Translations under genes and position numbers: made by a program
Source: Isoetes taiwanensis
Taxonomy: Eukaryota; Streptophyta; Lycopodiopsida; Isoetales; Isoetaceae
DNA length: 64,000 bases
Reading direction: 5' to 3'
Assembly: GCA_021234155.1 (NCBI GenBank)
Contig: JAJEKV010000040.1
Location: 7,811,161-7,875,160 of the forward strand
Notes under the pieces: model-generated
Told to the model about the DNA's origin: nothing
Seen by the model: the letters and a program-made list of their open reading frames with translations, nothing else
Database searches by the model: none
In this document: positions 1 to 64,000 of the stretch, piece after piece
How the letters are laid out: each line of letters opens with the position of its first letter
Position numbering within the stretch: the stretch's first letter is position 1

Positions 1-3000
1 AAGTTACATTGCTCTCTCTTCTCTTCTTATGCGAAATGTTCACACGAATCTGCGACTCAAAATATCATCTTGTCGATGATTCTCCACAGCAGGTACAAAG
101 TACAGATATGAACCCTCTCTAATGGAATGGGGGAAAATGCCATGGAACTTGGGATCTTCTTCTTCTCCTATTAGGAGCATTTGCTTAGTTAAGGACAAGG
201 TTAAACTTGATCTTCCCGATGCTTGACTTCGCGCGATTCTTGATACAGACAACTTTTACATGTTCCTTGTCTCCTCCCTTATGTACATTGCTGCAGGTTT
301 TAAATCGGGCGTAAGTGAAAAATTACTTTGCTTAAGATCCATAGTGATCTACTTGCAATTTTTCCCCTCCGTCGAATCTAGATATGTAGACTCGGGATGG
401 GTTGATTGAACACCCATTTCAATACCTAGAGTGGGTTTCTTTTTTTGAACTTTAAAAAGAGACCTAACCACAGAATTATCATCACCGGTTGACGCAAGAG
501 CATTTTAAACGCGCTTCTTCTCTCGTCCATCACCTCACATCTTTTATTATTTCTTGTTGCTCTTTTGATTTGTATTGCAGTGCATTTTCAATTACTCTCT
601 ATTCATGATGACAAGGATACTCTCATACTTCTCAAGCTGATTCAGTTAAATTTCATCCAATTTTATACAGCTAATCCCTCACCATTAGTTTTACGCAGCT
701 GTTAAGTCTGGTATTTGACAAGGAATTGTAAGAGAGCAACCAGGTCAACCCAAAGATTGTGCGTTCATTCATTTCCAACTATATCACAACAATCCTTGCC
801 ATTCTTATCTTTTATGGCTATGGCGAGACCAACACATTAAACGTGGTGCATCTCTCCTAATATAGCACTACACCATCTTTGTCCTAGTAACCCTTGTATT
901 CTCGACAATTTATGGACGTGGGCGAATACTTTTTTATGCCCATTCTTTTCAGCGCCCGTGGAATGACTTGAATAGAAAACGATAGCCAAGCCTCTGATAC
1001 CTACATCGTCTACAAGCAGTGCAACCCATCATCGTTTCTAGCTTCTTGTAGATCTCTCCTAGTACTATTTCCAATACCATCTTCTTGAGAGAAGAGTTGT
1101 AGGTACGACAAATCATGTCACTATCTCCTGTTTGTCGCTAGGTTCTTCGCACTCACGTAACCAAGATTGCTTCCTAGTTTTCTACGAGATCTTGGGTTGG
1201 CCTTTGCTAGTGTTGTAAACGGACCTTGGCCATTGACTCTATGTCTGAATACACACGATCCAAACTTGGTTCCTCTGTCGGTCAGTGCTTCTTCCTTTCT
1301 CGCAAGCCAAGGGGTGTTTTCTTCAAATTCACTTTAACCTACATTGAAGCCAAAGTTTGTAGCTTCCAGCTCTTGGATCTTTTACTTACATTTTGCCCTA
1401 TAAGCAATTTGGACTTGTCCGCCATTATCTCGAAGTTTCCCTCCCCAAGCCGTCATTCGTTTCCTTCATTACGATTGGAGTAATAGGCGAGAAAAAACTC
1501 TTTGGTTTAAATTTATAATTCTCTTGTGACAATCGAAGGCGGCTCATTTCAAGGAAGCTGTATTCGATTCGAATGCCTTCATCCTCTCTCAATCTCCACA
1601 ATATCCAGGGAGGCCGGAAATTCTGGTACCACAGGCTAGACTAAACTTGAAAGCGTCCGAAATAGCGTTCTTATATCAACGGATCCAATGGATATAAAGC
1701 GCCATCATAAGCTCCGGATATAGAGCACTTTTGCAGGCTGCCAGGCCTTAACACGTCGGTCCAAGTTCTTATTTTTAGACCTCCTTTTTGCTTGGTTATT
1801 GAAAGGCTGGAGCATATTAAGTAGGTGAGTTGGATCCTTATCCACATGTTTGGAGCTTCCATCTGCGTGTCAGCGAGATCACACGGTGCGAAATGAAGGT
1901 GTACAATTTGTGCCATAGCACAATTAAACACAACAGACGAACATCATCTTTAACCTCGTTTTTGAAATTTACAACGTGTATGAAATCGAAAAGTCCGTTT
2001 CTCCTACCGTCCATGCTTTTATACAATAAACAAATTCAAATTTGAATTGTAGAAGCCGGGAAATATATGTTGGGATGATAAAGGTCGGTTAAAGTAGCGA
2101 CCATGTATCTCAGGCAGAAGTACGTACAAAGCTTCAACTACACATTCAAATTTTGAAATGTAGAAGCGGAAGCTTGTGTGTGTGTTATACGAGAAAGGAC
2201 TCCAAATTTTGTAGAAACAGGTATATCTTTTAGTTAACGTAGCTACTCTATCAAGCAATTGGTGATGGCTTTTGACGTTAGTATCAACTTTAGATATTAT
2301 AAGAATAGTGCTTGCTAAGTTTTGAAGTAATTAAGGAAATAGTCATGTTTGAAACCAATTCACTATACTAGAATGAGACCTTTTTGGTTGAATAAGGTTT
2401 TATTGTGCGTAATATTAGAAGTTGTTGGAAATTGGCTAATTTTAATTTTCATAATCTATTTTAGTTGTACTTGATTGCTTGGGAATCACACTAAGAGGTG
2501 AACTGTGTATAGAGTTGGAGAATATGTACATTTGCTGGCCTCCTGTAAGCGACCAGCGGAGTCAAGATTGCATATTGCGCAACACGGAAGTAAAATTTGG
2601 AGGTGGTGCATGAGACATAAAGGTTGTTAGCAATACGTTTGCATGCTCTTTTGCACGGAAGTAGTCCCATGAAGTACTAGCTGGTGATTGAGTGTTGCTT
2701 TCTACACTAATGTAGGAATTGAACATTCGATCCAAGATCTAGGATTTACAATGGCGAGAGAGAGGAAGGGTTTGTCACGTTGAAATACACTTGGAAGTCG
2801 GCTCGGGCAATCCGTTTGTCCCGAGGATGAGAGTGGCGAATGGCAAAGACTAACGTGCAAGCAATTTATCCCATGCCCGTACTGTTTATATGAAAAACAA
2901 TGCTCTGTTCAGATGGCGCATATTGCCTAAAAAATATTGTGGTAGAACCGATTAGAGGAGCATTTTATCAATAATTGTTCCAACACCATTTATTCTTTTG

Positions 3001-3135
3001 TGGAGCTTGTTATAGTTTTCGAATGGATTACAAGAACCGCATCGAGTCGATGTGAGAAAAACATGAATATTTTGGAGTATCTTTGGAGGAGCTTCTCTTC
3101 ATCGGGAGGCGGAAGTAAACAAGGAAGATTTACAA
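1..3135. other. Intergenic DNA, no gene recognised
   Basis: No frame here matches a family I recognise. The minus frame at 40-252 (70 codons) has codon use that could be coding, with a charged stretch EEEDPKFHGIFPHSIREGS, but I see no homologue and no splice context. A 14-base palindrome (ATTCAAATTTGAAT) lies near 2033, and a similar segment recurs about 110 bases further on, each followed by GTAGAAGC. The stretch 780-1600 is somewhat richer in GC than its surroundings but gives only short broken frames. Confidence 0.5.
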
Positions 3136-3306
3136 TCGAGAAAATTCCTTTTCCTTCTATTGAAATCATAATGACCATGTTAGAAGATTTCATCATTTGG
3201 GATCTTATTCTTGATTATACTTCTATACTTATTTGTGTGCTTGTTGATGCGATGCGTCTTAGATGCATGTCATAAAGGTGATAAACTCAAATTTCCAAAT
3301 CATTCT
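3136..3306. repeat. Dispersed repeat, copy 1 (pair at 50.75 kb)
   Basis: This segment matches 50752-50925 in the same orientation. Shared landmarks are GAAAATTCCTTTT at the start, an AATGACCA(A/T)GTT block, GATTATACTTCTA, TTTGTGTGCTTGT, and TCTTAGATGCATGTC followed by GGTGATAAACTCAAATTT. The two copies differ by scattered substitutions and a few indels. It is probably part of a dispersed transposon family. No reading frame is shared. Confidence 0.75.
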
Positions 3307-3737
3307 CCAAATCAAATTGCTATGCAAAGGTAATAAATATGTTTATTAGATGCTGAAAAACATTAGGCCATATTATATAATGGCTTGTTTTTATTGGAAG
3401 TCATTGCATCAGGTTTGATGGAGACCACGGTAGATATATTTGAAAGAAAAAATGAAAGTGGAAAGGAAAGCTATTCTATGATTATCGTTATGCCTGACCG
3501 TGCCTCAGTCTGAGGCCCGAAAACCAAAGATAGCCCCAAAAGCATGATGGTATGGGCAATAGCTAGGGTTGGGCTCAAAAGGCTGTATAACATTATGGAT
3601 CAAAAAATATTATAAGATGGCAATTTCCACAGAATTCTCCATAACTAATCTTGTATATATTGTCAAGTCATAGTGTGAATTTAATTTAAGCCACTTCACC
3701 CTCGGGCCATGGAGGCAACCCTCCCGTCATAACACCC
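3307..3737. other. AT-rich spacer, nothing recognised
   Basis: No open frame or repeat is recognised here. The 11-base string TTAAGCCACTT at 3686-3696 recurs at 5026-5036 on the far side of the neighbouring LINE. It may be a remnant of a target duplication, although 41 bases separate it from the poly-T tract. Confidence 0.4.
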
Positions 3738-5040
3738 CCTTTTTTTTTTTTTTTGAAAACTCGTCATCAATATATTAAAAGAATGGTAATGTTACAAAGC
3801 AAGTGAGGAGGAAGGAGAAGCGCCCCAAAGAGATAGCGATACCTCGACACTCCACAACAAACTCACGGAAAAGCGCAACTCTTTGCTGTACAAACTGACC
3901 ATCACCATCTACAACTCAAGTTCCATGTAAATATTGAATTTCCCTCTATAATCCAGAACACGAGCTTTGAAATATAGCTTATTACACGAGTCGAATCGGA
4001 GAAATTTGCAGTACTTGAATCCCTGAAAGATCCCACAACCGCCGCCGCTTCCAAATCAGCCACACCAGCAAGCCACGCACGGATGCAAGGCTTCTTTGCC
4101 GCAGAGCGTGACACGGAAATACACATAGGCGACGCGGTGGCTAGATCAATCCACGAAGCGAGCCCTAACCCAATCACGGGAAGCACATAAGTAGGGCATA
4201 AAACCGGACAATGCCACAGTCTCATTAAGTCCACAACAAAGAAATGGGGAGAGGCTCACACGGCCCTAAAGCCCCGGCTTCCACAAGGGCATTCACCACG
4301 TCTGTTGGTGCACCACCGCCATAGAAGCACCTAACCCGGTGAGGGAGTAGGCTTCATGTCACGTCAAGCCGTAGGGGCAGGCTGAGACCACTTTTCGAAA
4401 GGCGATTATATCATGAATACGCCCAGCACCGGTAACAAGGAGCCGCACAAAGCAAAGAAGACACAACATCAGGGATGAACCTTCCCAGCACTGCACCACC
4501 ACATCATCCACGAGGGACTATGGGTATGTGTGGCGGAATACTCTCGCCACTTGTTCCCAGACCAGCAGCTCACTTTCTCGGTAGAAAACTGGCTCGAAAG
4601 AACTCCCACCAGCTAGTGTGCCCCAATACCAATGCTCCAAGGTGAGCACAGGCTCGCCTCCAACGAACTGGCGTCCCAGGGCATGCCGCAATTGGCGATA
4701 AAGAACAAGTCTGCGTGGGGTAGAAGAGACCTTTAAAGAAGGAGAAGAGTGAAGGTGATAAGCGGGGCATAATCTAATTTGGAAGAGCACATGATCAACC
4801 ATAACACCAAGTGAGAAGAGGATGCATGTGGGAAGGCCGGAACCATACAGCAGTGATTGCCGGGCAACTCCACATGCCTGACTGACTTGACACACAATAC
4901 GTGACAACAGTCTTACAGGGAGAAGATGCTCCATCACGCAGAATCCTCCAGCTAAGCAGGAGACCCAACACCTTACTGTCGATTGCCAAATCCGAATGGC
5001 AAAGCTATCCTCCGGTAAGGCCTCCTTAAGCCACTTTTGT
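3738..5040 (-). mobile_element. 5'-truncated LINE retrotransposon (3' end with poly-A tail)
   Basis: Read on the minus strand, the element ends in TTAATATATTGATGACGAG, then TTTTC and a run of A's (the poly-T tract near 3738-3754). This is the usual 3' tail of plant L1-type LINEs. Upstream of the tail, minus-strand frames at 4518-4937 and 3902-4234 encode Cys/His/Trp-rich sequence such as YHLHSSPSLK and LEHWYWGTL, which is compatible with the C-terminal region after the reverse transcriptase. The coding frame is split over several frames and has no RT catalytic block, so the copy is 5'-truncated and dead. The assignment to the LINE class rests mainly on the tail. A decayed host gene followed by a poly-A tract is less likely. 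Confidence 0.65.
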
Positions 5041-5976
5041 TTTTAACAAACCATTTAATTGTTTTAGAGATGTAGTTTATGGTTTTAGGAAATGTGATTT
5101 TCACATCCACATCAAATCCCTCTGGAACCCCCTGTTATTATGCTACATATTTATAGCATAACACTACGTTTCTATTGTTGGATCCTCTGACTTGTCTTGT
5201 ATGGCGGTTAGCTAAGCTGCCGGACCAATTCATCTGTTCGAGAGAAACAAAAAGCTGGAACAGAGAAAACCCTTTCAATGTGGTCTACAATGAACATGAC
5301 AACACATACTTAAATGACTCCGCTTTTTCTATTACATTGCTTATTCATAAATTAAATAATGTCCTAACCGAACGCAAAAGCATAACAATACCAACATGTG
5401 CTCCTTATTTGCATTCGTCATAATGTATACATATAATGCAGTAGCATGAACAACCGGCTTATCAATTAATAACTCCAAGGAGGAGCTTCCATGCTAGTGA
5501 TTGAATGACTAGTTCAACTCTAACATATGTCCCCATTAGTAGGTTGATTCTTTGCAAATAAAGATACCCGAGGCCCTTAAAATTTTGAATAATTTGCCCG
5601 ATTCTCTAGAAGATTCAATATGTAGCAAAAGTCCAAGCTTGTATACAAATGTTATGCACCCTTGGATCGTTCCTATTTGTAGGGGGTGTTAGTGTTGCAT
5701 TTTTATACTAAAGCTTGAAGGGAAAAAATGCATGGGCTAAAGGTGGTTATTCACAAGTTCAAAAAATTCTCATGTCTCTTACATAACGTTGTAGTTTTTA
5801 TGTTCTGGGAACTTTTATGATGTGTTAGCACTGTTTTCCATGACAAAGCTCAGAGATAAGCAAGGTGATCTACTTGAAGGTAACCATAAGTTGTACCATC
5901 TCTAACATTTTATCTCTTGATCTATTATTGTCATCTGGATATAGTTAGATAAGGCTTGTGGTCCATCTTTCTCTTT
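5041..5976. other. AT-rich intergenic spacer
   Basis: No gene or repeat family is recognised. The only longer frame (5175-5423, plus) lacks any recognisable motif. Confidence 0.5.
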
Positions 5977-6044
5977 CACCATCACCATCACCATCACCAT
6001 CACCATCACCATCACCATCACCATCACCATCACCATCACCATCA
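5977..6044. repeat. CACCAT hexanucleotide microsatellite
   Basis: About eleven uninterrupted copies of the hexamer CACCAT (CAT/CAC alternation) run for 68 bases. On the minus strand one frame reads as alternating Asp-Gly. That frame (5945-6253) has no other protein-like feature, so the array is read as a simple-sequence repeat and not as a coding repeat. Confidence 0.95.
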
Positions 6045-6510
6045 GTGATTTTGGTTGTATCTTTGTCTGTCCTAGAATTTTGAGAACGCAGTGACCAGCT
6101 TATCAAACTGTTGCTATAAGATGGGGGGTTCCAATATATATCTTGAGTGCTCGATAAAAAACTGGCGATTAGCGTAAATAGCGACCCAAACATGGGGTTT
6201 GTACTTCTTTGCCAATTAGAATTGTAAGATTTTTGATGATCTAAATTCACCACTTCATGGTTACAGCGGTAGGTATTGTGTGATGACTATATTAGGGGTA
6301 TTATGTAAATAGATGCGGGGATGGATGAAAGCATCTTGTTAGCCGTCTAAGTTCTTTTTAGGGAGTGAAACTACACAGAAAAGTACTTTCGACCTTTGAA
6401 TCTTGAGACATAAATGTCCCAATAAGCAATATAAGTTTGCGAGTTGGTTCATTCATTTTAGTCTCTAATAGTATTGTTATCCTCCTCACGTCGGTTGATT
6501 CCTCCTTCGA
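6045..6510. other. Spacer, nothing recognised
   Basis: Mixed-composition sequence with only short frames on both strands and no repeat recognised. Confidence 0.4.
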
Positions 6511-6735
6511 TTCACAGGGGCAAATGTGATGGCACCCACATACAAATATTTGGGAGTGGAGTTTCCTTCTACTATGCACTGGGACACATCCATACGCCTA
6601 CGAGTGACAACGGGCTGGAAGGACTACGGTCAGATAATATTAAAAAACATTTAAACGCCTCGTTCAGAGTAAGGATACATCTCCCAATTGTCTACCCCGG
6701 TGTTTTATGCCAGGCCTCTACTTCCATTATCCTTT
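6511..6735 (+). mobile_element. LINE-like reverse transcriptase C-terminal scrap
   Basis: One plus frame reads TYKYLGVEFPSTMHWDTSIR and continues as LRVTTGWKDYGQI. This resembles the segment that follows the RT palm in plant and animal LINEs: the (F/Y)KYLG(V/I) motif, then a W-D-x-x-(I/V)-x-x-R-(V/I) block. About 110 bases further on the same frame gives QLSTPVFYA, comparable to the LVTPVLLYG motif of such elements. No catalytic YADD box precedes it, so this is a short internal fragment. The match is from recall of the family pattern and would need a profile search. Confidence 0.4.
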
Positions 6736-8899
6736 GGTAAAATCAAAATATTATAATAGAATATCTCACAAAGCAAATTCCAGAATTCTATATTTAGATA
6801 AAATAATCCATATAATCATTTCCATATTAGTATTTGTACATGATTTCAAGGTGTAAAATATAATGTAGAAAGTATAAGGTAATCAATAAATTTTATTAGA
6901 AAGTAGTACTATATTCATATCTTATATGAGCAATATCAAAGTGCGACTTGTTCCATAAAGTACTTTCCAACTATTCTGCCAGCTTTCATGTCAACGTCTA
7001 CTCTATGAGCAAAATAGAGACAATTGAAAGAAAAACCGTCACTGCTGACCGTCATACAAACATTAGCGATAATCCGTTAATGATGCAAGGCGAAAAGGTA
7101 CATTAAATCTCTCGATTTATCTAGTTTCTCAAAATATTGCACCATTGGTGTGTTTTGCACCATTGGAAGTAGCAGGAGGTTTCTGATCAAACATTTGATG
7201 GCCTTTGTTGTGGCATAAACCACAGATTATTAGCCATATCAATTGTCAGAAATGAAGAAAACAAACCATAAAAAATGGAAAATCCATTGAGTGGGAGAAT
7301 AATAAATAAATAACACTCCTCTATAGCACGTAATAATAACGTTTAGGAAAAGTCGTGTAACTAAGCGAGCTGCGAGGTTGGGAAGAAGGCTAAGCTGATC
7401 CGGGTTGTGGTTTTAGTGGTTAAAATCGGGTTAGCGTTGTTTTCCGTGGTTCTTGAAGATCGTGTGACCTTCTTAGGGTTTTCTTGGTTTGCACGAGCTT
7501 AGATTCCTTTGAGAAATAATCGGAGTTTGAAAGAATTGCACATTGACTTTGATTCTTGGACGATGATGCCAAAATGGAGTTATTGTGCGAACAAAGTTTA
7601 CACACATAAGGAAAGGAATGCCAGCGAAGATACGGATGCTGTGAGAATGGCCAAGAAGGAAAAGAATGGTCATTAGAGGTAAAGTAATACATGAAGTTTA
7701 AAGATGTAAATCAAAGAAAGTTTTTGCACTAGAAACTGCAAGTACACAGATTAGCATTTGTGGGCGAAGCCTTATGGTTAAAACCACGTCGCGCCTCGTC
7801 GCAGCGAAAATGCTTGTGGAAGCAGGAAGGTTAGGTTGGATTAATTGCGTAGTTGGATCAAGTTTTTGCCTAATAGACTGTAATCAGATGTAGACCTCCA
7901 ATCACATGTACTGCAAGAACTATTGCACATCCTTACAATTCAACTTATGAACTAGAAGACAATTCAATTGAGACAAAAATATCCTGCTCATATAATGTTC
8001 CAATGTGATACCAAAGGATGTATTTATGAGTCAGTAAACCTTGAGAAGGAAAATTTGTGTCATTATAGTATGACCGAGACCTAAATCTAGTAGCACTTGC
8101 AAATGCACAATAAGTCGTACTATCCTCTTGCTAGGGTGAACGTAAACCGAGTTTTCATTAGTTATTATTATTGGAAATGGTGCAAATTTGTGCTAGTTGA
8201 ATACGACATTCTTGAGCCATGTGATAGACCTACTAATTGAATGCCAGAAAACAACAAAATAAATCAAAGAACCATCCTTACAAAGCAAATAAATTCCAAG
8301 AATAGTGTACCTCCATATGTTTCTTGAACCCTGTAAAGAAGGAAAATGCATGATGAAACCTATAAAATGGTAATGCTTCACGAGTAAGTATTAAAAAAAA
8401 AGCTTTTCCAAATTGGTCAATGAATTCAAACAATGACAAATTAACAAACACAATCACAATACCTAAGTCAAGAAATGGAATATGAGGTCTCGAAAAGAGT
8501 AATTTAATGTCCATATTTGTATTGCTTCCTATTTAACTTAACTTTTATAACAAATTTACATTATCGCCATAATGCATGTGTCCCAATATCAATGGTTTCC
8601 AACAAAATTGAAGGCGCTTCTACCGTGCGAGGCAAAAACAATGACACGTGGCGTATAACTCGCATAATATATCTACTATTACACATATATAGTCCATTAA
8701 GATTTGAGAAAAGTCCCCTCTCTTCAAGCAGTTCATATGGATCGACCTATAGTGGAGGTTATGCTCATGCATGGTAGGAGGACGTTCCAAAATACAGGTT
8801 TGCAAAATCGAGGTCAAAGTAAAGTAATTTGAAGATTGAATTTGAATAACTAAACATCCTACAATATAGAGCTGTGCATAGCTGGAAAGTGGGTAGCTC
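6736..8899. other. AT-rich intergenic spacer
   Basis: Several short frames occur on both strands (for example 7420-7692 and 8278-8514, minus), all without recognisable motifs. I see no repeat or RNA gene. Confidence 0.5.
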
Positions 8900-8900
8900 G

Positions 8901-8920
8901 GGTTAGGCAACCCTGCTAAA
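8901..8920 (+). repeat. Shared 20-mer of a putative short retroposon 3' end, copy 1
   Basis: GGTTAGGCAACCCTGCTAAA occurs here and again at 11721-11740, where it runs into a poly-A tract. The sequence just upstream is also similar (GCATAGCTGGAA here, GCATAGCTAGGAA there). This suggests two members of one retroposed family; this copy has lost or never had the A tail. Confidence 0.6.
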
Positions 8921-9107
8921 CAACATCTACTAATTACAGAAAGACGACCATAAGACATGTAGTAAATGTTGAAGGTTTAAATGGTACTTAAAAATGGAGG
9001 GACCATATGAGCATTTAACCTTCCACTACGATCCCTAATACGTGATGATCCAGTTAAACATAGAAAACAACATTGAATCATTGACAGAGCTGACATGGTA
9101 TTTTTCA

Positions 9108-9207
9108 CTATGCAGCTGGAGACATAAAAAGCCCAAGACTTTGCAGGCCAAAACCGATGGGGAGCTCGGTTATATGGAATTTCAAAAGAGTCACAGAACT
9201 AGAGGAT
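9108..9207 (-). pseudogene. Candidate terminal exon of an unrecognised minus-strand gene
   Basis: The minus strand shows a polypyrimidine tract and AG acceptor (TTTTCACAG), then an open frame of 32 codons to TAG. It contains VTLLKFHITELPIGFGLQSL. It is the most 3' of four exon-like blocks on this strand (the others are at 9310-9516, 10073-10152 and 10285-10375). I do not recognise the family. The call rests on the splice border and protein-like composition; because the neighbouring block is broken by stops, the whole gene is probably a relic. Confidence 0.35.
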
Positions 9208-9309
9208 CTGTGAAAATGTAGGCCAGGAAGGACATTGCGTTCTCCCTACCAACCCAGCCTTAGCGGAAATATGAGACTTGATGATTAACATGGAAAAGAA
9301 AGGATTCTA

Positions 9310-9516
9310 CTACAAAATGCCATAGCAAGTAATGACCAAGTCATATCCAAATTCTGCTTTAACCAACTCTAGTGCAGCTTTTGGTGTCTTTAAAGAATTA
9401 TTGTGGGCATCTCACGCACATTTGAGGACCTCCTTAAAGATGAATAACTAGGTCATGTCAGTCCAATACTGCTGCTGAAGAGGGACATTGTACATCAATA
9501 AAGGGCTCTTGGTAAA
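9310..9516 (-). pseudogene. Exon-like block with three C-to-T-type stops
   Basis: After an AG acceptor (TTTTCAGCAG), one frame of 69 codons reads through protein-like sequence including LLMYNVPLQQQYWTDMT, LFIFKEVLKCA, and KTPKAALELVKAEFGYDL. It is interrupted by TAG after WTDMT, TGA after LKCA, and ends in TAG. Each stop is one C-to-T step from a sense codon (CAG, CGA, CAG), while the frame is otherwise kept. This pattern is expected when methylated cytosines decay in a silenced copy. The family is not recognised. The block sits between two other exon candidates, so it most likely belongs to the same dead gene. Confidence 0.5.
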
Positions 9517-10072
9517 CTGCTGAAAATCAGACAAAACGAACACATAGGAATGCCTAATATGAAAATATATTGAAAAATTAAGCAAATACCAACTCACAAA
9601 TCGTAACACACCATGGTATGCAACTTCCCAAGACTTATAATTAAATACTTGGATTGTTGTTAAAAAGCAAACTACATTATGTTGGACTTCAAAATTAGTA
9701 TTGCAGTTGCACTCAGAACCCCGAAGACACCTTTCAATGGAATGGAATGGAATAAGTGTACATTACTAGAATATATTTTATTTAGTCAACAATTTAAAGG
9801 CTCTCTTATCTAGTGTTTCTTTCCTTGATCTTGTTTTCATTACAGTCCTGATTTCTGTTATAATAGATAGAGCTAAACTTATTAAGACTCAAGCAACTCA
9901 AGATATAGAAATCATCAAATGAGTAAAACCCTGTAAATTAGATGCTTTTTCCCATCTTGCAAGCATTTGGAAATAAGTCCAAGATGAGAGCTTTTTACAG
10001 CATAATTGTATCTATTTTGAAGATACATAGTAGAACTTAAACAACATGGGTGAAGGTGGATTACAATAATAC
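9517..10072. other. Intron-like AT-rich spacer
   Basis: The sequence lies between two exon candidates on the minus strand and shows no coding frame of its own. It is probably intronic if the flanking blocks belong to one gene. Confidence 0.35.
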
Positions 10073-10152
10073 CTGGTAGAAAGGGGTGTAGCTTGTGGCT
10101 GTCAGAAAACGTAACAAATGCTCTGTCCACATCTACAGGTGATCTACCATAA
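10073..10152 (-). pseudogene. Exon-like block, unrecognised gene
   Basis: The minus strand shows an acceptor (TATTGTAG), an 80-base open block reading YGRSPVDVDRAFVTFSDSHK then LHPFLP, and a GT donor (CCAG, then GTATTATTG). Composition is strongly protein-like. The exon phases do not join cleanly to the blocks on either side (one leading base here, one trailing base from 10285-10375), so either an indel or an unseen exon intervenes. Function unknown. Confidence 0.4.
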
Positions 10153-10284
10153 CTACAATACATGAGGTAATATTTGGCATGATAAAAGAAGAAGAGCGAA
10201 TACTATAATATATCTTGTTACAACCACCATTTTTTACCAACTCAGCTTTGCATAGCGGGTCCTTATAATAACCTTGTATCATAC

Positions 10285-10375
10285 CTGACAGAGAGGGAAA
10301 ACAATGAAGCATAAGCCCACTACTTTCGGTGAGCTTTGCAGTTGCTTGCCACAACGCCAGAATTCTATTAATGCT
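10285..10375 (-). pseudogene. Exon-like block, unrecognised gene
   Basis: The minus strand shows an acceptor (TTTCTAG), then 30 codons beginning SINRILALWQATAKLTESSG and ending LMLHCFPSLS, then a donor (TCAG, then GTATGATAC). It is probably the most 5' exon visible of the minus-strand gene relic. I find no family match. The upstream part of the gene may have been lost or lie in the duplicated block at 10.7-11.45 kb. Confidence 0.4.
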
Positions 10376-10695
10376 CTAGAAATCTAATGGTGATGGTTAT
10401 AAACATAGCGTTGCAAAAAGCAAGTGATTGGCTCTATACTTATTACATAGTTGCTGTAAGCGCAGAAAAAGTCGGCAAATGCACCTTATTAATGCTAAAT
10501 ATAATTGCTTCAGTATACCTTCCACGTTTTCATATGGACACTTGAAGATTGATATTGCAGATCTAGCTCACATGGAAAATTGCGAAGGGGAAATTAGGCC
10601 TGAAATTTTGGCGAATAGATATTAAATCAAACACCATAAATTGGTCTCAACAGGCCGAAGGCTTTGCCTAAGTAAGCTGCATTCCTCCTGCAGAC

Positions 10696-10967
10696 ACCTG
10701 CAAAAGAAGACAGTCAGTACCATAAGAAAAAAAAAAGAATAAGGGCCTGAGCTTGAAATAAGGCTATCCAATTACCAGAAAGAAGATGTATTTAATCTTT
10801 CATCAAACTTGCAACTACTCTCCTGTCGCAGCCCACCTGGACCAGCATTGGAATGTCAGGAAAAGAACACGGTAATCAAGCATAAAATAGGTCTTCCTGA
10901 AGCATACATAATCAATGGATGCTATATTCCCTAGTTAATCCTGTTTACCATTATAGCATGCTTACAA
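10696..10967. repeat. Spaced direct duplication, copy A
   Basis: This block is repeated at 11168-11452 in the same orientation. Landmarks common to both are AAGAAGACAGTCAGT, GAATAAGGGCCT, AATAAGGCTATCCA, ATCTTTCCATCAAACTTGCA (one base different here), ATGTCAGGAAAAGAACAC and GGATGCTATATTCC. Spacing between equivalent bases is about 470. Divergence is moderate with many small indels. Confidence 0.85.
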
Positions 10968-11167
10968 AGGACTCGTTAAAGAGGCGAGAATGCTGACAAA
11001 TGTGTCACATATCAGATGCTGCATCAAGATGATTCTGCTAGAAAAATCAGTTGTAATATAAGGAGAATGTCCCCATGCACAACATTTGACAGTAGTGCCA
11101 ACATACCTGGGGAATAAAATGAGTATAAGCCAACACAAAAGCAACTAAACCTTGAACACTCTGCAAG
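10968..11167. other. Spacer between duplicated blocks
   Basis: About 200 bases unique to this position. A minus frame (10962-11144) includes CCAWGHSPYITTDFSSR after an AG-like acceptor, possibly a further exon of the minus-strand relic, but this is weak. Confidence 0.3.
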
Positions 11168-11452
11168 ACCTGCAAAAAGAAGACAGTCAGTGATCACCAT
11201 ACGAAAAGAATAAGGGCCTAGGCTTGGAAATAAGGCTATCCAGTACCAGAAGGAGAAGGCGTCGGCCCAATCTTTCCATCAAACTTGCAGCTACTCCTGT
11301 CATAGCCACACAGATAAGCATTGAGATGTCAGGAAAAGAACACATTAATCAAGCATAAAAAAATAGGTCTTCACTATGACATACTAGTAAACGGATGCTA
11401 TATTCCTGATTAGGCTTCTATTTTATTGTAACGTTAGCATATTTACCGAGAG
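11168..11452. repeat. Spaced direct duplication, copy B
   Basis: Second copy of the block at 10696-10967, in direct orientation; the shared landmarks are listed there. Confidence 0.85.
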
Positions 11453-11495
11453 CCAGGAGAACATCTAACAACCAATACTAATGGCCTCTTACCAG

Positions 11496-11754
11496 CAGCC
11501 TTGAATATGGATCCGGCAGCCTTGAATATGGATCGCCTACGCAGGATGCAGCCGTCAAAAGAAGGAAGCCGACAGATGGAGTGGGAAGGAAATTACTGGA
11601 TTTTTAGAATTTCCAGAACCGTTGATGCCGAAAATAAGAGATCCGATGGACAGGAATTGTTTAAGCTTACGTGGCACGACACGTGGCATAGCTAGGAATG
11701 CAGGAAATCGGGCAGGGGGGGGTTAGGCAACCCTGCTAAAAAAAAAAAAAAAAA
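11496..11754 (+). mobile_element. Putative short retroposon ending in poly-A
   Basis: The segment ends with GGTTAGGCAACCCTGCTAAA running directly into about 17 A's (11738-11754). The same 20-mer ends a related segment at 8901-8920. Its 5' limit is uncertain: an 18-base direct repeat (CAGCCTTGAATATGGATC) lies at about 11497 and 11517. No target duplication was found. A SINE or a retroposed transcript end both fit. Confidence 0.4.
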
Positions 11755-12411
11755 TTTTAGCATCGAGCGCGACCTAGCGAACGCCATGATCTTGAAATGA
11801 GTCTTGGGCAGCCTTCCATTTGGGGTCGTCGTCGGCGCTGTTGCTGTCGTTTCCTACTTCCAGACGGTAGCGATTCTTTGCTTTGAAAGTCGTTTTCCTT
11901 TCTTTTATAGAGACAGAACATGTATGAGTGCCGGTTGTTGCGATCTAGTTAGAGACAACGTATGCTAGTTTATTCAAAAAGCCATACTACCGTTTGCCTA
12001 TGAATGGTGGCATATTTGGTAAAAATAATGACAACAAATATTTGTCAATATGCTATGCCTCTACTTTTGTCTTCTGCCTTTCTTGCTGAAATTATAGTTA
12101 ATATACAAGCAGTAAAATGTTTGCACATACGAGATGTAATGGAGACAGTTATGCTTAGTTGCATTCAGTGAGCATAATATTCACCAGCAAACTTATAGAT
12201 GAAAGTTAGGTATTGAACCCATTATATGCAACAATTGCTGAGACAATGAACATGTTTGAAGCTGAGATCTGAGGCTTAACAAGGAAAAATATTATTCAGC
12301 TGGGGTCGTATTATACTCCAAAATTTTCATCTTTCAACGAATTAGCTCTTGTTCTTTGCATGTACCCAAACTATTTGCATTAACGCAGTGTTTTGATTAC
12401 TCTCCTATTTG
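11755..12411 (+). other. GC-rich segment with possible first exon, then AT-rich spacer
   Basis: The first 130 bases are clearly richer in G and C than the flanks. One plus frame reads LGSLPFGVVVGAVAVVSYFQ, a hydrophobic stretch that could be a membrane segment, followed by GTAGCG, a weak donor. It lies upstream of the duplicated small terminal exon at 12498 and could be its first exon. That link is inference only. The remainder to 12411 shows nothing. Confidence 0.25.
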
Positions 12412-12931
12412 AACTGGCATATCTCTAATAATTTGCATTTTCTTTCATGTTGTTCCTTTAGTATCCCTCTGAGATTTTTTTTTGTGCTGTATTTCAGAAA
12501 CTGCATGAGATGTATTATGGATCCAAGCCATCAAAAGATAAAAACAAATAAAGTATGGGCAATGGAATCATCTTTATCTTCCTGCAATCTCAAACGAGTA
12601 GAGACAATACAATGACTCTTTTTGTAGAGTTCCATTTCCTTTGTGTCATGTAGTAGCAAATGGTTATGTCTATTTCAAGAGAAAATCAACTCTTTTTGTG
12701 GATGACATTAGTGATAAAGATCTTTTGTTGCTGTATAATACATTAAACCTCAAGAATTGCCCATTCTTTGGCTCCAGTATCCCTCCTTTAGTAGGTATTA
12801 TTTGCATGCATAATGTTGCACGTCTGGTTTTGTTTGATCTGAAAATGTGTTTGGAATTTCAGACATGCCTATTGTGAGGGATGAGTTTTTATTTTGCTCA
12901 GTATCTGTTGGTATTGGAACTTTATGCATTT
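12412..12931. repeat. Tandem duplication, copy A
   Basis: The block starting GAACTGGCATATCTCTAATA is repeated about 751 bases on, at 13163. Shared markers include TTTCATGTTGTTCCTTTAGTA, AACTGCATGAGATGTATTAT, AGAGAAAAT with GTGGATGACATTAGTGATAA, and ATTGGAACTTTATGCA at the end. Copy B carries an internal insertion of about 100 bases. Each copy includes one small exon candidate. Confidence 0.9.
12498..12551 (+). CDS. Candidate small terminal exon (copy A)
   Basis: After a pyrimidine-rich tract and AG (GTATTTCAG), an open frame of 17 codons reads KLHEMYYGSKPSKDKNK and ends in TAA. The duplicate at 13260-13313 keeps the acceptor, the frame and the stop with a single amino-acid change (Pro to Ala). 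A lysine-rich hydrophilic tail is typical of C-termini. The upstream exons are not established and the protein is not recognised. The frame is short, so chance remains possible, but conservation between duplicates is a point in its favour. Confidence 0.35.
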   Translation, partial: KLHEMYYGSKPSKDKNK

Positions 12932-13162
12932 AGTTCATCATTATTTAGCATGGATATTATGATTTGCTAAGGTATTATCTGATGTTATGCCTTCATTGTC
13001 GTGGCATCAAGTATCAGTTGGATGCATATTGCTTGTGTTTGGATGACTAAAAAGCTGGTATGAGGGCGCATCACCATTAGGTCGTTACATCTTTTCCATC
13101 TGGTGTTAATACAAAAAAAAAACAAATTGTGCAAGGCAAGCTAAAGAAATCCAAAAAATCTT
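12932..13162. other. Spacer between tandem duplicates
   Basis: About 230 bases without recognisable content. Confidence 0.4.
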
Positions 13163-13782
13163 GAACTGGCATATCTTTAATAATTTGCATTCTCTTTCAT
13201 GTTGTTCCTTTAGTATTTCAAATGGTTCTCTGAGATTTTTTTCTTTTGCTGTATTTCAGAAACTGCATGAGATGTATTATGGATCCAAGGCATCAAAAGA
13301 TAAAAACAAATAAAGTATGGCCAATGGAATCCTCTTAATCTTCCTGCAATCTCAAACGGGTAGAGGCAATGACTCTTTCTGTAGAGTTCCATTTCCATTG
13401 TGTAAGTGGCAAATGGTTATGTCTATTTTAAGAGAAAATTAACTGTCTTCGTGGATGACATTAGTGATAAAGCTCTTTTGTTTTCTCTCTACATTTTCTG
13501 TGGTTTTAAATAATCTGGTTGGCATGTTTGGGAAGAGGTCAAATGCTGGAGGTTGAAATTGATGATTATGTGTAATGCATAATGGTAAAGCTCCAAGAAT
13601 TTGCATACCCAGTTCTTTTGACTCAATGTCCACTCCTTTAGTAGATGTTATTTGCAGTGCATAATTTTGCACGTCTGGTTTTGTTTGATTTGAAAATGTG
13701 TTTGGAATTTCAGCCATGCCTATTGCAAGGGATGAGTTATTCTTTTTCTCGTTATCTGCTGGTATTGGAACTTTATGCAATT
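13163..13782. repeat. Tandem duplication, copy B
   Basis: Second copy of 12412-12931. It contains an extra segment around 13480-13610 that is absent from copy A. Confidence 0.9.
13260..13313 (+). CDS. Candidate small terminal exon (copy B)
   Basis: This is the duplicate of the exon at 12498-12551. It reads KLHEMYYGSKASKDKNK then TAA, again behind GTATTTCAG. Whether either copy is used as the terminal exon of a transcript cannot be told from the sequence. Confidence 0.3.
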   Translation, partial: KLHEMYYGSKASKDKNK

Positions 13783-14439
13783 AGATAGATGTTCAGATGT
13801 TTAGAGCATTGACATATTTGGTTAAGTTGGGTATGATTTATAATACAAATTCTAGCCGCGTTCTCCTGCAAGTGGACATTCGAGGTCTATGTAATCTTTT
13901 CAATGTAGGATATACATCTACCAGGCTACAGCCCATCCTAGAGGCCTTTCTCATTTTTTTGCAGAGCAGCCCATGTACTGTCGTTGTTAATGTATATAAT
14001 GCTGGCCTGTATAGTTCTCGGGCCATGCATGAACTTCTGGGAGCAAAAAGGCCTTGTCTTGCATCAAAGGCACATGTGCAATCGTAATCACGTTCTCAAT
14101 CTGAAATCACTTTCATCATTCCTATAAACTGTGCTTATTTAAATGTTTGGCTCTCTATTGCTTCATTTTTGTTTTTTTATGTCTTGAAATTTTAAGGTCC
14201 CTGAAACCAATTGTCTCACTGGAAATGGTTACTTGATTCAAGCTTTTGATTATCAACCTTCACTAGTTTCCTCAAGCGGCCTTGATCTGTATTAATAGGC
14301 TATGTTTTGGATGACCTGAACATGAAAGCTCATTTTGGAAGAGGCAAAGGGTGGCCTTTCAAAAATGGTGAAATTCACATGCTGGTGAGGTGAAGTGCTT
14401 TCTCTGCCGGTCCTTCCTTTTCTCTCATTGTATGAGAAG
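13783..14439. other. Spacer, nothing recognised
   Basis: A plus frame (13797-14087) has no recognisable motif. No repeats seen. Confidence 0.4.
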
Positions 14440-16800
14440 ATGATGGAAAATGGAGGAGGTCAGATATCCTCACATCGTGCCTTGCTGCTTTAAAGGCATG
14501 CTGGCAGTTTAAGGAATATACATGCTGAGGACCAAATTCATGCTGCTGTCATTGGCAGGCAGGATTAAACATCAATGTAGCTTATACTCTAATACACATG
14601 TATTTAAAATGTAGAAACAGGCTAGATGCATTGCATTTTGACAGGATATCTCATCGAACTGTAGTATCTTGGAAATGCTGTGATATTTGCTTCACAGAGA
14701 TGAAGTCACGAGTCAGCACTAAGGTGTTGCAACCATGCAAGGTGCAGGCATAAAGCCAAGTGCTTTTTAACTTTATTGATGCACGAGAATCTGTACTTGT
14801 AACAAAGAAGTTGGCAAGGTAGTTTCAGGGAAAGCTTCTAGAGAAAGGCATGTCTTCGAAAAGAGCATAGCCATACCTCAACTTGCAAACACTAGTCCGA
14901 CCCAGCATTTCGGTTACAAATATACACACAGTTGATATACATGCCAAATGTTGGTATGCCTCGTGCTGCTCAGGTTTTCAATGAGATATAACGTTATAAT
15001 GTGGTGTCTTGGAACGCCATGATCTTTGGATACATAGAGAGTGGGGAGAGTGACTTGGCTTTGCATTTATATTCATGGATGCAATATGAAGGTTTTGCAC
15101 CAAGCGATAGAACCTATCTTGCTGCATTAAAGGCCTGTGCTGGTTGTGGAATGAAGGAAGAGGGCAAGCATGTCCACGGAAAGCTTTTGAAAGTTGCATG
15201 TCTAGAGAAAGGCATAACTCTCTATTCTCAACTTGCAAAAGGAGGACATGAAGGGGACATTTTTGTGGCAAGAAGCCCAATGGACATGTACGGTAAATGT
15301 AGGAGCATGGTGCACGTTCATCATGTTTTTGATGGGATGACACATTGTGATGTGGTATTGTGGAACGATTTGATATTTGGCTATGAAGAGAGTGGTGAAT
15401 ATAAACTAGCTATGGATCTATTTGTACACATGCAAGATGATGGCCTCACCCCGGACGGTAGAACCTATGTTGGTGCTTTGAAGGCATGTGCTAGCTGTGC
15501 AGAAGAAGAGCAAGGCAAGCAAGTGAAAATAATGGTCCTAGAGAAAGCCATAGCCATTCACTCTCAACTTGCCAAGAATGGGCATGAGTTAGACATCTTT
15601 GTAGCAAACATGCTCATTGATACATATGCCAAATGTCAGAGATTGGCATGTGCTTGTAGGTCTTTGACAAAATGAAGCATCATGATGTAGTGTCATGGAG
15701 TGCTGTGATCTTTGATTATGCGGAGACCGGTGAAGTTAAGCTGGCATTGCAATGCACACATGCAAGATGAAGGCTTTATTTCAAATAGCAGAACTTATGT
15801 CGCTGCTTTGAAGGCCTGTTCTAGCCTTGCATCTAAAGAAGAGGTTACACAAGTTAAAGGAAAACTCATGAAAGTAAAGTGCATAGAGAAGGGCATAGCT
15901 ATCCACTCTCAGCTCACAATGGGCGACCATCAATTGGACGTTTTTGTAGCAAGCATGCTGGTAGATATGTATGCCAAATGCGGGAGCATGATTCATGCTC
16001 AACATGTCTTTGACAGGATGCTATATCACGATGTGGTGTCATGGAATGCTATGATATTTGGGTATGCAGATAGTGGAGAGTGTGAGTTGGCCTTGCATCT
16101 TTTTGCACAGATTCAAGGTGAAGGTTTTACACCAGATGCTAGAACTTATATAGCTGCTCTAAAGGCTTGTGGAGATCTTGAAGCTCTAAAAATTGTTAAA
16201 GAACTTCATGATCAAAATTGCCTTGCTGGTTTCCAAGAGGACTCAGTTTTGACAAACTGTCTAATCCAATTTTATGGTAAATGTGGGAGCATGGCGGAGG
16301 CTGAGCAGGTGTTTGGCTCAATGAACACAAGGGACTTGGTTACATGGAATGCACTGTTAGCAGGAGGAGATGCCAGAAGTGTCTTTGATCTCTTTGAGAC
16401 CATGGAGAGAGAATCGGTCCAGGCGGATGGTATCTCATTTCTCTGTATCATCACTGTTTGTAGTCATGTTGGTCTTGTAGAGAAGGGGAGTATTTTTGAG
16501 GTTATGTGCTTGCGTTATATGATTGCTCCTGGTATTGAACACTATGCCTGCATGGTTGATCTCCTTGGTCGGGCCAACAGACTGGATGATGCGTTGGCTT
16601 TTGTCAAGGTCTGCCCTGTCAACTAATTTGACAATATGAAAAACATTGTTGCGTGCCTGCCAGAAGTGAAAAAATGTGGTGGTTGCAAACCTTGCCTTCG
16701 AGTCCATACTGCAATTGGACGAGGAAGATACTGCAGCATATGTATTGATGGATTTATGTGGAATGGGGCATGCAGGAAGAGTCTGCAAAAATTGACGCAA
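14440..16800 (+). pseudogene. Decayed pentatricopeptide repeat (PPR) protein gene, E-type
   Basis: PPR proteins bind organellar RNA through tandem repeats of about 35 residues and, in the PLS class, carry C-terminal E and DYW domains for C-to-U editing. Two long open blocks (15001-15675 and 15712-16626) show repeated signatures: VVSWNAMIFGY, TYIAALKAC, DVFVASMLVDMYAKCGSM. Upstream, 14440-15000 carries eroded repeats (LAALKACW, DRISHRTVVSW) with stops. Between the two blocks, 15660-15750 is in another frame (VFDKMKHHDVVSW), explained by a one-base loss near 15656 and a second indel near 15750. After PGIEHYACMVDLLGRAN, an insertion of TAAT near 16633 shifts the frame; the E-like segment (NVVVANLAFESILQLDEEDT, TAAYVLM) continues in the other frame behind a TGA at 16667-16669. 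No DYW domain is seen. The copy is intronless and broken, so it is almost certainly a pseudogene. Confidence 0.9.
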
Positions 16801-19789
16801 TGAGGGGATGACAATGGAGTAGTTGACTTGCTTTATATCAGGGATACAAGCGATACAGAGACTGAAGAAATACAAGCATTCCAATTGCTGTTGAACTAAA
16901 GAGCAGTACATACTTGATTTGTACAAGACTTATCTATTGGCACAGTGAGAAGTTGGCTATTGGTTGCGCCCCTATAAAATACAGCTCCAGGGACATTAAT
17001 CTGCATTGTCAAAAATTTTAACTCTATTATGCTTTATCATAAGACCACCGCAAGTGTCAAAGATAGAAAATGGACTAGTCATCCAAGCGATGCAAGACAA
17101 TTGCATGTCTTTCCTGATGGCTGCACTTATAGACATTGTTCCTGACCATCGATCAATGCAATATTCCCTCAATTATTCCTTCCTGAGCATTGTGGACCGT
17201 CTGTTGACTCCGTGATGGGGTCAAACTGCCATTTCCACATCAGCCTTGAGATTCATAAACTATTGTCCAAAGTCAACATACATCATACATCTGTGTCACA
17301 AATACTCATGCAAAAGAGGGGAATTGAACCCCTTAAGCATCGTGAGGCAGACCAAGCAATTATATAAGTACTATATAAATACGTCCTGCATTATCACAAC
17401 CAACCCTCAGGAAACAAAAATGTGCTTCGCCGTGAGTTGTTCCCCTGGTATGAATATTGTCGCTCATTTCTTATTACCACTATGTCCAACCACTTGAACT
17501 TAATGCACTCCTTGTGCCCTCGCAGAAGCTTGTCAAATCAGCAATGCAATGACATTTTTCAGAGAACACATTCACTTACCATAGCACAACTGGGCATCGC
17601 GACGCAGGAAATAGATCGCCAATAGACCGCAAGTAAATAAAATGAGAAGAGCAGAAATCCTAAGCTTATTGTACCAAATCATGATATCAATTGCATAGCA
17701 AGTAAGCTTATGTAAAACTAAAGCTCTAGATTTATTCTTCCAAGCCGTATAATGACATATGACAGCATAATGAGTAGCTCCCCATTCCACATTTTGCCAC
17801 CTTTTTATGAGCATAATGGTAAACTTGTATCTAAAACTAAGGTTCTAGATTAATTTCTGTCAAGCTATGGCTAAAGATAAAAAAATAAAGATAGAGCGTA
17901 AAGGCACCTCAAGCATGATAAGGAGGAAAACTATGGTACTTCCAAAGATCTTCAATGATTTTTCTTGCTTCAATTAAGATTTTAAGGTACGAATTGTTGC
18001 AACAGAGAACAAGTATTCTCAATCTATGTGTATAGACAGAGGCATCTTACCCGTGGGCCTTACATATCACAAAGATAAAGGGCACAACAAAGTGATTAGG
18101 GTGCCCCATCCCTCGCGGGCTCCTTACATATGTAGAAAGAAGTAGAATAGCAATGTGCAACTTACTATTGAAATTCCAAGAGAAAGAATAGAAGGCCCTT
18201 CAAGATAAAGAAATGTAAAACCGTGATAATGGAAAATTAGATGTGTAATCATGGAGTGCTTTAACTTACCTCCTGACTTTCTCACGAATAGAAGCATTTG
18301 CCAATGCTTTTATCGAGCAAATGGCTTCAAGGACCTAAGCTGCCTGCCCTTCGCTGGTATTTAATCTAAGGCTCCAACGACCGCTATGCTCGACTTCGCT
18401 CAAATGTAAGCCCAAAGAAGGCCACCATGCCCATTCTCCCTCGCCCAACGGGCCATTCCAATCCGACACTGGATCTCCACTCCCACCTAACCCATGGTTG
18501 CCATCCCTCGCTACCGCTCCACCGCCAAAACAAAAGTAGCCTTCCACCTGCATCCAAACTCGACGCCACCGTCACAAAGAAAAATACTATGGCATATATG
18601 AATACATGCTCAAACCATTGCAAACCTTATGTAAGAGCTCCCCCATTCCACATTTTGGCCACCTTATGGACATTCCCCATGAGCTGCTACAAGACCTTCA
18701 ATTGGAGCTTGCTTTTAAAAGGTTTCCACATGAGCAGAACAAATTTAATTTTTCTCATATATATGTTTACCTAGCAAATACGTAAAACAAATAATTTTAT
18801 TTCACAGATTCAAGATAATTAATACAAGGTAAACAATATTCACAAATAATTTTTAAATCAATATATATCAGAATTCTTTTGGCTTTGACAACATCATAAA
18901 TGTACATGCCATGTTGAATGGTATAGTTTTAAAGCAAAAGGTCCAACATGTCTAAGTAGAATGTAATTGAGTGCGAGAGGATGTTTGTCCTGAATGATGC
19001 CTTGTTAAGAAAACGAAGTGTTCTCCTGTCCTCATGAGTTCAAGAAGCGTTGCTAAAAGTAATTACTTAAAATATTTTGTATGAAAATAAAAACGATACT
19101 AGCTTGTCAATGCTCCGAGTACTCTCAGTTAACCATCGCTTTACTTCCCAATTATCTTGGGCAATTGTTGTTTTGGGTGGAGATTACATAAGATTTTGGA
19201 AGGTTAAGTGGTGTATTCGTATGGGGAAGGAGTATTTTGTCAGACGCCGTAAATACCAGGGGATTTGACTTAAGTAGGTCGGCTTTTCGCTTTTAGAAGT
19301 GCTTTGGCGTCGGCGGGGTTGTGGGCGCTGCGGAGGCGGCGGGAGCGTAGGTGAGTGCTCTATATGCTGCTGTGAGTTGCTAGGCATGTCCTTTTGCAAT
19401 CGAAGGTGAGTGCCGCCTTTAAATTTTGGGGCCATGGCAGCGTGTTCTCCATCGTGGTAGTTGTGTTCATCTCGCTTGCTCACCCGCCGCCTTCCCTCCG
19501 TAGTTGTGTTCATCCTGCTTGTTGCTCTTTACCTTATGCAAAGGATCTTGTGCTGTGGTTGCTCCCAGAATCGCTATTGGAATCGCGGAAGAGGACAAAT
19601 AGGTGTAAGAAATAAAGTTTTGCCTCGGTGACCAATTTCTCTTGTATTGATGTAAGGGGAGCCGTAAGGGCAAGGGTAGATTAGACATTGAGGATGAGAA
19701 GAGTGGGTTGTTGGATGTGAACCTTACTCTAGGATATGCTGGGAGTGATGTTTCCTTTAGCATGCTCGACAAACTTCTGTGGATTACCC
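16801..19789. other. Intergenic spacer, no gene recognised
   Basis: Sequence is moderately AT-rich with short frames only. Near 17310-17345 there is a tRNA T-arm-like string (GGGGAATTGAACCCC), but no cloverleaf can be drawn around it. A proline- and histidine-rich frame (18427-18774, plus) and its minus shadow come from a locally GC-rich segment. The segment 19270-19600 is also GC-rich without a supported exon. Confidence 0.5.
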
Positions 19790-20850
19790 GGCTGAGTGAG
19801 GCCAGGTCGCGGCTCGAGGGGATTCAGATGATCAGCCTGTACCGCGGCAGTTCCGAATCATCGAACACCTCAGTCGTGAATGTTATCGTGCCTTGTTGGG
19901 GACTGTATGCATCCTCAGAAGGCCTGAAGAACGGCCAGCGACATTGCTTCGAGGGATCAGCTGGATTGCCTCCTGGCGACCTTGGGAAGGTGCACTTTGC
20001 GGTTGTTTTCATAATGTGAGGAGAGCAGAATGGTGATGGCAACACCAGATTCGCCACGTGGTGCGTGATCTCAAATAAAGGACAACAGTAACTTCAGCCG
20101 CATAAAGCTCATATCATTTCGCGGAGTACCACGGTAGGAGCAGCCGCCCCGCTTCATCGTATATCGTGGTGTCGGGATAAGAAGACGGGAAGTTTATTCT
20201 ATATAAAGTCAAGAGATCTTGCCTATTAATCGCGTATTCATTTCGCAGCAAAATGTGAAGCGTAGCTGTAGAGAATAACGCCGCATCTGTCACAAAGCCA
20301 TGCTTCCGCTGATGCTCGTTGTGTCGCCTGTCAGCCCTCGGCAAACCCGCCTAACGCATTGGCAAGGCTTGCGGAAGAGAGATTACGCATGATGCATGCA
20401 GCCCCTCAAGATGGAGATGAAGGGTTTGCTGATATGTTGTCAGCCCCATTATTGCTCGACTCATTGGTTACACGATGGTTAATAATCGACGTGGCATGCT
20501 TGCATTGTTGTTTATTTGCAATTCAGTTGCTTCTTATATTGATTGTGGTAAGCTCAAAGAATCGGCTCTGTGCATGTGCCAGCCGTCGCCTGTTCCCAGT
20601 GGCAGCAGGTGGAGCTCTTCACCCTCCCACAGCCATCCTAACCGCACTGTGCCCGGCAGTGCTTACCTCCACCTGTCTCCACATCCCATCTGCAGCCATG
20701 TGGCATGCCGAGCTGCTGACTAGTGTTGTGAACAGTAAACACTTCAGAGACAGCCAGCCTATGTACCGCTTGCATGTGTACCGGGCGCTGAGTTTTATGA
20801 GCCGGGAGGAGACCACAGCATGAATGGATGAAGCGTCGGGAAGCGCGTGC
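19790..20850 (+). repeat. Large imperfect inverted repeat, left arm
   Basis: This arm matches the reverse complement of 21320-22560 over at least six collinear blocks: 20475-20580 with 21660-21771 (both containing TTGATTGTGGTAAG), 20370-20440 with 21850-21960 (AAGAGA and GATGATGCAT, GGAGATGAA), 20695-20820 with 21340-21490 (ATGTGGCAT, then TGTTGTGAA and GGAGGAGACCA), 20150-20330 with 22010-22160 (AGGCAAGATC, AGAATAAACTTCCC), 19990-20060 with 22280-22350 (CACATTATGAA, CCTTCCCAA), and 19790-19900 with 22470-22560. Divergent frames run outward from about 20350 (minus: YAINRQDLLTLYRINFPS; plus: MWHAELLTSVVNSKHFRD). The family is not recognised. Confidence 0.75.
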
Positions 20851-21319
20851 TCGAGCCGGGCATGATGTCGCCGCGGAGTTGAGGTAGCTGACAGTCAAAG
20901 CGCCATGTTGTGGCCTGGCTTTCTAATAAGTGTTAGTGTATATAGGTATGCACAGAGCTGAACATCACTGTGAATTGATTGAAATTGTTTTGTTGTGGAT
21001 TGTGAATATGTTCTTCTGCTATTCTTTCTCTCATATTCTTGTGAATTATGGGAAATGAATAATGTGAGAACTATCTCATAATCCTACAACAAAACAGCTT
21101 CAATCAATTGGCCGGTGATGTTCAATGTGCCCCAGGCATGCCCCTCGCGAACTGCCATTCCCCGGGCAAGAATTGTTGGGAGGTAGAATCTACGGGCCAC
21201 GGGAGACTTGAAAGCCCTCGGAAGCGAACTCCGCCAATGTGCTCAACTTCCGCAGCAAAGAACGCCAAGGCTGCGGTTGTGTTCATGTGGCTCTGGCGAG
21301 AGCTTGCCTCCCTCACGTA
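20851..21319. other. Spacer of the large inverted repeat
   Basis: About 470 bases between the arms. A minus frame (21122-21316) has no match. The arms and spacer together would fold into a long, imperfect hairpin. Confidence 0.5.
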
Positions 21320-22560
21320 TTAATCGCTAAACTCTCATCCCATTCCATACTTCTTCAATGGTCTCCTCCAAATTAGCGGAATAGCGCTCTAGTCGCATGC
21401 GGGCAAAAGGCAATAATGTCGCGAATCGCTCGCAAGAGTGTTTTATATTCACAACACCAGTCGCCAGCCCGATGCCACATGAGCCCGCTTCCTCGACTCA
21501 CAAGATGCTACATCAGATGTGGAAGCACTAGTGGAAATCAAGCTTCCACGCGAGGGGCCTCAGGAATGCAGTTCGGGGATGGCCTGTCAGAAGAGTGAAG
21601 GACTCCACTCACCTCTTGCCGCCTTAATTCCCATATATGGCAAATCGTATGGGCATTGGTACGTGCATGTCCTCGCATGCACAAGACCCGCCTTTTGAAC
21701 TTACCACAATCAAGTAATACAAAAGAATAACTAGTCGCGAAATGAAAAGCAAAGAAATACAAACATGTCATCAGCTGATAGCCATCAGGTAATCAAATGG
21801 AGTCCGTGGTACCGAAATCAGTCGCTCGACGCCCCTCTTATCCTGTGCCCGAACTCTTCGCCAAGCACATCAACAAACCTCTTCATCTCCCATCTCCTGT
21901 GGTTGTATGCATCATCATATTATCTCTTCCTCGCTTTACTCAATCATTCGACGTTGTATACCAAGTAGGACATTGAATATGACATAACGAATATCATTGG
22001 GCATGGCCTATGATGGATTCAACGTTATTCTCCACGCTGCTCTCTACACTAAGGTTCAAATGAACGCAGTTAGTAGGCAAGATCCACTGCTACATAGAAT
22101 AAACTTCCCCGCCCTCAACATCCCAAGACACAAAGGTATACAAGTGAGGCAAATACTACTTCCTTACTATGATACTTTACAAAATGATGGCCTTACGCAG
22201 CTGTGTTCTCATTGGCCCAACACCATAATATTCTTTTCGAGATCACCTGCACCATGAAGTAGATATGTATTTGCCCATCTCGACCGCTTTCACCACATTA
22301 TGAAGGCAAAACCTTGAAGTGAACCTTCCCAAAGTCCTTAATGCAATATCCAATCCGGGCCCCTCAAGTAATGCATCCTTGTGTTCTCTGGTTGCCTGGT
22401 GATGAGCAGGATGTCACTGCTTCTAGGATCCCCAACCAAAGAACTTTTTGATAGCAACATTTACAGCCCGAGGTGTTTTCAACGTAGTTCTGAGCACTCC
22501 CTGGCAATGCAAATGATCCATCTCGGATCCCCTCTCAAGGGCCACAGCCCCTGCCACTTC
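21320..22560 (-). repeat. Large imperfect inverted repeat, right arm
   Basis: Right arm of the inverted repeat described for 19790-20850. In mirrored order it shows the minus-strand frame with VVNIKH, SCERF and RLERYSANLEETIEE (about 21490-21350) and the plus-strand frame with SRQDPLLHRINFPALNIP (about 22060-22130). The protein-level similarity between arms (VVNxKH; RQDxL, YRINFP/HRINFP, LLPxY) suggests that both derive from a once-coding sequence. Both arms are now broken by stops and frameshifts. Confidence 0.75.
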
Positions 22561-22960
22561 ACTTCAAGAAACCCAAGTTAACCATCATTTTACTTCAAGA
22601 ACCTGACCCCAGAATAGAAGACCACCTAGAAATAATTAACCACCACTTCACTTCAAGAAACCCAAGTTAACCATCATTTTACTTCAAGAACCTGAGCCCT
22701 AAATAGAAGAAAACCTAGAAACAGAAAAATCCTCACTTTTTATGAGTGTCTTAGCTCTAGGGCAATCTCCATCATCCAAGCCCAAAAATCTAACCATCAC
22801 GTCATTTCAAGAAGCCTAGTTAACTAGAAAGTTAACCATCATTTCATTTCTAGAAGATGTTTTACTATCACTTTACTTCCAAAACCCCAGCCAGAATAGA
22901 AGAAAACTTGAAAACAGAAAACTCCTCACCTTTTACTGAGTGTCTTAGCTCTAGGCCAAT
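22552..22960. repeat. Nested direct repeats
   Basis: A unit of about 88 bases (CACTTCACTTCAAGAAACCC, then AAGTTAACCATCATTTTACTT) occurs at about 22554 and 22644. A longer unit that includes AGAAGAAAAC, AACAGAAAA, TCCTCAC and GAGTGTCTTAGCTCTAGG recurs about 190 bases later (22700-22770 and 22900-22960). No coding content. Confidence 0.8.
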
Positions 22961-24059
22961 CTTCCGCATCCAATTGCATACATGCCATGTACCCACCATC
23001 CAAATCGAATATTCTATAGTATATGCAAAATCCTCAACCTCTGTCCCTAGGGTGTGCCCTTCAGGGAACCCAATAGCTGTTTGAAGGTGTGTACATCTTA
23101 TGCATATGTAAAAGATCGAATTGCATTTGTGACAAATAGTGTCTATTTTCATATTTTAACTAACAAACGTATTCTAGAATAAAGACTCTTTGAAGCCATG
23201 TCGTCTATTCTACATTCAATCACTCAAACATCCAAACACCCCTCCCTATCTACAGTCTAAAAGGAGCAGAAGTCACTTGAGTGAATAATTAGGGTTGACT
23301 TAGGCTACAAAACGAACACATTGTTATGCATATTGAGAGAGGAGCATCATTTATTATCTTCATTACATTATGCACCACAGATTCTCTATTTCGTAGACGG
23401 CTCAGGAAGTTCATTGCTTTGGAATCAAGATCACATGGTGCCTGTGAAGGTGAGGTCCTATGGCCCACCTACAATTATTTGAGTCCTTGTCGCATCATGT
23501 GAGGTCAGCATAGTATGATTCCACCTCTACATGAGACGGATGTGCACCCCAGTGTGTGTTCTCCCACTTTTTGGTGGGTGGGTGGGTGGGGGGTTGTGAG
23601 GGATCGACCTTTGTGACTTCTACTGCTCTAAGCACATGTTTCTCGATCAAGTACCTCTTCATCAGTAGATAATGATAATCTGTAAGAACTTTGGTGAGGG
23701 GGAATATGCGTTTCTTGATATTAAGAAATGCATGGGACAAGGATGCACTATAGTGAGATAACAGGTGCAAAATGGCGGTAGTTGTAGGATGCTTGTAGAG
23801 TGAATGGATTCAACTTATGTCTATAATGAAGTGATGTTGTTCTTCCACATGCACAATAAAATGCAGACAAGTACTTGGAAGGTGGTGTAATTAAAGGGAA
23901 GTATAATTTGAGACTATGATGTCTATATCACTTGAGGCAAATTATGAAATAGCTTAATATGAAGGATTTATATTTTTGTATGTAATTGGGCTATGAAATA
24001 TGAAGGCATAATATTTTCCGCTTGATATTCTCTCTAGTATTGTACATATTACAAGAATT
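22961..24059. other. Intergenic spacer
   Basis: No gene recognised. It contains one G-rich tract, listed separately, and otherwise AT-rich sequence. Confidence 0.5.
23576..23593 (+). other. Strong G-quadruplex motif
   Basis: The plus strand reads GGGTGGGTGGGTGGGGGG, four G-runs of three or more with single-base loops, the arrangement known to form very stable quadruplexes. No promoter or gene is visible nearby. Confidence 0.7.
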
Positions 24060-25330
24060 TTTCATGGCGGCCTTCGCTGCAACTATTTTCAGCTCTTGAG
24101 ATGAGAGAAGCTACATGAAATATTATGTTGGGGATATGTCTAGCCACCAGTGGCCAACCTTATGTTCCAGTCAAGTAATAACAATTCCGTAGTGGAACTT
24201 GTTTTGCTTCTCTATCTTCATTCTAGCAATCCTAGTGCTTCTATTTCTCAATGCTAACATGGACGCCAACTGGAATCCCTAATAACTTAGTGGCCTGTCC
24301 ATGAGCAAGCAACTTCCATGGATAATCATGAACATACTCCAGAGTCAGAATGTCCAACATCCATAAAGTTGTACATTTCTACCCCACAAGGACACCAGAA
24401 GCCAGTAAGAATGTGCCTAGGAGCGCAGCTTCTAGGTTCTCAATGTTAGCGACCAGAAAGAGGAACATGTCATCTGCATATTGATTGCAAACTTCTTGTG
24501 TGCCATCCTCCATTGCGAGACCATGAAGAATCCCCTCTGTGGTTGTAACAGTGAATAACTGTAATAAAGCCTCTGCAACAATTGTGAAGAGCAACGATGC
24601 TAAAAGGCATTCCCGGCAAATACCACAATCAAGTGACAAGACCTCCGATGGCTTACCATCGAACATAACAGTCGCCCGAGCAGAGACATGCAACTTCATG
24701 ATGTCTACGTAAATTGCTGCCCAAATCCCAGTCTTAGCATACATTGATGTATGAACTCCCAGCTAATATTGTCATATGCCTTCGCATAATCAACCTAAGG
24801 TACACAACTGGAAGGTTTTGCTTACATGCGCAACAACATTGCTTAGAATGCATCTTTTTGGAAGAAAACCTAATTGAGTTATCGAGATGAATTCAATCAA
24901 GATGTCTTTCACCCGCTTTGCAAAAGCCTTGACAAAGATCTTATATACAAATGATAATAAGGTGATTGGTCGCCAATCTGAAATAGTATGAGGATCCTTG
25001 ATCTTGAGGATGAGTTTAGATTCTATCTAAAGCAGTAGACTGCCGGAAGTCATAGAAAGAATCATACACATCTGGCTTCAATCATTCCCAATACTATTGG
25101 AAGAACTTTCCAAACCTGGGAACTTTCCTCTTTTCAGTTAAAAGATCGCCAAACCTAAATCATCAGCCGTTATAGCTGCCTCTATTGATACACGATGCTC
25201 ATTAGAGATGATGGCGGAAATCCTAGACAAAACTGCATCTCGTGTTTCTGACTAAAAGAGGATGTTTCTCAGCAAAACATATCTGAAAGTCATTATGCAG
25301 ATGCTGTTTGAGTTCCACTAGCTTTGTTGG
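24060..25330 (-). mobile_element. Degenerate LINE reverse transcriptase fragment
   Basis: Read on the minus strand, the order of motifs is that of a plant LINE ORF2. First comes ITADDLGLAIFLTEK (about 25180-25135), then KIKDPHTISDWRPITLL, KIFVKAFAKRVKDIL and ITQLGFLPKR (24990-24860), then AYDNISWEFI (near 24760). Next is the palm region with SLDCGICRECLLASLLFTIV and the catalytic box YADDMFLF (24650-24460). QATKLLGIPVGVHVSI (near 24290-24240) follows, and finally VVARHIPNIIFHVASL (near 24130). Several frameshifts and stops separate these blocks. No endonuclease domain is present, so this is an internal fragment of a dead copy. Reverse transcription of its own RNA would have been its ancestral function. 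Confidence 0.9.
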
Positions 25331-26382
25331 CCGCAAGCTAGAACTATATTGAAGCAAAAGCACATAAAATTAAGGTATGCAGATGGAGTATGACCTTCTG
25401 AAGGATGAAAAGTGCCCCATGCCTATTAGGGGTTATAGTAACCATATTTTGTATTGGCAAAAGAATGAACTAACATCAAACATCATTCCATGTGCAAGAT
25501 ATGGCTATTGCTCAAAGAAGATGCAAAAGACAAAGAAAATGAAATTCAAACCCTTGAATTGGTTTAAGGTTGAAGGACTGCTTCAAAACTATGCCCAAGT
25601 TAGCTATTCACGAGGAGAAGTTACTACCAAAGCATCTTACATCAGCAATGGATTCATTTGACAACTTATTTGGCCGAAGGTGTTTGCAAGTACATTGGAT
25701 GTTGATCTATGCATTATTTCCATATGGAGGTGTGAGCTGTCGAGAAGGATGATTTGTTAAAAAGGATTTTCTTCATATCACTATATAATGGATGTATTTC
25801 ACCGTGTATTTGATTGTCGTCAGATGGATGTTCCTCACTAGTCGTTCCCGTAAGTAATCTTAGTTATTCACGTGCGATGCGTGTTTTGTTATATGACTTT
25901 ATGGTATTGTTTCTAAGCGCAGAAAGTGACAGTAACCTTCCTTACCTATTATATGATCCAATCCCGTGGTGGTCAGGATCAAGCACCACCGTTGAATGTC
26001 AGATCTTAGTACATGCATCATTTCTCGCATCAATACAAGTCATCCATTTTCTCCCGCATAGCCAAACACAAGATGTCAGTGATATAAAGAAAGTCAAATA
26101 TTTGTATTGTGTGATACATACCGCTGACTACAATTTTCCACACGCATTACGCCATGTTACCGTTTCTACCTAAGCTTCCTCGCATAATGTAATTATGTAT
26201 TTATGGTTTCAAAGAAAAATTATGTCTCGTGAGGAAAAATGAGAAGGAAGTACTTTCTCGTTCAATTTGTACCGTAAGTACATATATATGTATTTTTCTT
26301 CTTTCTTCCGACACAGAAGTACAAGTATGTGAAGAAGAGACATTCAAGCTTTGCAAACATGTGACAAGTACAAGGCCAAAGT
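25331..26382. other. Intergenic spacer upstream of the Copia element
   Basis: Plus frames at 25377-25661 (94 codons) and 25814-26173 (119 codons) are open but match nothing I know and lack clear splice borders. The last bases (26378-26382, AAAGT) are the target duplication of the neighbouring retrotransposon. Confidence 0.4.
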
Positions 26383-26621
26383 TGTTAAAGTTAATGTTAT
26401 ATGTAAAACTAAAGTGGCTAATAGGTGGGTGACATGTGTCACCACCCACGCTGTAATGGGGCTTAACTCATATAAGCTCAAGATGTTAGTTGTATTGTTA
26501 GGCCACGATAGCTTGTTAGATCTCTATAACTAGTTGATGGATGTATTCAATGTAGATTAATCTAGACGTTATTGCTCAGTTCTCTCCACGTTTTCGCTTC
26601 AGGATCCCTATCATCTCTACA
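26383..26621 (+). repeat. 5' LTR of the Copia element
   Basis: 239 bases, beginning TGTTAAAG and ending CTCTACA. It shares with the other two LTRs the strings GGTGACATGTGTCACCACCC (an internal palindrome), GGATGTATTCAATGTAGA, TAATCTAGACG and AGGATCCCTATC. It differs from the 3' LTR by many small indels. Confidence 0.92.
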
Positions 26622-26637
26622 TGTATCGTAGCCTCCC
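26622..26637 (+). other. Primer-binding site, initiator-Met tRNA type
   Basis: Immediately after the 5' LTR the sequence TGTATCGTAGCCTCC resembles the usual Copia primer site TGGTATCAGAGCC with one base missing and a few changes. Its position supports the LTR border. Confidence 0.6.
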
Positions 26638-29600
26638 TAGGCAACCGAAATGAGTGGGATTGTTCGCTGAATTGATTTCCGTGTTCCTGCTGGTTTTGGA
26701 AGTGACGGATTGTCGCGGAAGTCTTGTCCGCTTGGCAATTTGGCCAAATTTGATTGCCGCATAAGGCTAATTTTGTGACAAAACGCCATTTTTGGTTCAC
26801 GCTGTTTTTTTTCTCGGTTTCCTTCTGCGATCTTTGAGAACCAATAATGCGGACGCTTTTTTCCAACATCGCACATTCAATTAGAACTACAAGAAGTTGT
26901 ATTTGCTCAATTCCAGCCAAATTTTGAGACGTCCGAGCCACCTCGATTGAGAGGATTGTCTCAGGGACAATCTTGGGTAAGATTTCTTCGGTGATCAAGA
27001 GAAAGATTTCTTTCGATCATCAAGGTTTAAGGTGATGGATCCCTTCAAATTTCAAGGGATGCCAAACTAACAAAATGAAAACTATCATTCTTGGAGGGTG
27101 TTTATGAAGCACTATCTCACCTTCAACAAGCTAGGTGATGTCTTTCAGTGCATTTCATCACATTAAAGAATGCCAAAAGTGGAAGCAGTAAATGGAATCC
27201 TCTAGCAAGCTTCAACTATCAACCTGGCCGTAGATCCTACTATTCAGCCTCGTGATTGAAAGTTTGACAGAGTTCAAGGAGCTTTGGGCCTTCTTGTGAG
27301 ACAATTCTACTAAAGGCATGCCTCAACAAGGATTGATCAAGGAAAAGATTCAATGGCTGTTAGCGCATTTTAAGCTCATATATGTGACTCTTTGAAGCAG
27401 TATGGAAGCATGGAGGTTGGCTTATACAAGTGTTCTGAGTACATACAAGGAGGAAGAGCTCGCTCAAGACATCTTGTTAGCTCCACCAAGCAAAGATAAT
27501 AAACCGGTACCAACATCGATATATGGAGCATTTTTGATTACCTGTTGTGACAACAACGGCCTTGCAAGCATAGCTAGAAGTTATACCTTAAGCTTGTGAG
27601 CATGGAGGAGGATCCGTCGTGATTTGTTGACATGCTTCTACCCTAGAAAGCACCATCGTAAAGAGAAGAAACCATGACTCGACTCGAGCAAGGTAAAGGC
27701 AAAAGGCAAGCCTAATGTGGAGGTGCTTATCAGTCACAAGCATGGCCATTATGCTAGGACTGCAATAAAAGAAAAGCTGTAAAGAGGCCAAAGGGGATGC
27801 AAAGAAATCACGATAAAGGAAAAGGAGTTGAGCAGCCAAATTTGGTCGATACAAATGGGTCTAGTGATGATAATTGTCCCATTGAGTATATGTTTCAAGT
27901 TACCGATTGCTACATAAATACCAAGAGTAGCCAAATTTAATGATACAAATGGGTCTAGTGATGATAATTGTCCCATTGAGTATATGTTTCAAGTCGCTGG
28001 ATTACATACCACCAAGATCGCTGATCTTGATCCGTGTGCCACCAAACACATGACGTGTGCAGCAAGAATTATTTTCAGCACTTGATGTGCAAAATGAAGG
28101 GCGTGTCCATTTCGTAATGGTTCTTCACATCCAATTGTTGGTAAAGGGAATGTGCAATTTACTCGATGATGCTGTGTTAAAGTTTTAAAAGATGTCAAGT
28201 ACATTCCGTGCTTAAGTGTAAATCTAATGTCCTGTCCCAAATGGACAAAGGTGGCAACTTTCTTCTCTTTCATAAGTGGAGAAGCTAAGTGATCTACAAC
28301 TCAAATCCTCTTCATGACAAAGAAGCTAAAGAAAGTTCTTGCTAAAGGCAAACTTAGTAAGGCTTATATTACTTCTTTGTGGTGAGGCAAATGAGGTTCA
28401 ACATGAGCTTGATTTATATGTCATAGATCGCACCTTTGAGGAGTTGTGTTATGCTCCTACCGCCACACATCAATGTGTGAAGCATTCGTGATATGCTCAA
28501 GAGTAAAGAAGATGGTTGAGAATCTCCCTCTCACTCAATCTCCAATGTGAAGCTTGTCATAAAGGTAAGTAAACTCAAGTTCCTTTTCCACATGTTGCTG
28601 AAAATGTTGCCGCAGAAGTCTTTGAACTTGTCCATTCCGATCTCTCGCTATAAGGAGGTAGTTCTATTACGGATCCAAATACTTCATGACTTTGATTGAT
28701 CTATAGTAATGGTGATACATGTGGATTTTTCCTTTAAAGTACAAATCTGAAACTTTGATGTTTTCAGAAAATGGAAAGCTCAAAGTTGAGAAGCGCTTTG
28801 TCATCCCGTTAAAGCATTGAGGACCCATCACTGGTGAATATATGTCAAATCGCTTGTTGATTTTTTGGTCGAATATGGAATCTCCTCGCAACTAAGTGCC
28901 TGTGTGCACATGCTCAAAATGGTGCTGCAGCGCTTAATCTAACGCTACGGGATTTGGTCAGATCCATGTTGTTTCATGCCCATCTTCCTCGGCTGTTTTG
29001 GGTCGGGCAAATATACGCTAGCCTACATTCTAAACAGGTCGCTAACTAAGCCGCCAGTACCTGACGTGATGAAGCTCCCTTCGTAAGAAAACCGTGATGT
29101 TTCCCATCTATGCATATTTGGTTGTCTTGCCTTTGTATCTAATACCTTGAAGCTCCCTAAGAAGTAAGGCAAGTTGCATGAGAGAGCAACCAAAGTAATC
29201 TTTGTAGGCTATGCGCTTGACTGCAAGGCCTACAAGTTGTAAGGATCCGATTGCAAAGAAAAACAATTGTTAGCCGCCTGCTCACTTTCATGAGTTAGAC
29301 CAAATTTGATGAGATTTCAAGTGGGACCAGCCAATATTATGATTTTGTCGATGATTGTTTCCACAGATCCCATTGGCACAAGGTCTTGGTCAATACTCTT
29401 CCAATGTTGCAAATTTGACCGTGTATCCACAAGGAATTTGATGAAGCCCCCCGATCTATGGCGTAAAACACTCATGGAAGAACTCTCTTGAACTCCTTTG
29501 TGATGGTGGAGTCGCGAGTAGTGCTCATGCACTACCAAGATACTCCTTTAAATTGTCTTCCAACCTGAGGATTTTCTTGAGTCGCCGGCCCGTACCGGTT

Positions 29601-31341
29601 TATCAACTTCAAGCAAAATTCAACCTTAGAACCTCCTCCTACGTAGAAGCAACTCCAAGGAGATCTCAGCTTCGCCTAGTCACCAAATAGATGCACAACG
29701 CAATGTGGCTTTGATGGTCCTCACTTTGTAAGACTCTTCCTCGATCCATCCAGCTTTGCCGCCGCTAAAGAAAGGATCCAACATGGCGCCGAAGCTATGG
29801 AAGAAGAGTATCAAATTTTATTGAAGAATGATACTTTGAACTTGGTCCCATTGCCCGCTGGAAAGCTGCAAGCTATAGGATGTAAGTGGGTTTACAGGAC
29901 CAAGTATGCAGCAAATGGTTCTATTAGCAAACATAAAGCTCGCCCCGGGTAAAGAAAGGGGTTTGCTCAAGAATATGGCGCTGACTATGATGAAAGTCTT
30001 TGTTCGCAGCCATTAGCAATGGGCTCAGGTTAGCATGGCTTTGGCCGCCAAAAGGTGGAAGGTACATCAAATGGATGAAAAGTGCCTTCTTCATGGCGAA
30101 CTTGAAGAAACGCTTACATGTGGAGCAAAATTTCAAGGTTTTGTGCAAGAGATAACGAGGCTCAGGTGGCAAACTCAACAAGAGCCTCTATGGTCTAAAT
30201 GTGCACCGCGTTGTTGGAATAAGAAGCTCCATAAATTCTTCTTTAATGCTGGTTTTTGTGGGCAGAAAGTACGCCAGATCCCGCTTTGTACTACAAGGCC
30301 GAGGTCGGTGAGTTGGCGCGTTGTTGGTGTAATGCGACGCATTTTGTTAATCACAAAAGCGAAAGCACTCGCCTTATTCAACACATTGGCGACCACCGTC
30401 ACATGCCTTTGACATGACTAATTTAGGCTATGTCACTTCGCTTGGGCTTGTGTCCGGCAGCAACTTGAGGGATCTTCCTGGCCAAAAATGCGATGTTCGA
30501 AAAGTTGTTAACCAAGTTCAATAATATGTCGGTCGTAAACCAGCCTATGTCCCATGGCTCCCTCGACAAAGCTAGTATGGTCAGCCGAGTACTCCGTGAT
30601 TGTGATGCTTCCGTATAGGAGTCTAATTGGTGGACCGGCCGTATTCTCACTCACACGCCCGTATCTTGCATTTTCGCTAATCCTATCGAAAGCGCGTACA
30701 TGCACACACCAAAGATGAGCCACATCGCACGCAGCCTAAGCAAGTGCTTGCTTATGTCAAAGGCACTATGGATGAAGGCTTATTTTACAGCTCCAAAGAT
30801 CTATATTCAAATTTACTATATTTGGACGCCGACATTCGGGTGTTCTGGATACTTGGAGATCCACCAATCGGAATGGTTGCCTCCTTGGGACCAAATCGCA
30901 TTAGCTGGACCCCGCCACAACCAACCTGCCTCTTTGAGCACAATCAAGGTAATTCAAGGCTCTCTCTCGGGCTGCGCACGGGGAAGCTTTATGGTCGCAG
31001 GTTTTGGGCTGATTTTCGCTTGTCTTCCTCCACCAAAGACTCTATTGTGATAATCGTGAGCACCATCCAAATTTTGCTCATGATCCCATAGCCTCTGGCG
31101 CCGTAACTAAACACATTGATACACACTTAATGCTCATTCGCGGAACAATTTCCTTCGTAGGACAGCCTTCTTTGGCCTACTGCTCCACTCATGATCAGCT
31201 TGCTGATTTGTTCACAAAACCCTTAGTGTGCTCTCAAATAACAGTTCATGAACACTTGCATGGTCAAAATTCAGCTTAAAGGGGGGAGAACATGCGTACC
31301 GGGACAAGTAGTGAAGCTTTCGAATTTTTCTACACTTTAGT

Positions 31342-31352
31342 TTAAAGGGGAG
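31342..31352 (+). other. Polypurine tract of the Copia element
   Basis: TTAAAGGGGAG directly precedes the 3' LTR, as required for plus-strand priming. The same tract precedes the LTR of the second unit (35883-35892). Confidence 0.8.
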
Positions 31353-31602
31353 TGCCGTGCCAATGTTATATGTAAACTAAAGTGGGTTAATAGGTGGGTG
31401 ACATGTGTCACCACCCACGCTGTAATGTAGCTTAACCCATATGCTTCCCACATGTTAGTTGTAATTGTTAGGCCATCGAGATAGTTTTGTTAGATCTCTA
31501 TAACTATTTATTTGGATGTATTCAATGTAGATTAATCTAGACGTTATTGCCTCTCTTACGCCTCTCTCCTCACGTTTTGCTCTAGGATCCCTATCTTCTA
31601 CA
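31353..31602 (+). repeat. 3' LTR of the Copia element
   Basis: 250 bases, starting TGCCGTGCCAATG and ending CTTCTACA, followed by AAAGT. It is homologous to 26383-26621 and 35893-36148. The first bases deviate from the TGTTAAAG of the other two LTRs. Confidence 0.92.
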
Positions 31603-33002
31603 AAAGTATCGCTATATTTGGACCCCATCGGAAAGCTTTCTATCAGATATTAAAATACTGTACACCCTTGTCTTGGCCTTTTTCCCAACGAGCATAAGTG
31701 TGATGCTAGCTTGCTTAGATTTCTTGTCACATGAGAGGCAAAGATACCGATGACGCATAAGTGTTGTGCTTTCACCTCACCGTGAAAGGTCCGCTAAAAT
31801 GTTGTCTTTATGTGTTTAGTCCTCTTCTGCTGACGAAGCCATGGTAGCAAAATTCATTAAATTCATAATGGTCGTATAGTTGTAACCGATTAGGTCCGGC
31901 TATTTGTATATATGTATTATAAATGAGTGGGTAGGTAAATTAATAATTTGAAGATTTGATCAATTTAATCTTTCGTAGCTTGGGGAATAAAATTAGTTGT
32001 TTGCTCAATGAAAAGACTCCGCTAAAGAAATGATCAATTCAATGGTGGAGCAATGAATTAATTATATAGGTTGATGATATATTTTCTCGATGGAAAATCG
32101 TACTATTTGCATAGCATGCATTGATGTCCTCGGATTGAGCTACAACAAAGTGGGATTGTTTTGCTCATGCCTTAAATCTCAGTAGTCTCAACAATGCTGC
32201 AACACAAGCCAATTGGTTATTAGATGTCTCTCATCAAATCTTAAAATCATATTTTTATGTATTTGTGTGTAACTTCATCTTCACAAGTTTTGGCAAATTG
32301 GATGATCTAATGACAATACTTATTGGTTAAGTATGAAACTACCAAGTAAATAGCTCTAACTTGGGTAACCTTTCTTCTTGCCTAAGTGGTTTGAATTATT
32401 TATTAGGCTTAGAAATAGATGTGAAATGCATATATTTCAACCGTCATGGCTTATAAAATGCACATTGGCAACTTAACTCTTCAGATGAGAGGATTGTTCT
32501 AAACTAGAGTCACAAATTTGAATGCCAAAGGAGCAAAAGCTTGTGCCACTCAAAGAGGGGATGCAAACTAAAGAATCAGCAATGATTACAAACAACCTCA
32601 TGCATAGTAAAAATACAAATGTTGCCTTGAATCATGCAAACGTGTGCAATTCAGTTATATGATAAGTTTTATATATGTTCCCTATCCTTCCTTTATATAG
32701 GTTTTGTGCCCCAGAATTTATTAGTCTATATCTTCTCGTCCTCCATAGGACAGCTTAGTGCATGATGATCTATATCGAGTAGATTAACCATATTGACATT
32801 TTGACCTTTAAGTAACCCCGACAAGATTAAGAAGGTTCAAGGGAGGTTGATGAAGTTCTTGTGATGGAAGCAAGCCCCGACACTTGGTGATATCAAGAAA
32901 TTACAAAGTGAGTTATAATTATTCTTTTGGAATTAATTATTTTCAATTTAGGGATATGGAAAAGACAAGGACACTAACCAATATTTTCACCTTTGGTGTA
33001 TA
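31603..33002. other. Downstream flank of the Copia insertion, unit 1
   Basis: AT-rich sequence duplicated at 36149-37529 with long identical AT stretches (for example GGCTATTTGTATATATGTAT and AATTTGAAGATTTGATCAAT). It contains a hAT-like remnant near 32120-32350. Confidence 0.8.
32110..32350 (+). pseudogene. hAT-like transposase remnant, unit 1
   Basis: The segment is homologous to 36616-36900, where the frame is better kept. Here the cysteine-box region (TTTTGCTCATGCCTTAAATC) is present but its frame is broken upstream. See the unit 2 entry. Confidence 0.45.
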
Positions 33003-36000
33003 GTAAGCAAGAAGATGTGGTTGAGAATCTCCTCTCTCACCCCCTCGGCAATCTCCAATGTGAAGCTTGTCATAAAGGTAAGCAAACTCAAGTTCCTTTC
33101 CCACATGTTGCTGGAAAATGTTGCCGCAGAGTCTTTGTAGGAACTTGTCCATTCCGGACCTCAGCCATATGAGTGTGTCTTCTATTACGGATCCAAATAC
33201 TTCATGACTTTGATCGACTTATAGCAATGGTAGATACATGTGGATTTTTCCTTTAAAGTACAAATTGAAACTTTTTGATGTTTTCTTTAAAATGGAAAGC
33301 TCAAAGTTGAGAAGCGCTATTGTCCTTAAAGTATTGAGAATCGACACTTGTAGGAATATATGTCAAATCAGTTTGCTGATTTTTTTGGCCGAACATGGAA
33401 TCTCGGCAGCCTTTGCGCCTGTGCACATGCTCAAAATGGTGTTGCAGAAAAGGCGCAATCAACGCTACGGATTTGGTCAGATCCATGTTGTTTCATGCCC
33501 ATCTTCCTGCTGCTTTGGGCTGAAGCAACATGACAGCTAGCCTACATTCTAAACGTCGCCAACTAAGTCAGCTAGTATCTGACTGCATGAAGCCCTTCGT
33601 GGTAAGAAACCAGATGTTCCCATCTAAGCGCATACTCTGGTTGTCTTGCTCTTTGTATCTAATACCTTGAAGCCCCTGCTAGCAAGGCAAGTTGCATGAG
33701 AGAGCAACCAGCAATCTTTGTAGGCTGCGCGCTTGATCACAAGGCCTGCCAAAGTTGTAGCTGATCCGGATTGCAAAGAAAACAAATTGTTGGGGCCGCC
33801 TGCTCAATTTCGCGAGCAGACCAAATTTGATGAGACAAGTGGGACCAGCCAATACAAGTGATTTTGTCGATGATTGTTTGTTGGTGATCTCATTGCGCAA
33901 GGTTCTATCAATACTCTTCCACAAGTTGCGTACCGACCTCGTGTATCCACAAGGAATTTGATGAAGCCCTCGATCTATGGTACCACTCATGGAAGAACTC
34001 TCTTGAACTCCTTGTGATGGTGGAGTCAAGAGGTTTCCAGTGCACTACCCTCCCTCAAGATACCTCTTTTAAATTGTCTTCCAACTTGAGTGATTTCTTC
34101 TTATCGTCAGTCTCAAATTGCCGATCAACTTCCCGCTGTAATTCAACCTTAGAACCTCCTCCACGTGAAGCAACTCCAAGGAGATCTCGCTTCGCTGCCT
34201 AGTTGCCCAAATAGATGCACAATGCAATGTGGCTTTGATGAATTAAATTTTGCAAGACTCTTCTGACTAATTAGCTTTGTCGGGCCAAGAGCAAAGGATC
34301 CAAATATGGCAAATGAAGCCATGGAAGAAGAGTACCAAATTTTGATGAAGAATGATACTTGAACTTGGTCCCATTGTCACCGGAAAGCGCGCTACAGGAT
34401 GTAAGTGGTTTACAGACCAAGTATGTGTGCCAGCATTTGCCTCATTAGCAAAACAACATAAAGCTCTTGCCCGTAGCAAAGGGGTTTGCTCTCAAGAATA
34501 TGGCGCTGACTATGATGAAGTCTTTGCTCCGGCGGCTGATTAGCAAATAGCTTGTGCTAGCATGGCTTTGGCCGCCGCCAAAGGTGGAAGGCATCAAATG
34601 GATGTGAAAAGTGCCTTCTTCATGGCTTAACTTGAAGAAACTGCTACATGGAGCAAATTTCCCTGGGCGTTTGTGCAAAATAGATAACGAGGGCGCTCGT
34701 GGTGCAAAACTCAAAAAAGAGCCTCTATGGTCTTAAATGTGCACCGCTGCTGTTGGAATAAGAAGCTCCATAAATTCTTCTTGAATGCTGGTTTTTAGGC
34801 AGAAAGTACAGCTGTGATCCCAGCTTGTACTACAAGGTCGAAAAATGGGTGAGTTATGCGTTGTTGTGTGGTGTACGCTGACGCATTTGTTAATCACAAA
34901 GTGAGCACTTCAGCTTATTCAACATACATTAAGGGGACTAGTCAGTTACATGCCTTTGACATGACTAATTTAGGTTATGTCACTTCCGCTTGGGCTTGGA
35001 AGTCCGGCAAAGAATCCTGAGGGGATCTCTTCCCGGCCAAAACAAGAGATGCTCGAAAGTTGTTAACCAAGTTCAATATGTCGTATCGTAAACTACCTTC
35101 ATGTCCCATGGCTCCCTGACAAAAGCTTAGCATGGCTGCTGATACTCCGTGACAGATGCTTCAGGTATGTGGAGTTCCAATTGGTGGATCAATGACCAAT
35201 CAAGACCGCCCGTGATCTTGCATTTTCGCTTAATCCCATCGAAAGGTGTACATGCACACACCAAAGATGAGCCACATCGGCACGCTGTACTCAAGCAAGT
35301 GCTTGCTTATGTCAAATGCACTATGGATGAAGGCTTATTTTACAGCTCCAAGACTCATATTTTCACCTTTACTATATTTGACGCCGATTATTCCTGGTGT
35401 TCGGATACTTGGAGATCCACCACCGGAATGGTTGCCTCTGGGACCAAATCGCATTAGTTGGATCTCCTGCGACAACCAACCGCCTCTTTGAGCACAACCG
35501 CTGCATTCAAGGCCGGGTGCAATGTGAAGCTTCTATGGTCAGCAGGTTTTGTATTGATTTTCAGCCGTCTTCCCTCCACCAAAGACTCTATTGTGATAAT
35601 CGTGAGTACTATCCAAATTTTGCTCATGATCCCATGTTTCTGCCGCACCAAACACATTGATACACACTTAATGTTCATTCGCGGAACAATTCTCTGGTAG
35701 GACAGCTTTCTTTGGCTCTACTGCTCCACCTTACATCACTTTGTTGATTTGTTCACAAAACCCTTAGCGTGCTCTCACCAACAAAGTTCAAGGAACAATT
35801 TGGCATGGTCAAAATTCAGCTTAAAGGGGGAGAACATGCTACCGACGTAAGTGAAGCTGAATTTTCTACACTTTAGTTTTCTTAAAGGGGAGTGTTAAAG
35901 CTAATGTTATATGTAAACTAAAGGGCTAATAATAGGTAAGTGACATGTGTCACCACCCACGTTGTAATGGGGGCTTAACCTACATAAGCCCAAGATGTTA

Positions 36001-36148
36001 GTTAAAATTGTTATAGGGCCAATGAGATAGCTCTTGTTAGATCTCTATAACTAGTTGATGGATGTATTCAATGTAGACTAATCTAGACGCATTGCCTCTT
36101 TACTGCCTCTCTCCTACTGCTCTTGCTCTAGGATCCCTATCTCTTACA
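33003..36148 (+). mobile_element. Truncated Copia copy created by the tandem duplication
   Basis: It lacks the 5' LTR, gag and part of integrase. Frames are broken as in unit 1 but at different places; for example, here RGTI is followed by LW and a stop. It is not an independent insertion because it shares the 3' target-site flank with unit 1. Confidence 0.9.
35893..36148 (+). repeat. 3' LTR of the truncated Copia copy
   Basis: 256 bases beginning TGTTAAAGCTAATG behind the tract AAAGGGGAG and ending CTCTTACA, followed by AAAGT. The first bases match the 5' LTR better than the unit 1 3' LTR does. Confidence 0.92.
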
Positions 36149-36615
36149 AAAGTAATGCTACATTTTGGACCCCACTGAAAGCTTTCATTGGATATGATTT
36201 GCAATACAATCTCTTTATCTTGCCTTTTTCCCAACGTATATTGGTAAGGATGCTAGTTTGCTTAGATTTTGTCGTCATGAGAGGCAAGATAACATGACGT
36301 ATTAAGGTTGTGCTTTCTTACCTCACCAGAAAGTGTCCGCAGTAAAATGTTGTCTTTTATGTGTTTAGTCCTCTTCGTTGACGCAGCCATGGTAAAGTGT
36401 GTCTATTAAATTCATAATGGTCGCAGTTGTGTTCCATTAGGTCCGGCTATTTGTATATATGTATTATAAAAATGCAGTGGGTAGGTAAATTAATAATTTG
36501 AAGATTTGATCAATTTAATCTTTCGTGAGTTTGGGGAATAAAATTAGTTGGTTTGCTCAATGAAAAGACTACAAAGAAATGATCGAATTAATGTAGGAGC
36601 AATGAATTATATAGG

Positions 36616-36900
36616 TTGGATGATATATTTTTCCATGGAAAAACTGGGTGTACTATTTGCATAGTACGTGCATTGATGTCCTGGATCGTTTCACAACAGC
36701 GGGATTGTTTTGCTCATGCCTTAAATCTCGTGGTCTCCAACAATGCCGCAACACAAGCCAATTGGTTATTAGATGTCTCTCATCAAATCTTAAAATCATA
36801 TTTTTATGTATTTGTGTGTAACTTCATCTTCTCATGTTTTGGCAGCTTCGATGATCTAATGACAATACTTATTATCAAGTATGAAACTAATCGCGAATAA
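36616..36900 (+). pseudogene. hAT-like transposase remnant, unit 2
   Basis: The frame contains SQQRDCFAHALNLVVSNN, which matches the CFAHxLNLVV signature found in hAT-superfamily transposases of plants. The rest (QANWLLDVSHQILKSYF) is compatible but diverged. No catalytic block, BED finger or dimerisation domain can be seen in the flank, so only this small piece survives. It is duplicated at 32110-32350. Confidence 0.5.
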
Positions 36901-37529
36901 ATTTAACTTGGTAACCTTTTCTTCTTGCTCAAGTGGTTTGAATTATTTTATTAGCTTAGAAATGATGTGAAATGCATATATTTCTAATCATGGCGATAAA
37001 AATGTACATCGGGTAACGTGAATCCTTCCGTATGAGAGGATTGTTCTAAAACTAGAGTCAAGCTAAATTTGAATGCTGCGAGCAAAGCTTGTGCCACCAG
37101 GGATGCAAACTAGCACTGTGAGCAAATGATTACAAAACAACCTCATGCATAGTAAAATACAAATGCTACCTTGAATCATGCAAACTAAAAATTCAGTTAT
37201 ACGTATGTTTTATGGCATGTTCCCTATCCTTCCTTATATAGGTTTTGTGCCCTCTAGAATTTAATAGTCTATACCTTCCGGCCCCTCCATAGGGACAGTT
37301 TAGTGCATGATGATCATATCGTGAGTAGATTAACCATATTGATATTTTGACCTTGCGTAACCTCGGCTGTAAGATTGGCAGCGTCAAGGGAGGTTGATGG
37401 TGCTCGTGATGCAGCCCTACACTTGGTGATATCAAGAAATTACGCTGAGTTATAATTATTCTTGGAATTATTTTCACGAGGGATATGGAAAGACAAGGAC
37501 ACTAACCAATATTTTCACCTTGTGTATAT

Positions 37530-38035
37530 AAAGTATTGTCCCAAATCCTCGTATTGATATATATCTAATCACAAAGTTCATTTGTTTTTGTATGTTTGAT
37601 GATAATTTAAAACTACAAATAACTCGATGTACCTTCCGCTGTAAATGCGTATACAAGACTTGTGGTTTTAGGAATCCCTATGGTTGCATCCACACACCAC
37701 CACTACTCATTAGGCATGCATTGCGTGATGACAAGTTACCGTGTGCAATCGTGATTTACATTTTTCCTGCGGTGGATGCCTCAAGTAACAAGAAATGCAA
37801 CTTATTTTCATCGTGGACTTCACACTTCCACAATTCTCGGCTTTTGGTCCACCGTTGAAAACATCAGCTTTTGGTAGGTCTACATGTCCGCTTTCAAAGA
37901 ATCCTCATGTGGATTTCCAGGAGGTATGGTTTTGTTCGATAATGGTGTTTTCAAAGGACTAAAACATCCAATCGTTGTTTTGTAGTTTCTTCTATCGGTG
38001 ACATGTCATTTTATAATACAATCCACTATAGGACG
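37530..38035. other. Spacer after the tandem duplication
   Basis: No gene or repeat recognised. Confidence 0.4.
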
Positions 38036-38530
38036 TATTGGCTCTGAATTTCTACATGTCTAATAATTCTATTGTCACATGTCTTTATAGATGTAGGAAG
38101 AATATTTGATTCTCTACATGTCCTATACTTCCATTCACATGTTCTATAGTAGTAGGACAGAAAGTAATTTTATTTACTAAGGCATTGTAGGAAAGAATAC
38201 ATGAATTATTTATATGTGTAATACTTCTATTGTCACATGTCTTTATAGAAGTAGGAAAGAATACTTGATTCTCTACATGTCGTATGCTTTCATGTCACAT
38301 GTCTTTATAGTAGTAGACGTAGTACTTGCTAAGGCATTGTAGGAAAGAATACATGAATTACTTATTACGTGTAATAATTTCTATTGTCACATGTCTTTAT
38401 AGAAGTAGTGAAAGAATACTTGATTTCTGTCCTATCCCTTCCATATCAATGGTCTTTATAGCGGTAGGACGTAGTACTTTGATTTGCTACATGTGATGCA
38501 CGTACTCCATCATACGTCCTTATACTAGTA
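38036..38530. repeat. Short tandem array, unit about 160 bases with 60-base subunits
   Basis: The phrase TCACATGTCTTTATAG recurs at about 38076, 38233, 38296 and 38388, each followed by (A/T)GTAGGA and preceded by a CTACATGTCCTAT-like string. AAGGCATTGTAGGAAAGAAT occurs twice, about 160 bases apart. No coding content. Confidence 0.85.
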
Positions 38531-38554
38531 TTCCATGTTCAACTACTTCAATTA

Positions 38555-39090
38555 CTTAACGCCTATTTTTGCATAACAAAACCATCAAGAATTTTATTTG
38601 TATTCTTGAGGGGGTGCGTGATCGGCCTAAATAAATCCCCCTAAGCATTAATGTCATAGGACCACGTTGAAAAATCCTAACAATATCCTGTAACATTTTG
38701 GATATTGTTGAGAAAGACCACATTAAAACCACGCCTACATTTTTGCATAACAAACCATTAAGAATCGTGGAGATGTATTTTATGGAGGAAAGGATCATTG
38801 CAACAAATCCCCAAGCATTAAAATGGCAAGACCATGCAATATCCTAACATATTCCCTCATTTTGATATATCAAGCAGGAACACCATTAAACCGTCTTCTA
38901 CATCTTGGTATAATTTTAGGACCATTAAGAATTTGAGATGTACTGCTTATGGGGAATAGGACCATTGCAACAAACTCCTCAAGCATTATAAAATGGCAAG
39001 ACTCACGCAATATCCTAACATTATCCCCCATTTTTGATAATACAGCGGGAACACCATTAAAACCATGCCTATATCTAGTTGGTACTAAGG
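38555..39090. repeat. Three tandem units of about 175 bases
   Basis: Units begin near 38568, 38745 and 38900. Each contains ACCATTAAGAAT (or ACCATCAAGAAT), an AGCATTA segment, AATATCCTAACA, TTTTTGATA-like sequence and a closing ACCATTAAAACCA. Copies differ by small indels. Confidence 0.85.
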
Positions 39091-39304
39091 TTCGCTATAG
39101 ACGATCCAATAGTTATCCACGCCATCCAATGGTTTTAATTGTATCTAATTTATCTTATCCAATGGTTCTTTCTAAGAATGCAATGGTTCTTTGAAAAACA
39201 ATATTATAACTTATTGCACTAAACGCATTTGCACTAAGAACTAACGGTTCTTGAAAACAAGATAACTTATCAGACTTAGACGAGATTTGCACTAAGAATC
39301 CAAT
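39091..39304. repeat. Short interspersed repeats
   Basis: CCAATGGTT and GCACTAAGAA strings recur several times at 10-60 base spacing. This is a transition zone between the 175-base array and the satellite. Confidence 0.6.
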
Positions 39305-42242
39305 GGCGTAAGTCAAATCTCCATTCTGGTGCCTTTGTACCTCAACGACAAAACACTTGGGTTTCTACATACGACTGTGAGGGACAATTTATGGTTTGAT
39401 ATGTTCTCCTATTTATCTTGAATTTTTTGAGCTTGCTCAAAGCAAGTTACTTGAATGGAGAATTCAACTGGCCGGATAAGGAAACCGGTTCGAAGGAGGC
39501 ATTGGTATTTGCCTCCCGGAGGAGCACTCTGTAGGAAAGCCCGCAGAATCCAAACCCATTTCGCCAGCTTATTGCTTGTTTTCAATCAAGTAGCCTCGCA
39601 CTACGTCTCAAGTGTAACCGGAATAAACTCGACTCTTCCATAACGAAACTCCTACAATACCCAGCAACGCATTGTGGTTTACATTTTGGAGGCCATACCC
39701 TAGTCGATTGGACCGTGGATCTTGCACAATGTCATGAGGTGTAGTGGGAGGGCGCTGACGCCGTAAGACGGAGCCCTTAAACCTTCCGGTAAGAAGTTCG
39801 ACCCAACGTCCTCTCGAAGGTCCCCTGCCACTACCCGCAACTCTCCCACCCCTCTAATCGCGGGATTCCGACCGCCAACTGACTCAAAACATCGGCCATT
39901 TTCAACTGAGACCAAGTTCGTGAGTAAGACTACCCTGCTCCCGTGAAGCGCCAAAGTAGCTCTGCGTGTCCAACACGTCAGTAGTGAATTGGCCTTGTGG
40001 TGCTGACATCGCCATGCGTAGAGGGTTCGTGGTTTATTTTGTCGCAAAATGACCGTATAACTTGGTCCCTAGGGTAATTCTCATTGTTTCTACCTATATG
40101 GCTAAGTCAAATTCCCATTCCTAGGTCTTTGTACCGCATGAACCACAAAACACTTGGGTTTCTACACTACCGATCAAGTAGGCACTTTGGCGGTTTGATA
40201 TGTTCTCCTGATGCATCTTGAATTTTTTGAGCCTGCTCAAGCAAGTTACTTGAATGGAGAATTCAACGGTCTGATAGGAAAACCGGAAACCTCGAAGGGA
40301 GGCATTGGCATTTGCCCTCCGTGAGGAGCATCAGAAAGCCCGCCTCTGCAAATCCAAAACCCCATTTCGGCCACGGCTGTTTCTTGTTAATCGCAGCCTT
40401 CTCACCATGTCTCGCGTAACTGGACAAAACTCGACCTCCATAACGTGAACCCCATAATAACCTAGCAACGCCACGGTTTACGCTTTGGGAGGCCATACCC
40501 CAGTCGATTGGACCAGATCTTGCACAATGTCATGAGGTAGTGGGAGGACGCTTGAGGCCGTAAGATTCGAGCCCTAAAATCTCTCCGTAAGAACTTCACC
40601 CAAAGGTCCTCTCTCGAAGGTCCCTCGCCACGACGCAACTCTCCCACCCCTGAATCGTGATTTGACTTCCGCTAACCCGACCTCAAACACTCCATATTGA
40701 GACCAAGTTTCAGGAGCGTATGACCACCCCCGCCTCCAGAAGCCAAAGTAGCTCATGTCCAACACGTCAGAGGAATTGGCCTTGTGGTGCTGTAATGCCA
40801 GCGCGTAGAGGGTTCAGGTTTTGTCAGCAAAAAATGACAAAGTGTAACTTGGTCCCCAAGGTACTCACGTTTCTGAATGCATTACGATGTAAGTCAAATC
40901 TCCATTCCTGAAAGCCTTTGCACGCCTCGAATCCACAAAAACACTTGGGTTTCTACACCTGGGCCGACTCCAGACACTTTTGGCGGTTTGATATGTTCTC
41001 CTTAATGCATCTTGAATTTTTGTTTCCTCAAGCAAGTTACTTGAATGGAGAATTCAACTGGCCTGACAGGAAAACCGTGTTCCCGGAGGGGAGGCATTGG
41101 CATTTGCCCTCCTGGGAGGAGCACCGTAGGAAAGCTCGCCAAGAAATCCAAAACCCTATTTCGCCGCTTATTGTTTCTTGTTTTCAATCGCAATTTCACC
41201 ATGTCTCAAGTGCAACTGAATAAAACTCGACCTCCATAACGTAAACCCTACAAAACCTACAAATTCATTGTGGTTTACGCTTTGAGGCCATACCCTGGGC
41301 CGCATTGGACCGTGATCTCGCATAATGTCATGAGGTAGTGGGAGGCATTAACGCCGTAAGACGGAGCCCTAAAACCTTCCGTACAGTTCGGACCCAAAGG
41401 TCCTCTCCGAAGGTCCGGCCACGGACGCAAGTGAACCTATCACTTCCGAATCGCGGATTTGACCGCCAACGGACGCCAAACATCGACATTACCCCGAGAC
41501 CAAGTTTCGCGGGAGCGTATGACCACCGCCCAGAAGCGCCAAGTAGCTCAAGTGTCCAACACGTCAGAGGTGAATTGGCCTTAGCGAGGGTGCGGACACC
41601 GCCATGTAGAGGGTTCGTTTTTGTCGCAAAAATGACAAAGGTAACTTGGTCCCTAAGGTAATTTCACTGCTGGACGCACATGGCTAAGTCAAATCTCCAT
41701 TCCGGAGCCTTGTATCACGCTGAACGACAAAACACTTGGGTTTCTACACCTGGCCGAATCAAGTAGACACTTTGGCGGTTTGATATGCTCTCCTGACAGT
41801 ATCTTGAATTTTTTGAGCCCCGCCGGCTAAAGTTACTTGAATGGAGAATTCAACGGCCGATAGGGAAAACTGGTTCCGTGAAGGGAGGCATTGCATTTGC
41901 CCTCCCGGAGGAGCACCGGAAAGCTCCTCAGCTTTGGTAAATCCAAACCCCATTTCTGGCTGGGCTTATTGTTTTTGTTTTCAATCACAGCTTGTAATTT
42001 CATGTCTCAAGTGCAACTGAATAAAATCCTCGACCTCCATAACGAAACCCTACAATAACCTAGCAACACACAGGTTTACGCTTTGGAGGCCATACCTAGC
42101 CCATTGGACTGTGATCTTGCACAATGTCATGAGGTAGTGGAGGACGCTGGAAGCCGTAAGACGGAAGCCCCAAAACCTGTATAGTTCACCCAAAGGTCCT
42201 TCCCCGGAAGGTCCCCGCCACGACGCAACTCTCCCACCCCTA
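39305..42242. repeat. Satellite array, unit about 795 bases, four copies
   Basis: Equivalent points lie at 39421, 40219, 41011 and 41808 (CTTGAATTTTTTGAGC or a variant, followed by AGTTACTTGAATGGAGAATT). Each unit also has AAACACTTGGGTTTCTACA, GGAGGCATTGG(C/T)ATTTGCC, ACCTAGCAAC, CACAATGTCATGAGGTAGTG and CCAACACGTCAG. Copies differ mainly by 1-4 base indels. The fourth copy stops at CTCCCACCCCTAACCC, where a minisatellite begins. Minus-strand frames share segments such as LDMSYFG and GRVASWRG between copies, but none stays open over a unit. Confidence 0.93.
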
Positions 42243-42680
42243 ACCCTACATGTTGGAGCCCACGCGGCATGCTTGAGCCAACTAGGGTGGCATGTTGGAG
42301 CCCACATGTTTGGCCCACCTTGGCACATGTGTGTGTGTTGGAGCCCAGGGTGGTATGTTGGAGCCCACGTGGATGTTTGAGCCACCTTGTCATGTTTTGA
42401 GCTTAGGTGTCATGTGTTGAAGCCTAGGTGGCATGTTGAGTTTGGGTGGCATGTTTGAGTCAGGTGGCATCTCCTCGAGCCACCTTGACATGTTTGGAGC
42501 CTAGGCTTACATGTTGGAGCCTAGGGCGTATGTTAGAGTCTAAGTGGTATGTTGGTGCCTAGGTTGCATGTTTGAGCCAACTTGGCGTGGTTTGAGCTTA
42601 GGTGTATGCAGTTTGAGCTACTCCTACATGTTTGAGTATAGGTGGCATGTTGGAGCCCACATATGGCATGTTTGAGTTAA
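42243..42680 (-). repeat. Minisatellite block 1 (inverted relative to block 2)
   Basis: Repeats of about 18-19 bases, typically paired, such as GGTGGCATGTTGGAGCCCA and GGCATGTTTGAGCCA. They are the reverse complement of the repeats at 44033-44590. Copies vary in sequence and length. Confidence 0.9.
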
Positions 42681-43249
42681 TATGAACACGAAATTAAAGT
42701 ATCTGCATTTGTCAGGTTAATATTTTCTACAAACAAGCATAATCAAGGTCCGGCCAACATATAAAGCGTGCATTTAACATTTGGCTCGTAACATTACTTT
42801 TTGCCCACCATATGTCCAATATATGCCCAACTATTAGAGAACCACAAATTTCTATAAGCTCAAGATAATAATTTTGGAGTGATCTAATACTTAGCAATCA
42901 AATCTATAGCAAAAACAACTTCCTCAGGGCTAATCAAATTAAATAGATTTAAGGTTCAAGGCAAGACCAAATAAATGCTTGACCACAACAACTCTAAGAA
43001 AAGCCATCTAACCTAAAAGTTCTTATTTTTCAAAACTATCACAAGCACTGGCTACTGTGGTTTACGCCGGAGTAGGCCAAAATGTGATCGCTTTTCTGAT
43101 AGCTAGGTGCCTTTTAGCAACATATACCTGGAGCTATTTTAAGTAACTCTGAATAACAGTAGTTTGGATCTATTGGCCATCCCACGATCCCAAACAATTT
43201 TGGCATAATCGCAAAAGGCCTTGGACTTGTGTAATTGCCACACCGGAGG
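42681..43249. other. Spacer with a dispersed repeat at 42735-42855
   Basis: The segment 42735-42855 matches 45225-45335 in direct orientation (AAGGTC(C)GGC, AACATATAA, TTTAACATTTG, TTTTGCCCA, CAACTATTAGAGAACCACA). The rest shows nothing recognised. Confidence 0.7.
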
Positions 43250-44032
43250 AGTGATAACCCAAACCCCATTCCATCAGTTCCTATTGCTTCATGTTCTCAA
43301 TTGCAGCTTCCCAACCATGACCCAAGTGCAACTGACTAAAACTCGACCCCCATAACGTAAACCCTTCAATAACCTAGCAACACACAGGGTTTACGTTTCG
43401 GAGGCTATATCCTAGTCAGATTCGACCAAAATCTTGCACAATGTCATCACGTAGAGGGAGGGTGTTGATGCCATAAGATGGACCTTTAAGACCTTTCGGA
43501 GGCAGTTCGCCCCAAAGGTCCTCTCCCAAAGAACCCTGGCCATGGATGGGCAACTTTTCCACTCCGGAACTGTGAACTGACTCTGCCAATGGACTCAAAA
43601 TGTCGACTTTACTCCGGGGAGCAAGTTTCGTCGGCAGAAGACCTCCCCTTCTCCAAGAAGCACCAAAGTAGCTCATGTCCAACACGTTCGTAGTCAATTG
43701 GCGTAGGAGGTGGCTGCGGAATACCGCTATGTAGAGGGTTCGTGTTTCTTTCATTGCCAAAAATGACCATGTAACTTGGTCCCTGGGGTAATTTCGCCAT
43801 TCCGGACGACATGGTGAAGTCGAATCTCCATTCCAGAGCCTTTGTACTGCCCGAACGACAAAACACTTGGTTTTCTATGCGGTCAACCCGCAGAACGCGT
43901 CGTGGTGTGATAAGTTCTCCCGGACGGATCTTGGATTTTTTTAAGCCTGCTCGAAGCAGGTTACTTGAATGACGGATTCAACAGTCGGATAGGAAAATTG
44001 AGCTCGGGAAGGGGGATATTGGCATTTGCCCT
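43250..44032. repeat. Diverged satellite unit between the minisatellite blocks
   Basis: It follows the order of the 795-base satellite (CCTAGCAACACACAGG, CACAATGTCATCACGTAG, AGCTCATGTCCAACACGTTC, AAACACTTGGTTTTCTA, GTTACTTGAATGACGGATTC, GGCATTTGCCCTCCCA) but is more divergent than the four units at 39305-42242. It stops where minisatellite block 2 begins. Confidence 0.85.
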
Positions 44033-44590
44033 CCCACATGCCAAGGTGCTCAAACATGACACCTAGGATCCAACATGCCACCTAGGCTCAAACATGCAAA
44101 GGTGGCTCAAACATGCCACGCGGGCTCACCTAGGCTCCAACATGCCAAGGTGGTTCAAACATGCCACGCCGGCTCCAACGTGCCATCTAGGCTCCAACAT
44201 GACAAGGTGGCTCAAACATGCCACCTAGGCTCAAACATGCCAAGGTGGCTTCAACATGCCACCTAGGCTCCAACATGCCAAGGTGGCTCAAACATGCCAC
44301 GTGGACTCCATAATGCCACATAGGCTCCAACGTGCCATGTGGGCTCCAACATGCCAAGGTGGCTCAAACATGCCACCTAAGCTCAAACATGCCAAGGTGG
44401 ATCCCACATGCCAAGGTGGCTCCAACATGCCACCTAGGCTCAAACATGCAAAGGTGGCTCAAACATGCCACCTAGGCTCCAACATAACAAAATGGCTCAA
44501 ACATGCCACCTAGGCTCCAACGTGCTCAAACATGCCACGCGGGCTCCAACATGCCACCTATGCTCCAACTTGCACCACGCGGGCTCTCAA
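44033..44590 (+). repeat. Minisatellite block 2
   Basis: About 30 copies of an 18-19 base unit, alternating CATGCCACCTAGGCTCAAA-like and CATGCCAAGGTGGCTC-like forms. Open frames across it (for example repeated QTCHLGSN and MPPRLKHAKV) arise because the unit length is often a multiple of three; there is no evidence that they are translated. Confidence 0.92.
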
Positions 44591-46438
44591 TTTTCTCCAC
44601 TCATTTCATGGAGATTGTAAGAAATACCCTGCGTCACATAATCATGCCACTTTTGCCATGTCATTCACCATATCCGAATGTAGTTCTTCAACTAACTTTT
44701 GTTCATATATTCAATGTTTATATCTCAAACAGAACAATTTTCAATTATGGCTCATTGATGTACGTGCCATGATATTAAGAATGAACAAACTGCACGAGGT
44801 TATGTTGCCAACGGGGCAAGCAGGGAAGTGTAGGTTGAACCATGATAGTTGTTAATAAATGGAAGTTTGGTTCTGCTACATTGCTAAATGGAAGTTTGGT
44901 CCCGCAATGATGTGTCATGACATGGCAACTTGGAAAATAAAAATTGACTAGTTATTTTTAACTCTTTTGAAATAGAAGATTTTTGCATGATAACTTGGGA
45001 TTTTTTGACGTGAGGTGGTAGCAAGAAACACTTCGGCTACATCATGAAGTTTTGTGATTCTTGTGTGATGTTGAGATGTCATGCTTAGGGTTATAACTTA
45101 TTTTAGCATAATCTATAGGTCTTGATATTCTAGGCATTGCTTGTGAATAAAAATAGTGTCTGAAACTTGAAGAATGTACCATTGTTTACATCTTGTTGAT
45201 AAGTAGAGGGGCGCAACTCTAAATTAACATTTGTTAAGGTCGGCTAACATATAATGAAGTTTGTTTAACATTTGTCTCCAATATATTTCCAATGTCTTTT
45301 GCCCATCATATCTTCACAACTATTAGAGAACCACAGTCTTGCCCTGATCTAGTACATGGGTAACTTAATTCCATTGCGAAATACAACTCCCTTTTGTCTA
45401 AAAATAATATTTTTAAAATAAAATAAAATATGCATGCAAGTAGTATTTTATCCAATGGCCAAGATGGATGACTAAGATCTTGATCCCCATCCTATTCTCT
45501 TATTGGGCCTTAAAATGACGGCTTTATCTTATCTTATTGGTCCTTTTCCAAGTTTCTTAAGCTAGAACCTGTGTTTATTTCTTCGCTAATTTGGTCTTCC
45601 GTTGAATAAAACAGGGATTGAGCAATCAACAATGGCGCCGCTATTGTTCATATTACATGTTTACATGCTTTTGCATCTTGGAAGGTCACATAACGATGTA
45701 GGATGTTTAAAAGAAGTGAAAGAATTGGTAAAAGAATCAGGACATTTTTGCATTCTTGGAAATTTGGAAACAAAACATCTTTGGCACCCAATATCTATGA
45801 TCTTATAGGGTTCAATGCTGGTAATGAATGCCTATGAAACGATTGTATAAATACATAATACGTTAAAAAATACTAAAGATATACAGAGTACAACTGTCTA
45901 TATATAGAACAAATTCTTTAAAAAATCCAGGACAAAAGGTGAAGTTGGGAAAGATACCCCGCAAAAAATAATAGCATACATGTTGAAAATTAAAGTTAGA
46001 ATTAAAATATGTAGTATCTTATTCAAGCCAGAATGGAGGACCCAGATTTCGGTAGACGTGGATGGCCCAGATTGCGATCTTTGTAGTGTTATCCTATTGG
46101 TTGAGCTAATGGATGGACGGTCTAGATCGAGAGACGGCCAGGATGGCAATCCTGTCCGTGTCTTCCTAGTGGTTACCTAACAGGCCACTTCCCCGCCTTG
46201 GCCGTTTTCCATTTTCCCGCCTAACCAATTTACCTAGCCACTTCCATTTTCCATTTTCCTAATGGGCCTTGAGCAGATCAATCTTGAGCTCCACTTAGGA
46301 TTAGGCGATCTTCACTTCCACACTCGAGCTTCACTTCAGCGGTGAGCTCCACTTCGGACTTCGGACTTCGGACTCAAGCTTCACTTCGGTGGGCGATCTT
46401 CACTTCGGACTTCCGGACTCAAGCTTTCATCACTTTCT
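44591..46438. other. AT-rich spacer with a dispersed repeat and short promoter-like repeats
   Basis: 45225-45335 pairs with 42735-42855. A plus frame at 45602-45808 contains SHNDVGCLKEVKELVKESGH, which looks coding but is not recognised. From 46290 to 46420, GAGCTCCACTTCGG/CTTCACTTCGGACTTC-type strings recur. Confidence 0.4.
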
Positions 46439-46929
46439 ATGGCGGATTTCTGTGGCCTTCCTTCTTACCTGCAAAAAGCTCATATCCGGACTCTAAATCT
46501 TTGCCCTAACACCACCCATACTTATTTTTCCTTTCTGCTTTTCTATTCTTCTTGGCAAAATTTGGATCGGCACAATAAAAACCTCTGCCTTTCTTTTTCT
46601 CTTGGTCAAAAATGTCCTTCGATTTGCGGGTTTTTCTTGCGAATTGGAGGGTACCGAGCTTGGAGCACAGACCATCCACCATTTGCTTTATTCTGGTATC
46701 CATTCATCGCCATTTTTGTTTTTCTGCTTTCGTTTTGTTCAATGTTTTTATTGTAGGCTTATATGCAGCAGGTTGTCAAGGTCATCATCACCGAGGCGAT
46801 AGAAACAGCCACCAAACGATGCCTCCCGCAAAAAGAGAAGTAATATTTTGTCTTTGTGATTTCTTCAAAGAGTTTGTTACAGAGTCCAGAGATTTCTTTC
46901 ACAAATACAGAAACCTTGGTGCAATCTAA
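46439..46929 (+). other. Possible small gene, unrecognised
   Basis: An ATG at 46439 (MADFCGLPSYLQKAHI) opens a 105-codon frame. At 46772-46843, behind a CAGCAG acceptor, another frame reads VVKVIITEAIETATKRCLPQ then KEK and TAA. The two could be first and last exons of a short gene with an intron between, but I cannot fix the donor and recognise neither part. Treat as a weak candidate. Confidence 0.2.
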
Positions 46930-48577
46930 TCTATTTTAGGGTGTTTGCATGTTTGGACGGTCCTTGCTGCCTCTTATTCAAGGCATTTAGAGTTTTGTCA
47001 CAACGCAGGGCATATGGAAGCAAAAAACAGCGAGATCTTCTGTGCATCATGAAGTAAATCCTTGAGATTTCTAACACCGTTTGCAAATAGAACGCAGACT
47101 TGGTTGATGCAGATATTTCTTTTCTGTTTTTTTTATCAAACAGTGAACATAGAGATATAAGAAATATAAGATTAAATTTGTAGAAATATAAGATTGAGTT
47201 GGGCGGAAAATAAATGGCAGATTGGTTGGATAGAGACAAGGAGCCACAGAGTGCTTTGTGCACATGCTTGTTTTAGAAGATGCGTTGCTTTTGTGTTGAT
47301 ATATTTCATGTTTCTAAAGACCAAAATATCAGCACCTATTTGTGCTAGTTGGCTGCTTGTAATATTATGCAGCATTTAAATGGAAACTGCTTTTGCTCAC
47401 ATATTTCTGAATCTATGTATTTTATATTCTTGAATGACTTGTATTTCATTTGCTTCCAATGGTTAATGATAAAAACAAGAAAAAAATCACTTACACAAAC
47501 AAATGATTCACTTAGATAACAGAATAGAATACAAGCAAAATAGTGCTAGATTTTTGTTATAATATGTAATGCCTTAAAAAAACAACACCTTGTTTTCGTG
47601 TTTTTTTATTTAAAAGTATGCCACGTGGCAGCATTTTATTAGTCAACAAAGCATATTAGAAACTCACCTTGATTTTTCTACATGTTATAATAGAGTTTTC
47701 CACATGTACTTAGAAGACACTACGTGTCGATATCTAATTAATTAAAATAATGTTTTTATTTAAAAAGTAGGACACGTGTCAATATTTCATTAGTTACAAG
47801 GCACATTGGAAACAACACCTTATGCTTTTTACATGTTTTTATTTTAAAAAATCAATACTTAATAGCATAAAAAACAATAGCAAGATTTCAATAACACATG
47901 TGGTACTTTTTAAATAATATGTGACTATTTTTAAAAACAATCTTATTTTCACGTTGTAATTTAGCTTTTCACGTGTGGTAATATCGAGACCTATGCATGT
48001 AATTCTGAAGATAAACAACGCATGGTTCCATTAAAGACAACAGCGAAGGAAAAAAAAAATACACGTTGACAAAAGTTCACAAAAACTATGTCAATTTTTT
48101 CTACGCGTGGATTTTTTTGCCAAAAGACCACCGTGGGAAATTTTTGCCAAAAAACCACTGTCTCTTTGTGCAAATCCGGATAAACGGGCCACGTGGACTT
48201 TTGGGGCCATTTTGGTGTTGTTTTTGGCATAAAACAACACTTCCGTACAACTAAAAAACAACTGTGGACTAAAAATTGGGGTCAGTGTGCTTCTTTCATA
48301 TGCTTAAGGTTAATGGCTAGGCACTGAGCCACCTGATGTTGGATGTTAATCTTATCAGTTTAGGATCAATTTCTTCATTTCCGTATACTTTCTGATCCTA
48401 AACCTTGCCAACCTCTCCTTTGGTTAGATATCTTCACACTATGTTCTATTTTCTTACCCAGCTTTCCAAATCTTTGCAATGACATTTCATGGATAATTTG
48501 ACCTTTTACTCATATACACAGTCTTTTTTGTCTCAATAGATTAGTCTGACGTATGTCACCAAACCACATTACAAGCA
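46930..48577. other. AT-rich spacer with a diverged direct repeat
   Basis: Segments near 47595-47690 and 47750-47830 are similar (TTTTTATTTAAAA, then a (C/G)ACACGTG or CCACGTGG core, ATTAGT, AAGGCA/AAGCA, TTAGAAAC/TTGGAAAC). Several CACGTG cores occur. No gene recognised. Confidence 0.5.
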
Positions 48578-48651
48578 ATAATCTTGCATATGAAATCATG
48601 CTTGATGCCACCAAACATATGCATCAAGCATGATTTCATATGCAAGATTAT
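48578..48651. repeat. Perfect 31-bp inverted repeat with 12-base loop
   Basis: Bases 48578-48608 are the exact reverse complement of 48621-48651, with loop CACCAAACATAT. No mismatch exists in the arms. A related single arm recurs near 48681 (AATAATCTTGCATATG). The structure could be a foldback transposon remnant or a small-RNA hairpin. Confidence 0.9.
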
Positions 48652-48699
48652 AGGCAATTGATCACCTACACAAACTTATAGGCAATAATCTTGCATATG

Positions 48700-48835
48700 C
48701 ACTCGTGCTTGCATTATTATGCGTGCTACTCATGTGGGCTTTTGTTTATCTAGTCAGGAGCATATGCCATCATGCTAGCATTATTATGCTTGCTACTCAT
48801 GGATGGGCTTTATTTATCTAGTCAGGAGCATAATA
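48700..48835. repeat. Tandem duplication of about 66 bases
   Basis: GCATTATTATGCGTGCTACTC and GCATTATTATGCTTGCTACTC each lead to a GGGCTT(T) segment and TTTATCTAGTCAGGAGCATA. The second copy ends just before the CYP97-like exon. Confidence 0.85.
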
Positions 48836-48901
48836 TACTAAAATGGATTTTGATATTGCTTTTATTTGCGCTGACTGTAACAAAACAGTTTGCTTCAACA
48901 G

Positions 48902-49652
48902 GTGGATACAGAGGAGCACCAAATGGTTATACATTACCTAGAGGAACTGACATTTTTATTTCTGTAAGCAATACTTTCCCACGCTATAATGTTTGGTACT
49001 ATAAAATGAAATCACAATTCACGTTCTGAAGAAGAATTCTGCATGGACTATTTACCCTGGAGTGTGTCTGCTTATGCCAGCATAATTGATGTAGTCTAGT
49101 GTTTTCATCGTGTTATACAATTGCTTTATAAACGTTTTTTGATTTCGAATCCAAAGAAATGAAGAGTAATGATTGAAAGATTCTAGGTAGTCACGTTCTT
49201 GTTTATGCTTTACAGGTCTACAATCTCCATAGGTCACCTCACTTTTGGGAAGAGCCTCATGTATTTATTCCAGAACGCTTTCTTAAGGAAGGACCACGGT
49301 TAGAAATTGATGGCTGGGCTGGATTTCAACCCACGAAGTTAGAAGGAATGCTCTACCCCAATGAGGTGGGCTCTTCTCCGTATGTTTCATCTTTCATTCC
49401 ACTCATTCGTTCATCATCTTATTTCAGGTAATATGTGGTTTTGCCTTTCTTCCATTTGGGGGTGGCCCTCAAAAATGTGTAGGTGATCAATTTGCACTTA
49501 TGGAAGCAACCATAGGCCTGGCTAGACTTAGGAGAATTTGACATCGGTTGAAAGGTGCACCCAACGATGTAAAGCTTGTTACCGGCGCGACATTACATAC
49601 AAAGGAAGGGCTATGGTGCAAATTGTCAAGGAGGAAAATAAAAAATAAATGA
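48902..49652 (+). pseudogene. CYP97B-like cytochrome P450, three 3' exons
   Basis: CYP97 enzymes are plastid P450s; CYP97A and C hydroxylate carotenoid rings. Exon 48902-48963 (acceptor TTCAACAG, donor GTAAGC) encodes GYRGAPNGYTLPRGTDIFIS. Exon 49216-49365 encodes VYNLHRSPHFWEEPHVFIPE, then RFLKEGPRLEIDGWAGFQ and LYPNE. Exon 49428-49652 encodes [20 protein letters not shown] and [12 protein letters not shown]. The PERF motif and the heme-binding FxxGxxxCxG segment are present, with Gln in place of the Arg usual before K-C. All three exons are phase 0 to each other. An in-frame TGA at 49539-49541 lies in [12 protein letters not shown], where one extra base and one missing base locally swap the frame. 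The C-terminus [19 protein letters not shown] follows to a TGA at 49650. Exons 5' of the first (I-helix, ExxR) are not in view. A dead fragment is most likely. Confidence 0.85.
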
Positions 49653-49878
49653 ATGCACTTTATGAGATTCGTCTTTTCTTGAGCATCTTACAAACCCCAA
49701 AGAGCATCCATCAAATAAAGAGAATTGTGACATTCAATGCTGCAATAGAATAGGCTTGGCAAATAAGGGTCTCTATGCCGTCTATCCCGGATTTTGCTTT
49801 AGTTAATTTTTATTTTTTTAATGTGTAGTTATTGCAAGCAGAGCCCAGTCATTAAACATGAATATCTTAGAGGGTATA
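49653..49878. other. 3' flank of the P450 fragment
   Basis: AT-rich sequence without recognisable features; possibly the former 3' untranslated region. Confidence 0.4.
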
Positions 49879-50103
49879 CTGGAGAACTTATATCGCATTG
49901 GAAAGCTGATAAACGAGGAAAGATTTACGTATAAGATAACCTACGCCAGCTGAAGGTTTCTGGAAGAAACCTGGCGGTGCGCCACGAGTGGCTGGAGAAC
50001 TTATATCGCATCGGAAGCTAATAAATGAGGGAAGATTTACGTATAAGGTAATCTATGCCACCTGAAGATTTCTAAAAGAAACCTGGCGGTGCGCCACGAG
50101 TGG
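49879..50103. repeat. 113-base tandem duplication
   Basis: CTGGAGAACTTATATCGCAT opens both copies (49879 and 49992). Each continues through AGATTTACGTATAAG, GCCA(G/C)CTGAAG, AGAAACCTGGCGGTGCGCCA and CGAGTGG. Confidence 0.93.
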
Positions 50104-50167
50104 TGGCAGCTGCGAGTGGCGGCGCCGCCAGGTTTCTTCCAGAAGCCTTCTGGTGGCATAGGTTACC
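50047..50167. repeat. Inverted repeat of about 43 bases, loop about 35
   Basis: 50047-50089 and 50125-50167 are near-perfect reverse complements (GGTAATCTATGCCACC with GGTGGCATAGGTTACC; AGAAACCTGGCGG with CCGCCAGGTTTCTT). The right arm matches a third copy of part of the 113-base unit in opposite orientation. Confidence 0.88.
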
Positions 50168-50751
50168 ATATGCGGCCTTCTGCACCCATCAATTCCCTCA
50201 AACCCATGTTTGATCTTGCAAATTCGTCGCTGTAGAGATGAAGGATGCATCAGAGACCACAAGGATGAAGAATGCATCAGAGTTTTCGGCAAAGCTATGA
50301 CCATTGTATCAAAACATACTCTGTATTGTTATGGCAGTTCTTCTCAGCAGAGTTTTTGGACTTTCTCAGCAGAGTTCCCAGCCTGATGCCTAATCTTGTC
50401 TAATCCATGTGACGGAGACCCCTCATCTTGGCTAATCCAGGCGACGGAGGCACTTGATGCCGTCCCTGATGTAAAAATTATGGGCAGAGGAAGAACTATG
50501 GCCCTAATATAGCCCCTGATGCAGAACAGAGGATATCTATGCAACTACATCAGCCTTTCCCAGATCATTTGAAGATCTTGATATAGTCCTTGATGCCACC
50601 CCTGATGAGGAATAGAGGAATGGGGCAGCCGCAAAGAAAATTTATTGGTGGCGCCGCCACAGCTCCGCCAGAAAAAGAGACCCAAAATTACCTGAAAATA
50701 AAAAAGGCTATAATCTAAAGGAATCGGTGGGTGCTGAAGATTATGATCGGG
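50168..50751 (-). other. Repeat-like sequence of unknown class
   Basis: Minus frames (50053-50304, 50344-50544, 50545-50787) show recurring phrases: CATCAGAGA/CATCAGAGT, CCCTGATG, and GGCGACGGAGG. GGTGGCGCCGCCAC near 50646 echoes GGCGGCGCCGCCA near 50120. The segment has the look of an eroded interspersed element, but no domain is recognised. Confidence 0.35.
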
Positions 50752-50925
50752 AAAATTCCTTTTTTTCTCTTTAATCTTAATGACCAAGTTTGAAAGATTT
50801 CGTCATTTAAGAAACTGTTGCAGAAGATTATACTTCTAATTTGTGTGCTTGTGGATGCAGTATGTCTTAGATGCATGTCGCAAAGGTGATAAACTCAAAT
50901 TTGCAAATCATGGCCAATATTCTTC
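50752..50925. repeat. Dispersed repeat, copy 2
   Basis: Direct-orientation homologue of 3136-3306; markers are given there. Confidence 0.75.
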
Positions 50926-51469
50926 TCCTTCAGGACCATTGGTATAAATGACCTGGTAGCCTACTCTCAATCCATGCTTTTCCGCATTACCTCCTGGCTC
51001 GATGGACTGTCACATGTCTAACTTTGCAATCTTATCTAACTGAGCAACTTCAACCCCAAATTGCCATACTCACAATAATCACCAAAAAGCCACGCTCATT
51101 TTTGATAATAGTGAGACCTACTGGTTTCTCAACTTCCACATCAAAAGTCCTACGTCGTTCTGGCTTAACCTTTCCCTCTCTGGCCCCTTCGTCTTTAGCT
51201 CTAATCTATACAACAAAATTTAATAAACGAAAAAGGAACGCAGTAGCAATTTGTTGCATGACATGACAACATTTACAGTGCTGAAAAACAAGGCAATAGC
51301 AACTTTTTTTTTGCCACCAACCTTTAAGGATGGGAGTCTCTAGAATGAAGTGAAGCCTGCATTACCGGATTGAATGCCACATTTTTTGTTTATTGATGAG
51401 CCCTGCTCTACAAACACTGTTGTCCTCTGAGAATAGGCTGTTTAGTAAATTATGGTGTTGGCGCAATTA
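50926..51469. other. Spacer, nothing recognised
   Basis: Short frames only. Confidence 0.4.
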
Positions 51470-51488
51470 GAAGTATATGCAATATACA

Positions 51489-51771
51489 TAGATGTGGTTC
51501 ATAGAGCATTCAAGGTATATTCGTAGCTTGAGGAAAATTCATATTTGTCTCCTGTAGTATTCCTCTAGCTGGGAAGATGTTGATTCTGTCCTGTAGTACT
51601 AGTTAGTTGGAAGAAGAGGTTGAGAAAAATTATGAGTACCAAGCTTCAAATATTATATTTGATCCACATGGGATCCTCTGTACTTCAAGGTTATTTGATC
51701 CTTGCGGGATCTTTCTGATGTAATTCTTTCTATCTGAATATAAATTTATCTTACCTTCAAAAAAAAAAAAG
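51489..51771 (+). mobile_element. Short non-LTR retroposon with 19-bp target duplication
   Basis: The segment is bordered by a perfect 19-base direct repeat, GAAGTATATGCAATATACA, at 51470-51488 and 51772-51790, and ends in a run of about 12 A's (51759-51770). It is 283 bases and non-coding. Insertion by LINE machinery is the clear reading. The start (TAGATGTGGTTCATAGAGC) could hold a degenerate pol III A box, which would make it a SINE, but I see no clear B box; a retroposed transcript end is the alternative. The intact target duplication suggests a fairly recent insertion. Confidence 0.85.
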
Positions 51772-51790
51772 GAAGTATATGCAATATACA

Positions 51791-51975
51791 CTTTACTACT
51801 TCTACTTCTATCACTTGAAGGTGAAAAACATCATCTTGAACAATTATTACAGCAGCTTTATCAAGCAACCTGAACTCATCTATATGAATTTCACCAGTGT
51901 GCTTTGATGCCATGAAGGTTGGTTTGTAAAATACATCTACAGATTTCTTAGGCTTTACCAGGTAAAAGCTTGTCA
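51791..51975 (-). other. Candidate exon, possibly ASH/MSP-like
   Basis: The minus frame reads TSFYLVKPKKSVDVFYKPTF and MASKHTGEIHIDEF, then AAVIIVQDDVFHLQVIEVEV. The pattern of basic-loop then a beta-strand-rich stretch (xPKxSVDVxYKPxxxxxHTGEIxI) resembles immunoglobulin-like ASH/MSP modules found in flagellar proteins, which ferns with motile sperm do carry. This resemblance is by eye only. The retroposon at 51489-51771 lies immediately downstream on this strand. Confidence 0.3.
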
Positions 51976-52252
51976 CATTTTCAACGAAACAAATAACTTA
52001 AACCATGAACAGAAAATGTTCATCTATCTTATAGAATATAGAAATATAGAGATCTAGCTTGCATAACCATATATAACAGTAAATTTGAGAATCATGTTCA
52101 GAACAAGAAAATAATGCAAGGGACACTTTAAGGGTCTTGTTTTCAGTGTCTCTAAGTGTCAAGCTGCAGAGACCACAGAAACGTCACATAGATGATGGTA
52201 TCTAAACCGAAAATATATTTCAAATGTGCATGTAAGATGGATCCATGACATT

Positions 52253-52396
52253 TCACATTATGCTATGGCGTCCCTTATAACAAATGTAGAATAGCTTCCC
52301 TACAGCTTTAGAGTATCCCGGAGGCAATGGATAGCAAAAATCAGCTAAAGCATGCACATAATCATTGCTAAACTCTATATCCCAATCTATGATTTC
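52253..52396 (-). other. Candidate terminal exon, unrecognised
   Basis: After an AG acceptor (ATATTGCAG), 47 codons read EIIDWDIEFSNDYVHALADF, CYPLPPGYSKAVGKLFYICY, KGRHSIM and then TGA. Composition is strongly protein-like. I do not recognise the family. It is not in phase with the NOMO-like exons upstream on the same strand, so it probably belongs to a different gene. Confidence 0.4.
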
Positions 52397-53166
52397 CTGC
52401 AATATTCAGTTCAAAGTTACATGTCTGTTATCTATGTTTGTACCTGAGACTACTGTTAACATAATATATTTCAAATATGATTTAGCAATATTTCAACTAT
52501 GACTGACTATTGTTTGATGAGTTTTAATATATTGATAAAGTAGTGCATTTGTATGCATATCAAAGTTTGATGAGTTTATGAGGTATAAAGATAAAGACCT
52601 AGAGCAGTTAAGATGGCAGGCAGTATTCATCATTCAATTTTCGCTAGTAGAATATTGTGCTTATGGATGCATAACTGTCCATAATATTTGTTGATGTTGA
52701 TCCATAAAATAGCCATAGGATAATCATACATTTTGAGCAAATATATCCTAGGCATAAAGTCTATTCATTTCATTACAAACAAACCTCCTTACTTCTGAAG
52801 AAAGGTAAAACCATTAAGCTACACATCAGCTTCCAAAAGTTTCCTTCTTTATCAAGGATGAAAAATTACAATGTGGTCAACAACTAGATGCCCAAGGTAA
52901 AAGTACACATAAATGCATGATATAGCAAGTCGCCTTTATAAATTTATTAGTTCACAAATAGTTGGACCTTCTATTGGATTCTAAAAGCTGCAAATGCCTC
53001 TACTTACAGCTTTGATCTGCATGAATATTCGAGCTCTTGTAGATACCAAATGACTTTAAGCTTTCTTACATATTAACACTTATATGCATCTGGAACTTCA
53101 TAGAGACGCATCCTATCAAACGTTTAGAACTGGTCTAGGCTATAAATTCAGAATCTTCATGGTCAC
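52397..53166. other. Spacer or intron
   Basis: AT-rich, no exon supported. It would be intronic if the NOMO-like gene continued to lower coordinates. Confidence 0.4.
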
Positions 53167-53966
53167 CTATTGGTAGGTTGGAGAACGCAAAAGTGCCCCC
53201 CACAACTTTTGTTACATGAATGGGGTCACCAAATCCAGCTGTATGCACTGGCGTTAATATGACCTTCACTCCTGCAGGACCTTCTCCAATAGTTGCACAG
53301 CTATCTCCTCCAGCTGCACCTACTACCTTTCCAGACAAAGTGAACCTGCAAGGTAAAGGGGCATGGAAGTTGCTATCAGCAGGAAACTGTAGTTCAAAAA
53401 TAAGCATGGCATAATGCCTATATGTCAAACCCTCTGTAATGGAAGTTAATATCTTCATTCCCGTTGCAGCCAGTGCTATCAACAATCACATGAACCTGCA
53501 TCAAACAAGCATCATGGTGAAGATGGCTCAGGCTTGCCAGAAGTAGAAGGCATCCTCAAATTACTCCTACCTGTCTTAGAAACTACTTTATAATAATACG
53601 TTGTAAAGAGATTGGACTATAGAACTTATTGCCAATGTTATAGATACTGAAATAATTCCAGAGAGGCTTACAGACAAGTTTTATGATGTTAAAACACTGC
53701 AGAAATACATGCCAACACATGGAGATCTGTTTAGGTGCTTCTAAATGTAAGCCGACCAAGTAACCAACAAAGCGGATAACAAGCGGAGATAAATGCACTT
53801 GTTACTTGTTTGTTTGATTGATACTGCCAGAGATGCATCAACATACAAGATATGTTTGAGAACAAGGCCATTCTCTCTAGAGTGGGACTTAATGATATCA
53901 GGTACATACCTGTTCAGGATCAAAAGACCAGCCTGTAGGCCCATCAATCTTCAGCAAAAAAGATCC
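53167..53966 (-). CDS. NOMO-like protein (carbohydrate-binding-fold, ER), three internal exons
   Basis: NOMO (nodal modulator) homologues are ER membrane proteins built from beta-sandwich modules and are conserved in plants. Three minus-strand exons join in frame. 53910-53966 (acceptor GATTTAG, donor GTATGT) encodes GSFLLKIDGPTGWSFDPEQ. 53431-53495 (acceptor GATGCAG) encodes VHVIVDSTGCNGNEDINFHY then R and the first two bases of G. 53167-53345 encodes FTLSGKVVGAAGGDSC, EGPAGVKVILTP, and GTFAFSNLPIG. This follows the plant NOMO order: the KGSF-KINGPEGW block, the CNNxxDINF block, then FTLSGKVxGAxGGxSC. Phases (0, 0, 2) agree and no stop interrupts, unlike most coding sequence here. The last donor at 53166/53167 (CCAATAG, then GTGACC) is a prediction. 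Other NOMO exons are not seen within the window, so this is either a partial gene with long introns or a fragment. Confidence 0.75.
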
Positions 53967-54341
53967 CTAAATCACATATGAGTCAGAGAGAATTTTATTG
54001 CCGAGCTAAGAAACTTTATCAATTCAAAATTTCTGTAATCAGCTATAATTGCGTCAACGTATGACCAAGTTAATTGTTGGCATTCATATGCTTCTAGCCA
54101 GAAAAAGATTATATTGAAGCCTGGTTAGACCAAATGAGAAATGAGTATTTCAATACAATCACGGTCGGCATTCAACAACATGAGATTTTCTAAGGGCCAT
54201 TATCTATTTCACATTAGGTGCCATGCAAATAACAGAACACCCTAACATTCCCGTGCAAACTTTTTGTGAATGAGAACTTTTGCAAACAAACTGTTTGCAT
54301 TCCATATATGTTACATAAACATTGTGTACAAGATTTACAGC
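53967..54341. other. Spacer
   Basis: AT-rich. The minus strand is the presumed intron upstream of the NOMO-like exons and includes the possible 3' untranslated region of the exon at 54342. Confidence 0.4.
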
Positions 54342-54414
54342 TCATTCTTCCTTAGGGATCAAAGGGTCGGCCAACCATTTCGCAAGCTCATCGACGGAAA
54401 TGGACACTGGTTGC
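54342..54414 (-). other. Candidate terminal exon, unrecognised
   Basis: Acceptor ATATTGCAG is followed by one base and 23 codons, QPVSISVDELAKWLADPLIP then KEE, and TGA. The composition and the acidic tail are typical of a protein C-terminus. The upstream exons on the minus strand were not found. No family assigned. Confidence 0.4.
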
Positions 54415-55189
54415 CTGCAATATGATATGCAAATTCATCCACTAAGTACCTCATGAGATACACTCGATGATAATAAAACTGCAACCTCCAAACAAGCTTC
54501 CTCCAATGCCAGTCTCAATTCAAGTTCTAACCACTCGTATCAGATAAGATTGAGCATCAAAAAGGATTTTATTGAACAAGTCATAAATCTTTTCATATGG
54601 GAAATACAAAAGTTTCAATTTCGATGTTCTGTGCCTATGGTCTTGACGAAGAAATGGAAGGGAAAACGGTGGAATTTGGGAATGGTACAACAAGGATTGC
54701 TTTAAATTTGGAATCAGACCTGCACATTCTAAAATACTTGTAATGGGCTTTGAACACATGGTTCACAAAAGCTGAAGATCGGCACCCTATTTCTGTTATC
54801 ACAGTAGCTCAAAGCTCATGCTAAAAAGCTCATGTTTGAAAGCTTAGTAGCTCAACGCTCATGCTCACATTTACAAAGCAACAACTAAATGGACACAACT
54901 GGAACTTAAAAGCTTGACTGTACTGACTGGATTCTCTGGCCTACACTTGATCTGCCTCAATAGGAAGAATTAGATGCCAGAGATGATGGGCATATGAAAT
55001 CTCTACATGTAATGAATGAACTTTTCAATGCCATTTGCACTAAATCTTATGGCAAACCCAATACAACTTTCACTCAAGAGTGTGTTGATTCCAACAGTAC
55101 AAGATTTCTCTAAGCTGGAATTGGCAGAATCAGCAGCGGCAGCTGAGGCAGTAAATACAGCTCTATTCTGTTCTGCATCCTTGTTACAG
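54415..55189. other. Spacer
   Basis: The minus frame 54520-54759 is open but unrecognised. No repeat seen. Confidence 0.4.
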
Positions 55190-55273
55190 CTGTAGCAGTG
55201 GGCCCTATAGCATTTGCAAGATTGGAAGATATCGCTGAAGCTACCAAAGGAAGCTATGAACCTCGGGTTGAAA
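55190..55273 (+). other. Candidate internal exon, unrecognised
   Basis: Acceptor TTGTTACAG and a consensus donor (GAAA, then GTAAGT) enclose 84 bases reading VAVGPIAFARLEDIAEATKG then SYEPRVE. The splice sites are good and the sequence looks like a conserved acidic helix. No family assigned; neighbouring exons were not identified. Confidence 0.35.
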
Positions 55274-57886
55274 GTAAGTTAGCATCAAATCAAACCTCCT
55301 TTGTGAGCAAATTGGTAAAATAATGTATATAAAAAAACGTTCTAGCAGAAAATGCTCTTCGTCAATGATTTAGGCTTTTTCAATGATCAAGACCTGGCCA
55401 TTAGATTTGGGAGAAAAACAACTAGACGCCACAGCTTAGGAAGAGTAATCAAGGCGAGACTTCCCTGGGTGTTCATCACCAGCACGACATGGATCATCCT
55501 GCCTTACCTCCTTCTCCTTCGAGCAAGGAGCACCGGTTAGCCGGTTTCCAAAGTGGCTGCCCAGCAACAGAAGCCACCGACAGTTTACATACAGCCAATC
55601 ATGGGTTTGGAGCAGTTTGTGGATATTCCGGGCATATATTAGCATATACTTGGAATATGCTACAAACCCACATGAATGAGGGTTTGCCCCCTTAGGGGCA
55701 ACAAAAAAAAAAGAGAATAAAAAAAACATAGATTCAAGATAATAAATAATTACGTTAATTTACTGGTTATATTGGTCAAAACGATCTATATTCCATCAAA
55801 ACCTTAGGCGAACTCGTATTTCATATTTCAAAATCATAGGCGCCTCCAATCATAAATGTTTTATAGCAAAACGAGAGGCGCCCAGAGGCCTCAACGCTCA
55901 ACATGCAGTCTGGCCCCATGAACGGATCCGACGACCGAGGTGGTCCAGGGTGAACCTTGTTTAGATATTCCTCTCTTTAAATTTACATTTCTGTTGATTT
56001 CATGAATGAAAGGCTTTGTTAACCTCTGCGCCTGAGTCACTTATGAGTAATCTAGTACTTAAAAACGGGTTTTCAACAACCATACCACCTGAAAATGGAT
56101 TTCCAGTGGCCATATCACCTGCCTTGCTACTCTCCGAAGACTTAAAACCAGAGATCTTATCCCTAATCATACCCTCAAGCACTTGATTCGTAATTAGTGG
56201 TGCAAATAGATCAATGAGTACCCCTTAAGTAAGGCTATCCTTGACCAACACCAAATTAGACCCAAAACCAAGGAAAATGTATCAAACAGAGCTAAAACCA
56301 GAAAAGGCACTAAAAAATAAGAATAGAGGTAAAAAAATCACCTTAAAAGACTAAAATCTGAAGCCACAACCAAGATACCTGAAACAAGCTCCTAATGGAA
56401 TATCTTGTAGCATTCATTGGAGCATTCACTAAGAGACTTCAAGATCTTTAAGATCTTGAACCTGGAAGTGCAACAAAGAAAACATAGTCAGAACAAGGCG
56501 CAAGAAATTTTTCCGAAGAAAAATATAGTTAGAACAAGGCGTCAAGGAAGAAACGCGCAATCAGAACAAGGCGCGACCAACCCTTTTAAATAATCCTTTA
56601 AGGACAGCTCCAAGTCGCAACCAGAAAGTCCTTTATACCTATGGCACCACCACATAATGGATACTCCGCTATAGCCAATAAGAATAGAATAGAATAGAGT
56701 TTTTCTCGTTCCACAAAGACCAATCGGTCTATGGGACCCAAAAGAGAGCATAGCAGACTTATTAATGCTTGGGTTAAAAAAAACCCTGCCCCGAAAGGTT
56801 TTTGAGGGAAAAATCGTGGCAGTAATAAGAATGCTGTCAAACTGTACAAATATACATATCAAGTAACACATATACAAATTAAGCGAGTGTCTGTGGACAT
56901 AGTTGGTCCTGCACATCCATGACCTCCTGAAGTTATGATCCCAGCATCGGAACTGAAGCCGTGCTCAGTATCACGCGTAACAACTGATCAGTCCTGACCA
57001 ACTCAGCATAGCGCGCCCGGATTTGATCATAAGCCAGATAGCTCTATAGGGTATGACATTCATCCTCAATGGCTCCTATTTGGCAGCGTCGATAGAGCAG
57101 GTCCTACCGTGGCTCTTTAGTCCATCTCTCAATCTCAATCCAGAGATGATGTGCACCCATGCGGACGGAGACAATGAGTTTTCGCCTTTTCATAGGCAGA
57201 TGGGCATGCAGGTAGCGTTGCGTGCTCCGTTCCAATGTGGAGTTTATGTGGCATTGGTAATATGATGTCTTGACCTGCTCAAGAGCGCCGGCATTCCAGA
57301 GTTTGCTGAGGAAACAAGCATCAAGGTACTACCTCAAGTTGTGGCGATCTGCCTCTGTTTGCACCTGTATGTACGTGTGTGTTTGCACATTCCATCTGGC
57401 GAACCACTAAGCTTGCTTTTCCTTCCAACAGGCCTTGAGGCATTGTGGTGTCATTGTCATAGTATAAGCTAGACTAGGGAGACGAGTATCGCCCATAGTG
57501 ACCACCTTCTGAAAATAGATGATGTGCCGATCGAGGGCCGCTTTCTGAAGGGGTAAGAAACATATCTCCTACAACAAGATCTGATATGGGACCATGGACT
57601 TCACCCTAGTTCCAGAGCCAAGAAGGCATTCGAGTGTTTGCATGCACCAAAAAGAAAGTTGAGCCATGCCAACACCACGTCGAAAAGCCCTTCCGAAGGT
57701 GATTACATGATTAAATCGTGGCGTGTTGGAGTTTTGTCGCGGAAACCCCTCCGTGTGGCTGTTTATAATTACATGTTTGACATTGTGCAGTATTGTTCCT
57801 TCATGGTCTACATATGCTATTTTTATATGAGAGAGGCAATTGCTAACAAACTTTTAACAAGTTTTTAACGCCGTTGTTAACTTACC
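55274..57886. other. Intergenic spacer, no gene recognised
   Basis: Short frames only. A small hairpin (TTGCCCCCTTAGGGGCAA) at about 55684-55701 precedes an A-rich tract. The minus frame 56000-56182 and plus frame 57053-57265 match nothing known. Confidence 0.4.
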
Positions 57887-58102
57887 TTACGAAAGTGAGA
57901 GAGGAATTGAACGAAGCACCGTTAAAAGATCAGGTCCACCCAACTGGTTTGGGGTGAAGAGCAGGTTTTCCCTTGCCATATCTCCTTTATTCAATGCAAA
58001 CATGAATTCAAGGGTTTGAGCATGCATTGGAACGCCAGCTGGGTTAAGATTTCGGATTGTCATAGGTACAGTTTTTAATTTTAGCCATACAGGTGCATTC
58101 AT
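57887..58102 (-). other. Open minus frame, unrecognised
   Basis: 71 codons with protein-like sequence including TIRNLNPAGVPMHAQTLEFM and FALNKGDMARENLLFTPN. No splice border or homologue was established. Confidence 0.2.
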
Positions 58103-59580
58103 AGATGTACATTAAGGTCATTTGGATTATTCTTTTGCAAATGTCTTGTCCTCTATATGTACATAGAGGATTGCAACAGATCCACATTTAGAATATGCAT
58201 ATATTTGCATTTTCATATTCGGCTCATCCTTGCTCTATTCAATGCAATTCAATTCATGGCATAGTTAGAAGTTAGGAGTTAGGAGTTAGCTAACGCCTAA
58301 AGTATAATAACATCTAACTAGCTATTCTCAAACATACTAACGCCGTTAGTTTCAGCAAAAAAAAAAAAGGGAGATTTTGCAAATTTAATATATCTTCTAG
58401 ACTAATTTTAGCACGTAGATTACGAATTTGCAATAAAAAAAACTAAAGTAGTACTCTATCTTATCCCAATCACAGTTGCAATGTTAATATAAACCTGTCA
58501 CAGTTGCTAGAGGAGAGGGCTTTAAGCCTTCCATTTAATCTCTACTCAGTCATTTAATTCCATTGGCTTTTGCCACAGTTTTTCTCTTAAGGCCATTGAT
58601 GTGATCACAGTTTGACGTGCTCGGATGAAAAATCAATCTTGCAGGAAGGCTTTTTCCAATGGCTGAAATGTACACGTGGTTATCCTATGAAAATGGTTGG
58701 CCTTCGTTCACATTTTAAGAACATAGTTTTAGGTACAGGACTCTTCTAATCAGGCCTAGATTTGATTGTGCAGATGGGAAGCATCCTGGATGTGAGTCGT
58801 CTTTCTTCAGGAACGGAGAAACAAGACCATAGCCTAGCTCTCTTATTAGCCTCAATAGCATTATAGAAAACCCTTACCTCTCTAGATGGTGAGACGATCT
58901 GCAGACTGAGTGAGACGAATCACATCAATAGTAGAACTGAAGAAGACGGAGTGTCTGACTCTGAGACACACAACAGAGACTTCGATGGCTCATCCTCGAT
59001 TTTGGGCAGGATCCGCCCCCCTTGGCCGCCAAAACAACCGCACCAGAGGCTTCGGGAGGGAAAAATGAACACATGTGTTTTTTTTTTTCTTTCCAAAATT
59101 GACGCCTGTAAAATCTAGGCAAAACTAACCCCGTTAGTTTCAGGTTAGCAGTTAGGAAGTTATTTTCCGTTAGCCATTTGGGGGCTAACGCGTTATGTTC
59201 TAACTTCGTGGTGGAAATGAGGCAGCACTGCCAGGAACTTGGTTATTTAGGAAGAACAAAAAAAATCATATTTCTCAAAAATGGAAGTTTAGCTTATTTT
59301 TGCAATAAAATTTCGGACTAGGTTTCTGTTTTAGTTTCATCTAGGCCAATTTCAAGCACGTGGCCAATAACAAATCACATCTAAGAGAATCGTTACAAAA
59401 ACTTAGGTGCAGTTGGCAGAATGAGAGAGGGAGATCTAGCTATCATTGGCAGTTTAATGCAAAGCAAACTACCCACATTACGCCGAAGTCGAACAACTTA
59501 AATCAGTCAAACTTTCTGATTTGGATTTGATGGTTATATACTTCAGGAGATTGGTGCCATTCTTAATCTTACATTGTTGG
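58103..59580. other. AT-rich spacer with paired GTTAG-rich segments
   Basis: Segments at about 58265-58360 and 59125-59210 both carry CGTTAGTTTCAG with neighbouring runs of GTTAG(G/C), TAACGC and GTTAGC. They may be two copies, or two ends, of one small transposable element. No transposase is seen between them. Confidence 0.4.
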
Positions 59581-59710
59581 ATTTAAGAGGAAACAGGGTT
59601 AAGAGATGCCTCACATGTTAAGAGGTTGAATCTTAAAAGGGTTAAGAGGTGCCTCACGTGTTAAGAGGTTAAATCTTAAAAGGTGTTGAAGTGCTAAGAG
59701 GTGCCTTTCT
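59581..59710. repeat. Tandem repeat, unit about 49 bases
   Basis: GGGTTAAGAGATGCCTCACA and GGGTTAAGAGGTGCCTCACG each lead to TGTTAAGAGGTT(G/A)AATCTTAAAAG; a third partial copy follows (GCTAAGAGGTGCCT). Confidence 0.9.
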
Positions 59711-59883
59711 CTGCGAGTTTTGTTGATGGATTAAGAGAAAAACTTTTTGTTAGAAATAATTCAAGCCTCTGCTATGGCACAAATCTTCAGAACTATTCGC
59801 TAACTCATTATGCTGTATTTCATATTTGTTATTAAAGCTTTTTCTTGGCCTAAGAAGCGATAATGCTTTTAAAATCTTTTGAA

Positions 59884-59999
59884 GGTCATGATTCAATTGA
59901 GTGGAGGGAAAAGCTTGGTTAGAAAAAACATATTGCACCGTACCAAAAGGTCATGATTCAATTGAGTGGAGGAAAAGCTTGGTTAGAAAACATATTGCG
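59884..59999. repeat. Tandem duplication of about 64 bases
   Basis: AAGGTCATGATTCAATTGAG, then TGGAGG(G)AAAAGCTTGGTTAG and ACATATTGC, occurs at about 59882 and 59946. Confidence 0.92.
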
Positions 60000-60504
60000 G
60001 CTACTCATATTGCAATTGCACTCAAGGTCAACCACTGCAACACCCACATGAGCAGAAGTTAGATATATGTTTGGCTATAAAGATTGCCATAAAAATAGTT
60101 ACATGAGAATCTTAACGCACAAGTTAGACCATTACATGATAATATCAGATCACTTATGACGAAAACATTATCAAACCACCTCGAGTTTAAGGTTGGCATG
60201 CGGATATCGTTAAGGATCATAAGCACAAACCTTATGTCCTACAAGCACCATCAAGCCAACACACTGTAAGACATAATAAAAAAATTAGATATAAAACCAT
60301 TCGATGTAAATTCAAACCATTAAGAAATGTCAAAGGCAGATCATTTTCTCGATTTTGCAATATGTCAAAGTTGAACACAAAGTGGCCATGTTTTCGATCA
60401 AGTGTACAATGTTACATGATTCGGACTTAGTATTTCGGTAACCCTTTGATGTAATGGGCATTCTAGGTATGGGATGTTTCTAGAACAACTACCATGTCGA
60501 AAGC
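60000..60504. other. Spacer
   Basis: No feature recognised. Confidence 0.4.
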
Positions 60505-60606
60505 CTGTGCATAACATATGTCCAATTGAGGTGATAGGGAAGTTAAGCATAAGAAATGCCCATAACATATGTCCAATGCTAGGGAAGTTAAGCATAGGAA
60601 AGACTT
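60505..60606. repeat. Tandem duplication of about 55 bases
   Basis: CATAACATATGTCCAAT and AGGGAAGTTAAGCATA(A/G)GAAA occur twice in succession. Confidence 0.85.
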
Positions 60607-62545
60607 TACTGCATGCGAGAATATTCTTTTCCATTTTACATGAATGCTTTTACATGTGCAGATTGCATACACAAATATTGACTATATCAATGAGTCAAAC
60701 CTCCAATGGCATGGATTTTGTGAGGAGAAACAATGTGAAGGGATTGACCATCTCGAAGTACCTCAACGGCCAGCTTGACGTCTTGCGGGTTGTATGTGAT
60801 GGGCTTCATGCATAAATTTGTCAATTGTCTTGTCTCTGGAAGGGAATTGAAAGTAAGTTCTTTTCTCAACTTGCGTACGCTAGGGAACTGATTCTAACAT
60901 TGGTGTATTATTTATTGCTTATTTCATAGGTTACATCTAATTGGATTTCACATCAGTATAGGCTCTCGGCGGTGAAGTTTTTGGCGGATGCTCTACTTAA
61001 GCTTCTGTGAAGATGGAGATGCTATTCAAGGGACCAGTGGTAGTTGAATCTTACTTGGATCTTTGCCATTGTATTTGATAGATTGTTATAGAGATAGATT
61101 TGTTGCCATGTTAAAAGGCTATAACTTGCTACCTTGTTTGATGTCTGCTACCATGTAAGCGGGTTATAAATTTGGCTCGCCATACACTTATCTCAATACT
61201 CAGTTCAATTTGAATGTAATTGCACCCGCAATGCTTAAACTATAAAAGAGAGATTCACAAAGGATCAAAATGTTGTATGTATTTAGTTCTTAACATTTGA
61301 CTTGCACCCTATCGGAATATATCCAAGTTGATGTTCTTGTCCCAAGCTTGCACTTTTTTTTCTTCTTGTCAATGTGTTGTCATTGAAAGCCACAAAAATT
61401 GCATTTACACTTATTCTCCATCATTTTATGCTATCAAACCAAGCCAACCTTTAGTCGAGCGGCTTCAATCTGAAGATAGATCATGATGCACCCAATTGTG
61501 TTATTGATAGAAGTAGATGTTGGTTGCTCTAATTGACCATACTTCCATCTACAAGACTCTCTTGCTTGCTAAATCCCCAACATGTCTTCATGCTTGCTAA
61601 ATCAACAAGCCTTCATGACATGGGTGCTTGCTAAATCCCCAACACTTGTATTACAGAGTGTGATGGTTCCCGAGGAAACTTGGGGAGGCAACCTCTCATC
61701 CTCGGACTCAGACATTTCATGGATTACATGATGAAGAGGTTCTTTGTTGTAGATGCATTATTGGACACACTTTCATCGCCTTGACATGTTTTCATAAAGC
61801 AAGGTATTTGAGTATTTTCATAAGTGCATATGCAATTTATATCTTCTATCCTTCATGTTGTATTCTTATGATGCAGGTCCACAGCTAAAGCTAGGTCCCA
61901 TACATGCATGCAAGAGTTGTGTAATATTCATAACAATCTACAATCAATGTGAACATCTTTTTTCTATTGAATATCAATATATAAATACACTATTGTCTTT
62001 TTGCAAACATCTTCATATTTGCATATAAATATGTCCTCACTATGGGTTTGCCTTGTACAACAATCAAGCAACTCTTTTTAAATAATAACTCTTTCTTTTG
62101 CCCTAGAGCCAATTCCAAAAATATTAAGGGTGTACAACAGTCAACATCTCTTAATTACAGAATTATAGAGTTGCATGCACTTAATTACATTACATAAGAC
62201 TACGACCGATGGCGACTACAAAAAAATTGAGAAATATCTAACTATGTAAATCTGATGTAAAACAGAGTTCACATAACATCTACAATCTGGCGTGACTTCT
62301 AGTAGCATCTCGTGCGAGATTGAGACGATTCATATGCATAAGCAACACCTTTTATCTTGTGTTTAGCTGGTCAGAATGCAAATCTCACCCCTATTACCCA
62401 CTTCGGGATGGACAAAAACCCGCTTTGCCTTTTAGTAACTTTGTACCGATGGCGGCCGTATTACTCAAAGTAGTTACCCGTAATAACCTCATTACCACTA
62501 TAAAATAAGTTTCCATAGTCATCCATAGTATCTCGCTTCAAGTGC
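60607..62545. other. Intergenic spacer
   Basis: The minus frame 60687-60869 (LTFNSLPETRQLTNLCMKPI) could be an exon but is not recognised. GCTTGCTAAATC(C)CCAAC strings recur at about 61565, 61590 and 61629. Otherwise AT-rich. Confidence 0.4.
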
Positions 62546-62559
62546 ATGTTTCACTACCG

Positions 62560-63990
62560 TGCATTGGAGGATATAATAAAGGGATCCCCCCCTCATGATT
62601 TGTGCAGGCGTGAATGCTCCAAAATAATCACCAACTGCAATGTCTCATCGATATTGTCGATGTCATTTGCCCATAAATCCTCCACCTCATTCTCACCATC
62701 TCCAAGATCGATCCTATTAGTAGGCTCTAGTTTTCTCAACTCCCACCGCCACAATGGTGGACCCCTCACAAGCAAGGCCAATCAAAATTTATGCATGCCT
62801 TGCAAAAACATGAAAGAGGCCTGCACAATAATTTTGTTGGGTCATTTTATGTCTATTGACGACCTTGCCAATGAATTGATTGCACCCCTTTGGGAAGCAC
62901 ATCAAATCTTTGGGATCGATCAATGTCGGATCACCTCCCAAAATACCCTCTCCACATCCGATTTTTTTTTTCTCCCTCAAGGGCTTGATTCTTTTTTTTT
63001 ACTACCTTTCCATCCTTTTTTCTTTGTTCCGCTTCAAACCCACGGTTTATCAATTGCCCCTTCTCCATCGGGGTGTGCCTTTCCCATGTCCTTTGAACCA
63101 AAGAAATTCCAGGGGTTTGCATTCTTATTTTTTATGTTGTTGATGATATCTTGTTACATGATAGAATGCCGTCTTGACTTTAAATTGGGCTGCACACCCA
63201 TCGGACCAAACCAAATGATATTTCATATGGCCAGCACCATTCTCTTGCAATCATTTGAGGTGCATCTTGAATGCATCTTATAAGGTGTATCATGAATCTT
63301 GTCATCTTGAGGAAGTGTGTGCGAATGCACACATTTCCTCAATTTTCCATTTACCTTGAACATGGTAATATGAACCAAAATACTAATTTGTTCATTGTAC
63401 CAATGTTGTGCTTGAATCTCATTAAATGGCTTCAAGGTATAATTCTCTCTCGAGAAATCAACAAGCGATTAGAATGGAATCATCACGAAGTGTTCAGTAT
63501 GGATTCCTTTAAAGCGCTTGCTTTGCCAATGTGCCACAAAGTTGTGATATATAAACTTGGACATATGATCAAACATGCCGTCTAACATATCCTTTTGCAA
63601 TGCCATTCTTGTCAATTAACTTCAAGCCTTGAGGAAATTTTGCCATTCTTCTTGGCTTGACAAATTCCAAATTAGCTTCAAGCACACACAATGCAATTGC
63701 AAAAACAATTCTCGTGAAATTTTGACCTCATCATATTGAATGCCTTCTTGAATAAATCGCTTGCTCGTGCTTCACACAACAACATGTATTTCTCTCCTTT
63801 AGCTTTTCATTATGCAAGAGGGTTTTAAGTATTCGAACTGTCTAATGCCGATCTTGACTTACGGATCGATCAACAAAGCTACGGTATAGTTGATTTTTGC
63901 AAAATTACAAGGTTAGAATCATTCACACATTCGAAAATTTCACATCTATGTAAATTATCTCCCCAAAACCTCACATCCTTACATAAAATG
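62560..63990 (-). pseudogene. Relic of a DDE-transposase-like gene (WSDGC..QFK domain)
   Basis: Read on the minus strand across three frames, the order of motifs is YMLLCEARASDLFKKAF (about 63780-63740), then HWYNEQISILVHIT and KVNGKLRKCVHSHTLPQDDK (63410-63310), then HLVWSDGCAAQFKVKTAFYH and VTRYHQQHKK (63215-63140), then NPWNFFGS with GHGKG and DGEGAI in alternating frames (63120-63060), and an acidic tail LGDGENEVEDLWANDIDNID (62700-62640). Many eukaryotic proteins usually annotated as hypothetical share the sequence ILVH...ISDD...WVWSDGC.GQFK...FF.(S/T)GHGKG.HDGAGA, with conserved acidic residues in the pattern of an RNase H-fold transposase. The family link is from recall. Stops and frameshifts make this copy dead. 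The long plus-strand frame at 62546-63283 is its antisense shadow. Confidence 0.65.
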
Positions 63991-64000
63991 TACTCCATAG

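Follow-up and report, generated by a model that had tools for sequence, protein, structure and literature searches.

The window, the 64,000-nucleotide stretch of Isoetes taiwanensis DNA analysed here, carries an insertion that we read as two 3′-truncated Replitron copies lying tail to tail, their divergence being mostly error in a raw nanopore gap-fill; taken as a whole, this reading is probable. The features on which it rests are as follows.

17250-22440, no strand: putative error-dense assembly patch with sharp edges, in which five unrelated sequences carry 6-8 small indels per 100 bp
19147-19148, no strand: left insertion boundary, flank CTTTACTTCCCA followed by element ATTATCTTGGG; the flank match to the paralogue L067 runs to about 19157
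19148-21036, + strand: left copy, Replitron-derived, element position 1 to about 2120 of 2754, 3′ end missing
21037-21044, no strand: centre of the inverted pair, where the copies break off close to each other on the element, at positions of about 2120 and about 2135
21045-22557, - strand: right copy of the same Replitron-derived element, positions about 693-2135, without 5′ and 3′ ends
22554-22555, no strand: right insertion boundary; 22555-22598 is 100% identical to L067 over 44 bp

Geometry and empty site of the inverted pair

A repeat search of the window found ten inverted blocks in collinear order over 19978-22336, among them 20539-20576/21676-21713, 20187-20205/22091-22109 and 19978-20004/22310-22336. 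Local alignment of one arm against the other scored 1483, compared with a maximum of 361 among 100 mononucleotide shuffles, confirming the collinear inverted repeat described in an earlier note on this DNA. Its extent, given there as 19790-22560, holds at the right end, where the right copy reaches 22557, but 19790 is only the start of the paired part and the left copy begins at 19148. The 0.47-kb spacer reported there is in fact about 10 bp, with the centre near 21040: the central 20973-21109 pairs almost throughout, and the predicted fold of 20961-21125 continues almost through the centre, with -71.9 kcal/mol for 165 nt.

When the assembly was searched with the left flank, window 16.1-19.2 kb proved to have an inverted paralogue, which lies on the same contig some 4 kb past the window's end. 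This paralogue, L067, matches window 18663-19157 and then directly 22555-22598 at 100%, and the whole pair is absent from it. Since L067 joins window position 19157 or so directly to 22555, the pair occupies one insertion point only, and L067 is its empty site. The left boundary of the insertion coincides with the canonical 5′ end of the element, and the right boundary is internal to it, at element position of about 693.

Two observations concern the surroundings. An 89-bp tandem of 1.9 copies (22554-22721) lies directly at the right insertion boundary, and L067 has part of this tandem. On the left, 15043-17137 is a pentatricopeptide-like gene region, the 3′ part of which (16075-17137) has an inverted paralogue some 4 kb to the right of the window (C1046, about 7879.5-7881.2 kb).

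Identity of the arms as Replitron copies

We searched the assembly (1,658,258,908 bases in 1110 contigs) and found that either arm matches dozens of dispersed copies in the same genome, where the arms occur singly. The left copy matches more than 30 dispersed copies at the DNA level and has the exact 5′ end common to 15 of them; the right copy has 44 genome matches and is 79% identical to C1092:2692274-2693733. Extension with one clean copy, L011 (C913), gave a unit with the fixed 5′ end ATTATCTTGGGCAATTG, shared by those 15 copies. On the 3′ side the unit ends at about 2754 bp, in an approximately 15-bp tandem, GGATTAGACGAGTAT. Both arms are truncated copies of this one dispersed element of about 2.75 kb. 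By eye, a tRNA-like box A/B was also seen at L011:3015-3110; ARAGORN and Rfam returned nothing there, and this candidate was rejected.

A frame of the L011-type unit matched the Pfam family PF21859 (Replitron_HUH) weakly. Better-preserved copies scored 72.6 bits (L063) and 71.8 bits (L018, the copy nearest to the window's arms), well above the cut-off of 28.5 bits. The open frame of L063 encodes 362 amino acids, with DHLHCQG, the HUH motif, and GYCLKD; both motifs lie inside the PF21859 match in L063 and in L018, and the choice of the catalytic tyrosine in this HUH protein is presumptive. The broken frames of the window's arms gave no Pfam match by themselves, and comparison of the HUH protein with PDB sequences gave no match at E<=1. 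A first look at PF21859 across the genome yielded 2165 candidates, and 150 of the 150 scored exceed the cut-off.

Replitrons are reportedly the subject of a study by Craig (2023, PNAS), of which PMC10741241 gives a summary. On inspection, the element has no terminal inverted repeats, as the 5′ end lacks a complement in the 3′ tandem, and this tandem has no clear repeat at the 5′ end. Neither the window's empty site nor the copies that have both ends showed a target-site duplication; in the window, the left junction lies inside the error-dense patch and the right end is internal to the element. Known Replitrons are 0.9-4 kb long, occur in green algae, liverworts, mosses, lycophytes and ferns, and have direct terminal repeats of 5-11 bp and target-site duplications of 2-8 bp (PMC10741241). 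The window's element resembles them in its PF21859 matches above the cut-off in better copies, the absence of terminal inverted repeats, its length of 2754 bp between shared ends, which fits their range, and its lycophyte host. The window's own copies, in contrast, are broken, 3′-truncated and inverted to one another. The unit, previously called unidentified, therefore belongs to a family that is already known. As a separate observation, the sequence behind the HUH frame (L063:2581 to the end, and L077) resembles a plant GH9 endoglucanase by eye and may be a captured gene or a neighbour.

We then located the coding sequence in the window by tblastn. On the + strand the L063 HUH protein aligned to the left arm at 19609-20436 (E=7e-21), and on the - strand it aligned to the right arm at 22557-22054 (E=2e-24), indicating that the arms were once coding, as had been proposed, and that the genes converge on the centre. 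The RQD..RINFP frames (- strand, 20114-20350; + strand, 21988-22257) both run opposite to the coding sense, and the frames formerly taken to run outwards are antisense shadows.

Transposons of the Foldback (FB) type have inverted arms able to fold back on each other. The pair shares this property with them, but its arms are truncated copies of a coding element, are unequal in length and are found singly at dozens of sites. Of the earlier suggestion of a foldback transposon, the transposon origin was upheld and the Foldback type rejected, as long terminal inverted repeats do not define the mobile unit, which is the single 2.75-kb element with its fixed 5′ end.

The indel-dense tract and its explanations

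The indel load of the arms is unusual. In comparison with L018 they have 7-8 indels per 100 bp, while other copies that are equally mismatched have about 1-3. We followed the indel rate along the window, against a control rate of 0.3-1.3 per 100 bp. To the left of the arms, the rate was 1.4 at 16075-17137, 6.6 at 17250-18339, 5.7 at 18363-18667 and 5.5 at 18663-19157. It was 8.2 in the left arm, 7.4 in the right arm up to 22440 and 0 in the right arm's last 118 bp, and a LINE-like repeat at 24255-25331 had only 0.9 despite 16% mismatches. At the inside rate, the Poisson probability of 0 indels in 118 bp is 2e-4, and that of 10 or fewer in 1076 bp is 4e-22. The excess thus sets in near 17250, within another repeat (L068 comparison), continues through a third repeat stretch (L070), the unique flank (L067) and both arms, and ends at about 22440. 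Mismatches and indels both reach their highest rates within the paired arms.

Because this indel-rich divergence has sharp edges and ignores the repeat's own borders, sequencing error explains it better than age, and the description of the repeat as ancient is not supported. Such edges would be unexpected for a mutational process and would be expected for an assembly patch. In a tree of sampled copies, the tip branches of the arms are 0.48 and 0.29 and the median is 0.045, which makes the arms look much older than every other copy in the sample (40 of 905 candidates were scored for the sample, in which older copies may be under-represented). The arms' differences from other copies are mutually independent, with 63 sites differing in both and 58.5 expected. 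A strand bias of mismatches, considered as proof of single-read error, was dropped, as the control copy L040 is similarly biased.

Two further observations were made to the right of the pair. The LINE-like repeat carries reverse-transcriptase-like frames on the - strand (QYADDMFLFL) and has about 40 genome matches, mostly 77-80% identical. The adjacent 25343-26017 differs from its only match (L076, C1056) by 5.2 indels per 100 bp, and either side may be an error-dense patch.

It is unlikely that the arms are two independent old Replitron insertions, side by side, which decayed naturally with many small indels. In its favour, the arms do not come out as close sisters in the tree, which is star-like near them (70/64 support, long tips), and copies do insert near existing ones, as head-to-tail neighbours show: at L021 (C952:8371-8374 kb), the second copy begins a few bases past the 3′ tandem of the first. 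But the indel excess sets in about 1.9 kb before the pair and ends 118 bp short of its right end, and the nearby LINE-like repeat, though older, has few indels. Moreover, the two copies break off at almost identical positions of the element, and they share one insertion point according to the empty site.

True hypermutation of the tract, for example by palindrome-triggered repair or silencing, would agree with the peak of both rates inside the paired arms. It is nevertheless very improbable, since the tract takes in non-palindromic flank and a second repeat, and other inverted pairs of the family are clean. The methylation type was rejected outright: C-to-T changes do not dominate, and the arms have more CpG, not less. 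We consider it similarly remote that the inversion was produced by a chimeric nanopore read that folds back on itself. The error-dense patch does include the centre and the left junction. But in the clean stretch 22440-22557, next to the true right flank, the element is already in - orientation, and next to the true left flank the insertion opens with the canonical 5′ terminus in + orientation; a read of the fold-back kind would lead back to the right flank without reaching the left one. The inversion is thus most likely real. An inverted gene duplication whose hairpin transcript feeds small RNAs, for which the strong fold of the centre could be cited, is extremely improbable, as the unit is a transposon and not a host gene.

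Under the preferred reading, an error-dense gap-fill over a real inverted pair, the assembly procedure offers a source for the errors. The assembly paper, in its parts dealing with sequencing and assembly, gives 1658.30 Mb in 204 scaffolds and 909 contigs, obtained with ONT R9.4.1, miniasm, racon, pilon and Bionano; the Bionano step was followed by two LR_Gapcloser rounds with pilon between, and no polishing is reported in those parts after the last round (PMC8566536). LR_Gapcloser can use raw reads for filling (PMC6324547), and at inverted duplicates nanopore base calling becomes less accurate and bases are missed (Spealman 2020, PMC7229812). Judging from the sequence, most of the arms' divergence would then be base-calling error in a patch of raw nanopore fill at about 17.25-22.44 kb. 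A gap filled in this way is plausible here, as true inverted duplicates disrupt assembly and are read wrongly by nanopores, and this trouble may explain both the existence of the gap and the poorer state of the arms relative to the flank. The tract is like the failure described by Spealman in that miscalled and missed bases are dense at an inverted duplication, but here it extends over non-palindromic flank, which argues that gap-filling with raw reads was needed as well. Likewise, three other inverted pairs of the family (C1032, C909 and C952) are not indel-rich, so palindromy alone is not enough for such errors and a gap-fill is required. The published lycophyte assembly would thus contain at least one patch, some 5 kb long, whose dense errors can pass for the marks of ancient sequence. 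Within a patch of this kind, dating and pseudogene calls are unsafe, and for users of the I. taiwanensis genome the patch matters more than the repeat.

Other inverted pairs and the origin of the pair

We looked by eye for close opposite-strand pairs in the lists of related copies. Four more were found, all of them tail to tail.

C1032 (L029): arms stop at element positions 1800 and 1798; 91% alike
C909 (L039): arms 92% alike
C1056 (L060): tail to tail
C952 (L078): 86% alike overall and about 97% near the centre; spacer of about 110 bp

No head-to-head pair was seen among the close opposite-strand pairs of related copies, and a 30-mer pattern with 60 sites revealed no further close inverted pair. 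With the window's pair, five of five are tail to tail (two-sided binomial, 0.06), a bias that is suggestive only. The junctions differ among the five pairs, indicating separate events. In each of the four pairs listed above, one arm is shorter at its 5′ side.

The window's pair could have been born in a single transposition event by fold-back, a possibility that we put forward tentatively. The HUH nuclease would transfer a strand starting at the canonical 5′ end, and the transferred strand would lose its 3′ part. The free 3′ end might then snap back and prime synthesis on itself; copying would stop at element position of about 693, and the product would be joined to the target. Snap-back synthesis from such a truncated strand predicts that one arm is shorter at its 5′ side. 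A competing account is the insertion of one copy next to another, of which L021 is a head-to-tail example. Duplication at birth is unproven, since in C1032 and C909 the arms are no more than 91-92% alike, and those of C1032 are, in the tree, no closer to each other than to unrelated copies. It is less likely than not that Replitron transposition in Isoetes repeatedly gives fold-back insertions, in which self-primed, truncated single-strand intermediates would yield tail-to-tail pairs with one arm longer at the 5′ side. In this Replitron-rich genome, the inverted pairs could serve for studies of insertion by these HUH transposons, about which little is known.

The separate repeat of about 1.5 kb to the left of the pair (17138-18667) is absent from L067, and many of its copies have an identical first base (window 17139). 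Several of them lie within about 10 kb of Replitron HUH matches on the same contig, and one case is itself an inverted pair (C1048:11914771-11918670).
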